DNA of 64,000 bases, taken from NCBI GenBank assembly GCA_025201345.1, contig JAIXMG010000001.1, forward strand, positions 1,798,001 to 1,862,000. The letters run 5' to 3'. The notes under the pieces were generated by a model, which searched no databases, had not been told where the DNA came from, and worked only from the letters and a program-made list of their open reading frames with translations. Position 1 is the stretch's first letter. Each line of letters opens with the position of its first letter. The position numbers and the translations under genes are program-made. This document shows positions 1 to 64,000 of this stretch, piece after piece. The stretch comes from Thamnidium elegans (lineage: Eukaryota > Mucoromycota > Mucoromycetes > Mucorales > Mucoraceae).

Positions 1-2618
1 ACATTTGCCGGTGTTTTATTATCGTGCGCAATTACATGACAACAAACCTGTAAAGCATCCATGATCGTATTATTTTTGTTTGTCACGGTGAGGACATCCT
101 TCCATCCAGAAGCAATATTATACAGACAAATAATCGAATTTTTGGGGCAGGCAGAATGACGAATAATATCGTAACAAACTGTACGGATGCGTTCCAAGGC
201 ACTTGTTGATTTACAAATTGTACAAAGCAAGCGAGAATAACGACTATATATAAAAAAATATGAGTATTGCTAAGTGTTAGATGTTAATAAATTATTCCAA
301 TTATATATATTTACGCGCAGCTAGTGTCTGGTCTTTTAGACTTCAGTGAAGCTTTTAACTCGTTGTACAAACTATTATAAATATGGTCGAGATATTCAGG
401 CTAAAAAAAAAGGAGGAAAATTAGATACTTCCTTTTTTTTTACTTATGCGTTCGTTTTACCTTTCTATGTGCAGCTAAAGATAGTAACAAAGCGTACGCT
501 TTCTCCCTGCCATCGATCTTGCCGGGGACTTCAATCCAGAAACTACTATCAATACCATAGCGAACATCACCCTTTGAGTCCGGATCTGATGCCGACTTCA
601 TACTTGTATAATTTAGTTTAATTTCTTCCAAACACTCATTGACTTTTTTCTCGTCAAAGTCATCGCTAGAGACCACGTATTTCGTACTGACCCATCTCTT
701 TACAACATCAGCATAGTACGTAGCTAATTTTATCTTTTTAGGAGCGGGCTCTTCTACAATCAAGGCCTCTGATGTACTTGAAGCCGATGCGAGAGAGCGT
801 GAGGACTGTACAGGTAATGGGGCACCGATTGCTGGCTTCGTAAGTACTCCTAAGGCTACAGATCTTTCATTTGCTGGTCCGCTAGTTGGCGATTCTACTG
901 ATACCGGTTTTTCAGGTGATAATGCTCGCTTCTTGGGAGTGGTATGGCTAATAAGAGGTCTACTGTCGATAACTTTTGAAGGGTTACGACTATTGACAAA
1001 CTTGGCTAATTTGCTTTTTGGTTTTTTTTGCTTGACACCTGTGGTCGTGACAGGTACAGAGATCTTAGGAGCCGGTACTTCTAATCCCGCCGTGCGGAAT
1101 GCTGCTTTTCCTGTAGTGATAGAAGTGGTACGGTTAACAGATTCCGCCTTGTTTCCCTTTGCGGGTGTTATAGATTTTTCTTTCAAAGCGCTCGAAGCAG
1201 GAAGACGTTCAGTAGGTCCAATGTTGGCGGGTGGTTCGTTACCAGTACTAGGCGGGTCAAGATCGATGACATAAGAATCATTCATCGCAATTTTTGGCTT
1301 GGTGAGGGAGCTTCGGAAAGCTGATGATGTCGAGCTCTTTGAACCAGAAGAGGATGAAGTTCTTCGCTGTGATGGTGAAGAATTTTTATCAGTGAAGGAA
1401 GTTCTTCTGGCAGGAGATAGGTAGCTTTCACCCATCGAATAGTCAGAACATTTGGAAGATGAACGTCTTGTTAGTGGGGATGTAGCGCTTTTGTTCAGTT
1501 GTCTTTCTGTTGTGGTATTATTAGAGCTATTACTAGAAGGGTTCAAATCAAAGTCTACATCTACATCTTCATAATCGTCTTCAGACGAACTTCGTAACAG
1601 ATCTTCAAGATTTTGATGTTTTGATAATATTATGTCCTTTCTTTTAATTTGTTCTTTCAAATACTTGTTCTCGTTCCTTAAAAAGGTATGGTCGGCCTTG
1701 AGCTTTTTGATTTTGTTCATAAAAACAGGACTAATAGCATTAGCAGATGATTTCTCGGACAAAGCCTTATTAGCGTTGTTTAACAGATTTTGTAATTCTT
1801 CCACTTTTAAAGAAAGGTCGGGCTCCTCCTCTTTCTCTTCGAACTCCATCTTGAGCGCCATATTTTCCATATCCAATCTTTCATTCTCGGTCTCAAATTC
1901 TTCTACTTTCTTATTCAAGTCTTCTACCTTCTTATTCAAGTCTTCTACTTGTTTTCTCGACTCCTTTACTTGATTACTTAAGTTTTTGGCTTCTTGTGTC
2001 TTCTTCATAAGGTCTTGTCGGAGCTTACTGCTTCCGGTCTCTGCTTTTTCTTGTTTTAAGGTTTCACACTCAGCCTCCAGCTGTTGAGTGTACATCTGAT
2101 CAAAAAAAAAAAAAAAAAATTAGACACAAAATAACTCAATGATCGCAAAAAAACAAAACTTATTTACCTTGTTACTTGTGAGAGCTTTTTCTGTTATTGA
2201 ATTTTTATTTTCCAAAATTGCGAGTTTTTCTTGTAAAGTCTTGATCGTTTGTGCATTTTGTTCGGCGTCGCTGTGTAATTTGTATTCCTGCTTAAGTGAT
2301 AAGAATTTTATCTTTAAATATTCATTTCCATTCATTAAACTTACAATTTCGTCTTTCTTTGAAGAAAGTTTTTCTTCTAATGACAATATCTTTGCCCGTA
2401 AATCAGTATTCTCGTCTGCTTTGGATTCAATGTCTAAAATAAACACGGTTTTCAGCATAACGTTTTTTTTTAAAAAAACATGTATCTTACTGCTAACCTT
2501 TTTTTGAACGTGTTAAGACTTTTAATAGTTTACTGGTAGTTATTATTTTTTCTTTGACACTGGATATATTCCCAGCAATACTTTGATCATTTTTTGGTGG
2601 TGGTGTTGTGCCGGACAT
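1..2618 (-). CDS. coiled-coil protein, possibly ICE1-like; 3' end beyond the window
   Basis: Five exons are readable: 2618-2498, 2433-2168, 2095-461, 400-315 and 243 to beyond position 1; phases close at every junction (about 783 residues visible). The start is the ATG opening MSGTTPPPKND. Residues about 40-270 are a long coiled coil, including a near-perfect heptad duplication (VEDLNKK twice, DNA about 1905-1955). A Ser/Thr/Lys-rich disordered middle follows. Exons 3-5 then give a folded helical region with KAYALLLSLAAHRK, EYLDHIYNSLYNELK and RIRTVCYDIIRHS. An in-frame stop at 440 would end exon 3, but the GTAAAA donor at 460 splices cleanly into exon 4, so I prefer the longer model. The C-terminal helical part recalls the conserved end of little elongation complex subunit 1 (ICE1), which acts in snRNA transcription. 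That is a recollection, not an alignment; 'coiled-coil protein' is the safe name. Confidence 0.7.
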
Positions 2619-4139
2619 TGTTGGTATATAGATCGTTGAAAAAAAAAAAGTCAAATGAAGAAGGGAAAACAAAAAAATACTGCGAAAAATAAACAGTTTG
2701 TGACGCGTTTTTATAATTTTTTTGTTGGCGTACTTAGTTAAGCAAATATGCATGACACTGATTTTTTACATGTGCAACTTGGACCTTTTTTTTCTTTCGC
2801 CTTGCCGTACGATGTTACAGGGCTATTATATAAAAGACAGTTTATATGCTTAACTAAGTTAACTTTTTTTTAAAAAAAAAAGCGGAAATCCCCTAATGGC
2901 AAATATAAAAAGTAGTCGTCGATAGCAGGGAAAATAAACTGTCATCTTTTACAAATGATAAATTAACCTGTCTATCTTTTTTTTTCTTTTTCTTTTTAAC
3001 AATGATTTTATACAAATAGATGTTTCGAACTGTAGTAAATGTACGCCCTTTAAAAGACACTTACACCTTCTTCTTTTTTACTTGACACTTTTATTTTCTT
3101 ATAATAATGTAATGCCACTACAAACGAATATGATTTTCTTATTACAGCCCGCAAAATATCGGCCAAAAGTATACACCCTAATTTTTCAAGATAGGCGAAA
3201 GTTACTTTAGACCACGTAATACAAGATGCTCCTCTTTTAAAAGGTTCAAGCACTCAAAAAAAAAATTGACAAGTAAACATATACAACTATTTTGTTTCAA
3301 AGCTATTAAAATGTTATTTATTTGCTGGTCACCTTAATATTGACAAAATTGCTTTGACCATTATGAAAAATGATTTGAAAGGTGAAATTACCAAACAAAC
3401 AGCAAAAATAGTAAAAATAAATAATAATAAAGTTATTATTCAAATTAAAAAGCATATTTATTTTTTACTCGTGGTGTATAATATATCTTTAAATAAATTA
3501 ACATTAGAGATATGATATTCCCCTTTTTACGTAGGTATTTTAAGGTAGTGGATTTCTTTTTAGGGATCAAATATGCATATGTCGTCAATGTTTACTTCAA
3601 AAGAAAAGAAAGGTTTGTTCAAGTAAAATATTTGAATTCCATTTTTATCTTCACGCCTATCTATTCTGTACTGAAGTCTTAGAAAGGGGATAATTTCTAT
3701 TTTTCTTTATCTTTTGTTTTATTATTACATACTCTTCTCTTTACGCGTGATTTTTTTTTTTAAAAAAAAGAGTAGATTACAAATATTTAAGCTTTTTTTT
3801 TACGATCCCAAAAAGTCAAAGCGTTACTGCTGCTTTGTTTCTTATTATCATTCATTACAATTGGTACACGTATAAAAATATTTTTTCCCCTTCTCAAATA
3901 AGAATACCACGAACATATGATTTTTTAAATTCACTTGAATAACTTAACATAGTAATAAAATAAATCACAAGAAAAAAAATCGTTTCACAAATAGATAAGG
4001 TAAATTGGCTTAAACTTCCATTTATGTACATTCTATCCTAATTCGATATTTTTTTTTTGCAAAATTCTGGTTTCAAAAAACCTTTTGATTTGTTTTTTTT
4101 TTTTACATTACCTTTCTTTTTATAATAATAATAATCAAA
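2619..4139. other. intergenic, divergent promoter region
   Basis: AT-rich spacer between the divergent coiled-coil gene and the P450. It holds two T(n)A(n) palindromes (2864-2881 and 3751-3769). I see no convincing coding region; the short open frames are AT-rich and unspliceable. Confidence 0.6.
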
Positions 4140-5705
4140 ATGGGATCTGTAGTTTCTTATATTGTTACGATCGCATTTACATATATCCTCACTCAAATAG
4201 GCCAATCGCTTATTTGGGTCAACAAGAAACCGGACGGTACACCCAAGAGTCCTTGGGCACCCAGTCCACAAGGTCTACCGTGGATTACCAATGGCTACGA
4301 AATATTTAATCGAGATACATATCATGCGCTGACAAGGTGGTCCAAAGAAGTAGGCGACTTTTTCTCTGTAAAGATCGGTCGTAAGCAAATCACTGTTTTG
4401 AACAATGTCAAGTTGGTTCATGAATGTTTAATCGAAAAGGAACAATTCAACTCTTCCAAAACACCATCAGATACACAAGAGAAAATGGTAACCGATCACT
4501 GTAAAACTGTTTATACTGCTTCCTTTTCTACTTACTGGGCTCGATTAAGACGTGCCATTTATATTGTGGTTGGACCAATGTACTTTGATCAGTTTGTAAA
4601 CCATTTCAAGTCACAAGCAAACAAATTATCGTTTGGTATTGGTGAGTCATTAAGAGAGGATAAGTCTTTGAGCGCAAAGCAGTTGCGCCAATTGGTGGAG
4701 ATGATAGCTATGGATACTGCATTAACTATCGTCTTGGGCGATACTGACACAGTACCACGTGACCCTGAATCCATGTTGATGATTATCCAAAAGGGTCATG
4801 AATTAGAAGCCAAACAAACCAGCAAGTACAACCGTATTGGACAATTCTTCCCTTCTTTTAATTCATTTTTAGATGTTGTACATTTATTTAAAATGGATAG
4901 TAGTATGATGAAGGCGCGTAATAGTATCTTGGAAATTTTCTTACCGTGGTTTGATCCTACATTTGAAAACAGAGAGCTGTTCAAGAACTCGGATGAAAAG
5001 ATACAAGCTATTGCTAAAAGTTTATTATACATTGAACCATCCAAGAATGATCCTGAACCCGTTCAATTAACCAAAGACGAAGTATTGGTTAATTTGGTTC
5101 ATATTACGCTTCATGCTTATACATATTTGTCTAGCACCATCTTTACTTTGGTTCAACGATTAGCTACTGAACCTGAACTTCAACGTGAGCTATTACAAGA
5201 ACTCGAAACTGAAGACCAATCATTGGCGCTTGCCTTTGTTCGTGAGAGTCTTCGTGTTGATACCCCTCATCGTTTACTCGCTTATAGTCCACGCGCGGAC
5301 TATGAATTGGTGGTGGATGAGAAACCTTACCGTATTGATGAGGCTTCTGAGATTGTGGTGAACGTGGATGCTATTCATACCAACAACGAATATTACCCAA
5401 ACGCCGAAACATTTGATCCCAAGAGATACTTCAAATCTGAAAAGAAAATGACAACTTTATTGGAATTTGGTCAAACAGGTAGAAAAGTAGTCAAGGATAA
5501 TTTAGCTTTTGGAGCAGGACGTCGTGCTTGTTTAGGTAGTAAAGCAAGTGAGGCGTTATTAGTCACTGTTTTATATCAATTAGTCAAAAGCTACCAATTA
5601 AAAGGCGGTGATGTAAAAGAAAAGATTGAGGTATCAACAAATGTTTGGTCATGGACAGGAAGAACTGAAACAAAAGGAACAGTGATTGAATTTATTAAAA
5701 GATGA
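4140..5705 (+). CDS. cytochrome P450 monooxygenase
   Basis: Intronless, 521 residues, a normal length for a microsomal fungal P450. An N-terminal hydrophobic segment (about residues 3-27) should anchor it in the ER membrane. The K-helix ExxR is E369-S-L-R372. The haem loop is FGAGRRACLG at 457-466, with Cys464 as the predicted thiolate ligand. The I-helix region (about 317-338, HITLHAYTYLSS) lacks the usual acid-Thr pair, so oxygen activation may differ or the enzyme may be specialised. Substrate cannot be inferred. It ends 81 nt from the convergent Zn2Cys6 regulator, which could in principle control it. The ATG follows an A-rich leader and is the first in frame. Confidence 0.93.
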   Translation: MGSVVSYIVTIAFTYILTQIGQSLIWVNKKPDGTPKSPWAPSPQGLPWITNGYEIFNRDTYHALTRWSKEVGDFFSVKIGRKQITVLNNVKLVHECLIEKEQFNSSKTPSDTQEKMVTDHCKTVYTASFSTYWARLRRAIYIVVGPMYFDQFVNHFKSQANKLSFGIGESLREDKSLSAKQLRQLVEMIAMDTALTIVLGDTDTVPRDPESMLMIIQKGHELEAKQTSKYNRIGQFFPSFNSFLDVVHLFKMDSSMMKARNSILEIFLPWFDPTFENRELFKNSDEKIQAIAKSLLYIEPSKNDPEPVQLTKDEVLVNLVHITLHAYTYLSSTIFTLVQRLATEPELQRELLQELETEDQSLALAFVRESLRVDTPHRLLAYSPRADYELVVDEKPYRIDEASEIVVNVDAIHTNNEYYPNAETFDPKRYFKSEKKMTTLLEFGQTGRKVVKDNLAFGAGRRACLGSKASEALLVTVLYQLVKSYQLKGGDVKEKIEVSTNVWSWTGRTETKGTVIEFIKR

Positions 5706-5786
5706 ATAAATAAAAAAAATTACTATACTTGCAAAAATAAAATAAAATAATAAAAGATGTAGATGTTGTATGTATATATATATAAG

Positions 5787-8219
5787 CTAAAATAAGCTGT
5801 TAAACTCTTGCTCTAAAACATCTACTAAAGAACCGGAAGAGTCACGACGTGATAATTTAAGTTGATCTCGAATGATATTTAAACACAGAATCAGATTCGC
5901 ACGAATTTTGTCTAGTGTAACTTCACCATCTCCAGGTTGTTGGTATTTGAATCTTGCGGCACGAAGTAATATTTCCCATGAGTTCATAATCCATCTTAAA
6001 TCTAGAAAGCATGAATAATCTCTTGATAGTAAAAATTGAACCAAACGAACAGTATTAAGGGCAATTTGTATGGATGTATGTGCAGATTGAAGTACATTAA
6101 AATTAAGTTTTGAAGGATCAATAGCTTGTATCATTTTCTTTATATAATCATCGTCCATCTCTGTTGAGTTACCATCATGAAGCTTTCTAAAGTGTTTAAT
6201 CTTGTCTACTATTTTTAACCAATGATGAGGAGTATCTTGAACTGAAGGTTTACTGCGAGGAGATTGTCTCATTGTTTTATAGTGTTCTAGTAATTTATCC
6301 GTAGTTAAATTATCATGATCAGGATCCTTTGGTAAATAAGATTTAGATACGATTAAATATTCATTATAAAGTGATAATCTAAGTAGTAACGGTATAGGAG
6401 AATCCCCACATTCCAATTCAAGATTAGTAAAGAATTCAATATCAGACGTATCATCTTGAAAAAGGGGTAATTTAAGTTGAAAATCCGGTGGCAAAATGTT
6501 TCTATACCAATGCCTCATTGCCATCTCAACCTGATGACTGAATTCACCCACGTAAGACGGTAAATCCTGTGCTGAAATGTATCGACCTCCTTCTTTAATA
6601 GATTCACGTAATTTATAAAGATACCACTTCATTTTAATAAACTGGATTTCTTTTAAAGAATCATCTGTAGCTGTATAAATTTGTATATCCGTGTCATTTA
6701 AAGTTTCTAATAAATGAAAGATTTTCGGCCTTGAAGATCTAGTTTTAAACATTTGATTCATCAATGTATGTAGATGAATAACGGATCTTGCATGGTACAA
6801 ACAACGGTATAAGCGTGCAAATAAGATTGATTCATCTGACTGTGGTACACCATCTTTAAATTTATACTGCGGTAATAGAATATTGTAAATGCGTTCTGCA
6901 ATCGATAGATATTTTTCTGCTTCGTTGTCATTATTGGTCTTGATTTGAAATACACTCATAAACGTATAAGCCATCATCGTATCCAGGTTAGCTTGGTCAA
7001 ATTGATCTGTAATTAACTCTCTCGCTTGTTCAAAATAATAATGTCCGTAATCGTTTAATGCATCCAAAGGTATAATATCAAGAAGGTGTTTACATGGTTG
7101 ATGACAGATAAGACCGCATAAGGCCATCACACCAGGTGATTTCATGAAATGATTCTCATCTATCATAAATAATCTTACAAAAGATGGTACATGAAGATAA
7201 AGTGTTTTGAGATGAAGGCATTGAATATAAGTAAAAACCAATCGCATCGTCATATTTGCAATATTTTCTGTTGGTTCAAGCTTTACTAATGGATCCGCAG
7301 GATCATAATGTAATATCACGGGCGTATATTTTGTCAAGCTTTTAAATCTTGATTTACCGTACTTTCTCCAAATAAATATAGAAAATGCTTTTTCAATCGA
7401 ACTCTTTGTAGCAAATATTTCATTTGATAACGGGAAAGGTAACTTTGATGTAGATTCTTGATATAAACAGGTAGATACCATACCTTTAAAGTGACCCATC
7501 AAATCATCATAAGATTTAATGTGCGTTTCAATAGACATATTTCCATTTTTTACTGTTAATGTCCACGGTTCACTTTCTTTTGGTTTGGATATGGTGGCTT
7601 TAATTGATTTTCTTTTGGCAATGGCTCTTTCTGACTCATGACTACAAGATCCTTCGTCAAGCCAATGATCATATTGTTGGTGATTGGTAATAAAGTGACG
7701 ATGATCGTGAAGTGGACGATAATAATATCGAGGCGGTTTCACATGGTCTGGTATATTCATCGAAACAGGTGAGGGGTAATCATGATACACATATGAATCG
7801 TTGGCTGTACTATTCTTTGACTCGACCGCAGCCGGAGGAGTCTGTGCACTTGCTAGTTTCAATGTACGCATTTCGTTCTCCATAGTTGATATTTCTTGCT
7901 GCATACTTTCGATTTGTTTGATATATTCTAGCTCTTGCAAGTATTCGATATCTGCTGGTGAGGTCATGACTGTATAAACACATTCCAGATGAAACTTTAT
8001 ACATCTACATTATAAATATTTTTTGAGTACATTATGCGTTTTGAGAGAAAAAAAAAAGGCGTTAGTATACCTAGCACAGGGTTGTTCATATGAACATTTA
8101 CGTTTACGCTCACGGCAACCTAAATAAAGTAATAAAGTCAGCGGGGAAAAAAAAAAGAGAGTCTAGACAAATCAAATAGTATTACCGTTACAAGGTGTCT
8201 TTTTAAGTGAGGAGGACAT
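5787..8219 (-). CDS. Zn2Cys6 fungal transcription factor
   Basis: Three exons: 8219-8186, 8119-8071 and 8004-5787, giving 766 residues. The long open frame alone starts after the DNA-binding domain; splicing the two small upstream exons restores a complete binuclear zinc cluster with Cys10, Cys13, Cys20, Cys26, Cys29 and Cys36 (spacing C-x2-C-x6-C-x5-C-x2-C-x6-C). Two introns interrupt the cluster, one inside the Gly12 codon and one inside the Arg28 codon. A short coiled coil (about 45-80) follows and would serve as dimerisation element. A middle homology region typical of these regulators lies around residues 275-400. It should bind DNA as a dimer in the nucleus; targets are unknown. Both small introns have clean GT...AG ends. 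Confidence 0.9.
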
Positions 8220-10368
8220 GGTTTTTAACGTCGCAGTAAAAGAAGTGGTAAAATAGAAAAAGCGACAAAAAAAAAAAAAGTTTTGCCTCGTGACTATCGA
8301 AAACAATGTGTGGTATCCATGCCTGACTTTAAATCAAAGTAGATCATCAATCGTATTGAAAGGAGTGTATATGACCATGGGGTTCCATGTCACTCAAAAA
8401 AAAAAAACTTAAAATAGTTGCTACGTGTACTCTAATGAAGAATGATAAATTGTTCCGTAGTTACTGGTAAAAAAAAAAAGAAAAGAAAAAAAAGAGCCTA
8501 ATTGGAACGTTGATGAGGCACAGTTTTTATTTTTTTATTTAGGCGATTGCATTAATATGCTCGAGAAAAAAAGAAAAGTAGTAATTAATGTACAGTAGTA
8601 CATAGCCCCCAAAAATGGTTTCCGGAATTAGGATAAAATAAGTGGATAACAGCGAATTCGGGATTTACACCACTTACAGCGCAGAGCCCAACCCAAAAAA
8701 AAAGTTTCTGCGAGAAAATAAAAAAAAAAAAGCTTTATACTGATCGAGTAAATAAGAAAAGCTTGTAATATGTACAAGGAGTATCGACCTTATTAACTGG
8801 TATGTAAACATATTTTTCTTTCTTTGAGCTACTGCTTAATGAATCAGTACTTATTTTTATAAAATATTTAATATGAATGTCTAAGGTTCATCTCAGAATT
8901 AAGGTTTCAAAGTGTGATTTAGTGTCACCCTTACATAAAGAAACTCTTCGCATTAAATTGATTCCTGAAACATTGTCCAATGATGGTATTATGAACTTGA
9001 TAAAAAAAAAAAATGAACGCCATCCATAATAATTGTTTCATAAAGATAAGTGAATAAGATGGGTTTGCATAAATGAGTCGTGTATCAGGAATCTTCATCT
9101 CAATGTTGTCGCCCAATTGACGAGTTTTTTTTTTTTTTATCTAAAAAGTATCAGATCATCTTGATATATTAATGTTGCTACTGCCTTTTTTTTTTTTTTT
9201 TTTTTTTTTTGCTGTATTTTAGTATGTTAGGTACTTGAGGCCGAATGTTAATCTCAAAGCGTTTAATCCCTATCATTTTTAAAATTGCAAAGTACATTAA
9301 ACGCGTAGAACTTATTTTTTCAAAAATGAAATTATGCTACGCGCGCAGCTTTACTCAGATAATTAAGGATTGCACTCCGTTTAAGTTATTTCGAGTACAG
9401 CTAAGCATTCGAATGAACGCTATTCGTTGTCGTCATTCAGTATACAAGCACGCCAAGGTGGACAACATCTTTTTTTGAAGTAGCAAGGAAATGAAAGATG
9501 ATTTTGAAATCACGCAAACTGGGTACCGTGAGCGCACTGTATGCATATATTGGCTAAAGTGAGCGTATTTGTGCATCATAGCAGTAAGTGGTGCGTGATT
9601 GGTTAATCATATAGTATAATGGAACAAACGGATAATATAGAAATTTTTCTCAAGTATGTAACAATTGATCAAATAAAAGAGTTAATCTCTGTAAATATAT
9701 ATATATATGTATATATATGATTAATATACTTTTTTTCGTTAAAGAATCTCAAACATTTTTTTTTTTTTTTTCATTAAGGGTTCATTCCCATGGTTACTTT
9801 ACTAGAGAAAGAGAGATAAAAACGTATTATACAGTTACTTTGATTGGTTTAGACTGGGAGCATACTGCGACATTTTTTACGACCGAAAAAATTTTTCCTA
9901 TTGGTTCGAAAGCTTTGATATTCGCAATTTCTATTCCAATAAAAAGTGCGTATTGGTTCACACGGATATTGCCTATTTTTACTATATATTTTGCTTAGCT
10001 TTGATAAGCTATAATAATCAGTTAGTTTTTTATTTTATTTATTTATTTAAAATAATAATACATTTTAATAATTAAAAAGGGTAAAATAAATAAAATAAGG
10101 GAGAGGAGGTTAAAAAAAAACCAGATAATCTTAATGAGTCAGTTGAACGTAAAAAGTGTCAGCTTTTTTTATTTCCCAATTAAAAGAGAGGGGGGGTAAC
10201 TGTAGTGAGTCATTTGTTAGAGATCAGCCTACACTTACAAAAATAAAATAGAAAGTCGGCTTTGTTTTTTGAAGTACCGCCTATTCTCAAAATACTATAA
10301 ATAACTGAAATTACTTTCTTTTTTCGCTCTTTTTTTTTTTTTTTTTCTTTTTTATCGTTCTTCTCTTC
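8220..10368. other. intergenic, divergent promoter region
   Basis: A 2.1-kb AT-rich spacer between the Zn2Cys6 gene and the cyclin gene, with poly-T runs (for example 9187-9210). Open frames at 8931-9116 (-), 9245-9478 (+) and 9717-9998 (+) have no recognisable domain, biased composition and no splice context, so I do not call them genes. Confidence 0.55.
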
Positions 10369-11206
10369 ATGTCTAACTATAATAGCTTTATCCTTCCTAA
10401 AAATAATGACAACAACTGTTTGGAAAACTATTATCGCTATATAGTAGGCATGTCGATGAATCAACAACCCACACTCAATGTACCCGCACCCACTGTATCC
10501 GCACCCATTAACCAAAACGAATACCAAAAAATTTATGTAGATACATTAGTCGGTAAATACAAATACAAAAAAAAAGTTACATATAATGTATGTACTAATT
10601 ATTATTTTAGATATTACCACTCTCACTATTCGTACCTCTTGGCCAATGGAAATTTCGACTACTAAAGAAGGTCAACCAGTTGTAAATACACACGCATTTG
10701 TTCGACACCTTTTAAAACGATCAAGAGCTACTCGCTCTACCCTTCAATTAGCAATTTTTTACCTTTTCAGAATTAGACCTCATATCAACAAACGTAGCGA
10801 ATTCGATCCTATTGTTAAATGTGGTAGACGCATGTTCTTAGCTGCTTTAATTTGCGCTCACAAATATTTGTACGACAATACATTTACCAATGCGAGTTGG
10901 GCAAAGATTAGTAAATTACCTGTAAAAGAAATTAATCAAGCTGAAAGAGCTCTTTTGGAAATGCTTGATTATAGATTATATGTATCAACTGAATTATATC
11001 AAAAGTTCGAATCTCAATTAAAAGAAGCCATTCCAATCTCTGCTACTACTACTACTACCACTACTACAATTAATAAGAAGCGTGTATTCGAAGAATCTCC
11101 AATTACAAATATCTCTCATCCAATCAAAAAGACTAAATCCCAAAACTATTCTCATCACCTAGTTCATGGTATTCCTACACCAGAAGATGATAAAGTTGAA
11201 CTATAA
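10369..11206 (+). CDS. PCL-type (Pho85-like) cyclin
   Basis: Two exons, 10369-10552 and 10611-11206, encode 259 residues. The cyclin box spans about residues 85-190: helix with FVRHLLKRSRAT, then FLAALICAHKYLYDNTFTN and the typical ERALLEMLDYRLYV. The FLAALICAHKYLYD segment is characteristic of the Pho80/PCL cyclin group, which activates a Pho85-type CDK controlling phosphate or cell-cycle responses. The N terminus is Asn/Pro-rich. A polyThr stretch (ACT repeats, about 11041-11067) is followed by a basic KKR segment that may be a nuclear signal. The intron has GTAAAT and TTTTAG ends. The family is well supported; the exact PCL class is not. Confidence 0.85.
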
Positions 11207-13403
11207 AAAAATTATATACCTTTTCCCTTACTGTAAAACTCATTTCCCCTCCCCCCTCTTCCCAACAAAGTAAACTTCCCTCAAACCCCTTCATATTCAA
11301 TGTAATATAATACATCACATCTTTCTTTTTCTTAATATTTATAATAAAATACAAAAATCACCAATACAAAAAACGTTATTACGTCATATCTGCAATTCCT
11401 CATTGTTGTTACCCTTGAGTATATATATACATAGATACAATGTATTTATTTTGAACTTGAAAAAAAACATGAAATGTTTAGCTAAGCCGTTTTTTTTAAA
11501 TCTATTCTTTAACATTTAACATTTTATTGTATACACTACAATAGTACCCTGCGCTTTTTTTTTTTACCAGAGATAAAGAGCATGTGTTCAGTGCTCGGGC
11601 GCTTTTTTAATTATACATTGTATCTTGTCCCCATACATCAGGTGAGCCATCCCAGTAAAAGATGTTCAAATTTATTAGTTAGAACATAATGATGGAAATA
11701 AGAGCAGCCTGATCTCCCGCCTAACCATTTGAACTCTTATTTTATACTCTGTATTAAACTAGTTTAGTGACAGTGAAGGATGAAAAGAACTGTACTAATC
11801 TAGTTTATCGTAATAGGTTATCCCCTTTATTATCCAAACCCGCGCTTTTCAAAATAACCTTTCAAAAATATTAGGCTTAATTCTATAAATAAGATTTTTT
11901 TTTTTTTCTAGGTAATCATTACTTGCATGTACCCAAGTTAAATATATTAGTCACCAAGCCTTCCTTGATCAAAAGCTGAATGTAATATACACTCTTACAT
12001 TGTACTCCGCGAGCTTAGAACTTGTGAGAATGTACTACAGTTATCAGCAATTGCGTTAGAAAGAGAGGTTAGTGGGAAGAAAAAAGCGTATTATTTGTGT
12101 TAATAAACTGCACTCATTTCTTATATATAAAAAGAAAACATACATACATATTTCTTCTATTATTATGTTTCAGGATGGGGTTTAAAGTTTCTACAAGGCT
12201 ACAACTAAAAAAGGTACATAATTTCCGGTTGTAATCAAGTATATAGTGTTATCAGATAAATAGAAGGTAAGGGAGGCTTTCTAAATGAGGGAGGGGGGAA
12301 ACGGTTAGTGTCGGTATTATACTCTTGGGGTACAACCACGACCAAGATAAAGGGCGATTTACTATCAATGTAGTATTCCTATTCTCTCACACTATTTTTT
12401 TTTCTGTGTGTCACAAAATGTAGATTATCTTACAATAGATGGAATTTTCTGAACATTTTCATCTTTGAAGAATATTCTCATTTTGTTGTTACTGTGTAAG
12501 TGCCACACTTTGGCTTTTTTTATTTTTATGATAAACAAAATATTTACTTGTAGTCGGAGGAAAGGCTAATTTAAGAAACCAATGTCGTTTGTCTCTCCTA
12601 AGTCGATCTTGGCCACACCAAACGCCCCTTTTTTTTATTTTTTTTTTTTACTTAGTATAATCAACGCACTAATACACATAAAAAATTAGTCTACGTACGG
12701 CTTAAATGTTTATTTACTTTGCCCATTTTTTGTGCACAAATTATGCCACATGTCAAACATACAGTAAGTTTTAAGCCGTAGCCATAATGTCGCATTACAA
12801 CTTAAGCCTTAGTAAACGAAGGGTATGATTCGCATGATTCTTTTTTCTGCAAGATATTCTTATGCTGCGTAACAAATTTACTCTTCTTTACAACAGCAAA
12901 ATAGCACTGCAGTGAGTAATGGATCAAATTGTAGTGTACCTTGCGATGGAATTAAACCAAGTTCTTTTCGTACATATTCCCCATTATTTGGATTGTATTT
13001 CTTGTGGCTTTCTTTTACTGGTTATTTTATCTGTAAAGTATACTTGTCACATTACCTTTAAATAAAACAGTACTCATGTGGTGTGATGATCAAGATGAAA
13101 TACTATAGTTTTTTATTATTATTATTGTAAAGTATTTGCTAAAGAAAAAAAAAAAGATATAATCAGAAGCATATTTTACCATACAATCTTTATAATTAAG
13201 AAGTTTTTTTTTTTTTTTTTTCAGCGAGAGCATTGATTTCACTTTACAAATTTAAAAGAGCGAACATATGAATAATGCATTGTGATTGGTAGATTCAAGT
13301 TTTCGCCAACAAATGGTTTGTTGGTTGTTGCAGCCCGAAATATTTCCTCTTTTTATATTCCTCTCTCCCTCTCTTCTAAATTTTTGGTTTTAATAGCAAA
13401 GCA
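11207..13403. other. intergenic
   Basis: A 2.2-kb AT-rich spacer between two + strand genes. It holds a C/T-rich stretch just after the cyclin stop and poly-T tracts at 11557, 11889 and 13205. No gene, tRNA or conserved element is evident to me. Confidence 0.5.
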
Positions 13404-13719
13404 ATGACTACCAGAAAAGAGAATAAAGCTTATACTGCTCTTGATCAAAGCTCCATGCCTAATTTCAACTCTTCTTGGGTTAATTATAAAGGTAAAATAA
13501 TAAATAAAAAAAGTTGCAAAGTAGATCTCTGAAATTATTTTATTATTCTAGGCGCGTGGTCAACGACAATCTTTGTTGTTGTTGCATTAAAAGCATTATT
13601 TACAGTTATACCTTTTATTACACCTGAAGCAAGTTGGACTTTAACGAACTTGACTTTTAATTGCGTAAGTTATACAGTTATATTTGACCGAGTGAAAAAA
13701 AAAAAGAAGAAGGAATCTT

Positions 13720-13751
<32 letters not shown>

Positions 13752-13928
13752 CATTATAGGGTCATTATATTATGTTTCATTGGGTTCAAGGTATTCCATT
13801 TGAGAATAATCAAGGGGCATACGACGGATTGACATTGTGGGAGCAGATTGATGGTGGGGTACAATTCACAGCTACTCGTAAATTCTTGACTGCAGTACCT
13901 ATTGTGTTGTACGTATATTATATATAAA

Positions 13929-13959
<31 letters not shown>

Positions 13960-14164
13960 AAAAGAGAGAAGGAGAGATAAAGAAAGAGAGAGAGACTAAA
14001 CAATGTTGAATAGGTTTTTATTGAGTACACATTATACACACTATGATGTCTTTCTTTTCGGTATCAATTTCACAGCACTTTTAGTTGTCTTGATTGCAAA
14101 GTTACCTGTTATGCATAAAGTTCGAGTCTTTGGAATCAATAAACTCGACTACGAAATGGATTAA
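13404..14164 (+). CDS. ORM1: ORM1/ORMDL-family regulator of serine palmitoyltransferase
   Basis: Four exons (13404-13491, 13552-13664, 13760-13908, 14014-14164) encode 166 residues. Family signatures are in order: [54 protein letters not shown] and the closing [14 protein letters not shown] proteins are ER membrane proteins that bind and restrain serine palmitoyltransferase, the first step of sphingolipid synthesis. The hydrophilic N terminus with several Ser/Thr is where kinases relieve inhibition in yeast; whether that applies here is inference. The third intron is almost pure GA repeat and the second carries a long TA repeat. Confidence 0.96.
13724..13751 (+). repeat. (AT)n microsatellite in ORM intron 2
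   Basis: About 14 AT units inside the second intron of the ORM gene, ending a few bases before the acceptor. Confidence 0.9.
13929..13996 (+). repeat. (GA)n-rich tract in ORM intron 3
   Basis: Purine-only run of AG/AAG units filling most of the third ORM intron. It leaves only a short AT-rich part with the branch region before the acceptor at 14013. Confidence 0.9.
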
Positions 14165-14571
14165 ATTAATCAATATATGCCTTTTCCTTATCCTACTTTC
14201 TTTTGTATATTACTTTCTTCTAAATACACACGCTCACTCACAACCCGCATACGCTCACACACACACACCCTTTCACACAATTACTACATTTATATTTTTT
14301 TTTATTATACATAAAAAATAAGACGGATAACGTCTAAATTTTTAACGAGAGCTGGTTTTTTTTTTGACTTACTGAGTAATCAGATGGTTGTAACACAAAG
14401 AACGTGGTGGTGATATCACATAGTGTGGAGAACCATGATTTCATCCTGGTTTTTGTTGACATCATGGTTATGCGCGACTAATCGAAACTGTATAAAAAAA
14501 AGAAAGGATAGTTTTTATGAAACACTTCTTCTTTCTACTTTTTGTTTTTTATAATTTAGAAAAAAAAAAAA
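14165..14571. other. intergenic
   Basis: Spacer between the ORM gene and the small tail-anchored protein gene. It contains CACACA/CACGCTCACA repeats (about 14228-14278) and otherwise nothing recognisable. Confidence 0.55.
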
Positions 14572-14931
14572 ATGTCTAATAGTGCCAATATTCAACAAAC
14601 CGAAAAGAAGTTCAATGAAGCTGTTGCTGAAAATGAAAAGAAGATTAACCAAACCTATGATAAAGTATCTGCTACTGCTCAAGAAGAATTATCTAAAGTA
14701 AAGGCTGAATTCGAAGACTTTAAGAAAAGATCTGGTCCCAGAGTTCAAAAGGCTGAAAACGCTTTAACTTCTCCTAGTGCTATCGGTTTCTATCAAGGTA
14801 AAGTATTTTATAAGGTTAATAAGGAAAATTAGTGTTAACATGGACCCTTTTTGTTTGTTATAATAGGTCTCGTTGTTGGTGTATGTGTTGTATTGGGTTA
14901 TGCAAAGTACAAAGGTGGTTTAACTCTTTAA
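14572..14931 (+). CDS. small tail-anchored membrane protein
   Basis: Two exons, 14572-14797 and 14867-14931, encode 96 residues. Residues about 8-65 are charged and helical (Glu/Lys/Gln-rich). One hydrophobic segment, LVVGVCVVLGYA, lies close to the C terminus and is followed by Lys-Tyr-Lys-Gly-Gly, the layout of a tail-anchored protein. The single-segment architecture and basic tail would suit the outer mitochondrial membrane (OM14-like) or the ER; the sequence does not decide. It has a strong AAAAAAAATG leader. It sits between the ORM and ceramidase genes, which may be chance. I do not recognise a specific family. Confidence 0.75.
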
Positions 14932-16271
14932 ATATAATATATATATATATATTTCTCTATCTCACACGCTCATATATTAATGTCATAATAAAATAACATA
15001 TTTACTACATACATAACATGTCGCGTTCATTTATCCTCCCTCCCCTCCTTTTTTTTCGTACAGTATTAGTTGCATCACGAATTATGCATATCGTACGTCG
15101 AATTTTCAACCTTGGAATCACTTAAAACGGTAATACTGCAGATATTTACTACATTGTTCATCTATTTAAAACCTAGCTGTAAATGATATAACGTAACTAC
15201 CCTTTTTTTTTTCGGTACGTCATTTGTGTAAATGTTATGTTTCTTTTGCCGTAAACTCAGTAACTATCGAGGAATAGTATTTTTCACATTCTAGTAGCGT
15301 GTGACATGATGTCACAGGTAAAAAAAAATAAAAAGTACTAAATTACGAATATTAAAGAGTCTGGTACAGCCGTGTGTATTTTGATGGTTTGAAACTAAAA
15401 AAAAAGGGAAGAAATCAAAAGTTTGTAAAGTTCTCGCATACTAAAATAGAAAAATAAAATAAAAAAATGGTAATCACGTAAATAAATAGCGCGTTTTACA
15501 AAGAATGAATGTTTCGAAAAGGGCATTCACTATTTAGCCTCACACACTTTATTATGGTACCTTAGTATTGTTGCCTTTGACTAAAGAGCTTTACGTGGAT
15601 AAATACGTAATATTTTTTTTGTTAACTTTATTTTTCAGTCTATTGTTCCTACACAATCTTACCTTTAATAGAAATTGGTTGTTTTTCAAAAAGACCCAAA
15701 AAGACAATGCGATGTTGTTTTTAATTTACATAAATTACTTTTTGAAACATTATCAGCGCTTGGAATAAATACTGGTCCATGCGTTCAAGTGTAACTATTT
15801 TTTTTTTTTTCAGTGCGTAGGTATGACAATAAATATATATTTATCCTGGTTTACCAAAATGTATCAAAATATAATGTCTTTACAATATCTTTCATGACTT
15901 AAGGAATTAAATTATCTACATTTCTGTCAAGTATGTAAAGAAAAAAAAAAAAAAAGGATTCCTAATGAATATTTAATTATAAAGTTGAATTAAAATAAAG
16001 GGGAGATATATGTTCTCTGTCGTTTTCAAATCGATTTTGCCTTATAATTATTTCAATTTTGTTAAATGAGTTAGTTAACCGCGCATTATTGTTGATTTAC
16101 AGTAGACACACACATAAAAAAAAAAGCCTATTTATTGATATTGAAAATGATTTATATATATATATATAGCTGTGTATTTGAGTAATATATAGAGGGGGAG
16201 ATATATAAAATGTACAGTGTGTAATATGTATGATGAATCATACCGCTTGTAATAATAATAAAAAAAAAGAT
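14932..16271. other. intergenic between convergent genes
   Basis: A 1.3-kb AT-rich spacer with poly-A/poly-T tracts. The frame at 15568-15768 (+) is hydrophobic by composition, with no neighbours in frame, and is not called. No other feature is seen. Confidence 0.5.
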
Positions 16272-18249
16272 TTAATTTGAAATTACAAACTCACTAGAGT
16301 ATCCTTGATGTGGAGTCAATTTTCTAACAAGTGAAAAAATTAGTATTTACTCTGAAAAAAAAATATTTAACTTACTTGCTAAATGGTGCGATACTGTTTC
16401 CTGTATATCCTAACCTGTATGTACCAGGTTCGACATCACTCGCAATATGCCATTCTACAGTTGCCTCCGACATGCCTAAAATCAATCTCTTGTATTTCCA
16501 AATAAATCTATTCCAAAATTAATGATCTATTATATCTTTTTTTTTTAAAAAAAAAATTGTATATATATATATTACCTTGTATCATAATCGTTATCTGTCC
16601 GTATAACTTTCCACTGATTTGGTCCCAACCTTTTTTCTACAGTAAGATAAGTTTTGTTCAACATGGGGTTGTTACGCGGATTAGCGGCTACAAAGAGGGC
16701 AGAAACAACAAGAGGCGTATCTCCTTTCACATAACGATTCGATGAAACGTCTCTCAAGACATCACCAAACGATCTAAATAAATGAGGTTGATCAGATCGA
16801 TAAAGTGGTGTCAAGTTGAATGATTTCTTGGTAAAGTCTGGTAACTCTTCAGACACAATGCTATGGTTGTTAGGGTTAGCCATCATATATACAAGTTCCT
16901 CAAATGCCTTGATATAAGCTTGTAATGTATAAGGACCATAAGGTGTCTATACATATGCAAGTACCCACCTTTTTTTTTTAGTGACATTTCAAAAATGATT
17001 AAAATAACTTTTTTTTTATCTTACCGATGCACCCTCGTATCTTTGATTCTGGTACTCTTCAAAAGTTGTACAATAAGACTATACAAAAAAAAAAAATTAC
17101 GATATGCACAGACGTTATATAAAACGGGCAGATAATACATACTGCATAGCCATTGGCAGGACCCGCATGAATGACTACGGTGTCATGATTTCCCAAGTGA
17201 CTCTTAATCAATGCGTGTTTAATTGCATTTCGAAGCCTTCTGCCACTCATGGTTGTAAACTCGGAAGGTACTGCATAGATAAAAACGTTACCGATACGAA
17301 ATAACTGTATGTCGATGATTTCTGGCTGCCATGAATGCCATGAAGTCATTTCACCCGTATCTAATAAAATTGGTTTCGGTGCTTGACATTGTGTTTGATT
17401 TACTGTAGGCTTTTTAACTACGTTTTTTATAATGTCCCAAATAAATGTGCCTTTTGTTGTGTTTTGATAGAATCCGTGTAAAGCAGGTCCATCCGTTGTA
17501 CCAGCAGCTAAAAAAAAAAAAAAAAAAAAAAAGTGATGCAATTTAATAAAACAAACGTGGCGTCTATTTTTTTCTTTCTTACCGAATGCATAACCCTTTT
17601 TTTTTTGTAAGAAAAAAAAAACTAGTGATCAGTATGATGATTCGTCTTAAAGAGTATATTATTACCATAGCCGGAGCACAAAGTTTTGTTTGATCACCAT
17701 GTTCGTTTATCACAGTTGCTTTTGTGATATCCCAATAACGTTGAACAAAGTCAACAGTTCCATTTACCGGAGTAGAAGCAAACTTGTGCAGTTCCAAAGC
17801 TTTTAACGCTTGGTTTTTGCCAATGATTCTGTTTGATTCGATACCTCCTATATCCCATCCTGGACCTCTAAATGGGCACTCATGATTAGAATCAAATTTT
17901 TGAAAACAGTGTGCGGTTTTGTATTACCTGCCATTACATGTACTACCACTGGGACATTTCGAGTCTCGCGTGCCGTCACAAGGTATATCAGTACCTGTAC
18001 AGTACGATCCCATTGTATTCGGGCTCACATCACCTTCATTACTTTGACTGAAAGCAGCTACAAATTTTCCGCGGCCTGAAATTATGTTTTCACCATTTAT
18101 TTTTTTCTCTGTCAAATAAGCAGCGTACCCTTTATTATCGCCATTAATAAGTCGATTAGTATTATTGATTGATACACCGTGTACAGGAAACCTTTTTTTT
18201 TAAAAAAATATATAACAAAACATTAAAGCAAAGGACATGTATAAAGCAT

Positions 18250-18311
<62 letters not shown>

Positions 18312-19015
18312 AGCTCACTAATCCAAGATCATGCCCTTGTTTATTTTTGAAACTTAATACGGTCATAGTTTTATCAACGTTATGTTGATACAATGACCTT
18401 TCTTCAATTGGATTTAATAAATAAGCCTGTGGAGATCTGTTGATATTTGAATTTAATAATTCGCCCTCGGAAAGAGCAAGTGATCCTTCTTCCAGGTTAT
18501 CATGTGCGTTTATGATGGACTGCAGAATACCTTGTACCATTGGTTGCGCAGTTTCTTCAATCCATCCCAAAACGGATATTTCATACAGAGCTTTTTTTTT
18601 TTCTTATTAAATAGTAAATTATAATTTTTTAAATAGTTAACTTACTGTATTGTAAATAGCCTCCCATACCACTATGGGAATGTGTACTTGAAATCATAAC
18701 GTTTCTTTCGGAATACATTGCATTGCCGTATAATGCTTGAAGTTGCTCTACTACTCGCTTTTTAATAATGTCACCCATGGACTGTGTATCCGTATTGACA
18801 TATACGATACGTTGCTGCGTCTCTGAATCTTCAACAATAAAAGCTCTGGACCAGATCCGTTGTAAGATACCTTGACCGGTTTGTCCAAGTTCTGCGTATC
18901 CCATCATCATGACTTGAGTTACTGGACCGGTAATGTCTGATATTCCCGTTCCTATTCGATAAGCATTGGTTGTTATCGCAAATAATAAAAGTAATATATT
19001 GAAAAGTGTTGTCAT
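16272..19015 (-). CDS. neutral ceramidase
   Basis: Ten exons give 700 residues, the usual size: 19015-18646, 18590-18311, 18191-17928, 17867-17666, 17595-17583, 17507-17143, 17078-17025, 16946-16576, 16507-16376, 16323-16272. A signal peptide (about residues 1-18) leads into RIGTGISDITGPVTQVMMMG. Family landmarks follow: STHSHSGMGGY and VHGVSINNTNRLI (metal-binding histidine regions), then AFSQSNEGDVSPN, whose Ser in GDVSPN is the nucleophile position in this family. CNGRGPGW, GYAFAAGTTDGPA and NGYASYCTTFEEYQNQRYEG come next, and an Ig-like C-terminal end. It cleaves ceramide to sphingosine and fatty acid, probably secreted or at the cell surface. Exon 5 is only 13 nt. Intron 2 contains 56 T in a row. 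Confidence 0.95.
18253..18308 (+). repeat. poly-T run of 56
   Basis: Uninterrupted T56 inside intron 2 of the ceramidase gene (A56 in the transcript sense), directly after the donor. Its length in the true genome is uncertain because such runs are hard to sequence. Confidence 0.85.
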
Positions 19016-19895
19016 TAATAAAAGGAGGGAAAGGGCCGTCTGTCAAGTTTTTTTTTTTTTGTGTTGTGTATAAATATAAAAAGATAAATATAGAAAAAAA
19101 GAAAAAGAGTAATGATTAAACTAGTTTTGAAGAGGAAATTTAAAGGAAATGTGCTTTTTATTGCAGCGTAATATAATTGCCGTCATGAATTTAGTATCTA
19201 GTATTTTTCCGCTTCATTCAGTGAGATAGCTCGTCTCATTAAGTAAACTCGTATATTTGGTCCTCGTGACAATTTTTTTTTCTGCTCAGACTGACGCTGG
19301 TGTATAGATAATGTGAGAGTAACTGAGGGGGGACAAACTACAAGCGACAAGAAAAAAAGTTACGTGAGATCACCCTTAGATAAAATGTACCTTTTTTTTT
19401 TTTTTTTTTTTTTTGCATCAAATTTGTCTGCTTAAAGAGAATATAGATCGTATTAAAATAACCCAGAGATTACCGACCAGTGCCACATACAATATGCAGA
19501 TCTTTTTGAGAAATGGTTTCTTTTCGGTCGTGTTTCCGGGCCGGGGATGGGATGAAGATATGTTAGCAATTGAGGGTCATAAGTCACATGAGAACTTGGT
19601 TCTGAGTATAGACTAGTGGTATGTTATTAGCGTCATGTAGTATGATCGAATTACTATCATCCGAAGGTGTTTATTTTACAATGAATGAGGGGAGGAATAT
19701 TAAAAAGAAAGAGGGAGAGGGTTAAGACATACACGGCGATGAGGAAAAATTTACAGTTGGAGAGAGAGAGGAAGAGAGAAAGAGAAAAAAAAAAGTTGTG
19801 TGTATAAAATACTTTTTGTTTGGTGTTTGGGTTATTTTTTACTTATAAAAAAGAGAAAAAAAAAAGATTTGCATAGACATAGTTTGTTTGTAAAA
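19016..19895. other. intergenic
   Basis: Upstream region of the ceramidase gene and downstream region of the SAM/HMG gene. Purine-rich tracts lie at 19680-19795 and a poly-T run at 19392-19414. No gene is supported; the 67-codon frame at 19413 has no features. Confidence 0.5.
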
Positions 19896-21705
19896 TTAAG
19901 TTGCAGCAGTTTTGTCAGTAAAAGGTAACCTATGATAATTAGATTCTACCATACTATCACTCACGAAAGGAGGAGGGTTTTGCTGCGGTGAATAACATTC
20001 GTCACCGTTATTATCTTCTTCCATCTCTTGAGAAGTTGGCATATTATCATCAGGAGAGTTGCTATTCCTTGCTGTCGATCCTTCATCAGTGCTACTACTA
20101 TTATTATTCTTGTTTGGAGGATTATTTTTCAAATGAACCTTATAAATATCAGAAGAACCACTGGAACTAGAGCTACGCGGATTGTCTGCATCGGTAGAAT
20201 GGGAAGAGCCTAAACTAGCATCACTTCTTCGAGTTTTAATATTATTTGTTTCTGTATTAGAGCTACTATCGGCCATACTACCACTATTATATATGGATTT
20301 TTTTTTTTTTTTAATATACAGTGGTTTTGTCGAGTACGCCCAATAATATGCCTTTTTTATGTGTGTGTGTGTTTTTTTTTTTAAAAAAAATAATTGAACA
20401 TACCTTCCAGGAGAATCACGTTTAGCCTTTTTACGTAACCTAGCAATTTTTCTGTTTGTTGCGTCTTGTTCTGATTTAAAATTATTTAAATAAGTTTGAT
20501 AGTTCTATAAAAAAAAACAGTAAGCAAAAAAAAAAAAAAGGGTCCGTGAGCTTATATAAATGTTTACCTTGTATTCATTGGTTTGTCGGTAGGCGTTTAA
20601 TGCATCGATATACTCATCTTTAGCACGCATGGCAGTTCGTTCATATTGATGCTTTAAATTGACATTCAAATTCTTCCACTGATCTCCAACTAATTTAGCT
20701 ATTTCCACAAATGACATATTGTGATCTTTTAATTGAGCACGAGCATCGTTTGAAAACATGATGTAAGCGGAAGGAGGTTTAATCGGGGCGTTTTTATCTG
20801 GCTTAGGGTGTCGCCTATATTTTCGTTTTATTGGTAAATCCATATTACCGTCAGCATCATTTTCATCATCATCATTAGAAGAGAATGAAGATCGAGATCC
20901 TTCGATTGCTGATACCATATTTTTACTAGCAGTATCATTGTTTGATGGTTGTGTTTCTGATTGAGGATCAATTATCAAATCATGATGGGTATGTTGTGGA
21001 TTACTAGCGTATTGACTACTATTTGATGAATCATACTTTTGTGCAGTGGAACTAATGTGTCTTGGTGAACCCATGGAGCCATAACCACTATTGGTATAAG
21101 CAGAGCCTTCACTGCTATTATTATCAACGGATTCTGAGAATTAAAGATTAGTACGCGGAATTAAAAGAAAAAAAGAGACTAAAAAATAAAAATAAAAATA
21201 CTTACTGGTATGAACTATATCGGGACAAAGTGTAAAAGATGAAGCAGGAGCAATAACGATTAAGGGTTGATTTTTTGGTATACCATTTAGAGTAGCTATT
21301 CCTCTTTGAATAACCTAGATTTAATATATTTAGTATTCAAGAGAAATAGACTAAAATAAAATAAAATACAAGCTAGTATATTTTACCCTTCTATGACCTC
21401 GCTTCACATTTAATGCAATTAAGTCCTCCTCAGTAATTTCTCTAATCTATGATTGGACAGAAAAAATTTTAAGTGACTGAGATTTAATTAACTCGGAGGG
21501 GGGGGGGAGAAGAGGAAAGTATGTAGGATTGGGGGGGACCGGACAGAAAACTTACTGCAGGTAAGGACTCAAAGCCTTCATCAATAAAAGCTGTTACATA
21601 CTGTTGTAAATTCAATTCTTTCAAGAAGTCCGTAACGTTACCCAAATTTTGGTAAGTAAATGAAAGTCTTTCTTTTGATTTAGCGTTTGTTGTAAATGAA
21701 TCCAT
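19896..21705 (-). CDS. SAM-domain plus HMG-box protein
   Basis: Six exons: 21705-21556, 21446-21387, 21314-21206, 21133-20568, 20504-20404, 20277-19896; 455 residues. Exons 1-2 encode a SAM domain (about residues 18-75: VTDFLKELNLQQYVTAFIDE, then EITEEDLIALNVKRGHRR). A Ser/Asn-rich linker follows. A basic patch KRKYRRHPKPD (about 200) leads into an HMG box (KPPSAYIMFSNDARAQLK ... IAKLVGDQWKNL ... YERTAMRAKDEY). The C terminus is Ser/Asn/acidic and disordered. It should be a nuclear DNA-bending protein with a SAM-mediated oligomerisation or partner contact. The last intron has two possible in-frame acceptors two codons apart (20278 or 20284), so the product may vary by Gly-Ser. Confidence 0.88.
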
Positions 21706-22097
21706 AATTTCATACGATTTCTATATAAACCAAAAACGAAAAAAAAAAAAAAAACCCACAAATAAAAAAAGAAAAAGGGTTAATTTTTCACTGTTTTTAT
21801 TTTTTTTTTTTTTTTTTTTTTTACAAGATTATTTAATAAGTAAGTTCTCTTGCTTTTTTAATATGAAAGTGTGTGTGCGTGTACAAGAAAAAAAGAACAA
21901 GTATTTTAAAGAAAAAGAAATGTTTTAAAGAAAAAGAAGTTTTTTAAAAAGAAGTATTTTTAAAAAAAGAAAAAAGAAGGAAAGAAAAAAAAAAAAATAA
22001 TAGTCTTTTATTAAAAAAAAAAGTTTCCTTTTTTTTACAAGAAGTTTCCTTTTAAAGTAATAGAAGCACCCAGTTAATTTCGAGAAAGTTCGAGGTC

Positions 22098-22129
<32 letters not shown>

Positions 22130-22200
22130 CTAGATTCGTCATTGAAGTTGTGGATCAGTTGATCTTTTAATTACTAAATAAAGTCTAGACACTTTTTTTT
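21706..22200. other. intergenic
   Basis: Low-complexity AT spacer with repeated AAAGAAAAAGAAGT-type units (about 21905-21990) and T/A homopolymers. It is the promoter region of the SAM/HMG gene and the 3' region of DDX41. Confidence 0.55.
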
Positions 22201-24703
<2,503 letters not shown>

Positions 24704-24842
24704 TTTTATATGTGTACTCACAAAGGGAGAAAAAACTTTTTTTATTTTTTTTTTATTTTTTATTATTATTATTATTATTTTTGGGTAGCAGGAAAGCTAC
24801 TGATGGTGACCGTTTATAATGTAAAAAAAAAATAGTTTTTAT

Positions 24843-27800
24843 TTATGACAAGTTGGGAAGAATATAAAGAGCAGAACGAAGTTTCGTCTTGACATAGACA
24901 GGATCACTCTTACGAATATATTGAAAGGTTTCTTGACCAGAAATTTCAGTATCTAATACGGGCCCGGAGTTTCCGTTAGCGAGACATTCAATGATCACAT
25001 TGATACCACCAATTTGGTTCAACTGTAAAGCAACCTTAAATTGTATAATATCATTTTCTTCTGCTTCAGGTAAGTAAGGCATATTAAACCGAACTTCTAG
25101 GACCTTTGTATGATTCTTATTTACACGCTTCCATTCCGGTTCAGTTACGTCGCTATAATCGCACGAAAAAATGGCTAAACATAAAAACAAATTTAGTATT
25201 TGCAGAAACAAAAAAAAAACAAAAAAAAAATTACCAATCACTGCATTTTTTGGGTATTCAATAAATACAAGCTTTTCATAAACATGCGTTTTTCCTTCAT
25301 CAGCTTCCTCATTCTTCTTTACAAAATATTCTAACTGAGACTTGAAATATTCTCGACCATCGTTAGCAATGAATGTTTCTCTTTGCAAAAGAGATTGTCC
25401 TGCTTTCTTAATAAAAGGTGCCTGTACCTCCAGGGCATAAGACAACCCAACCACCTTATTTGAAATCATGCGAGGTCTTTGGGCGTAAGACACGGCCCCT
25501 TCCGAAATGGCAGTAACTGCATTTTTGGGAACAACCACTCTAATACCATGTAATTTATACTTGTTAATCAATGTTTTTTGCAAGTACTTGCATTGAGAGA
25601 AACCTCCCACAAGCAAAATGACATGAACTTCTTCTCCTTTCATCGCTTTAATCTGTCGATCGATAAGTTCTTCGATCTTGCATACCACTGGACGGAATAT
25701 CATTTCTTCTAATTCTTTACAATGGATCTTTAAAACGTTGCCTTGGATTTTGGTTCTTCCTGTGATTGGTTGAGCACCGTAAGTAGGCGCAGGTAAAATC
25801 ACGTTGTAATAACGATCAGTGGTATCACTAGGGTTAAAATCATGCTACCAAAAATAAAAAAAGATCAATATTGATATCAAACCTATCCCTCCCCCCCCCC
25901 TTTTTTTTTGTATATGTGTATTTACTTTTATCTTCATAAAACTATTTGCAGTCTTTGAAAAATCAACATCATCACCTAAATCATACCCAAGACCAGCATA
26001 AAACGCTTTCATGTACTTTCTAAAATTACGTTCAAGGTACACAGAACCACATGTATCTCCTTCACCTTTTCCAATCTGATAAATAACTTCAGACCCTTCT
26101 TCATTATTCTTTAAACAAAAAGTAACTAAATCGACTGTTCCTCCTCCTGCATCACAAACAACAAAATTAAAGGCTCCGTCTTTTCTATAGTCCTGGTAAT
26201 ATCTTTCACACGCTAACGCAGCTGCTTCAGGCTCAGTAATAATTAACAATTTATCATGTTGTCCTTGTTCTATTAAACCAGCCTTAATAGCAGCCAACAC
26301 CATCGTATCTTTGGCTTCTCGATCCCACATGGCAGGTACCGTAATCACATAACTAAATACCAACCTTTCAGGGAAAATCCCAAGCCACTTGGGTGCTTCT
26401 TTGTCTCTGATTTGTGCATCAATATATGTTTTAAATAACTTTAAATATTCTGCAATCAAATCAATTGCTTCCACGTCTTCTGTTGTAAAACTTTCTCGAA
26501 TTTTAATAATGTTCTCATTTACTTCACCGTAATATTCTTTGACAGATTCAGGTGATAAGAATAATTTAAAGTTTTCTAATAATCTTTCAGAATATCGAAG
26601 CTGATGCTCTTTGGCTTTTTGACCCCATTTGCTTGTTACTTTTTGTGATTTTGTGTTGTAAACGAGTAGTGTAGGTGCTTTGGCATACTTTTTAAGATCT
26701 TGTTTTGGCCTTATTTTATATAAAAAGTCAATTAAACTCATGGACTATATAACTTTTCTTTCTTTTTTTTTTTTTTTTTTTTACCATGATGTAAGCGATC
26801 TTATCGACTTTGTTTTCTCTTCAAAACCAACATACGAACATCCAGAATGTGTAGTACCAAAATCTAAACATACACAAATGTCAAGTAATTGATTATAATG
26901 AAAAAATAAAAATGTACATACCAATACCAACAATAAAATCACACTTTTTAACAGTTTCTGGTTTTTTTCCTCTCTCCGTCACGACCGAATCCTCATGAGA
27001 AAACGGAATTTGCGATTCGTTAATTCTTAAGGCAAACGCCGTAGCACCGCGAGAAACAGCATCTAGAGACATATGATCAATGACGATATGACGCTTTTGG
27101 AATAATCCACCCGACGCGCTGGTCAAGGCATCAATGAGATTATAATCAGAGCCAAATTTACCGGTCAAGAATACACTTTCACATTCCTCTTGATCGACTT
27201 CTAAAATACTGTTGATAACATGATTGATAAATGGAAAAAAGACCTCTTGGCTCAATTGAAGAAGTGAAATTTGAATTGGGTTTACACCTCCTACATCTGT
27301 GGTTTTAAAAGGTGATGTGGTGGCGTGATACTTTATCTCTAGACTTTCAATATCATCCTTATGTGTATCTTCATTGGGTAAAACAAAATGGAACTAAAGT
27401 ATTTACATAATTAGGAAAAATGTATCTTTTTGTGTATTTTGATTATATTTACCTTTATTGATTCTGTAAATTCAAGAACTGCTGCTTCAATTGTAGGTCT
27501 ATTGATTTTAAGGTCATGTGCATTCTCTACCAAATAGTTTCTTAAATTGTTTTCTAAACACATTGAGCCTTGCCCAGCGTACTCAGAAAGAAGTGATACA
27601 GTACTAAGAGACTCAGTAACACTAACATTTATTTTAGAGATACCAAATGTAGTATGACCAATATCACACACCAAGTAATGTTTACCACCTTCTGTTTTAC
27701 TTAATTTACGATCCCACCCAAGACAATTATACGCAGCCGCTTCCGATTCAGTCACAAACATCAATCTGTATTCTGCTTCTTCTTTAGTTATAATACCAGC

Positions 27801-28439
27801 CTCGATAAAACAATAAGTCATCAGGTCACGTTGCGGCAAAGGACATGCGATACAATAACGACAGTCCTCAACTTTAAATGGTGTGTGATTAATTATTTTT
27901 TGTTCTGATATTTTCTCAATTGCTGCACCGTGTAACTTTTTTAAATAATCCGTAACCACTTTTTCAATAGTTAAACCTGCTTGTTCTAATTCCTCAAGAG
28001 TACGGTCGGTACCGCATATGTACTCTTTAATGCGTTTTATATAGACGTCTCCTTCTGAAACAGTAGGCTCTGATATCTCGAGGCCCCAGATCATACTGTC
28101 TTCGTGGTCAATTTTACCGTGTTTATAGAGAATGGAGGTAGGGACTTGCGTACATGGTTTTTTGGTATTTTCGGTCCTAATCAAATAGCTGAATACAATA
28201 CGATTTAATCAGTACAAACAATCTATTTACCAGTTATCAATCGTGTGTATTTTAAAAGCATCGTTTTTATGAGCCACTGAAACACTCGACGTGATGCCGC
28301 CGAACTCTATAATGGATAAAACGAAAAAAAACACGGTTAATAAATCATTTTACGTGACTTCCCCCTTCTTTTTAAAAAAAGATTTGACGTAACCTATTCC
28401 AACAACAAAAAGATACTTTTCAAAATTTGATGGAAACAT
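24843..28439 (-). CDS. tandem double HSPA12-like (Hsp70-type) ATPase protein, copy A
   Basis: Eight exons encode 1044 residues in one frame: 28439-28394, 28306-28231, 28188-27453, 27393-26922, 26863-26785, 26709-25926, 25844-25235, 25174-24843. Two actin-fold modules are fused. Module 1 (1-443) is degenerate: phosphate-1 reads VGIEFGG (13-19), phosphate-2 CDIGHTTFG (213-221), adenosine loop TGKFG (363-367). Module 2 (444-1044) is canonical: VGIDFGTTHSG, TVPAMWD, TEPEAAA, CDAGGGTVD (655-663), VGGFSQ (810-815), ISEGAVSYA, then a C-terminal beta-type region. The order and motifs are those of HSPA12-type Hsp70 relatives, which lack the classical peptide-binding lid. Introns fall at matching places in both modules (after VGI, phase 1; after the Trp/Cys codon near residue 41/470, phase 2; after IK, phase 0). 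Function unknown; an ATP-regulated sensor or chaperone is inference. Confidence 0.9.
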
Positions 28440-28954
28440 ATATATTGTATATATTTAAAAAAAGATAACGATGGGAAAAAGGGGGAAGGGGGAGTTAAAA
28501 TAAAAAAAAATCGTACAGGATTTTAGTCTTAATTGGTACGGTTGATTTTTTTTTGGTACGACTTCAGAATAAATTTGGTACACTTCATTTTTGGGACGGG
28601 TTACTTTTTTTTTGGTATTAAATGACAAGATTTTTTATACGTTTGCTTTTTTTTTTTGTACCAAATCTTTTAGAAATTAGCATGGACTATATTAGCTATA
28701 TACCTCCAAGCGACTATTATATTATTGACGATGAGTCTGAAGAACAGATGGAAGATAATTGACTTCGATTCAGCTACCGAAATACCCAAGTGGACTCAAC
28801 TAAAAGTATAAATACTTTTGAATACCATCGATATCCTTCTTTACTGAAAAAGGATTTACATGTGAATTAGTCACTCCAATTCACTTAGTTTTATTTCAAT
28901 GCCTAATGGCATAAAATTGTTTTGAATAAACTCTTTAATAATAAATAAAGAAAA
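28440..28954. other. intergenic upstream of double-HSPA12 gene A
   Basis: Short spacer between gene A and the recombinase-like gene. It holds a spaced TTGGTAC motif group (28533-28664, listed separately) and a 26-codon acidic open frame at 28682-28762 (+) of unknown meaning. Confidence 0.5.
28533..28664 (+). promoter_or_regulatory. spaced TTGGTAC motifs upstream of gene A
   Basis: TTGGTAC occurs at 28533, 28553 and 28575, a TTGGTAT variant at 28612, and the reverse complement GTACCAA at 28658-28664. The first three are 20 and 22 bp apart, close to two helical turns. They lie about 95-225 bp upstream of the start codon of the double-HSPA12 gene A. An operator for an unknown regulator is possible; chance in a low-complexity region is not excluded. 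Confidence 0.3.
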
Positions 28955-30098
28955 TCATTTTAATGATCTTTGAAATAAGGTATTGTTTCTACATTTAAAC
29001 TCTTGAAGCTTGTTTTGATCGTTTAAAAGCTCATCAGAATTATAAACATGTATCGAATTAGTGTGTGGGAGTTTGTCGACAATTAGCTTGACAATATTTG
29101 GGTTGTTCCTAATACGAATAGTTAGTAATGAGCTTTATATGATGTTATTTTTATATTTTGAGCTTTTACCTTAAAAATTGTTCCAAATCTTTACTATTCG
29201 TTGTTAACCCTGCAAAGTCAATTACTACAATGCATACCTTATCCCTGGTACGAATATATGTCAACAGATCTAGTGAATCGAAATGTAATATGGTTATAAT
29301 AAGTAATAAAAAAAATCTCCTTTTTCTCACCTTGCATGCCTCCATCTGCAGTTATCTTTGACAACATATCAGTATTCTTTTTTAAGTCTCTAGCAAGCAA
29401 AGGTTGGTTTGCGTCACAGGAAGCACTTGCAAACACTTTTGTTACAAGGGATCTTTCCTTGAGATTTGTACTCATTTGGTTTAACAGGCGAATGCGTGTA
29501 CTATCGTCTTTTTCACCGGTTGACTTTCTTATATATCCAATAATTTCATGTCCATTTTCTTTAAGGTTTCTGATGCTTTCTTGGTGCCGAGGTAATGTTT
29601 CAACAACATCTTTAATAATAGACTCTAAGAAACAGATTAGTTATGGAAACGATAACAGTTTCCGTATATTATATCTTACCGATGTATTGATCCTTTACTA
29701 CATACAGAATACGAGTTGAGATTTTGCGGTTGAATTCATCTTGCTTTCTTTTAATTGTGGCTTTCATTAGCTCCAACTTTCTCGCTCCACACCATTTACT
29801 TAAGCCTTGTACGTTCATGTCGTTTAAAATATTTGAATGCTTCCACACTATGCTAAGAATGTCATTCATACTTAAGCTTCTGCAAACATAAATCTCTTCA
29901 TTCTTTGGATCCGACGGTAACATTGTAATATTTAAGAAACTGATCAATTGTGCAGGGGAAACTAAAGAAAAACAGTATGAGTACTTATATTACTGAACAT
30001 AAAAAATGTAACAACTAACCAATTTCTCTTTTGTTAATTTGCCTGACATCAGTTGCTTCAATTTCATTCATGTATGTGTGGTTGTTTATGGGGTCCAT
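28955..30098 (-). CDS. serine-recombinase-like protein
   Basis: Five exons (30098-30020, 29961-29680, 29624-29331, 29269-29170, 29108-28955), phases closing, 302 residues. The N-terminal half is helical and basic. From about residue 150 it follows the resolvase fold: IIGYIRKSTGEKDDST (Ser at the nucleophile position), IRLLNQM (conserved Gln), SLVTKVFASASCDA, then VCIVVIDFAGLTTNSKDLEQ, which aligns with the helix that normally carries the catalytic arginines (DRLxR). Here those positions are Ala and Thr, so strand-exchange activity is doubtful. It probably derives from a dispersed fungal mobile element, possibly IS607-like. It sits inside the HSPA12-like cluster. No terminal repeats were found around it. 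Upstream exons cannot be excluded. Confidence 0.65.
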
Positions 30099-30982
30099 GA
30101 ATACGCTATTTTTATATAGCAAAAATGGTTTCGTAGGATCTGAGATATTTAGTATCGAATTATAAAATAAAAAGAGACGGCAGTAAATAAGATGAAACTT
30201 CTTTTGGATCTTTATTAATTAAAAAATGACTTCTAAAAAACAAGATAGAGAACAAAAGGTTGCCTCGTAAAATATCCTTTTTATAGTAGGTTTAAGAACC
30301 AGGGTAGTAAGCGATACCTAACTGAGGTTGTTGTGTAACCACCTCAGATATATTTGGAGTGATATCTTGCGTTAGTTTTTATGATTAAATACCACAGGAT
30401 CGTGTCTGTAGCAGATTTCAGTGTGTATGTTCTCGATCGCTTTCAGTAATTCTTCAGCTTTTTACTTGTTGTATGGCTGATGGTAGAACATGCAAATGGC
30501 TTGTTCACGTGTGATTAGTACCATAGCTGTTGCGAGATCGACAAGGCGATTGAGCTTAGCAATTAATAGAAAAGTGAAAATTAATAAACAAGCAGCAGAG
30601 GGAAAATATTCGAAAAGAAAGTGGACAAGATAAGTTGAGTTTGAAATAAATGCACAAGACATTAGACTTTGAATTTAATGGCTGAGTATCTTTACACAAA
30701 AACCAAACCTTATTTGAATTAAACGCAAAGTCGCCATAGTTTTTTTTTAAAAAAAAAGGCTGGTGTAACTGTTTATACGGTACATTTTTTTTTTACGCCG
30801 TTGTCATAAATGTGGTAATAAATTACTTTTATCACTCCCCTGTATTTTGTACATCTTTTTAAAAGAAATTATTGTTTTATTAAATATTTGTTTGTCGTTA
30901 TTTCTTTTTATAATTTATGTCACGTAATATCAAAGGTACAAATATATAAAATGAGAATTACCAGCATCCTTTTTTTTTTATC
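30099..30982. other. intergenic with a decayed coding fragment
   Basis: Spacer between the recombinase-like gene and the decayed HSPA12-like copy. It contains a broken coding stretch on the minus strand (30290-30662, see its own entry), a T9A9 palindrome at 30740-30757 and poly-T before 30980. Confidence 0.5.
30290..30662 (-). pseudogene. decayed coding fragment, family unknown
   Basis: Minus-strand reading gives a protein-like stretch (LNRLVDLATAMVLITREQA, then a stop, then KAEELLKAIENIHTEI) and, after a frame change, ITPNISEVVTQQPQLG. One nonsense codon (TAA) and one apparent frameshift break it. I do not recognise the family. It directly precedes the recombinase-like gene on the same strand and could be a fragment of a related element. 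Confidence 0.4.
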
Positions 30983-32538
30983 TTAGGTTATTATCATTCT
31001 AGGCTTTAGGGCATACGACACCGCTCCTTCCGAAATAGAGGTAACAGCATTGTCGGGAATAACAATTTTAATTGGTAGGAATGTTCTAGTTAACCTTTGC
31101 CTCAAGTAAGAGTTTTTTGAGAAACCACCTACTAATATGATTACATCAATCTTTCCCTTTTCCAGCTTGCCAATTTGCGTTTTTATTAATTCTTCAACGC
31201 GGTCGATAGTTGGGTCAAATATTTTTTCCTGCATATCCTTTCGACGGATTTTTAACCGTTTTCCATTTATTACTTGCCCCTTTTTATCGTAGCCGGAAGG
31301 TATTGGTCTTCCTAAATTAACTATAACATGCGAATCGTTTCCATCATAGGGCTCAAATTTAGGCTATGAGAATATGCTGTTAGTACCGCATATATATATA
31401 CGAATACAGTGGGAGGAGAAGTTTACCTTCAACTCGTTAATAAATGTCTTCATAGGCTGGTTAAAATCAGCCGAATTGTTAGGCATATCAAGACCAACAG
31501 GCCTATAAAAGTTCACCAAGTATTCTTTAAATTCATCATCAATATAGGTAGAACCACACGTATCGCCTTCACCATCGCCAAGTTGGAAAATAACGTCGTT
31601 CTCATTATCATCTTTTTCTAAACGAAATGTAACCAAATCAACTGTGCCTCCACCAGCATCACATACAATAAAATTAGCAGTAGCACCTTTGTTATGGTAT
31701 TTGTAGCTCATTTCACAACTTAATGCAGCAGCTTCTGGTTCAGTGATCATTAGCATATTTTGACGCTGATTGTTCTTGACCAAACCACCATGAATAGCAG
31801 CCTGTGTCATAAGTTCTTTTGCTCTGGCGTCCCACATGGCAGGAACAGTAAGTATATATAAAAAAGTAAGCTGGTTAGCTTTTTCAGCTTCTTTAATATG
31901 TTTTTCAACATAGTCTTTAAATAAACTCAAATAATTGCCAATGATTTCTACTACAATTGTTCCATCCATAGGAAAGTCCTCTGTAATTTGCCTGATTTCA
32001 TTATTTTCTATTCTGTATTGTTTGTTGACATCGGTAGGTGATAAAAATAATTTAAAGTAACCAAGTAAAACATTGTGAGGCTTTGGATAGGCGTCTTTGG
32101 CTGTTTGGTCCTATTCTTTTGTAATAGACCTGATTTTTTTGTCATATATAATGTTGGTAGGGGCTTTTTTCAAAACTAATATGTTCTTGGTTTGGCCTAA
32201 AAAGAGAAAAAAAAATCGAATGAGAAACAAGATGTAATATGGGGAGGGGAGAAGGGGGGTTCCAGTTACCAGTTTGTTTTAACAGGTTTGATTGTGGGTG
32301 GATCACTTTGCTCATCAACTCGACGAGCGTATGAACATCCAGAATAGGTAATACCAAAATCTATACAGCGTCAATAAAAACAATATACTGTTTTTTTTCT
32401 CGATAGAATAAACTAGCGCTTACTAATACCAACGAAAATGTCGCACTGGCCGATATGGTTCACCCAACCTTCTTTGGGCGAGCCTGTTACATCATCACCA
32501 TTAGACGTAACTGGCTCTATAAAGTCACCGTAATAGTT
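30983..32538 (-). pseudogene. decayed third HSPA12-like copy (C)
   Basis: Remnant of a gene like copies A and B. Pieces: about 32538-32424 (linker ending CDIFVGI), 32360-32270 (NFGITYSGCSY, where A has DFGTTHSGCSY), 32196-31427 and 31363-30983. The long exon is broken by a +1 shift within the first 15 codons (AAAAAA run near 32172) and by TAG at 32113-32111, where copy A has Trp. Beyond that it keeps TVPAMWD, TEPEAAA, CDAGGGTVD and VGGFSKN. The frame stops (TAA at 30983-30985) right after PRMI, so about 190 C-terminal residues present in A are missing. Module 1 is absent apart from the linker. Its closeness to A suggests recent tandem duplication followed by loss. Confidence 0.8.
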
Positions 32539-33200
32539 AGTGTAATGATTTCTATACAAGGTAGATTTCTATCTTTCACGTACTTGTTTTTCTATTTAAT
32601 AATGTTTGGAAAAATCTTCGCCCTACCATCTAATCTACATTTTTTTTTTAAAAAAAAAAATATAAGAAAAAAAGCAAGAAAAAGAAAAAAACAACTGTGC
32701 CGCAGATTATTGCGGTACCCAGATGAGACGTGTGATACTAAAAGGAAATATATCTAATGTTCTACAAGTACACTAAATGGCCACTTTATAAATTCCCAGA
32801 GTTCAATGTTCAATATAAAAGTCTATCTATTCCCAGTTGTGTACCGAGGAATTATCTTTAATGTCGCGCCCATAAATACTTGCGTAAGTATAGGCCAACC
32901 TTAAATATTTCGTATCTCTTAAAATTAAGCTTCTATTTAAAAAAAACAGTGCATTGGCTTGATCAAGGTTTTTTTGATCCGTTCGAGAAATGAGGCTTGA
33001 CAGTGCAACTTTAAATATAAAAAGAAAATCCGAGGCTTGTTTTATTTATAAGAAGGGGAAAGAAAGGAGAAAAAAAAAAAAAAAGCTCGAAAGCGACTAA
33101 TTTTTATTATTACGTTTGAAGATTGAAAATATTGATGCTGCCCTCCTACAATAAAATAAACATGTTAGCTATAGTGAAAATTGCGTAGACACAGGTTTAC
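32539..33200. other. intergenic
   Basis: Spacer between the decayed copy C and gene B, where module 1 of copy C would be expected. It is non-coding by eye. It holds a T10A11 palindrome at 32640-32660 and an A-rich run near 33070-33084. Confidence 0.5.
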
Positions 33201-36200
33201 CTACTGCGGCTTTTTTTCCATTAGTTTTGGTACTGAAGGCAGTGGGTTGACTTTTCGGTGTAATTTTTCCGTTTCTTCACGATGTTCAGAATTAGAGGCA
33301 TGGAAGATAAAGGATTGTCTTGTTGTTTCACCTTCAAAAATAGTATCAATCTTAATCTCTGTTTGTCCCAAAAACATACGAATCGTCAGCGGCACCACAT
33401 CACCGTCGTTTCTTTTACTATCTTTTGGCATCTCAATATTAAACTTGAATATCTCTTCAGCTCTAGGATCTCTGACGTTATATAACTCGTGATCTTTTTG
33501 GTAATCAGAAGCATAAATAGCTAAACGAAAAACAAAACAAAAAGCGGTTTAGAATTATTTTAAGAAACGATATGTATGTATACATGATTATTATGAGAAT
33601 TGTACCTGCATACGTATTGTTGGGATATTCTACATAGTATTGCTTCTCCAAATAATCGTATGTTCTAACTGAGGAATGCATACAAGCAAAGTTGTCGTAT
33701 TTGAATTTAGTATATTCCTTACCCTTTATCGTTTTGAATTTGTTCATAGCAGGATCTGTTACAGAGTTAAAGGGCAACATAACCTCGACACCGTATGATT
33801 TACGTATAATTCTTTGCGTGATCGCATTAGGGTTTAATGCAAGTGCGACAGCACCTCGAACTACAGATTGATCATATTGTTCTGGGGAATAAACGGGGAT
33901 CTTGGGATACATATCTCGTACTTTCTTTTGAAGATATCTAGACTGTCCTAAACCACCTGTCAAAATAATGACGTCCAATACATTCACATTCTCTTTGATT
34001 CGAGCAGAAATTTTATGTTGGTCTTTGATCAGCTTTAGTACATCGTCCGTTACAGGTTCAAAAACTTGGGCTGAAAGTTCATTTGGAGTTACCTCTAACT
34101 TTAAACCCTTTTCCTTAGCTTTTTCATCTGGTATATCTATTTCAATATCATTTTTATCGCTCGCCATGAAACGATCCTTTATAGAAAATATTAGTTTAGT
34201 ATTGTTTGTTTGTTGATTTTTATAGAAAAAAAAAAGTGCGTAACTTACTTTAATTTTAGTGGCGAATTGGTTCACCATTTGCTCTAGTGCGTAATCTGAT
34301 ACTCGATAATCCATGTCGTAACACTTTCGGGCAACAAGCTTCCTGAAACGGTCATCCAAGAATGAGGCACCGCATATACCACCTGATCCAGGTGTTACTT
34401 CGTCAATTGCGTATCCTTCAGAAACTTTAAAAAGGTCGTATGTTGCCATATCAACCGTTCCGCCGCCGGCGTCACATACTAATGCACGCATTTGTGTCTT
34501 GTCTTGGAACCGCTTCACAAAGTCTGGAGACTTTGTATAAAACATAGCGGCCGCCTCCGGCTCGTTTACAAGCATCAGCCTACAAGGATGATCATAGTCA
34601 TGAATGATCTCAGCCATGACAGCCGCGTCACGCATATATTTTTTGGTCCTATCGCTCCAAATTGTCGGTACAGTAAGACAATAGCGAAATTTGGAAGGTC
34701 CGTCGCCAATTAGCGTTTTCATAGTTTCTAAAATCTTTGTATGTAAAGCTTTAAGATAACTGGCAATATATTTTACAGCAATCAACTCGTCAAAATTTTC
34801 ATTCGTAATTTCATTTAATAATAACTTGAAACGAGCAAGAAGTTTTCCAGAATTTTCGGGACTGTAATAATTTTTGTATGCCTCTGTTCCCCATAGTTTT
34901 TGTTCGTGAAGTCTTTGATCGTAGAGTGAAAACGAAGGAATTTGCATAAGTGGTTTACTACAGAAGTGGGAGGAGATGTTAGGTATACACATCTTTTAAG
35001 TTCTGATCTCTAAAATTTACTCAAACTCGACCGGTGTGCTGGGAGTTGACGACTGATAGTACCATTTTGAAAAGCTCGTACCAAAGTCTTAAAAACAACA
35101 AACAAATATACGTTAAAAGCCCATGGTACATCTATATAAAAAAAAACGGTATACATACCTATACCAATCACATGAGTGTAGCTGGAGTAGTTAAAGTCAT
35201 AATAAGAGAGGTCTTCCTTTCCAGCTAATTGGTTAATTCCTTCGTGTATAGGCATCATTCTTTGAATACTTAATGGTTCATTAAGTCCATGAAATACAGA
35301 TCCTTGAGCAGCGGATACATCTTTTTCTGGAATAACAATGATCTCATCTACAACCGTCTTTAGTCTTTCGTACAGATAATCAGAGTTTGAAAACTTTCCA
35401 AACAAAAAGAACGCTTTGGGTTCTTGCTCATGGCACACTTTTAATACATGCTTACAAATTTGATCAATCACTTTGTCATAAACATTCTTCTTTAAGTCAT
35501 CCGTATTTAGTGTCAAATAAGGGTCTTTTGATTTCTTGAATGGAGAAGCTGGCTTTGCTATATATATTTCTTGTTTCTTACCAAAATCTTTATACTAAGG
35601 AGCACAATTTTTTTTTTTAGTTTTGGCTAAAGCAATTACAAACTCTATTTTTAAAACGGTACCTTAATATTTTTTACAAAGTTTTGAACCATGCTTTCAA
35701 CGACAGCGTCAAAATTAGCTTTTTCCATGTCTTTATAATCATCATGCTGGCGTGCAATGACTGAAATATATTCTTTAAAATAAATGTCCAATTGATTACC
35801 ACCTAACTCATTGTCTGTAAGATTAAGCTTAAGTTCCTTGACGTCTTTATTTCTTCCATTACTGATAACTTCTATTGTCTTTATTGTTAAATAGTAGTCA
35901 TCTGCATCGCAAACAATAAACTTATCCCTTAAATTAAGTCCTTCCCTAGTTTTCAAAAAGTATTTGGCCATAGCGGTATAAGAATCCAAAAATACAAGCT
36001 TATCATCTCTATCATTTTCATTGTATAAACCAGCTCTGACGATTGAAGCAATAAAGTTCTTTTTATAATTGGGTTCACCAGGATGCTGCAGTGTAAAGCA
36101 GTATCTAATTCTTGGTTTAAGGTTGGGGTTATTAGCGCTCTGCTTTATCTTTTTTAAAATGTGATCATTAAAAATCTTTAAAAAATCAGCTACATAATCC

Positions 36201-36612
36201 TTTGGGTCTTTTCGACCTGTAGGAAAATTCGTATTGAGACTATGAGGAAGTTCCTTTTGTAGAACAGATAATGGAGTCTCCGGTACATTTCCTATACCAA
36301 TAGGCTGTCCGGTTCTTTTTGAATACGTTATAGTAGTCGGTACTGTGGTTATCAGTGCAGACTGTCTAGGCCTAAAAAAAAATAAAAAAAATCGAATGTT
36401 CAATATTAAAAAAATCGAAGCATCTCCTTTCTTAATTACCAGTTACGAATAATTTCTATTGATTGAGAGTCATCCTCTACAAGGGCAAAGCAACAGCAGG
36501 AGTATGTTGTACCAAAGTCTAGTTTTTATATTATTTTAGTTAGATCAGTGTAGGACGCAAGCTAAATGAACGTACCGATGCCAACAACATAATCATACTC
36601 ATCTTTAAACAT
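33201..36612 (-). CDS. tandem double HSPA12-like (Hsp70-type) ATPase protein, copy B
   Basis: Eight exons encode 975 residues: 36612-36576, 36518-36440, 36371-35663, 35594-35159, 35087-35021, 34957-34249, 34176-33606, 33520-33201. Exon number, order and phases match copy A. Module 1 (1-420) keeps phosphate-1 (VVGIDFGTTYS, 9-19), but phosphate-2 is CDADDYYL (193-200) instead of CDAGGGTV, and the TEPEAAA position reads DSYTAMA. Module 2 (421-975) has VIGIDFGTSFS, TVPTIWSD, NEPEAAAM, CDAGGGTVD (604-612) and TGGLGQSRYL, followed by the C-terminal region. So again a pseudo-ATPase is fused to an apparently competent ATPase. The short exon 5 needs the 63-nt intron ending at 34958; the first downstream ATG frame misleads if splicing is ignored. 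Divergent from the METTL17 gene. Confidence 0.9.
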
Positions 36613-37457
36613 ATTGTAATTTAAACTTTGTGAGTGAAAAAGGAAGAAAAAGAAAAAAAAAAATAAAAGGAAATATATTTCTATTTAGACAATATCATAG
36701 GGTTGCACGGTGTTACATACAGGAACAGGATGATGTATCTCCTTTTACATAAATACGCAAAACAATTTAATTAAATTTTTCCACGAGAACACTTTTAAAT
36801 AGTATTCATGTATCAACTATACTCAGGGGAGCAATATATACAACGAATCATGCTTATTAAATGTATTTCTTTTTCCTGAAATGTGGCACTTTTCGTCTAT
36901 AGTTTCATCGGCATCTGAAGTACACGCTTCGCCATACGGTAGTATGACAGATGTTATTATTTCGAACGTGATATAGAGACACCTCAGAAAAGTATTAGCT
37001 TACATATATTAAATATAGTAAAAAAAAAAAAAAAGAAGCTTATTACGTAGTAGTGAACAATAAAAATTACTAATCAAAGAAAAAAGAAACATTGACTACA
37101 TCTATTAAAAGTATCGTAACAAACAACGGCGTAGTTTTATTTATACTCGAAAAGAAAGAAACCATTTGTTTTTAATTCTGCAGTATATATTCTTCACTAC
37201 TAATGTAAAATTAACTATTCTTTATACTTCTAAGAGTACTTTTACCATATTACTATATACATACTAAGAAATTAAAGCTTCTGAAATAGGCATAGAATAT
37301 GACTTCGCCTCATCTTTAATGGTTGGTTGATTCTTCTTTAACGGTTGGCTGCTTCTTAAAATGCCGAAAAATCCACATTTAGTGAGGCTGATTTTCTTTA
37401 TTTATTTTTTTATTTTTACCAGCTTACATTATATAGATATTCCAGAGAAAAAAAAGT
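36613..37457. other. divergent promoter region
   Basis: Spacer of 845 bp between HSPA12-like copy B (-) and the METTL17-like gene (+). AT-rich; no coding or structured element seen. Confidence 0.55.
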
Positions 37458-39194
37458 ATGGCTTGTAGACAATTATTAAAGAGGATAACAACTAGAAGTT
37501 ACTCTACACAAAAGGCCCTATTCCTTAGTGAAAAACAAATACAATCACTAGACCAAGTTACTGAAAGGTAAATAAATAAACAAAGTTAGATCTAGATCGT
37601 ATTCTTAACTCAATGCCTTTTCCTCCTAAAGTGAGATAATTGTAGAAGAGATCAATATCAATTCAGAGCATTATGTTAGAGGATCAGAGGAAGCAGCCTT
37701 TGGAAGTAAAAGAATCGGTTGTGTAGAACTCCCTAAACCCCTAATGAAGGGCATTCAGGATCTAGTAGAAGGTAATTCAAATAAGACAACATTTAAGCCC
37801 AATAACTTACCCAAAATTGAATGACAGGTCAAGACAAACGATTGATCAGAACTGACGCACTTCGATTGTACGATGCTTTAAGATCAACCGCCAGAATACC
37901 AAATGAAACCGATGACTTTGACGGAACTAGAAGTGCAAAGAAGATTCGTAAAGCCACTGCGTCAGTTGTTGAGCCACATAAAGTATCATATGGTCCCCGT
38001 GAATCCGTTGCATATGCTGCAGGTGTATTACCATCGACTTATGCCGCAGTAACCAATGTCATGAAGGAAATTTCTAATAGAGTAAGCGATTTTAGACCAC
38101 GATCCATGCTTGATTTTGGTACTGGACCTGGTACAGCTATTTGGTAAGTTACTTTGGTTACAGTTGTAAGTTACAAGACTAATGATAAAATTTAGGGCTG
38201 CAAAAGAACATTTCAAATTAGAGAAGTGTGTAGGTGTAGATCTTTCCGAGGATATGTTGAGAGTAGCAGAGCAAATCGAGGGTATGTATATATATGTATA
38301 CATATATATAAAGATTAGCATTACAAAATACTAAACATCCTTTATATATATATTAGAGTCAATCAAGTTAGAAGATAGTACACCGGTAGAATTTAAACGT
38401 TTCTTATCAGTAGATCCAAAGGTAGACACGATAGTAGTATATGTGTGCTTGTACCATTGCTAAATTTGTATCCTATAGGCACCAAAAACTGATTTGGTCG
38501 TAAGCTCTTTTACACTTGGTGATATCTCTTCCGCAGCGCTTCAAAAATCTACTGTCGAACAATTATGGGAGCAAACAGGTGATATGCTTGTGTTAATTGA
38601 TAGAGGAACACCTGTTGGATTTTCTAATATAGTAAGAGCCAGACAGTGGATTTTAGATATGGAAGGAACGAATGCTCATGTTGTTGCACCCGTAAGTACC
38701 ATCATATTTCATATTATAAACAATATGACGAAATGTATACTAAATATTATTTAAAAAAGTGTCCCCATGATAAAGCATGCCCTTTGTTATTCTCACCTGA
38801 AGCTAAACCGAATGACCTGTGGTGTCATTTTTCACAAAGAGTACAACGTCCTTCCTTTTTAATGAAGACGAAACATTCCAAATTTAATACAGAAGATTCC
38901 AAATACTCTTATGTAGTTTTACGAAGAGGCGAGAGACCGACCAAATCAACCTCTATCGAAAGTCAAGCTTATCATTGGCCTAGATTAGTTCAACCACCTT
39001 TAAAGAAAAATGGGCACATTGTTATGGATACTTGCTCAACAACTGGTGAAATTCAACGTATGGTTATTCCTAAATCACAAGGTAAAATACCTTATAGAGA
39101 CGCAAGAAAAGCAATGTGGGGTGATTTATTCCCTCATTTATCGAAAAATAAGATTGTTACCCGTGTATCCGAAGGAATATCAAAGGAAGAATAA
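37458..39194 (+). CDS. RSM22: mitochondrial ribosome assembly factor METTL17/RSM22
   Basis: Seven exons (37458-37567, 37632-37771, 37828-38143, 38196-38281, 38357-38421, 38479-38691, 38760-39194) encode 454 residues. The Arg-rich N terminus (MACRQLLKRITTRSYS) looks like a mitochondrial presequence. A methyltransferase-like fold carries LDFGTGPGTAIWAA at the SAM site and GVDLSEDMLRVAEQ. LIDRGTPVGF is typical of the family. Cysteines of CPHDKACPL, LWCHFSQRV and MDTCS match the four-cysteine iron-sulfur site described for METTL17. It assists small-subunit maturation in the mitochondrial matrix. It converges with the UEV gene, with 73 nt between the stop codons. Confidence 0.93.
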
Positions 39195-39267
39195 GTAGTT
39201 TTTTTTATTTTTTTTTATTTTTTATTCATATTATAAAATTACAGGTTTTTAATAGTACACATTATTA

Positions 39268-40353
39268 TTATTGATCATCATCATTAGAAGGGTTAGGGTT
39301 CTATAATAATAATAAAAAAAGTCAGGTTATAACTCTATAAAGTGAAAGAATTATGAATTACTTACGACTGCACTATGAAGTATTTGTGCTTTTAATTCGT
39401 CTAAAATATATATGTGTATCCATATTAGTAACGCATTAATTGAATCACTTTTTTTTTTTTTTTACCAAACTTTGCTTCGCTCAGTGGCGAAAATCGAATC
39501 ATATTATTATCAGGGAAATGATCAAATAAATAAGACTCGGTAATGGACAACTGAGCACATTGTTGAGCAAGTTTACCAAACACATTAATATCTGTACGGT
39601 ATAATCGATATGCTTCCTTATTAAAGCAATACTTGTCATTTAATCCATCTAATACAACCTTTTTAAACATATTTTTTAAATAGTGAAGTATATGAAAGAT
39701 ATAATCTTGATAAGGTCTCCAAATTGGGAATTGTTGAGAAATCGATACGTTGCCATTGACGTCAACCAACGGATGAAACATGTCTGTCAAAAACGTAATG
39801 GACGGTGGTTGATTAGGGTAGTTTTGAGGGATCGATAACCGAAACTTAAAGGTACCCGATTTATAAAACCCTTTATGAACAAATAAAACACCATACCAAA
39901 CATATAGATCATCAGCAGAAGGCATGACATAAACTCCCAAAGGGCAATGGTTTGGGTTTCTTAAATTGATACTAAGTTAAAGTAGTTAGTAAGTTGTTAT
40001 AGTAATCCACGTTTATACATGTATATAGGACTTTACAATTCTGTCATGATTTCGTATCTGCTGAAATGCTCTGATGTCAAACGAGGTGCTTTTGGTATAG
40101 GTTCGCCTGTATCGTCTTCATCTTCGTCATAAATTGAATGAAGTCCACCTATAGAAGGTTGCTCTTGGGGTTGTGAAGCTCTTTTGGAAATTACACTTCG
40201 AGTACGATCAAGTAATGAACCCACTGAAGACCTTTTATTCGCATGCTGTAAACTACTCGTGCGTTTGGGTGTTATATTCTAAGTAAGTAAGTAAGAGAGA
40301 GGCATAAGTGAACTAATTTATTCTCATGTTAAACTTTTGCTTACATTATTCAT
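39268..40353 (-). CDS. FTS/AKTIP-like ubiquitin E2 variant (UEV)
   Basis: Five exons (40353-40345, 40278-40037, 39971-39466, 39400-39366, 39300-39268) encode 274 residues; the first exon is 9 nt. A disordered N terminus (about 1-75) precedes a UBC fold: CPLGVYVMPSADDLYVWYGV, FKFRLSIPQNYPNQPPSITF, then MFHPLVDVNGNVSISQQF and IWRPYQDYIFHILHYLKNMF. The catalytic Cys that follows HP(N/L) in active E2 enzymes is absent, as in AKTIP/FTS. That protein joins Hook and FHIP to link early endosomes to dynein in fungi and animals. The short acidic C terminus ends DDDQ. The UEV class is clear; the FTS assignment rests on the pattern around HPLV and the WRPY segment. Confidence 0.82.
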
Positions 40354-41386
40354 TATATTTAACAAGTAAAAAAAAGTGGTATAATTATAAAAAATTGTGA
40401 CAATATTTAGGCTCAGGTCGTACCGAAAAATCAAAGTAGTTTCTTTTTGACATAGTATATCCATATTAGAATTGTAAACTCTTGATACTCTCTTTCAGTT
40501 ATTTTATTTATACGACATTTTTCTTTTCAGAATCGCGTTAGATTTTGATATACTTACATAACCAAACTCCATAACTAGTATTGAAGGGCTTAATAGTATC
40601 AGAACTTGTTAATAAGTATCGTATTTAAATAAAGGAGTATTTGAAGGAGGAGAATGCAAGTTTCTATCGATCAAGTTAATTACGTACTTTTTTTTTGCTC
40701 GGTAATACTCTTTGAATAGATTTAATGCACACCTAATTTATTTTTCTTTGATAAAAAGGTCTACTCGGAAATGAATTTCCTCATATTATTAATGTTTTAT
40801 ATTCCAAACCGAGTGTTAGCGTACCTGCGCGGATATGATAATATTATACACACCTAGATATTAATGTTACAAAAAAGGCAAGCCAGATTTTTTTTCTTAA
40901 AATCAGATATTCTACTACATGTAAGCGTCAACTAGTTTATAATACTAGCACTTACGATGAGTGTAAAAAAATAATTCCTGACAGTTGTTTAAAATTGATA
41001 TTAGCATGAGCATATCTGTAACAGTATAAAGTATTCTTTATAACATAAACCATGTATTTGAATTAAGGGAACTTGCAGCATGACGAGATTACAGTGTAAA
41101 TAATAATAAAAGTTAACCAAAAATACTATATCAACATTGGAAAAACAGAAATAGTTAGTTATTATATGTATCTTAAAGCTAAACAGCATATATATATATA
41201 TATATATATATATATCTTGTCGTATTTAATGGTGTATGGGTATTGGTACCATTTAATTATAAATCTTGTCTTCCTGTACCCCATTTTCCCATAAGGGGGA
41301 TTTTTGCAACAAAAACCAACCTAGGTAACTAAACCGTAGTTTTCTAGTTATCAGCTTTCTAAGCAATGAAGAATAATCAAAATTAA
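40354..41386. other. intergenic, left flank of the transposon
   Basis: AT-rich spacer with an (AT)n run at 41190-41214. No gene is supported. Confidence 0.5.
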
Positions 41387-41449
41387 CGGTTTTCTTAGGG
41401 ACCACCGGTCTGTACGTAGGGAAGTTTAGGGTCGGGCACCAGGTGGTCT
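41387..41449 (+). repeat. left terminal inverted repeat
   Basis: Reverse-complement partner of 42708-42770; it begins CGGTTTTCTTAGGG and ends near a second GGTGGTC. Confidence 0.88.
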
Positions 41450-41743
41450 GAAAGACTTGTCCTTGAAAAGTGTCAAAATAATAATGGTCTTTCTTTTCTT
41501 ATTTAATAACATAAGTATCGAACTTTTTAAAATCTCAATGACTTTACCGAAAATGCTACAAAATAAATGGCAGCAACCGTTCTTAAAGATTACGCTTTTG
41601 AAAATATGTTTTAATTGGTGATTGCAGAAAGTGGTCATGCTATCATGAAAAAAGGAGTGTTTTCTCTTCAACTTTTGGATTTGCCATTTGATACGATATG
41701 CAGTAACTTGCTTAATTTTGAAAGGGGATATAATGCTATCTAA

Positions 41744-42593
41744 TTGAAAGAAATGAACATGATAGACGTGTTAGTTGTTAGAGATCTTCGCCTAAAGTAT
41801 TTGATAGGAGATGTTACTCATCATGCTCTTGTATCGCTTAGATGTGAGCTTCTAAGAGATGCCACTGATATTGCCGCTTCTTGCAATTGTCAGTCTCGTA
41901 TCGTTTACGACCTTCCTTGTTACCATCAATTAGACGGATTAAAATCTGTTACGTTGAGTGATATTCCGACAAGATGGTGGTTTAAGGCACAAGACTTTCG
42001 TGATGAGATTGATTTGATTAACAAAAACGAAACTGGTTCTATGCAAGAACCTTGGATGAAGCATATCTCAAAGCTCGAGAAAGTGTTCCGCTATTTTAAC
42101 CAGGACTATAAAAAAAATGGTTCAATTGATGAGTGCATTGGATAAGATCCTACAGATAACTGATTTCGATTCAACCAATATGGCTGAGATTTCGATAAGT
42201 CTTCCAGGTAATAACAATGTAAGACCTCATGGTCGTCCAAGAAAACCGATTAGACTTAGGTCATTTAAAAAGGATTTCGTAAGAAAGTTTGCCTTCAGAC
42301 GCAATCAACTGGTTTATGGCAAGCACAAAGCATTGAAAATGACGACTAAATAAAAATCTCCTGTGGTTGCAAAGAGTGAAAAGTCAGAGGTTTTAAAGCT
42401 TGCTCCCAATGATTCATTTGGATTCGTTTACGAAGGCATCAAGGAAGAAACGTTAGATCTGACATCTGATACGAATTTGATGATTGAGACGGGACTTTTG
42501 ATGCGAAAAAACATGAGCTCGTCGAAATCCAATCCTCAGACGAAGAACAATAACATTTTTTTTTATCAACATACGCTTTATTTTTCTAAATAA
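41744..42593 (+). pseudogene. MULE-type transposase fragment with SWIM motif
   Basis: Frame 41744-42145 has a SWIM-like cluster C-x-C-x10-C-x-H in SCNCQSRIVYDLPCYHQLDG, followed by LSDIPTRWWF. This arrangement is seen in the C-terminal part of MULE/FAR1-like transposases. The following frames at about 42117-42353 (RPHGRPRKP, basic) and 42363-42593 look like later segments of the same protein, separated by stops and frame changes. The DDE catalytic part is absent from the element. Not expected to be functional. Confidence 0.6.
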
Positions 42594-42707
42594 GCTACAT
42601 TTTTTTCCATATATTTTTTATTTTATTTTAAAACATGTATTATGCAGTTAGTTCTATCTCCCTTAGTACTTTCCTTATATTTTTTTTTTACAAATTTAAA
42701 TTCTTTC

Positions 42708-42770
42708 GGACCACCGGGTACCGGTTCCTAAGCTTCCCTATGTATAGACCGGTGGTCCCTAAGAAAACCG
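42708..42770 (-). repeat. right terminal inverted repeat
   Basis: Reverse complement of the left terminal repeat; contains GGACCACCGG ... CCGGTGGTCC as an internal palindrome about 50 bp across. Confidence 0.88.
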
Positions 42771-43453
42771 TTAAAATAAAGTATAAAGAATGCATTATCG
42801 TCCAAATCCTTAGTGTTGGCTTTAATTTTGTTAAGAAGTGTTTCGTATATTGTATCGATAGATTGTTCAGAAAAGGCATCCAATAGTAAGGTGCTGCTTT
42901 GTTTTGGACTTGATAGTAAGATATCTGTGAGCGTCAGCAACTCGTGGATATTCAATAAATCACCGGTAGACATATCTTTCGCTTTGTTTTTATATTCATC
43001 GAAAAGTCTGGCTACATCCACATTATTCTGCAAGCAATGCGTACCTTCCTCATCGCCGAGTGTTTCTAAATCCTCCTCGGAACTGGTGACTGAACTACTG
43101 TCTCCAATACTTGCATTATCAGAAGCATTTGCCTCTCCACACACAGTGGTCACTTCTTCTGACGCAGCTTGGCAGATATATTCGGCTGCCCCATTATGGG
43201 CAGCCAACTCAGTTTTTCTGCGCTTTCTACTTAGCCAAGAAGAGTTGGCAATCTTCAGTCTTTTTCCAAGTTTCAAGATCGCTTAGCAATTTGTTTTTTT
43301 TCTTCTTATTATATTCCTGTATCTAGTTTGGACGTACTGTCGTTCAAGCAAACCGTGTTGTTCAACAAACTTTTTTAGCGTAAGATTTTTACTATTTTCC
43401 ACGCATCATTGCGCATCGCTATTGAGTTTTCTCTGTTTGTTAGTTTTGGGCAT
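42771..43453 (-). pseudogene. pseudogene truncated by the transposon, family unknown
   Basis: A minus-strand coding remnant starts at ATG 43453 (MPKTNKQRKLNSDAQ), meets TGA, continues in the same frame with NLTLKKFVEQHGLLERQYVQ, then shifts frame near 43275 and continues for about 170 residues (acidic, Ser-rich; DLLNIHELLTLTDILLS). The frame runs straight into the right terminal repeat, which now supplies its last 12 codons, so the element appears to have inserted into it. No matching 3' part was recognised on the far side of the element. I do not know the family. Confidence 0.55.
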
Positions 43454-43949
43454 AGGGTAATAAGTAATTCCAACGTTATTCAGGATTGTGGAGAAATACT
43501 TTTGATTTAACACAGAAAAATTAATAAAAACAGGTGAATAAGATTAAAAGTCTAATAACGTTTATTCCTTATTTTAATTATAAAAATCAATCCCGGTAAA
43601 AGGGATTGCTAGCTATGATTTCTTATTTATAGTCTTTTGCAATAGTGATCACACTATTGTGATTGATCGTTATACTTAAGTAGATTTTATTCTACAATCA
43701 TTTTTCAAAAACCGACAAAACCAACCGTACTGACTGTACCAATAGATACTACTCCTTAATACAGCCAAAAAAAAAAAAAAATGTCTACGTCATTACCAGA
43801 CTTTTCCGATAGCTTTTTTTAAGTTTCTTTTCTCCCTTTTATTTTTTGAAAATAATTCTTTTTAAATAAACGATCAAAAAGGTAAGCCAAAGTTTTGTTA
43901 GATGAGATGTTGCTGGTACTAACTTGTTATAAATATTAAGTTATAAACT
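43454..43949. other. intergenic
   Basis: Promoter region of the LSM7 gene. AT-rich, nothing else recognised. Confidence 0.5.
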
Positions 43950-44562
43950 ATGTCTGAAAGAGTAAGTACATACAATCGCAAAGATCCATTTCTAGATTTT
44001 AATCTAGATTATTATTATTATTATAGGGTCGCGGTCACTATAATAACAGAGGCGAACGTGGAGGTAGAGGCGGCAATCGAGGAGGAAGAGGAGGACGCGG
44101 TGGATATCATAATCAACAAGATAAACCCAAGAAGGAATCTATCTTAGATTTAAGTAAATATATGGAAAAAAAGATTCGCGTCCGATTCAACGGTGGAAGA
44201 GAAGGTACATGCTTTGAAAAAGAAAAAAAAATTAAAACAGAGGGATAGAAAGAATAATATGTATTGACAATTCTTTTATTAGTTGTTGGTACATTGATGG
44301 GTTATGATCCTTTATTAAACTTGGTCTTGGATAATACAATTGAATATCAAAAAGGTAAAAAAAAAAATATAACGGGTAGAGTGCTTTACGAAGAGAAAGT
44401 AAATGTTGACCATATATCTTTTTTGTTCAAATAGATTTAGAGACTGGATATATCACCGAAAAGACTAGACAATTAGGTTTATCAGTACTTCGTGGAACTG
44501 CTGTTATTCTTATTTCACCTTTCGATGGTATGGAGGAAATTGAAAACCCTTTCTCTCAATAA
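43950..44562 (+). CDS. LSM7: U6 snRNA-associated Sm-like protein LSm7
   Basis: Four exons (43950-43961, 44027-44204, 44283-44354, 44435-44562) encode 129 residues. The Sm fold starts with KESILDLSKYMEKKIRVRFN, then VVGTLMGYDPLLNLVLDN (Sm1) and LGLSVLRGTAVILISP (Sm2), the LSm7 pattern. LSm7 is part of the LSm2-8 ring on U6 snRNA and the LSm1-7 ring in mRNA decay. The N terminus is an extended RGG-rich arm (about residues 5-28), which would add RNA-binding or methylation sites. A long open frame in another phase over exon 2 is spurious. Confidence 0.96.
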
Positions 44563-46137
44563 TAACAAAAAAAAACAACAATAAAAAAAAACCTACTCTC
44601 CTTTTGTAAATTTATCATTATAAAAATAAACAATGGTATCAAAGTTTAAAGTGTATGTGCATTTGACATTCTAATAACCTTTTACAGTGTTTCCACTATT
44701 AATTTAAAATAAATTTGCATACCTTTTTGCAGTAAAAGACAAATGATAAGGGATTTTTTTTTTACCGGTAATAAACTAAATCCTCGGCAGAGGAAACTGT
44801 GTTTGGTGCAGCAATTAAAATAACCTCGACATCACTTTCTTTAGAAGCATCCGTATCCAAGCCAGAAGTCCAGCGTACACAGTACTTTAATGTTTAAAGA
44901 CATTTGCACTGGCCGGCCTGCAAGATAAACAAAATACTGCTAAAAGATCAGTCTGGAACCAGTTACCTACTTATCATATGCGATCATTTGGTAATTTTAA
45001 TGATACGTATAGTAATATATGTTAGATTTATCAGAATGATAAATCACTTACGCGTCCTTAAAGCATCCCAAAGACAAGCACCTTAAAGCAAGCGATATAA
45101 ATCGTGTTTAGTTCAGTGTGGACTAACAGATTGTCATTTAAATGTACCAGCCTTGATAGGGGAAATAAAAACACCAGATGTTTTGAGTATGGCAGCAATC
45201 TTGAAGAAGTACCAAGTTAAACCATAACCAAAAGAACCACATGCTTAAAAAAACTTTCTTCAAAGAATGATAAGAGGGGAGGAAATCTTGTGGATCTTGA
45301 ATGAACACCGGTCTTGAAGAACATACCAACCTTGAAAAACATATAAACCGTGAAAGGGTCCACCATCACATATTTTTGAGCGCAGTAATAGTAACAAGAG
45401 ACGTATAGTTGATAATTTTGAATAACTATACGAAAGTAGAACGAAAGATTTACTTTGTGTGACACCTCGTAATGGTTTAACTACTTTCAGGATCGCCATT
45501 AACAGTGATATATGCTATAAAGCCTTAAAAACTAAAAATGCTATTTTATTAATTGAAAAAAGAGACGGTAGTTATCTATATTACTTCCAACACTTTTATG
45601 ACTTTGTACATAATGTGCACTCATATCCTTCAGTAAATTTCTGCATAATGAAATACTTTGCAGTTTTAGAGGCCGAAATATTTTTTTGATCGAACTTCAT
45701 GGTTTGTTGTTTCTGAAAAGTAAGAGCAACGCGGTTAGGATCAACTTTTAAAAACAAGTAATTTTTAGGATGAATAAAAAAAATCGCCTAGAAAAAAATA
45801 ACGTCGCGCTTTATTTTTTTATTTAAAAATGTATCAATCATCTAACACTTACTCTATTAAAACTTACCAACCCATTCCCAGTAGAATGGTGGTTCCTATT
45901 ATTTAATACCAATATATTATCAAATATTCTAATGCTAAAGACGGTACCAAGTGGGAACCTGCTTGTCTCTTTTTTTAACCCAGCTTATTCGAAGGCGAAA
46001 TAAGTAAATCTTACGTCATCTAGAGAGGTGTCCAATCAAATAAATGTATTTTTTTGTTTCTTATTTTAATGATAGTCCTAACTTTTTTGCTTATGCTCAT
46101 TTCTTACAACTATTATTACAAGATCAAAGTATAATCC
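44563..46137. other. intergenic with a decayed exon
   Basis: A 1.6-kb spacer. On the minus strand, 44768-44890 reads like an isolated exon (own entry). Around 45285-45360 there is a loose tandem of CTTGAA-containing units (CTTGAATGAACACC, CTTGAAGAACATACC, CTTGAAAAACATA). No intact gene is seen. Confidence 0.5.
44768..44890 (-). pseudogene. isolated exon-like fragment
   Basis: The minus strand reads VRWTSGLDTDASKESDVEV then ILIAAPNTVSSAEDLVYYR, ending at a GTAAAA donor-like site, with a stop four codons before the start of this stretch. Codon use and composition look protein-coding. No partner exons were found on either side, so it is probably a relic of a lost gene. Confidence 0.35.
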
Positions 46138-46827
46138 ATGAGCTCACCTAAAGAAACGATTGAATCGAAAGAGGATTTTCAAGAAACTAAACAAGTTGAA
46201 GATAAATCAAGCGATAATAGCAAAGATAAATCAACTGAGGATAAAGAGGATACATCTAATCCAGAGAGTTCGAGTTTATGGACAGCAGTTTGGGACGACA
46301 ATGCTCAAGCTTATTATTGGTGGAATACAGAAACAAACGAAACAACCTGGATTAATCCAGAACAACCCATCGCAGACTATAGTGTAGCAACACCAGCAGT
46401 AATGGAACCAAGTAATCCACTGGATTTTTTATTAGATAGAATCGATACAGACGTCAAAAAACAACTGGACGGAGAAGAGCCAAGTCGTTCGCCTAGTTAT
46501 CAGAGCTATGATCAATATTTTGAACCATCTGAAGCCTCATATGCCACAACTGCGCATTTTAATTCTAGAACAGGTAGATTTACAACTCAAGAAGACGCCA
46601 GTCGATTAAATCCAGATAACCTTACGATAGAAAATCGGGCTACTAGACAAATGCAATTTTATTTTGACGTTGATAGATATACAGAAGAAAGAAACATGCA
46701 AAGAGAATACACTGCTGATGGTAGAGTAGGTAAAAAGAAGCAATTGACTCGTAAAGAAGTTGAATACTTTAAAAAGATGAAGAAGGAAAAGAAGTCGAAA
46801 AAAGCTAGAGAGTGGTTAATGCAATAG
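46138..46827 (+). CDS. WW-domain protein
   Basis: Single exon, 229 residues. An acidic/Lys-rich disordered N terminus (about 1-45) is followed by a WW domain at about 46-79 (LWTAVWDDNAQAYYWW ... TTWINP), with both signature tryptophans and the final Pro. A conserved-looking C-terminal half follows (HFNSRTGRFTTQED, then RQMQFYFDVDRYTEERNMQR) and a strongly basic helix (KKKQLTRKEVEYFKKMKKEK). Eukaryotic proteins with this layout are nuclear and often linked to splicing; that role is inferred. The family name is uncertain. Confidence 0.85.
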   Translation: MSSPKETIESKEDFQETKQVEDKSSDNSKDKSTEDKEDTSNPESSSLWTAVWDDNAQAYYWWNTETNETTWINPEQPIADYSVATPAVMEPSNPLDFLLDRIDTDVKKQLDGEEPSRSPSYQSYDQYFEPSEASYATTAHFNSRTGRFTTQEDASRLNPDNLTIENRATRQMQFYFDVDRYTEERNMQREYTADGRVGKKKQLTRKEVEYFKKMKKEKKSKKAREWLMQ

Positions 46828-47678
46828 AACACTGATTTTTTTTTTCAGAGAGAGTATTAAATAAAGAAAACGAATTTAGAAAAAAAAAGGGGGGTTTTTT
46901 TTGTGGTTAAAAAGAAATTGGACTTACGATGTATGATTACAAATGTTACATAGTACGTTTTTCGCTTGAATGTATCGTCAGGGCAAATACTTGTTAGCGC
47001 AAGCTGTAACTCGTCCAGAATTTTGTATGGTCATGTCTCACTGGTATTTTTTTTTTGTTATCATGCAATAAATAGTAATACAAAGAGTGTAATTCGTGCA
47101 AAGTGAAGTTATAATTCTAAAGAAAGAAAATGTGATACATTTAAATACAAAAATGCACTGGTAATGCTGATAGACGAGGTACTTATTAAATCAGTAAAAT
47201 CAAGTATAATACTAGTCAAAATTGAACCCTCAGACTATCGACCTCGCCAAAGGTTCAATACTACTATGTTAACACCATGGTATGTATAGAAAGAGTATTA
47301 TCTCTTTCTAGTGGTGGTTTAGTACCTGAACACGTCTTTTTCTACAGCATTGACTTCCATACCTTTCTGTCAAAGAAGTCACATTTTTTTTTTTTTGCAG
47401 GTTGTCGGAAATAACAGTCAAAATTTGATGAATAGCGCGTCTTTTTGATTTTTTTCACTTTATTGTTTACACATATATATCTTTGAATTATTTTTATTGG
47501 AACATATCTAAAGTTAAACGTACTTGAAATATGAGGTAAACTAATGAACTGCAATCTCCACCCTTTTTTTTTTATTCTATACATAAAATAAACAATATAA
47601 AAAAAAAGCGTGTAAAATAAAAAAGCGTTAACAATAATTCTAAACAGTAACAAGAAATTCTCAAGATCAAAAAAGAGT
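46828..47678. other. intergenic
   Basis: Spacer before the nucleoporin gene. It holds a 41-codon open frame at 47164-47289 (MLIDEVLIKSVK..., ending in a GTATGT donor-like site) that could be a relic or an unplaced 5' exon. Otherwise nothing recognised. Confidence 0.45.
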
Positions 47679-47690
47679 GATGGTGGTAAT

Positions 47691-50152
47691 GTGCCTAATT
47701 TCGTTTTTAACTTCTCCGGTAGTCAACCAGGTAGCCCTTTAGCTTCGCCCGGTGGATTTAGTAGTACTCCTGGTAGTCCTGCACAAACTGGTACCAACTT
47801 TGGTTCAAACACATCTCAATCATTTTCATTTGGCGATTCAGCAGCTACTTCTTCGACCCCAACTAATGCTTTTAATTTTAATTCTGCTTCAACTACTACC
47901 AACTCTCCCTTCAACACAAAAAGAGGTCAGTCTGAATTGGATTTGAGTGCTCCTGAACGTAACCCTATCAGACGTGCTGCTTCCGATTCAGCTTTCGGTG
48001 GTCCAGCTTCTACCAGTCAATCTTTTACATTTGGCGCAAATGCTGCGACGTCTGGTTTAACCAGTCAGCTTTCGTTTGGATCAACAGGAAGTCAATCATC
48101 TAATCTATCGTTCAGTACTCCTGCTACTACAACTAACACCCCTAGTGCACCAAGTGCACCGAGTGGAATTTCATTCGGAGCTCCTCCTGCTGCCGGAACT
48201 AATACTTCTACACCAAGTAAAATTTCATTTGGAACACCTGCTACTTCTGCAACTAACACTTCTAGTACACCAAGTGGAATATCATTCGGAACACCTGCTA
48301 CGACTGCTGCTACTACTGCTGCAACCAGCATCACTACAACTAGCGTTCCTACTAGTACTCCATCAGCTGGATTTACTTTTGGCTCAGTCGTTAGCGCTGG
48401 TACTAGTTCAATTCCAACTTCAGCACCTACCTCTGCGTTTTCATTTGGAACACCAGCATCAAAACCTGCTACTTCAATTAATACACCTTCATTTGTATTT
48501 GGAGCCTCAACCATTACCCCTTCTACTACAGCAAACTCAACTACTACAACTGCTGAAAAACCGTCTACACCAGCACCTACGAGTGGATTATCATTTGGAA
48601 CAACACCTGCTATTGTTACTTCCACACCTGCAGCTTCATCCACTGGATTGTTATTTGGGAAGCCTGCTGATACCACAAAGCCAGCTACTACTTCTACACC
48701 TACTCTTAGTTTCGGCTTATCTTCTATCTCAACCGCTCCCTCTACTACCAGCACCACTACGAGCACAGCCGATAAACCAGCTACTACTGCACCTACTTCA
48801 ACCACAAGTCCTTTCTCATTCAGTACACCAAAAACTACAGGCGCTGCATCATCTACTCCAACAATTAGTTTCGGTGGTCCTTCTACAGATGCCGCTTCTA
48901 CACCAGCAGCTAGCACATCAACATCTACTACAACTACCGCATCAAGTACTTCCACTGCTGCTCCATCTGCACCTACATCTTCTCTCTTTTCGTTAGGTAC
49001 AGTTACTTCAGATAAAGATGGCAAGAAAGCAGGTACTGTGACCAGTGCACCCTTATTGTTTGGCGCCGGAGCCACTCCCACAACTACATCAGCACTCACT
49101 ATTCCCGCAGCTGATCCTAACAAGCCCAATGTTTTCTCGTTCAGTAAAATCTTGGAAGATTTACGTAAAGTAGAAGCTCAACCACCCCACCAAATGTATG
49201 TTTCTTTAATTACACCCGCATTAGCAGCATTACAGTAAGTTTTATATTTAAATACCTGGTTTTTTTTTTAAAAAAAAAAATCTTGACAAGTTTTTTTGTT
49301 ATTATTATAGACAAAATCAAATTGTATCTCATACCAGTTTCCGTATTGACAACATTTTACCTTCTACTCGTTTTTCAGAGTTACCTGAACAAGCACAAAA
49401 GGAATTGGATGAATTAGAAAAATATGTACGTTTGGAAGCTCAACGCTGTGAATATATTGGAAATCAAAAAGTACCCAAACATTTGGAGGCAATGGAGAAA
49501 TCTTCAAAGGATACAGAAGCATTGTCACAGGTAAATATATATAAAAAAAAAAGTAGAGATAATATATATAATAGAATAATGAATATTAATATACATTTAT
49601 ATTTTTGAAGCAATTGGAAGCCCTTACATGTACATTAAAGAATCAAATGGAATCAACAAAGTCTTTCTATGAAGGTGTCAAGAATCAAATAAGACATGCA
49701 AACGAGGGTTGTGCTGTTATAGAAGCTTGTAAACATCCTGGTGATAATGCCAGATGGTTATTTGGACATTCAGAAGATGATGAGTAAGTTACTATTAAGA
49801 TTTGGTTTTGGTTCAATTCCTAACAACTTTTTATTTTTTATTTTTAGTTACTTTTCTTTACTTGCTAAGCAATTGGATAGACGTTTGGAGGAATATAAAA
49901 AGTGTATTTGGGAGATTGAAAGAACAGCTCAATCTTGGGCTCATAATAGAATGCAATCACCCCAAGGTATTTTTTTTTTGACATTTCTTATTTTGTACCT
50001 GATAATTAACTTATTTGATATTAGATGTTGCTGATATTATGCGTGCTCAAAATCAAGCCTTTTTAGCTTTATCCAATAAGGTCGCCGCCTTACATGAAAG
50101 TGTAAACGTGGAAATGAATTATTATAACCAATATTTAAGAATGTGTTCATAA
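47691..50152 (+). CDS. FG nucleoporin of the Nup58/Nup49 type
   Basis: Five exons: up to 49234, 49311-49530, 49611-49783, 49848-49966 and 50025-50152; about 727 residues from 47691. The first two thirds are low-complexity Thr/Ser/Ala/Pro with many SFG, FSFG and FGA repeats. The last third is a coiled coil: QLEALTCTLKNQMESTKSFY, LDRRLEEYKKCIWEIERTAQ, then QNQAFLALSNKVAALHESVN, resembling the end of Nup58/Nup49 in the central-channel Nup62 complex. The start is unclear: the frame is open from 47616 without an ATG, and 47691 is a GTG. Either a short upstream exon supplies the ATG or there is a sequence error near 47680-47693, where an ATG exists in another frame. Confidence 0.87.
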
Positions 50153-50854
50153 AAAAAAATATAGCCTGCCATCATTAAAATATAATTAACATTTTCTAAA
50201 GTGTCACTTTTTTTTTATGTGTAGTTGCCAAACATCGCTAGACTTTTTTTTTATTATTATTTTTCTTTATTGTTCCTCTACATACTATAATCACAAAATG
50301 CTATGAACATGTATTTTGTCATGATCAATCCTCTGGCTTCTGAATGTCCAGGTCATAGAGTATAAACCTGTGAAAAGTATTAAATGCTGGTTACATACAG
50401 TTGAGAACTCTTACGCTTAAGTCATAACTGGATATAACCTTTGCATGAGATGAAAGCCAAATCCTTCATCAAAATGTTCCTACTGTGATGACTGTCCTAT
50501 CAGGGCAGGTTATCGTTTGAATGGAACTCGTTTTATTAACTAAAACTATTTAGTTAGTCTCATTCCGAGCTCTTGGTTTGACAACCTTGTTGGATCGGCT
50601 TATAAAGCGTATTAACCAAGAAAATACGTCTACTTATTATAGTGATACAGTAAACTTACCTTATTGCCAACACAAGTATCCTATTAAATATGGCACAACA
50701 AAAATAAAATGTCTCCTATTTTTTATGTATATCAATGTGTTATCATAGACTGCTTACTTAGAAACCACCTTTTTTTTTTTAAAAAAAAAACCCCTCCCCT
50801 TAATCGTATGTTTTTAAAATTATTTTTAGAATAAGGAATATTACTTCCTTTTCA

Positions 50855-50887
<33 letters not shown>

Positions 50888-50895
50888 CAAAACAA
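50153..50895. other. intergenic
   Basis: Spacer with a T11A10 palindrome (50770-50790) and a long poly-T just before the next start codon. No gene seen. Confidence 0.55.
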
Positions 50896-51535
50896 ATGTA
50901 TAATTTAAAATACGTTCTAGTGGGAATAGTATTTGCCACTTGCTCATTATTAGTTGATGGCGCTGAAAATGTCACCACAAATAATATTGTGTCTATTGCT
51001 CATCCAAAAGCGAATCAAGTTATGTCTCCAGGACAACTAGTAATAGTACAATACACAATTCACGGTACACCTAAAAGTGAGTATATACACACACATATAT
51101 ATATATTACAGAGAAAATATTAACAATTCTCTATAAAAAGATGGAACACATCAAAACGAAAGGGTCAACTATCCCGACTCATTAGACATGATACTTCGCT
51201 GGACTGATAAAAAGAACAAAACTATCGAATTTTTAGCATTAAATGGGTTAAATACTGATCCCTATGTAGACCTTGTAAAGAATCAAGATTATAGCCATAG
51301 ATGGAAGTTACCCAATTGTCACTTTTTCAGACGTTATTTGCCTACCGAATGGTCGTTTTCCTTAATATTTCAATCGCAGTACCATGAGGTTTTATCAGTT
51401 ATTCTACCTATCAACGGTACAAAAAATCACGCTGTAGTAGTCCCATTAGGACCTGAACAATCTGATATTGTTGTTCCTATTTCCGTACAATTTAATACTA
51501 CACTTATGGACGATCCTCATCATAAAGGGTGTTAA
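50896..51535 (+). CDS. small secreted protein, Kre9/Knh1-like N-terminal fold possible
   Basis: Two exons, 50896-51076 and 51141-51535, encode 191 residues. A clear signal peptide (MYNLKYVLVGIVFATCSLLV, cleaved around Ala23) is followed by IAHPKANQVMSPGQLVIVQY. The I-x-x-P ... G-x-x-V-x-I pattern resembles the N-terminal domain shared by Kre9/Knh1 and Ser/Thr-rich wall proteins. There are several N-glycosylation sites (NVT, NKT, NGT, NTT). No GPI signal and no C-terminal transmembrane segment, so it is predicted to be secreted to the wall or medium. Family assignment is tentative. Confidence 0.75.
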
Positions 51536-53203
51536 TTATGTAATCGGCGTAATAGTTATATATGTGCGTGTAGCTTTTTTTTTTTCGTCTTTAATAATAA
51601 AACATATACTGCTAATTTATTCCTTAAAAATTATGATTGATATGTCGTGTTCGAATATTGATTATTGTGGTCTGTATGACCATCTCAGATTGAACTAGTA
51701 TGCGAGTATACCAAGGATAAGCAAGGGGCTAAGAGGGGGTGTTGTTTACAACTAAATGGACCAAGTTCAAATAACCATTGGAGATTGTGTATATATCATA
51801 TCTTTTTTTAAAAAAAAACCGAAATGTGAATGAAATCTAGACCTTATAATAAGTATTCGAGGGTTTAAATATAAAGATAATTATATATTCTATGTACCTT
51901 TATGTCATTTGAACTTTAGAAATGTCTTAATTTCAAGTTTCAACGCTATTGTATCTCCTTCTTCTTGATATTTCACGCGAATATGGAACTATGTACACAG
52001 TCATTAACTTCAATAACTCATGGGAATAATGAGATTTCGCCTTCTTGTAACAACTTGAAAACTTCATCAACAAAGGATTCCAATCATTTTTCAGGATCAA
52101 GTGGTACTTGCTCTACTTTCCCTTATTGTCAAGGACAGTGAGCGGCATATGTTTCAAACAGTTGTTGATATTCTAAAGTAGAAGTCGTGGCAAAGTGAAT
52201 TTTATTTTTTAGTTACGGACATTTAATTTTCGCAAAGCGGCAATATTTACCATTTATCAATGTTCTTCAAATAAGGGATCGATTCGTCACGTAAATGTTG
52301 TCCTATCTTTTTGTTTTTGTAGGAATCGCAAATACGAAAAAAGAAAGTAACAATTACGATTTTTGAATAAACTGGAAAATGTTGCGTAGGTTTTCCAAAC
52401 ACCAAAAAAAAAAAAAAAACTTGATAGGAAAATTCAGTTTCACAATCAAAGAAAATATTTATAACAGAGTATTTATTATAAAGCATATATTTACGAAAAT
52501 GATGGTTAGATTAAAAACTAAAGAAACATGAGATATTTATTGTTAAAAAAAAATGTAACATACGATATAAAAAAGAAGGTATATTTAGTATTCCATTCAA
52601 GCTGTGTTACTAAAACAAAAAAGTCACCCATTGTTCTATTTAACGTTTTTTATCTTATTTATTTGCACCACTTATTTATAGCTACAAGTTTGTTTCACTT
52701 AATTTGACATCTTATTGCGTAAACATTCACAGAGTTTCGCCACTGTTATTAATTTACGTGTCTGAGATGAATAACTCGGCGCAAGACGTATATTTTCTCT
52801 GATCTAAGCTCGAATAGAAATAAAAGAAAAAATTTTACGCTCTGATGAAAAGTATTACGATATCTTCTTCAGGCACAAAACACTGTCATTTATTTTGATA
52901 AGCATTTAAAAAAGAAAGATGTAAATTAAAATTGTGTCTAGTAAACTTTTGGATATTGTAGCTCTCAAACACAATTTAATATGTAAACTAACTCAATGAA
53001 ACAAAGACAAAAAAAAGCTGTTACCACTCTCACACAACCTTGGACCAAAAGAAACCTGTCAGTCCTATTTATGCAGAATGGATAGGGATTACGTTGTTGC
53101 CTTCCTGGGCCTGAAAAATAAAATATGTATTTTGCCTACGTGTGACGTTTATAATGGTCTGTTATCCTTAAAAAAAATCAGAGGGTAATAAATTGTTTCC
53201 TTT
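51536..53203. other. intergenic with a decayed coding fragment
   Basis: A 1.7-kb AT-rich spacer with a T7A9 palindrome (51803-51818), a decayed minus-strand coding stretch (51982-52201, own entry) and a poly-A run at 52403. Nothing intact. Confidence 0.5.
51982..52201 (-). pseudogene. decayed coding fragment with multiple nonsense codons
   Basis: One minus-strand frame stays protein-like (TSTLEYQQLFETYAAHCP, then GKVEQVPLDPEK, then LESFVDEVFKLLQEGEISLF, then VIEVNDCVHSSIFA) but is cut by TGA, TAA, TGA and TGA with no frameshift. This looks like a relic damaged by point mutations only. Probably transposon-derived, family not recognised. Confidence 0.4.
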
Positions 53204-55029
53204 ATGCAATCTAGTAAACCATTTCATCAAACATCCATGACGCAAGAAAAACCACTTGAAGGTTCTATACCTAGAAAGGCAGGTATTACAATACAGTCCT
53301 CAGCTCCTTTATACGCTCAAAGACACCACGACCATCTTCAACCTACTCATCATGATAACGGAGAAAAAGCACCTTCTGTCACCACAAATGCCAATTTGAA
53401 TCCTTATGGATCAGGTCAGCATGGCACACCGCCTAATTTACTTGTTCAATCTCATGATAATAATAGTCATGATCATATCTATCAAGGCGATAACCAAGTA
53501 TATCACGTTCACGCTCATCATGATCACGCTCACCACGACCATTCCCAACACGACCATTCTCAGCATAACCATTCTCAACACGACCATTCCCAACACGACC
53601 ATAGTCACCATGACAACGCTCACCATGACCACGGCCATGACCACCACGGCCACAGCCACGCGCCCCAACATAACTATACTCCCGTATACACACGTCCTTT
53701 ACCTTCGTGGATAGAAATATTTTCACAACTTTCACCTGTTCAGAAAACAATCTTTACATGGTTCTTGGTCCACAGTGGTATTGGAGTTTGGTTATACTGT
53801 ATGGGAACCAGTCGAGAAAGTTTAAGTAAGTTTTTGTTGTATAATCTGGGGAAACAGGATATTAAAAAAAAAGAATAATGTAGGTCTTGTTGGGTTTTCC
53901 TATCTTGTCATATTTGATGCCTTGGGAGTCCTCAATTCGTTTGTATCAAGTGTACTTAAGACTAATTCTGCATTTGGCATTTCAAATACAAAGCGTCCTT
54001 ATGGGTAAAACCTCCTTTTTAATGGAATATTATTTCATACTGTATACTAAATAGTTTATATGTAGTGCACATCGATATGAAATCGTGTTCGCGTTAGGTA
54101 CTACTATTTACCTTATGTTTGCTACAATGCATAATACGAAAGAATCTTTGGAGCATTTCTTGTTGAAAGAGCATCATGGCAAATCAGAAGTTCGTAAAGA
54201 GTAAGATATACTTTTTCTTTTCTTTTTTTTTTTGTTTTTTTTGTTTTTTTGTAAATTTTAACGTTATAATAGTCATCATTTGAAGATTAGTTTGGGTATG
54301 TTTTTTCTTGTTGGGTTTGCACTTACAGCTACATGCCTTTCTTGTATAACGCTAAGAAACCACGATAATTTTGTTCGATGTAAGATAAAAGTTTTTTTTT
54401 TTATTTTATTTTTTTAAAAAAAAAATCAAGAAAATATAGGTTGTAACTATATCAAATAGATTTAAGAAGAAGACCAACGACAGTACAAGGGTTCTCTTAT
54501 AATGTGATTAATAGAGCCAGAGGAAATCCTATTCATGCTCTACTTTCTAATGTTTATTCTTTGTCGATTGCATTATGCGGTTCGGTGATTTTGGTTACTT
54601 ACATGTTTGGAATAGCTACACCATTTGTTGATAACTTTTTAGCACTATCGGAATCTGTGGTTATGTTTTATTTAGGATACCCTACAGCCAAAGCTTTAGC
54701 CAAGGTATTATTACAAACAACACCTAATACAGTTCAAAATGGAGTAGAGAATCGTCTTCGAGAGGTAAATAAAATGAATTACGGCACCAATAATTTTACA
54801 ATTAAAAAAAAAAAAATGATATTAGATTCAACAAGATCCAAATATTCTTCACGTAGATCGAGTTCATTTTTGGCAAACAACATATGGTAAATGTGTAGGT
54901 ACGATAGAGATTCAAGTCAGATCTGATGCAGATGAACAAGCTGTATTACAACTTGTTTACCAAAAATTAGAAGGTTTAACAAGTTCTGATGATAATGAAA
55001 GTGAATTAACTGTCAGTATTTTTAAATAA
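53204..55029 (+). CDS. His-rich cation diffusion facilitator, ZRG17/ZnT6-like
   Basis: Six exons (53204-53825, 53884-54004, 54066-54200, 54273-54379, 54460-54764, 54826-55029) encode 497 residues. The cytosolic N terminus has a long His-rich repeat (HDHSQ-type units, about residues 103-150). Membrane segments follow (TIFTWFLVHSGIGVWLYC, SYLVIFDALGVLNSFVSS and others). The region ALLSNVYSLSIALCGSVILV carries Asn where active transporters have the second Asp of the HxxxD site, and the first site also lacks its His. ZRG17 and ZnT6 are similarly altered and work as partners of Msc2/ZnT5 to load Zn into the ER/Golgi. A C-terminal CTD-like domain is present (HVDRVHFWQTTYGKCVGTIE). CDF membership is solid; the partner role is inference. 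Confidence 0.85.
53505..53668 (+). repeat. tandem His-Asp-His coding repeat
   Basis: Imperfect 15-bp units (CACGACCATTCTCAA-like) encode HDHSQ/HDHAH repeats in the CDF gene. They create long but meaningless open frames on the other strand and in other phases. Confidence 0.85.
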
Positions 55030-55113
55030 AAAAAAAAAGCTTTGGAGGGGACTGTAAAATAAATAAATCATTTTTATTTTTTCCCTTTTTTTCTTTTCTT
55101 TTCTCTTAACGAG

Positions 55114-56464
55114 ATGTCCGACTCTTTTTTAAAACAAAACGTACCTCAATGGCTTCATTATGCTTTAACCTTCACAGGCATTACAGGCTTAACTGGAGTT
55201 ATTCTATTATACATGTATCAATGTAAACTCATTTACCCTGCTTCCTTTCCTGAAGGTTCACGTCAAGAGGTAAGTTACAAGTCAAAATGATGAAGAAGAA
55301 TAAACAACTAAAATAAATATAAAAAGGTAGCAAAACCTTCTGATTTTGGAATGCAATATACCGAACAAGATTTAATAACCAAAGATAAAGTGTTAATAAA
55401 GAGTTATATCATTTTACAACAAGATACCAATAAAGCCAAAAAGACACCCACTATTCTTTATTTCCATGTAAGCAATAACCACAAACCTTATATATCACTT
55501 TATTAACTTTAAAAAAAAAAAATACATATAGGCTAATGCTGGTAATATGGTAAGGAGAATGAATCCGAATATATATATATATATATATTTTATATGTGTA
55601 AAAGGAGATGGGGATAAAAGGAGAAAACTTATTTGTTTGTATTTATATAGGGTCATCGTTTACCTATTGCCAAAGTTTTATATGATAGATTTGACTGTAA
55701 TGTAGTCATGTTATCGTATAGAGGATACGGCAAAAGTGAAGGTACACCAAATGAAAAGGGTTTAAGAATTGATGCACAAACCATATTAGATTTTGTAAGA
55801 GAACATGATATATTGAAAGATACACCATTAATTGCTTATGGTCAATCCATTGGTGGTGCTGTTGCTATTGATTTAGTTTCTCGTAACGAAGATTCGTTTT
55901 CTGGATTAATGATTGAAAATACGTTTTTAAGCTTGGTAAATGTTTTTATAACTATTATTGATATATTTATATACTAAACAAGTTTTTTTTTTTTTTGTAG
56001 CCTAAATTAATTCCTAGTGTAATGCCTTTCTTAAAGCATTTTACATTTTTATGTCATCAGCAATGGCCAAGTGAGAAGAGTATTCAACAAATCGTCAATA
56101 TACCGATTTTATTCTTGGCGGGAGCAAAAGATGAATTGGTGCCACCTTCTCATATGGTTGCATTGAATGAATTAAGTGAAACTAGAGGAAATAAAACTTG
56201 GGTAGGATTTCCTAATGGTATGCATAATGACACTTGCATGCAGCCAGGTTACTTTACTGCTATTCGTGAATTTTTAGAATCTCAAATATTAAAGGAAGAA
56301 CAGCCCTCTGTACCAGTGCAGGAAAAGAAGAAGACTACTTTAGATGAAAGCTATATTGATGGTCGTTTAGTTACCGATGAAGATAAAACCTATCAATTAG
56401 TAAGTGGTGTTGCCGATATCAAAGGAGAAACTCATAATTTCCAAGTTGAAGAGATTGAATTGGA

Positions 56465-56468
<4 letters not shown>
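55114..56468 (+). CDS. BEM46: BEM46/ABHD13-like alpha/beta hydrolase
   Basis: Five exons (55114-55269, 55327-55467, 55532-55549, 55651-55935, 56001-56468) encode 355 residues; exon 3 is only 18 nt (six codons, ANAGNM). One N-terminal membrane anchor (about 17-35). The core has YFHANAGNMGHR (oxyanion loop), VMLSYRGYGKSEG, the nucleophile elbow GQSIGG, the acid in FLAGAKDELVP and the His in NGMHNDT, a complete Ser-Asp-His triad. BEM46-family proteins are ER/plasma-membrane-associated serine hydrolases linked to polarity in fungi; the substrate is unknown. The next gene starts 105 nt after the stop codon. Confidence 0.94.

Positions 56469-56501
<33 letters not shown>
56466..56501 (+). repeat. 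(TAA)n microsatellite
   Basis: About twelve TAA units beginning with the stop codon of the BEM46-like gene. Confidence 0.9.
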
Positions 56502-56503
<2 letters not shown>

Positions 56504-56573
56504 GCTTGTTTCATTAAATATCCGCCTTTTTTTTTTTCTTTCTGTGTACACATACTGTTTTTTTAAAAAAAAA

Positions 56574-58237
56574 ATGCATAATATTATAAAGCAAAGACAA
56601 TATGGCTTGATAAAGCCTTTAAAACTGGAAAGAGAAGAAATAACCAGACGCGCATATAATTTACAACCAAGTCAATCGAAAGAGATTGCACTTTCTCATC
56701 GTGGTAATCTATAGATTCCTCTTTCCCCCCCCCCTTTTTTTTTTTTACAAATGTATGTTTCCGCAGCATAATGACAACAATAATAATAATAGGTGGAGTT
56801 AATACGTTAAAGGTAGAAACAACTGAACAAAAATAGTAAGTTATTTTTTTTTTAAAAAAAAAAAGAAGTTCCTTCCTTCCTTTCTTGTACAAACCAAATT
56901 ATAGTTTGTTGTCGGGCGGTGGTGATGGTAAAGTTCATATATTTGATCTTGATTCGGAGCATGTTCAAAAAGAACCTATTGCTAGTATTTCCAGGTTAAT
57001 AATTATAACAATAAAAAAAAAGACCAATAAAAAGTGTTACAAGTAATTAAAAAAATTCAGTCCTACAGAGCGGATCGACATCAATATGCCGTCACCTCGG
57101 TAACCTGGTATCCATTTGATACAGGCATGTTTGTTACTTCAAGTTATGACAAGACAATAAAAGTATGGGATACCAATACAATGTCAATTGCGTATCAATA
57201 TGATTTTGAGTGTAGAGTAAATCAACAGTCAATGTCTCCAATTGCTCCTCATTCTCTTGTTGCAAGTAAGTTTTTTTTTTTGGTCGGATACGACAATAAA
57301 TTAATTAAATACATGTAATAGGTGCAGCTTCAGAACCCAGGATAAGGTTGTGTGACTTGAACAGTGGTGCCTTTACTCACTCGTTAATGGGTCACTCTGG
57401 ATCGGTTTTATCTTGTATATGGTCACCCAATCAAGACTATATCTTGTACTCTGGAGGGTAAACTGTTATCAATGTAATAATCACATCGTCATTTAACTTT
57501 TTTTTTTTTGGTGTGTAGTAATGATCATACAATTCGTGTTTGGGATATTCGACGTGCTTCATCTTGTTTAATGTCTCTTGATCAAAATAACGCCCGTAAA
57601 GTATATATTATAAAACCTCCTATAATTTAATATTGAACGCCCTTAAAAAAAAAATAAAAAAAAATAGTTGATCCCTTGGCAGATACCAATACAGCACATG
57701 GTAAAGGCGTGAATGGATTATCTCTGACAAATGATGGTAGATATTTAGTGTCACTCGGACTTGATGAAAAGATCCGGTTATGGGATACAGAGACGGGACA
57801 CAATACATTTGTCAACTATGGATCCAATTGGAGAAACCGATTTCAACTGTCATTAGAACCTACAATATCAGGTCCAGACGTATGGCCTCCACTCTTATAT
57901 GTACCTAGTGATGATCGAAAGATATTAGTTTATCGATTGCTTGATGGTGTACTTGTTCGAAAATTAAAAGGTCATTATGGTAGAGTCTCTTGTATTGAAA
58001 AAAGAGAAGCCTATCAAGAATTTTATAGTGGTTCAAGCGCCAGTGAAATACTAAGTTGGGAACCTCCGAAGCAAGATGATGATGATGATTGGATTAAAAC
58101 TGCGGAAGAGGTAAAATTCCTTTTTTTTTAATATGTATAAATGCATGAATACATGAATTTTAAAAAAAAAATATAAATACAATGTATAGATGGACTTGAA
58201 TGCATGGAGTGAAAGTGAAGATAGTTTACCAGCTTGA
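56574..58237 (+). CDS. ERCC8: ERCC8/CSA WD40 protein (transcription-coupled repair)
   Basis: Eight exons (56574-56703, 56793-56835, 56905-56994, 57069-57265, 57322-57457, 57519-57595, 57668-58110, 58190-58237) encode 387 residues. WD blades include LLSGGGDGKVHIFDLD, VTSVTWYPFDTGMF, SSYDKTIKVWDTNTM, HSGSVLSCIWSPN, NDHTIRVWDIRRA, GVNGLSLTNDG and LKGHYGRVSC, in the CSA order, with the acidic C-terminal tail including AWSESEDS. CSA is the substrate receptor of a CUL4-DDB1 ubiquitin ligase that acts at stalled RNA polymerase II. Exons 4 and 6 need the acceptor at 57068 and the donor at 57596; nearby alternatives break the frame. The start codon abuts a T7A10 palindrome. Confidence 0.94.
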
Positions 58238-58432
58238 TTTATTATTATAAATAAAAAATAGCTTGTTTTTTACAGCTGATCTCTTTTGGAAATATTAGGG
58301 GTAACGTTAGTTTGCGGTCTAATATCGCGCCGACATACACCTTTCTTGTGTAATCGTGTAACAACCACTTTCTTTTTTTTTTTTAGCCTTTTAGAAATGG
58401 ATCCGGGGCCGAACTATGAAACGAATAAATGC

Positions 58433-58467
<35 letters not shown>

Positions 58468-58556
58468 TGTCGCATGCCAAAAATTGAGTTTTTCTTTTTC
58501 CTTTTCTATTACTTTTTTTTTTCTAATTATCACGCTACTAAAAAATATTTTAAAAA
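58238..58556. other. intergenic
   Basis: Short AT-rich spacer with poly-T, poly-A and TA runs; promoter of the next small gene. Confidence 0.6.
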
Positions 58557-58984
58557 ATGGGTTGTTGTATATCGCATTTTGAAAAGGTATTAAAGGATAT
58601 ACAATTCATCATTGTACTGTCATTTATACTAATATCACTTCTTTTTTTTTTTTTTAGGAAACCGTACATGAAGTTACTTTAGATGCTAACGGTGTCGCTC
58701 AACGTGTTCCTAAAGGACAAGGAACTCATTTCATTCATATCTCACAAAATAACGAAACTCACTTAGAAGAAAAGGTAACATTCTATATATATATATAAAC
58801 TGTTTTTTTTAATGTATATTTATTTGTAAACTCTCTGCAGTCTGACCAACCTTCGTGTCCTGCGCCTACACACAATAATGCCACCAATAATAAATGGCCT
58901 TCACTTACAACACCACCTAGTTATAACAGCAAAGTTGCACCTTCCTTTGAAGTCAAAGATGAAGAGAAAAAGACTAGCTCATAA
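58557..58984 (+). CDS. small lipid-anchored protein (N-myristoyl/palmitoyl candidate) with PPxY motif
   Basis: Three exons (58557-58586, 58658-58774, 58841-58984) encode 96 residues. The N terminus MGCCISHFEK is a textbook N-myristoylation site (Gly2, Ser6) with two adjacent cysteines for palmitoylation, so a membrane-anchored cytosolic protein is predicted. The middle (VTLDANGVAQRVPKGQGTHF) may be a small conserved patch. TPPSYNSK near the C terminus contains PPSY, the motif read by WW domains of Rsp5/Nedd4-type ligases. Yeast Ego1/Meh1 has a comparable dual-lipidated start, but the rest is not clearly alike. Family not recognised. Confidence 0.7.
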
Positions 58985-59039
58985 ATGACGTGCTTGTAAA
59001 AAAAAAAAAAGGATAGTTCATTCTATTACCTTTTTGTCA

Positions 59040-59100
<61 letters not shown>

Positions 59101-62100
59101 AAAAAAAAACTTCAAAAAATATTAATCCTAACATTTGAATATGTCGTTGTATATATATATATATATTATCCCCCCTTTTCTTCTTCTTTTACCTTCACTT
59201 ATCACCAAATACCACCTCTTTTTTTTTTTTTGGTCTTTCATTTTTCTTCATTCATTTATATTTAACCACTTATATACATACACTTATTAAAATATTAACT
59301 TATTTATAATATAATATATGTACTCTTTTTTGTTTTCATGTGCCAAATCGTGTTTTAGTGTTTATTTATTTTCTTGTGTTCAACTCGTAATGAGAACAAC
59401 AACAACAACAAAAACAAATAATTTACATACAAAGATAATAGTTATATAAGTGTTTCAAGAAGATGATACTATTACTAGCTCTTTAGCAGAACAAGATATC
59501 TATCATGTCGTATGACAAAAAAAGAAGGGGAATCTCTTTTTTTTTTTTTTACGACTTCGGTTCAAACCTAAACTTTAGGCGAAAAAAAAAATATTTTAGC
59601 GGAGAGAAAATAAAAATAAATAACGGGTACATGACCGTTCCGAAAAAGAATACAATGATGATAAAAAAAAACTATGACTATATTAGTATAAGGGACTTAA
59701 TATAGATATGCAAAAAAATTCGAGGAAAAAGCTTTTAGGCTATTTTACTTTGTAATTATAAATATATCGATGGCTTCTCTCTTGTTTGTTGTATAGTGTT
59801 ACATGTTCCTAAAGAGTCATAATTTTCCTAGACACGAATGACTACGGATTACACCACACGTTCTTATAGCGCACACCAATCACATTGACCTTGAAACTAT
59901 ACATATGAACAGCAGTTCTTCTATTATTTCTGTTACTAACGTAACTTTAAATAAAAAACTATACGTATTTTTTTTTTTATGAATTCATCACCCCCTTTCC
60001 TCCTTCTAATTCATAATGCATGATGCTAGAGCATATTGATTCATTCGCATATAATCTAGTATGATGATATTATAATGTGTCAAACCATTTAGTCTGATGA
60101 CATACCTTTTTTATCTACTTTGTTACTGTCATCTGATCAGTATTATATCCCAGCATGTTGGTGTCTCTTTTGTTCCCTATGACCAAAACGTTAACTAATT
60201 CTTTTTTTTAAAAATATATATATATATATATTTGCTTATTAAAATGAGACGAGCAAAATTTATAATAGCTTCCTATTCTTTTTTTTTTCTTTTTAATTCC
60301 TGTTATTAATACTTTCTATTGTAAAAAGAGAGATAAAGAACAAGTATCCACATGACATCATGTTCTAGAGTTTGAGTAACGTAGGCGTTAGATATATTTT
60401 TTTCCCACTTGGAAAAAAAAATACATTCCATTCTTTAAATATATAAAAAAAAAAGCGGGAAGCGATCAAATATGTTATAAATTTAAAAGCAAATGTATCA
60501 TTATGGATGATTCATAAACATGGGTAGCATTATGTTGTCTACTTTAGTTTCTAAATATATAACATTGTTAAAAAAAAAAGCATATCTTCTAAGCCCAATT
60601 TGACTTTTATGTCTTTGAAAGCTAGTCGTATTTTCCAAGCTAAAACACGCTTTATTTTTTACCGAATATTCCCCCCTCCCCCTTTTTTTTTTAAAAAAAA
60701 AGGTTAACAAAAAAAAGCGATTTATGTATACATACAAGAAAAAATCCCATTTACTGTGCTTATGTTCTCCAAATGGTAGATTTCAATCAGCGGGAGGTCT
60801 TTTCGTAAAAAAAAAAAAAAGCGGGGAGGGGGATCAATATGAGCAGCGGAAAATACCATACTTCAACTGCCGAAAAAGGGGAGTTCCTATTAACTTAATA
60901 TACATCAAAAGGTTGGCAATGCAGGTATATTTTTAATAGAACAACTTTCTGTGTGATATAAGTTGCAGACGCGAATCAATTAGGTACCAAATGAAAACCA
61001 TTGTTTAATATACGTCAGTTATATTATACCTTTTTTTTTAATTTAAACTCTTTTATCGTTGTCTAACTGTACTAAAGATAGATATACATAGTAGCGAGAG
61101 TAAAGAGCGGGTGCGACCTACGTATAAGCCATTCTGTGTTGCAGACGTATCTAATAAGCTGATATAGCAATTTCAGCGTTTAGATTCCTTTTTGTTTTTA
61201 TCATTTGGTATAAGTTTTAGTTTATTTATATATATGTGTTCTATGAGAACCAATCCAATATGGTATCGATCGCTTTCTATTTTTATTTACATCAGTTACC
61301 TTTTCCCCAAAAACGAGGAAATGTAGTTATGGTATTTTTTTTTTGTAGAAAATTAATACATCAAGTAACTATAAAAATCAGAAAGATAATTTATACTTAT
61401 ACAGTCTGTGCCAATCGTGCCCCGGGTTTTCAAACCTTTATTTTTTCTTTTCTTGTAATGTTATTTAAAAAAACAAGTGGGGTAAAAAAAAAAAGCGTGT
61501 GGCTTTTGTAATACGCTTTAAAATATACTACCAAAGTTTGAAATCGAGTTTGTTTTAGTACTACCATTTTTTTTTTTTTAAAAAATCTATGAATGGAGAT
61601 AGAACCTTTTTACCTATCATCCAAAAATCGGCTAATTGTAGAATATAAAAGAAAGCAATTGATAAGCAATTATTAAGGGTACTATGATATTAAAAAAAGG
61701 GGACCCTACCGAATTAAAAGGGATCCGCGGTCAGACAAAACAAAACAACAACACTGCCCTGAATCAATTGCATACTTATTTTCACAACAAAAAGCGAAAA
61801 TAATTTAAGCTTCTAGATTTGATCTCCGTTGAACGATTTGCGGGCGTCGAAGCTTTTCTTTTTTTATACAGTAGATATTGTAAATAAAGCTACATAGATT
61901 TTCTATTTTCTTTTTACATTTAGTTATTAAGACTACCAAATAGGTTTCACCTTGAATACTATATATTATTATAGTTATAGTTAAGTAGACATTTTTGATT
62001 TGAAAATAGTGTGTATTACAGCCATGCAACAGTACCCGTTATTATTTATTTCAAAAATCGTTAAATTTATGAGATACTCTGAGTTATTTAATAAAAGAAA

Positions 62101-62549
62101 ATGCAAACACATACAGTCTTTGCATTCATGCGATGCTATTCAGGGTGACATATTTTTTTTTTGATAATAATAGAATGCTCGAAGGATCAACAACACAAAA
62201 CAAAAAAAAAAAGCATTAATACATCAACAAGTTCATCAGGAAATTAGCTGGTTTTATCGCATGTCTCTTATTCGTTTACACGGATTGAGTATTCACCTAT
62301 ACAAACATTATTTCCGCCATTGATTAACTAACGTATAAATATGAGTAAATATAAAACAAACCGTAGTTAGTATAAATACAGTACGACGAATAAAAAGATT
62401 ACATGAGTTGATAGACTCCCATTTTATCACTCTTTTCTATCCTGTTTTTTCATTTAAACTGATGCAGTTATTCTTAGAGCAATCAAAAATACACAAAAAA
62501 TAATACGTCTTATGTTCTTTTTTAAGCATGTAAATAACCTAGCATGTGC
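58985..62549. other. long intergenic region
   Basis: A 3.6-kb very AT-rich stretch: poly-A58 at 59041-59098, a CAA repeat at 59396-59416, TA runs, and T/A palindromes at 60683-60701 and 61567-61585. All open frames here are low-complexity. I see no gene; a centromere-like or simply repeat-rich spacer cannot be told apart by eye. Confidence 0.5.
59041..59098 (+). repeat. poly-A run of 58
   Basis: Uninterrupted A58 in the 3' flank of the small lipid-anchored protein gene, followed by GA9. Mirror in length to the T56 in the ceramidase intron; true length uncertain. Confidence 0.85.
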
Positions 62550-62715
62550 ATCATGAATCTATCAGAGCAATTTGATAAAAAAAAAAGGTCAAGGCTGATT
62601 ACGAGAAAGTACGAACCTTTCCTAACGGCCAATCTTCCCTCTACAAGAAAGAAAAATGGGATCTTTTAAACCAAATTTGTGCACCTACCAAACAACTAGA
62701 GGAAATTGCATTGCC

Positions 62716-62749
<34 letters not shown>

Positions 62750-63330
62750 GAAACCCGCAAATTTATCATTCAAATACCTTTATAGTCATAACAGTTATGA
62801 TGAAATTGATTTTGTTTTATTTACATATGCGTATATAATTACACAGTTCAACATAAAGATATATTCGATGATAAAATCCCAAAGAATGAACAAGCCTACC
62901 TTGTTAAATTGTGGTCTCAAATACTAGAACGTCTTGTTCATAATAGTGACACGAGGTCGAAACGGTAAGGACATTATTCTTGAGAGAAGAGGATTTCATT
63001 TCATGCAATTCATATATTTTTAGGGGGTGAGAGTGGTTTTGTTCGGACCGATTATAGTACGTATATGGATGACATGCGTGCCGCAATCGATAGCCATCAG
63101 AATGAATATGAGTCGATGTGTGTATGAGTAGCAAAGGGATCCCCTACCGAAGCAAAACTCTACCAGGATCATTGTAATCTCTTGATTGAAACGAAAAATA
63201 TTCTGGATAACTCACCTGTCACGGTGTCCTCTATTCCTTCCGTCCAATTTTGCGGACAATGTATTTTCGTGTATTATTTTTACCAAAAAAATATTATCGT
63301 TTGTACTTGTCAGAAAGCTTGAGAATGCAT
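62550..63330 (+). pseudogene. decayed gene of a probable dispersed family
   Basis: Successive + strand coding pieces: MNLSEQFDKKK, then after a one-base slip in an A10 run VKADYEKVRTFPNGQSSLYK and WDLLNQICAPTKQLEEIALP, then A29 (62716-62744). Next DDKIPKNEQAYLVKLWSQIL up to DTRSKR before a GTAAGG donor, then after TTTTTAG GESGFVRTDYSTYMDDMR, an in-frame TGA (63125-63127), and KGSPTEAKLYQDHCNLLIET. The pattern fits one protein broken by a nonsense codon and homopolymer slippage. I recall similar protein segments as repeated, function-unknown families in Mucorales, but this is unverified. Confidence 0.5.
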
Positions 63331-63533
63331 ATATAATATTCACTTTATAGTTTTATGGTGCTAGCCATAGTGATTTATTTTATACCCGATTGCTTTTACA
63401 CTGATAGAGCACGTGCGTAACATTTTTGACTGTATACTTTCCAGTAAATGACTTACTTTTTTCATTCCCAGCATAAAATCCCTACTAAAAAAAATAAAAA
63501 TAAAATAGCCTTCTTTCTTTCGACAACAAAAAA

Positions 63534-64000
63534 ATGGAAGACTTTATAATAAAAGAAGAAAAAAAGAAAAAAGCACATAGAAAACGAGATAAATTCTGGA
63601 AATTAATATTTCCACACTCTAATAAATCGAAAAAGAATTCAACAAAAGACGATAAAGTAAAGCGTACAAGCGAACAGACCGAAAAAATTAATTCATTAGC
63701 CACATATGCATCAACACATTTTTCTGTCAGTTTAGAACATGAATTATTTGAAAATATACTTGAAAGTAATCAGTGGGAATATAAAAAGGCTTTATCTGAT
63801 TTGGCTGATTATGAAGAAGCTTCACACGGTATATTGATAGAACCACCAAAGGATACTCAAAAGTTATTAGGTTCTGAAAACGATGGTGGAACAAGTTGTT
63901 ACATTGACGCTCTTTTATTCGCAATGTATATTTTCAATACAACTTTCGACCCTTTATTAACTTATGATATTTCTCCAGAACATGAAGAAAAGATAAAGTT
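63534..64000 (+). CDS. ubiquitin-specific protease-like protein, 5' part
   Basis: The open frame runs from ATG 63534 to the window end (155 codons) without a stop. A very basic N terminus (KEEKKKKAHRKRDK) and a helical stretch (EHELFENILESNQWEYKKAL) precede ENDGGTSCYIDALLFAMYIF. That is a USP-type Cys box: G-x-T-S-C-Y with the predicted catalytic Cys and the following hydrophobic helix. It should cleave ubiquitin or a ubiquitin-like modifier. The His box and the rest lie beyond the window. Introns further on cannot be judged. Confidence 0.75.
   Translation, partial: MEDFIIKEEKKKKAHRKRDKFWKLIFPHSNKSKKNSTKDDKVKRTSEQTEKINSLATYASTHFSVSLEHELFENILESNQWEYKKALSDLADYEEASHGILIEPPKDTQKLLGSENDGGTSCYIDALLFAMYIFNTTFDPLLTYDISPEHEEKIK

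What the first reader, a model, noticed from the sequence alone, without database searches (positions are those of the whole stretch)
24843..36612. Two genes encode fused pairs of HSPA12-like Hsp70 modules
Copies A (1044 aa) and B (975 aa) each join two complete actin-fold ATPase modules in one spliced frame; the linker runs directly into the second GIDFGTT loop. Introns after VGI (phase 1), near residue 41/470 (phase 2) and after IK (phase 0) recur at homologous places in modules 1 and 2 of both genes, which is direct evidence of intragenic tandem duplication that carried introns with it. Known HSPA12 proteins, as I understand them, have one module. A covalent Hsp70-like dimer would be a new architecture.
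Basis: partly seen in the sequence, partly recalled or inferred. Interest (0 to 1): 0.88.

Follow-up and report, generated by a model that had tools for sequence, protein, structure and literature searches.

The report
Fused pseudo-ATPase and ATPase chaperone pair
Two neighbouring genes of a pin-mould fungus encode Hsp70-like proteins with two ATPase-type domains joined end to end, of which the first has lost catalytic residues and the second has kept them; related moulds share the layout, and it may be a built-in regulator fused to a working chaperone motor.

Summary
Genes A (28439-24843, 8 exons, 1040 aa) and B (36612-33201, 8 exons, 975 aa) each encode two HSPA12-like Hsp70 nucleotide-binding domains (NBDs) in one frame. 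The join lies inside one exon in both, and deposited protein models cross it at 100% identity. The interpretation needs three changes. (1) By sequence the first NBD is not a working ATPase: it lacks the phosphate-2 GGGT loop and the adenosine GG pair, and has no tail. The layout is pseudo-NBD, NBD, beta tail. (2) The shared introns do not prove intragenic duplication: two single-module paralogues in the same genome carry the whole set. (3) The fusion is not confined to this window: 75 of 283 listed homologues have two NBDs, from 16 named species. An AU test rejects separate fusions for A and B (p=0.019), but KH and SH tests do not. A second class in the same moulds shows the mirror-image loss (active NBD first, degenerate second), and on one contig four such genes alternate. 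In three paralogues the first NBD is under purifying selection about as strong as the second. The likeliest role is an intramolecular, Hsp110-like or pseudokinase-like regulator of the active NBD; that mechanism is inferred, not shown.

The parts
24843..28439 (-). Gene A, 8 coding exons, 1040 aa: pseudo-NBD (res 1-406), linker (407-436), NBD (about 437-848), beta tail (849-1040)
26922..27393 (-). Exon 4 of A: one exon that carries the end of module 1, the linker and the first residues of module 2 (the join)
   Evidence: no intron, stop or gap at the join
26932..27021 (-). Linker of A between the two NBDs; no Met in it (last Met before module 2 is residue 390)
28296..28403 (-). A module 1 phosphate-1 loop, VGIEFGG (canonical VGIDFGTT), split by intron 1
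27642..27668 (-). A module 1 phosphate-2 loop, degenerate: CDIGHTTFG (canonical CDAGGGTVD)
27151..27168 (-). A module 1 adenosine motif, degenerate: LTGKFG (canonical LVGGFG)
26130..26156 (-). A module 2 phosphate-2 loop, intact: CDAGGGTVD
25593..25613 (-). A module 2 adenosine motif, intact: LVGGFSQ
33201..36612 (-). Gene B, 8 coding exons, 975 aa, same layout as A
35159..35594 (-). Exon 4 of B, carries the join
35885..35911 (-). B module 1 phosphate-2 loop, lost: CDADDYYLT
35385..35405 (-). B module 1 adenosine motif, degenerate: LFGKFSN
34450..34476 (-). B module 2 phosphate-2 loop, intact: CDAGGGTVD
33943..33963 (-). B module 2 adenosine motif, intact: LTGGLGQ
30983..32460 (-). Copy C: pseudogene between B and A, one module-2-like NBD, frame broken near its start, no module 1 and no tail found

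Best explanation
A and B are pseudo-heterodimeric HSPA12-like Hsp70s: an N-terminal NBD that has lost catalytic motifs is fused to an NBD that keeps them and carries a C-terminal SBD-beta-like tail. Shown by sequence: the layout, the loss of motifs in module 1 and the occurrence of the fused form in other species. Supported but not settled: one common fusion behind A and B. Inferred: module 1 packs against the active NBD and sets its nucleotide exchange or hydrolysis rate from within the same chain, as the Hsp110 (Sse1) NBD faces the Hsp70 NBD in trans, or as pseudokinase halves control kinase halves (recalled). Also inferred: the fused gene arose from tandem single-module copies by loss of the first copy's tail and the second copy's start. 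I put the layout at about 0.97, a non-catalytic module 1 at about 0.85, and the regulatory role at about 0.45.
Against: No transcript or biochemical data. The structure tool gave no domain-domain error estimate, so an NBD-NBD interface is not shown. Separate fusions of A and B are not rejected by KH (p=0.088) or SH (p=0.105), and the grouping of module 1 may be long-branch attraction. A-like module 1 keeps some nucleotide contacts (K71 in 9/28, E175 in 16/28, D199 in 26/28), so weak nucleotide binding is possible, and 7 of 28 A-like module 2 sequences do not read GGGT exactly. Two further module 2 sequences left out of that count are also damaged (P0019, P0027). Pairs with the pseudogene L043 and dS under 1 give module 1 dN/dS of 0.42-0.52, not far from intact pairs.
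Confidence: 0.5

Rival explanations
1. Module 1 is a recognition domain: a pseudo-NBD freed from catalysis that binds clients, membranes or partner proteins, and varies between paralogues, while module 2 is the motor.
For: The family is large in T. elegans and partly lies in a tandem array. Linker and module 1 diverge faster between species than the module 2 NBD: B against P0124 is 41% in module 1, 15% in the linker and 52% in the module 2 NBD (35% in the tail).
Against: Module 1 dN/dS is at most slightly above module 2 in the three intact pairs with dS under 1 (0.41, 0.35, 0.48 against 0.37, 0.36, 0.37). No binding motif was looked for.
Confidence: 0.27
2. Module 1 is a passenger: a decaying copy kept because removing it would break the frame.
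For: Catalytic residues are lost, and broken copies exist (L043, copy C).
Against: Two-NBD proteins occur in 16 named species. Module 1 of A and B aligns over nearly all NBD columns, and module 1 of B has high pLDDT in the model. dN/dS is well under 1 in intact paralogues.
Confidence: 0.08
3. Module 1 is a nucleotide-binding but non-hydrolysing sensor, in A-like proteins at least.
For: A module 1 keeps equivalents of K71, E175, D199 and T204.
Against: B module 1 keeps neither K71, E175 nor T204, and both lack the second G of the adenosine motif.
Confidence: 0.13
4. Artefact: two separate genes merged by the reader's splicing.
For: Some deposited models start late or are split: P0001 starts at Met69 of A, P0131 keeps only about 77 residues of module 1, and P0234 covers only the second half of a class 2 gene.
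Against: The join is inside one exon, not across an intron or an intergenic gap. The A linker has no Met. Models deposited by others cross the join in A and B, and two-NBD models are deposited for many species.
Confidence: 0.02

Closest known systems
HSPA12A / HSPA12B (atypical Hsp70s)
   Same: Divergent Hsp70-type NBD followed by a C-terminal substrate domain. Several fungal single-module relatives are named 'Heat shock 70 kDa protein 12A' by their source.
   Different: The described proteins have one NBD and one substrate domain (passages of PMC6345817); two NBDs here, the first degenerate and without a tail.
Hsp110 (Sse1) with Hsp70
   Same: Two Hsp70-type NBDs face to face, one protein acting as exchange factor for the other (passages of PMC4753570). 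Module 2 plus tail also resembles Sse1 in structure.
   Different: Separate polypeptides that meet in trans; here both NBDs are in one chain with one tail. No exchange activity has been tested.
Membrane adenylyl cyclases (pseudoheterodimers by duplication and fusion)
   Same: A monomeric progenitor duplicated and fused, then the halves diverged (abstract and passages of PMC9552081).
   Different: Unrelated fold; there the two halves build a joint catalytic centre (recalled), here each NBD has its own site and one has lost its motifs.
Mammalian hexokinases 1-3 (recalled, no call)
   Same: Duplicated and fused actin-fold ATPases, in some of which one half has lost catalysis.
   Different: Sugar kinases, not Hsp70s; no substrate-binding tail.

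Membership tests
Hsp70 (Pfam PF00012) | Whole-protein score above the curated cut-off | tested here: met
   A 35.1 and B 45.4 bits against 20.6; A's only stretch and B's best stretch lie in module 2
Hsp70 ATPase, module 2 | Intact phosphate and adenosine motifs in the NBD | tested here: met
   All 12 positions examined are canonical in module 2 of A and of B
Hsp70 ATPase, module 1 | GGGT phosphate-2 loop and GG adenosine motif | tested here: not met
   A module 1 GHTT and GK; B module 1 DDYY and GK
Hsp70, full | Alpha-helical lid after the beta substrate domain | tested here: inconclusive
   The model of B has a beta tail and only one short helix (943-954), with low confidence beyond; in the 50 rows shown the structural match stops at model residue 942
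HSPA12-like | Relation to HSPA12A/B | tested here: inconclusive
   Only source names of homologues; no comparison with the human proteins was made
HSPA12-like | One NBD per chain | tested here: not met
   Two NBDs in A and B; 208 of 283 listed relatives have one
Hsp110-type exchange factor | Speeds nucleotide release from an Hsp70 NBD | not testable with these tools
   Needs purified protein

The most novel reading that the evidence does not exclude
Mucorineae moulds evolved a dedicated family of covalent pseudo-heterodimeric chaperones in two mirror-image classes: pseudo-NBD then NBD (class 1), and NBD then pseudo-NBD (class 2). They are encoded side by side, on one contig in alternation, and may assemble with each other, so that each pseudo-NBD controls an active NBD in cis or in trans. 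That would be a self-contained Hsp70 cycle with its exchange factor built in.
Probability: 0.2. Interest if true: 0.82.

Novelty: new variant of a known kind. Interest (0 to 1): 0.62.

Why it matters
Hsp70 NBDs are usually controlled by separate proteins, and Hsp110, a relative, controls Hsp70 NBD to NBD. A family in which a dead NBD is fused to a live one, with dead and live halves in either order, would give natural cis versions of that control. Removing the dead half can test directly whether a pseudo-NBD regulates a live one. It also shows pseudoenzyme formation by fusion and one-sided loss inside the Hsp70 superfamily. Seven of my ten searches of the held open-access library aimed at this subject; none of the titles they listed is about such a fusion in fungi (one search listed 15 of 55 papers). 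I judged by listings only, apart from passages of one paper (PMC8778642), and the library lacks most subscription journals.

Tried and rejected
Merging artefact: rejected, because the join is within one exon. Introns as proof of intragenic duplication: rejected, because 2 of 11 single-module gene models have the full set. Separate fusions in A and in B: excluded by AU (p=0.019) but not by KH (0.088) or SH (0.105); an A-only tandem origin likewise (AU 0.036, KH 0.145, SH 0.186). These come from 5000 RELL resamplings where the program advises 10000, and from constrained trees found with shortened searches, which leans towards exclusion. One common fusion for class 1 and class 2 is marginal (AU 0.053). 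An own duplication for class 2 (0.67), module 1 and module 2 each forming one clade (0.21) and all class 1 modules in one clade (0.29) are not excluded, so the exact birth of the fusion stays open. A first round with fast searches was replaced. A module-1 remnant before copy C: none found by tblastn with module 1 of A, B, L040 and P0005. Solved structures: in the 60 of 120 rows shown, the profile of the B alignment matched PDB chains only from profile position 415 on, and the 50 VIA-align rows shown covered model residues 406-942 only, so module 1 was not tested by itself against PDB; its fold rests on the profile match and the predicted model. The gene between copy C and A has no Pfam match over cut-off. 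A paper search for the hexokinase precedent listed adenylyl cyclases among others; the hexokinase comparison is recalled.

Full report
What is there. On the minus strand of the window lie two spliced genes with eight coding exons each. Gene A (28439-24843) encodes 1040 aa and gene B (36612-33201) 975 aa. I built both by hand; a splice-aware profile aligner, whose profiles include A and B, placed the same introns. The organism is Thamnidium elegans (Mucorales, Mucorineae, Mucoraceae): deposited T. elegans proteins P0001 and P0121 match A and B at 100% over every aligned residue. P0001 starts at Met69 of my model of A. I keep exons 1-2 because the other fused paralogues have the same two exons, but that start is not proven.

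The join. A profile built from 62 homologues of 545-600 aa finds an NBD (columns 6-407 in A, 9-413 in B) followed by a second NBD with a tail (columns 7-533 in A, 4-549 in B). The end of module 1, the linker and the first residues of module 2 share exon 4: 472 bases in A and 436 in B. No intron or gap has to be bridged. The A linker has no Met. Module 1 stops at the end of the NBD, and only one tail is present.

One half looks dead by sequence. Equivalents of Hsc70 residues (numbers recalled, mapped by motif) were counted over a set chosen by hand: 28 A-like proteins (24 deposited, A and three own-genome models), 12 B-like (11 deposited and B) and 21 of the 29 class 2 proteins. Left out were 10 of the 45 deposited class 1 proteins (P0001 and P0121, which equal A and B, and 8 others, most of them short in module 1) and the own-genome model L040; gaps are not counted. 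Module 1 has the phosphate-2 GGGT in 0 of 23 (A-like) and 0 of 12 (B-like), and the adenosine GG in 0 of 25 and 0 of 12. Module 2 has GGGT in 21 of 28 and 12 of 12, and GG in 28 of 28 and 12 of 12. Single-module sequences have them in 210 of 211 and 211 of 211. Of the eight others left out, P0019 and P0027 have a damaged module 2 loop. A and B lost different further residues: A module 1 keeps K71, E175, D199 and T204 but has E for D10 and G for T13; B module 1 keeps D10, T13 and D199 but lost K71, E175 and T204.

Introns. In the six T. elegans class 1 genes without stops (A, B, L039, L040, L041, L042), module 1 has the column 18 phase 1 and column 44 phase 2 introns in 6 of 6. The column 288 phase 0 intron was called by the aligner in 4 of 6; in L040 and L042 a GT donor sits at the same codon on inspection. 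Module 2 has them in 6 of 6, 5 of 6 (B at column 49, phase 2) and 6 of 6, plus a tail intron at column 482 phase 1 in 6 of 6. The aligner also called a few further introns in L039, L040 and L042, some with GC donors, which I do not trust. Among 11 single-module gene models of the same genome, 3 have the first, 11 the second, 3 the third and 5 the tail intron; two (L048, L050) have all four (five further loci of that call hold the other double types). The introns therefore come from a single-module ancestor. They show that both modules are copies of such a gene, but not whether the copy was made inside one gene or by fusing two neighbours.

Spread. Three searches list their best 120 each, 283 distinct proteins in all. 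With at least 80 NBD columns asked of each module, 75 have two NBDs, 208 have one and none has three. By the source names, the 75 come from 16 species: T. elegans, Helicostylum pulchrum, eleven Mucor species (mucedo, flavus, saturninus, hiemalis, lusitanicus, velutinosus, circinelloides, bainieri, ambiguus, atramentarius, fragilis), Parasitella parasitica, Backusella circina and Pilobolus umbonatus; three proteins are unnamed. I checked three of these species, all in suborder Mucorineae; the placement of the rest is recalled. The lists are capped, so other lineages are not excluded. A-like and B-like genes also seem to share a contig, judged by equal contig length and in two species by locus tags two apart, in Mucor velutinosus, M. 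bainieri, Parasitella and Backusella. The pair A plus B may therefore be old.

Tree. A tree of 102 NBDs, a hand-picked part of what was at hand (401 columns, LG+G4; two short modules left out), groups A-like and B-like module 1 together with support 98; A-like and B-like module 2 do not form one group in it. Separate fusions in A and B are excluded by the AU test (p=0.019) but not by KH (0.088) or SH (0.105); alternatives with one origin are not excluded (AU 0.21, 0.29). Backbone supports are low, 17 of 102 sequences failed a composition test, and module 1 branches are long, so attraction of long branches remains possible. I treat one origin as likely, not shown.

Mirror class. T. elegans and its relatives also have proteins of mostly 1100-1270 aa with the active NBD first and a degenerate NBD second, then a tail that matches only weakly or not at all. 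In the 21 counted, the first NBD has GGGT in 18 of 21 and GG in 21 of 21, while the second has GG in 0 of 14 and E175 in 0 of 21; the stretch around its phosphate-2 loop could not be aligned in any. On contig C34 four genes alternate on the minus strand: class 1 at 857.7-854.0 kb, class 2 from 851.0 kb, class 1 at 845.0-841.2 kb, class 2 from 839.5 kb. Mucor flavus has consecutive locus tags of class 2, class 1, class 2. No class 2 gene was found in the window. A third type, two NBDs and no tail found, is on contig C8 and in Helicostylum (P0062); its two NBDs group with the single-module gene L050 at support 100, so that fusion looks independent.

How it may work. The active NBD with its beta tail has what an Hsp70 cycle needs. 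HSPA12A binding to its client SorLA falls as ATP rises (passages of PMC6345817), so such a cycle is plausible in this branch. A dead NBD fixed next to a live one recalls Hsp110, whose NBD faces the Hsp70 NBD (passages of PMC4753570). I therefore think module 1 most likely acts as a built-in regulator of nucleotide exchange or hydrolysis (about 0.45), with recognition of clients or partners next (about 0.27). Neither is shown.

Verdict. The meaning shifts from a dimer of ATPases to a pseudo-ATPase fused to an ATPase, with a mirror-image class in the same genome. It is a new variant of a known kind.

Noticed in passing
window 32460-30983 (-): Copy C, a module-2-like pseudogene between B and A: frame broken early, tail not found, first exon without an in-frame Met after the last stop, as if it had once been an internal exon of a fused gene.
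   Followed up: partly
window about 30077-28870 (-): A spliced gene of unknown family between copy C and A; no Pfam match over cut-off for the part tested.
   Followed up: partly
L039, L040, L055, L056+L059 (contig C34): Four double-NBD genes on one strand that alternate between class 1 (dead-live) and class 2 (live-dead).
   Followed up: partly
L053 (contig C8): Double NBD without a tail, both halves partly degenerate; groups with single-module gene L050, so probably an independent fusion.
   Followed up: partly
L043 (contig C28): A fused class 1 copy with 4 stops in the aligned frame: a pseudogene.
   Followed up: partly
contig C15 at 339.6 kb and 350.5 kb: Two HSPA12-like hits with identical scores about 10.9 kb apart, perhaps a very recent duplication.
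   Followed up: no
P0234 (contig length equal to C34): A deposited T. elegans model begins close to the second NBD of a class 2 gene whose relatives in other models and species are annotated as fused.
   Followed up: no
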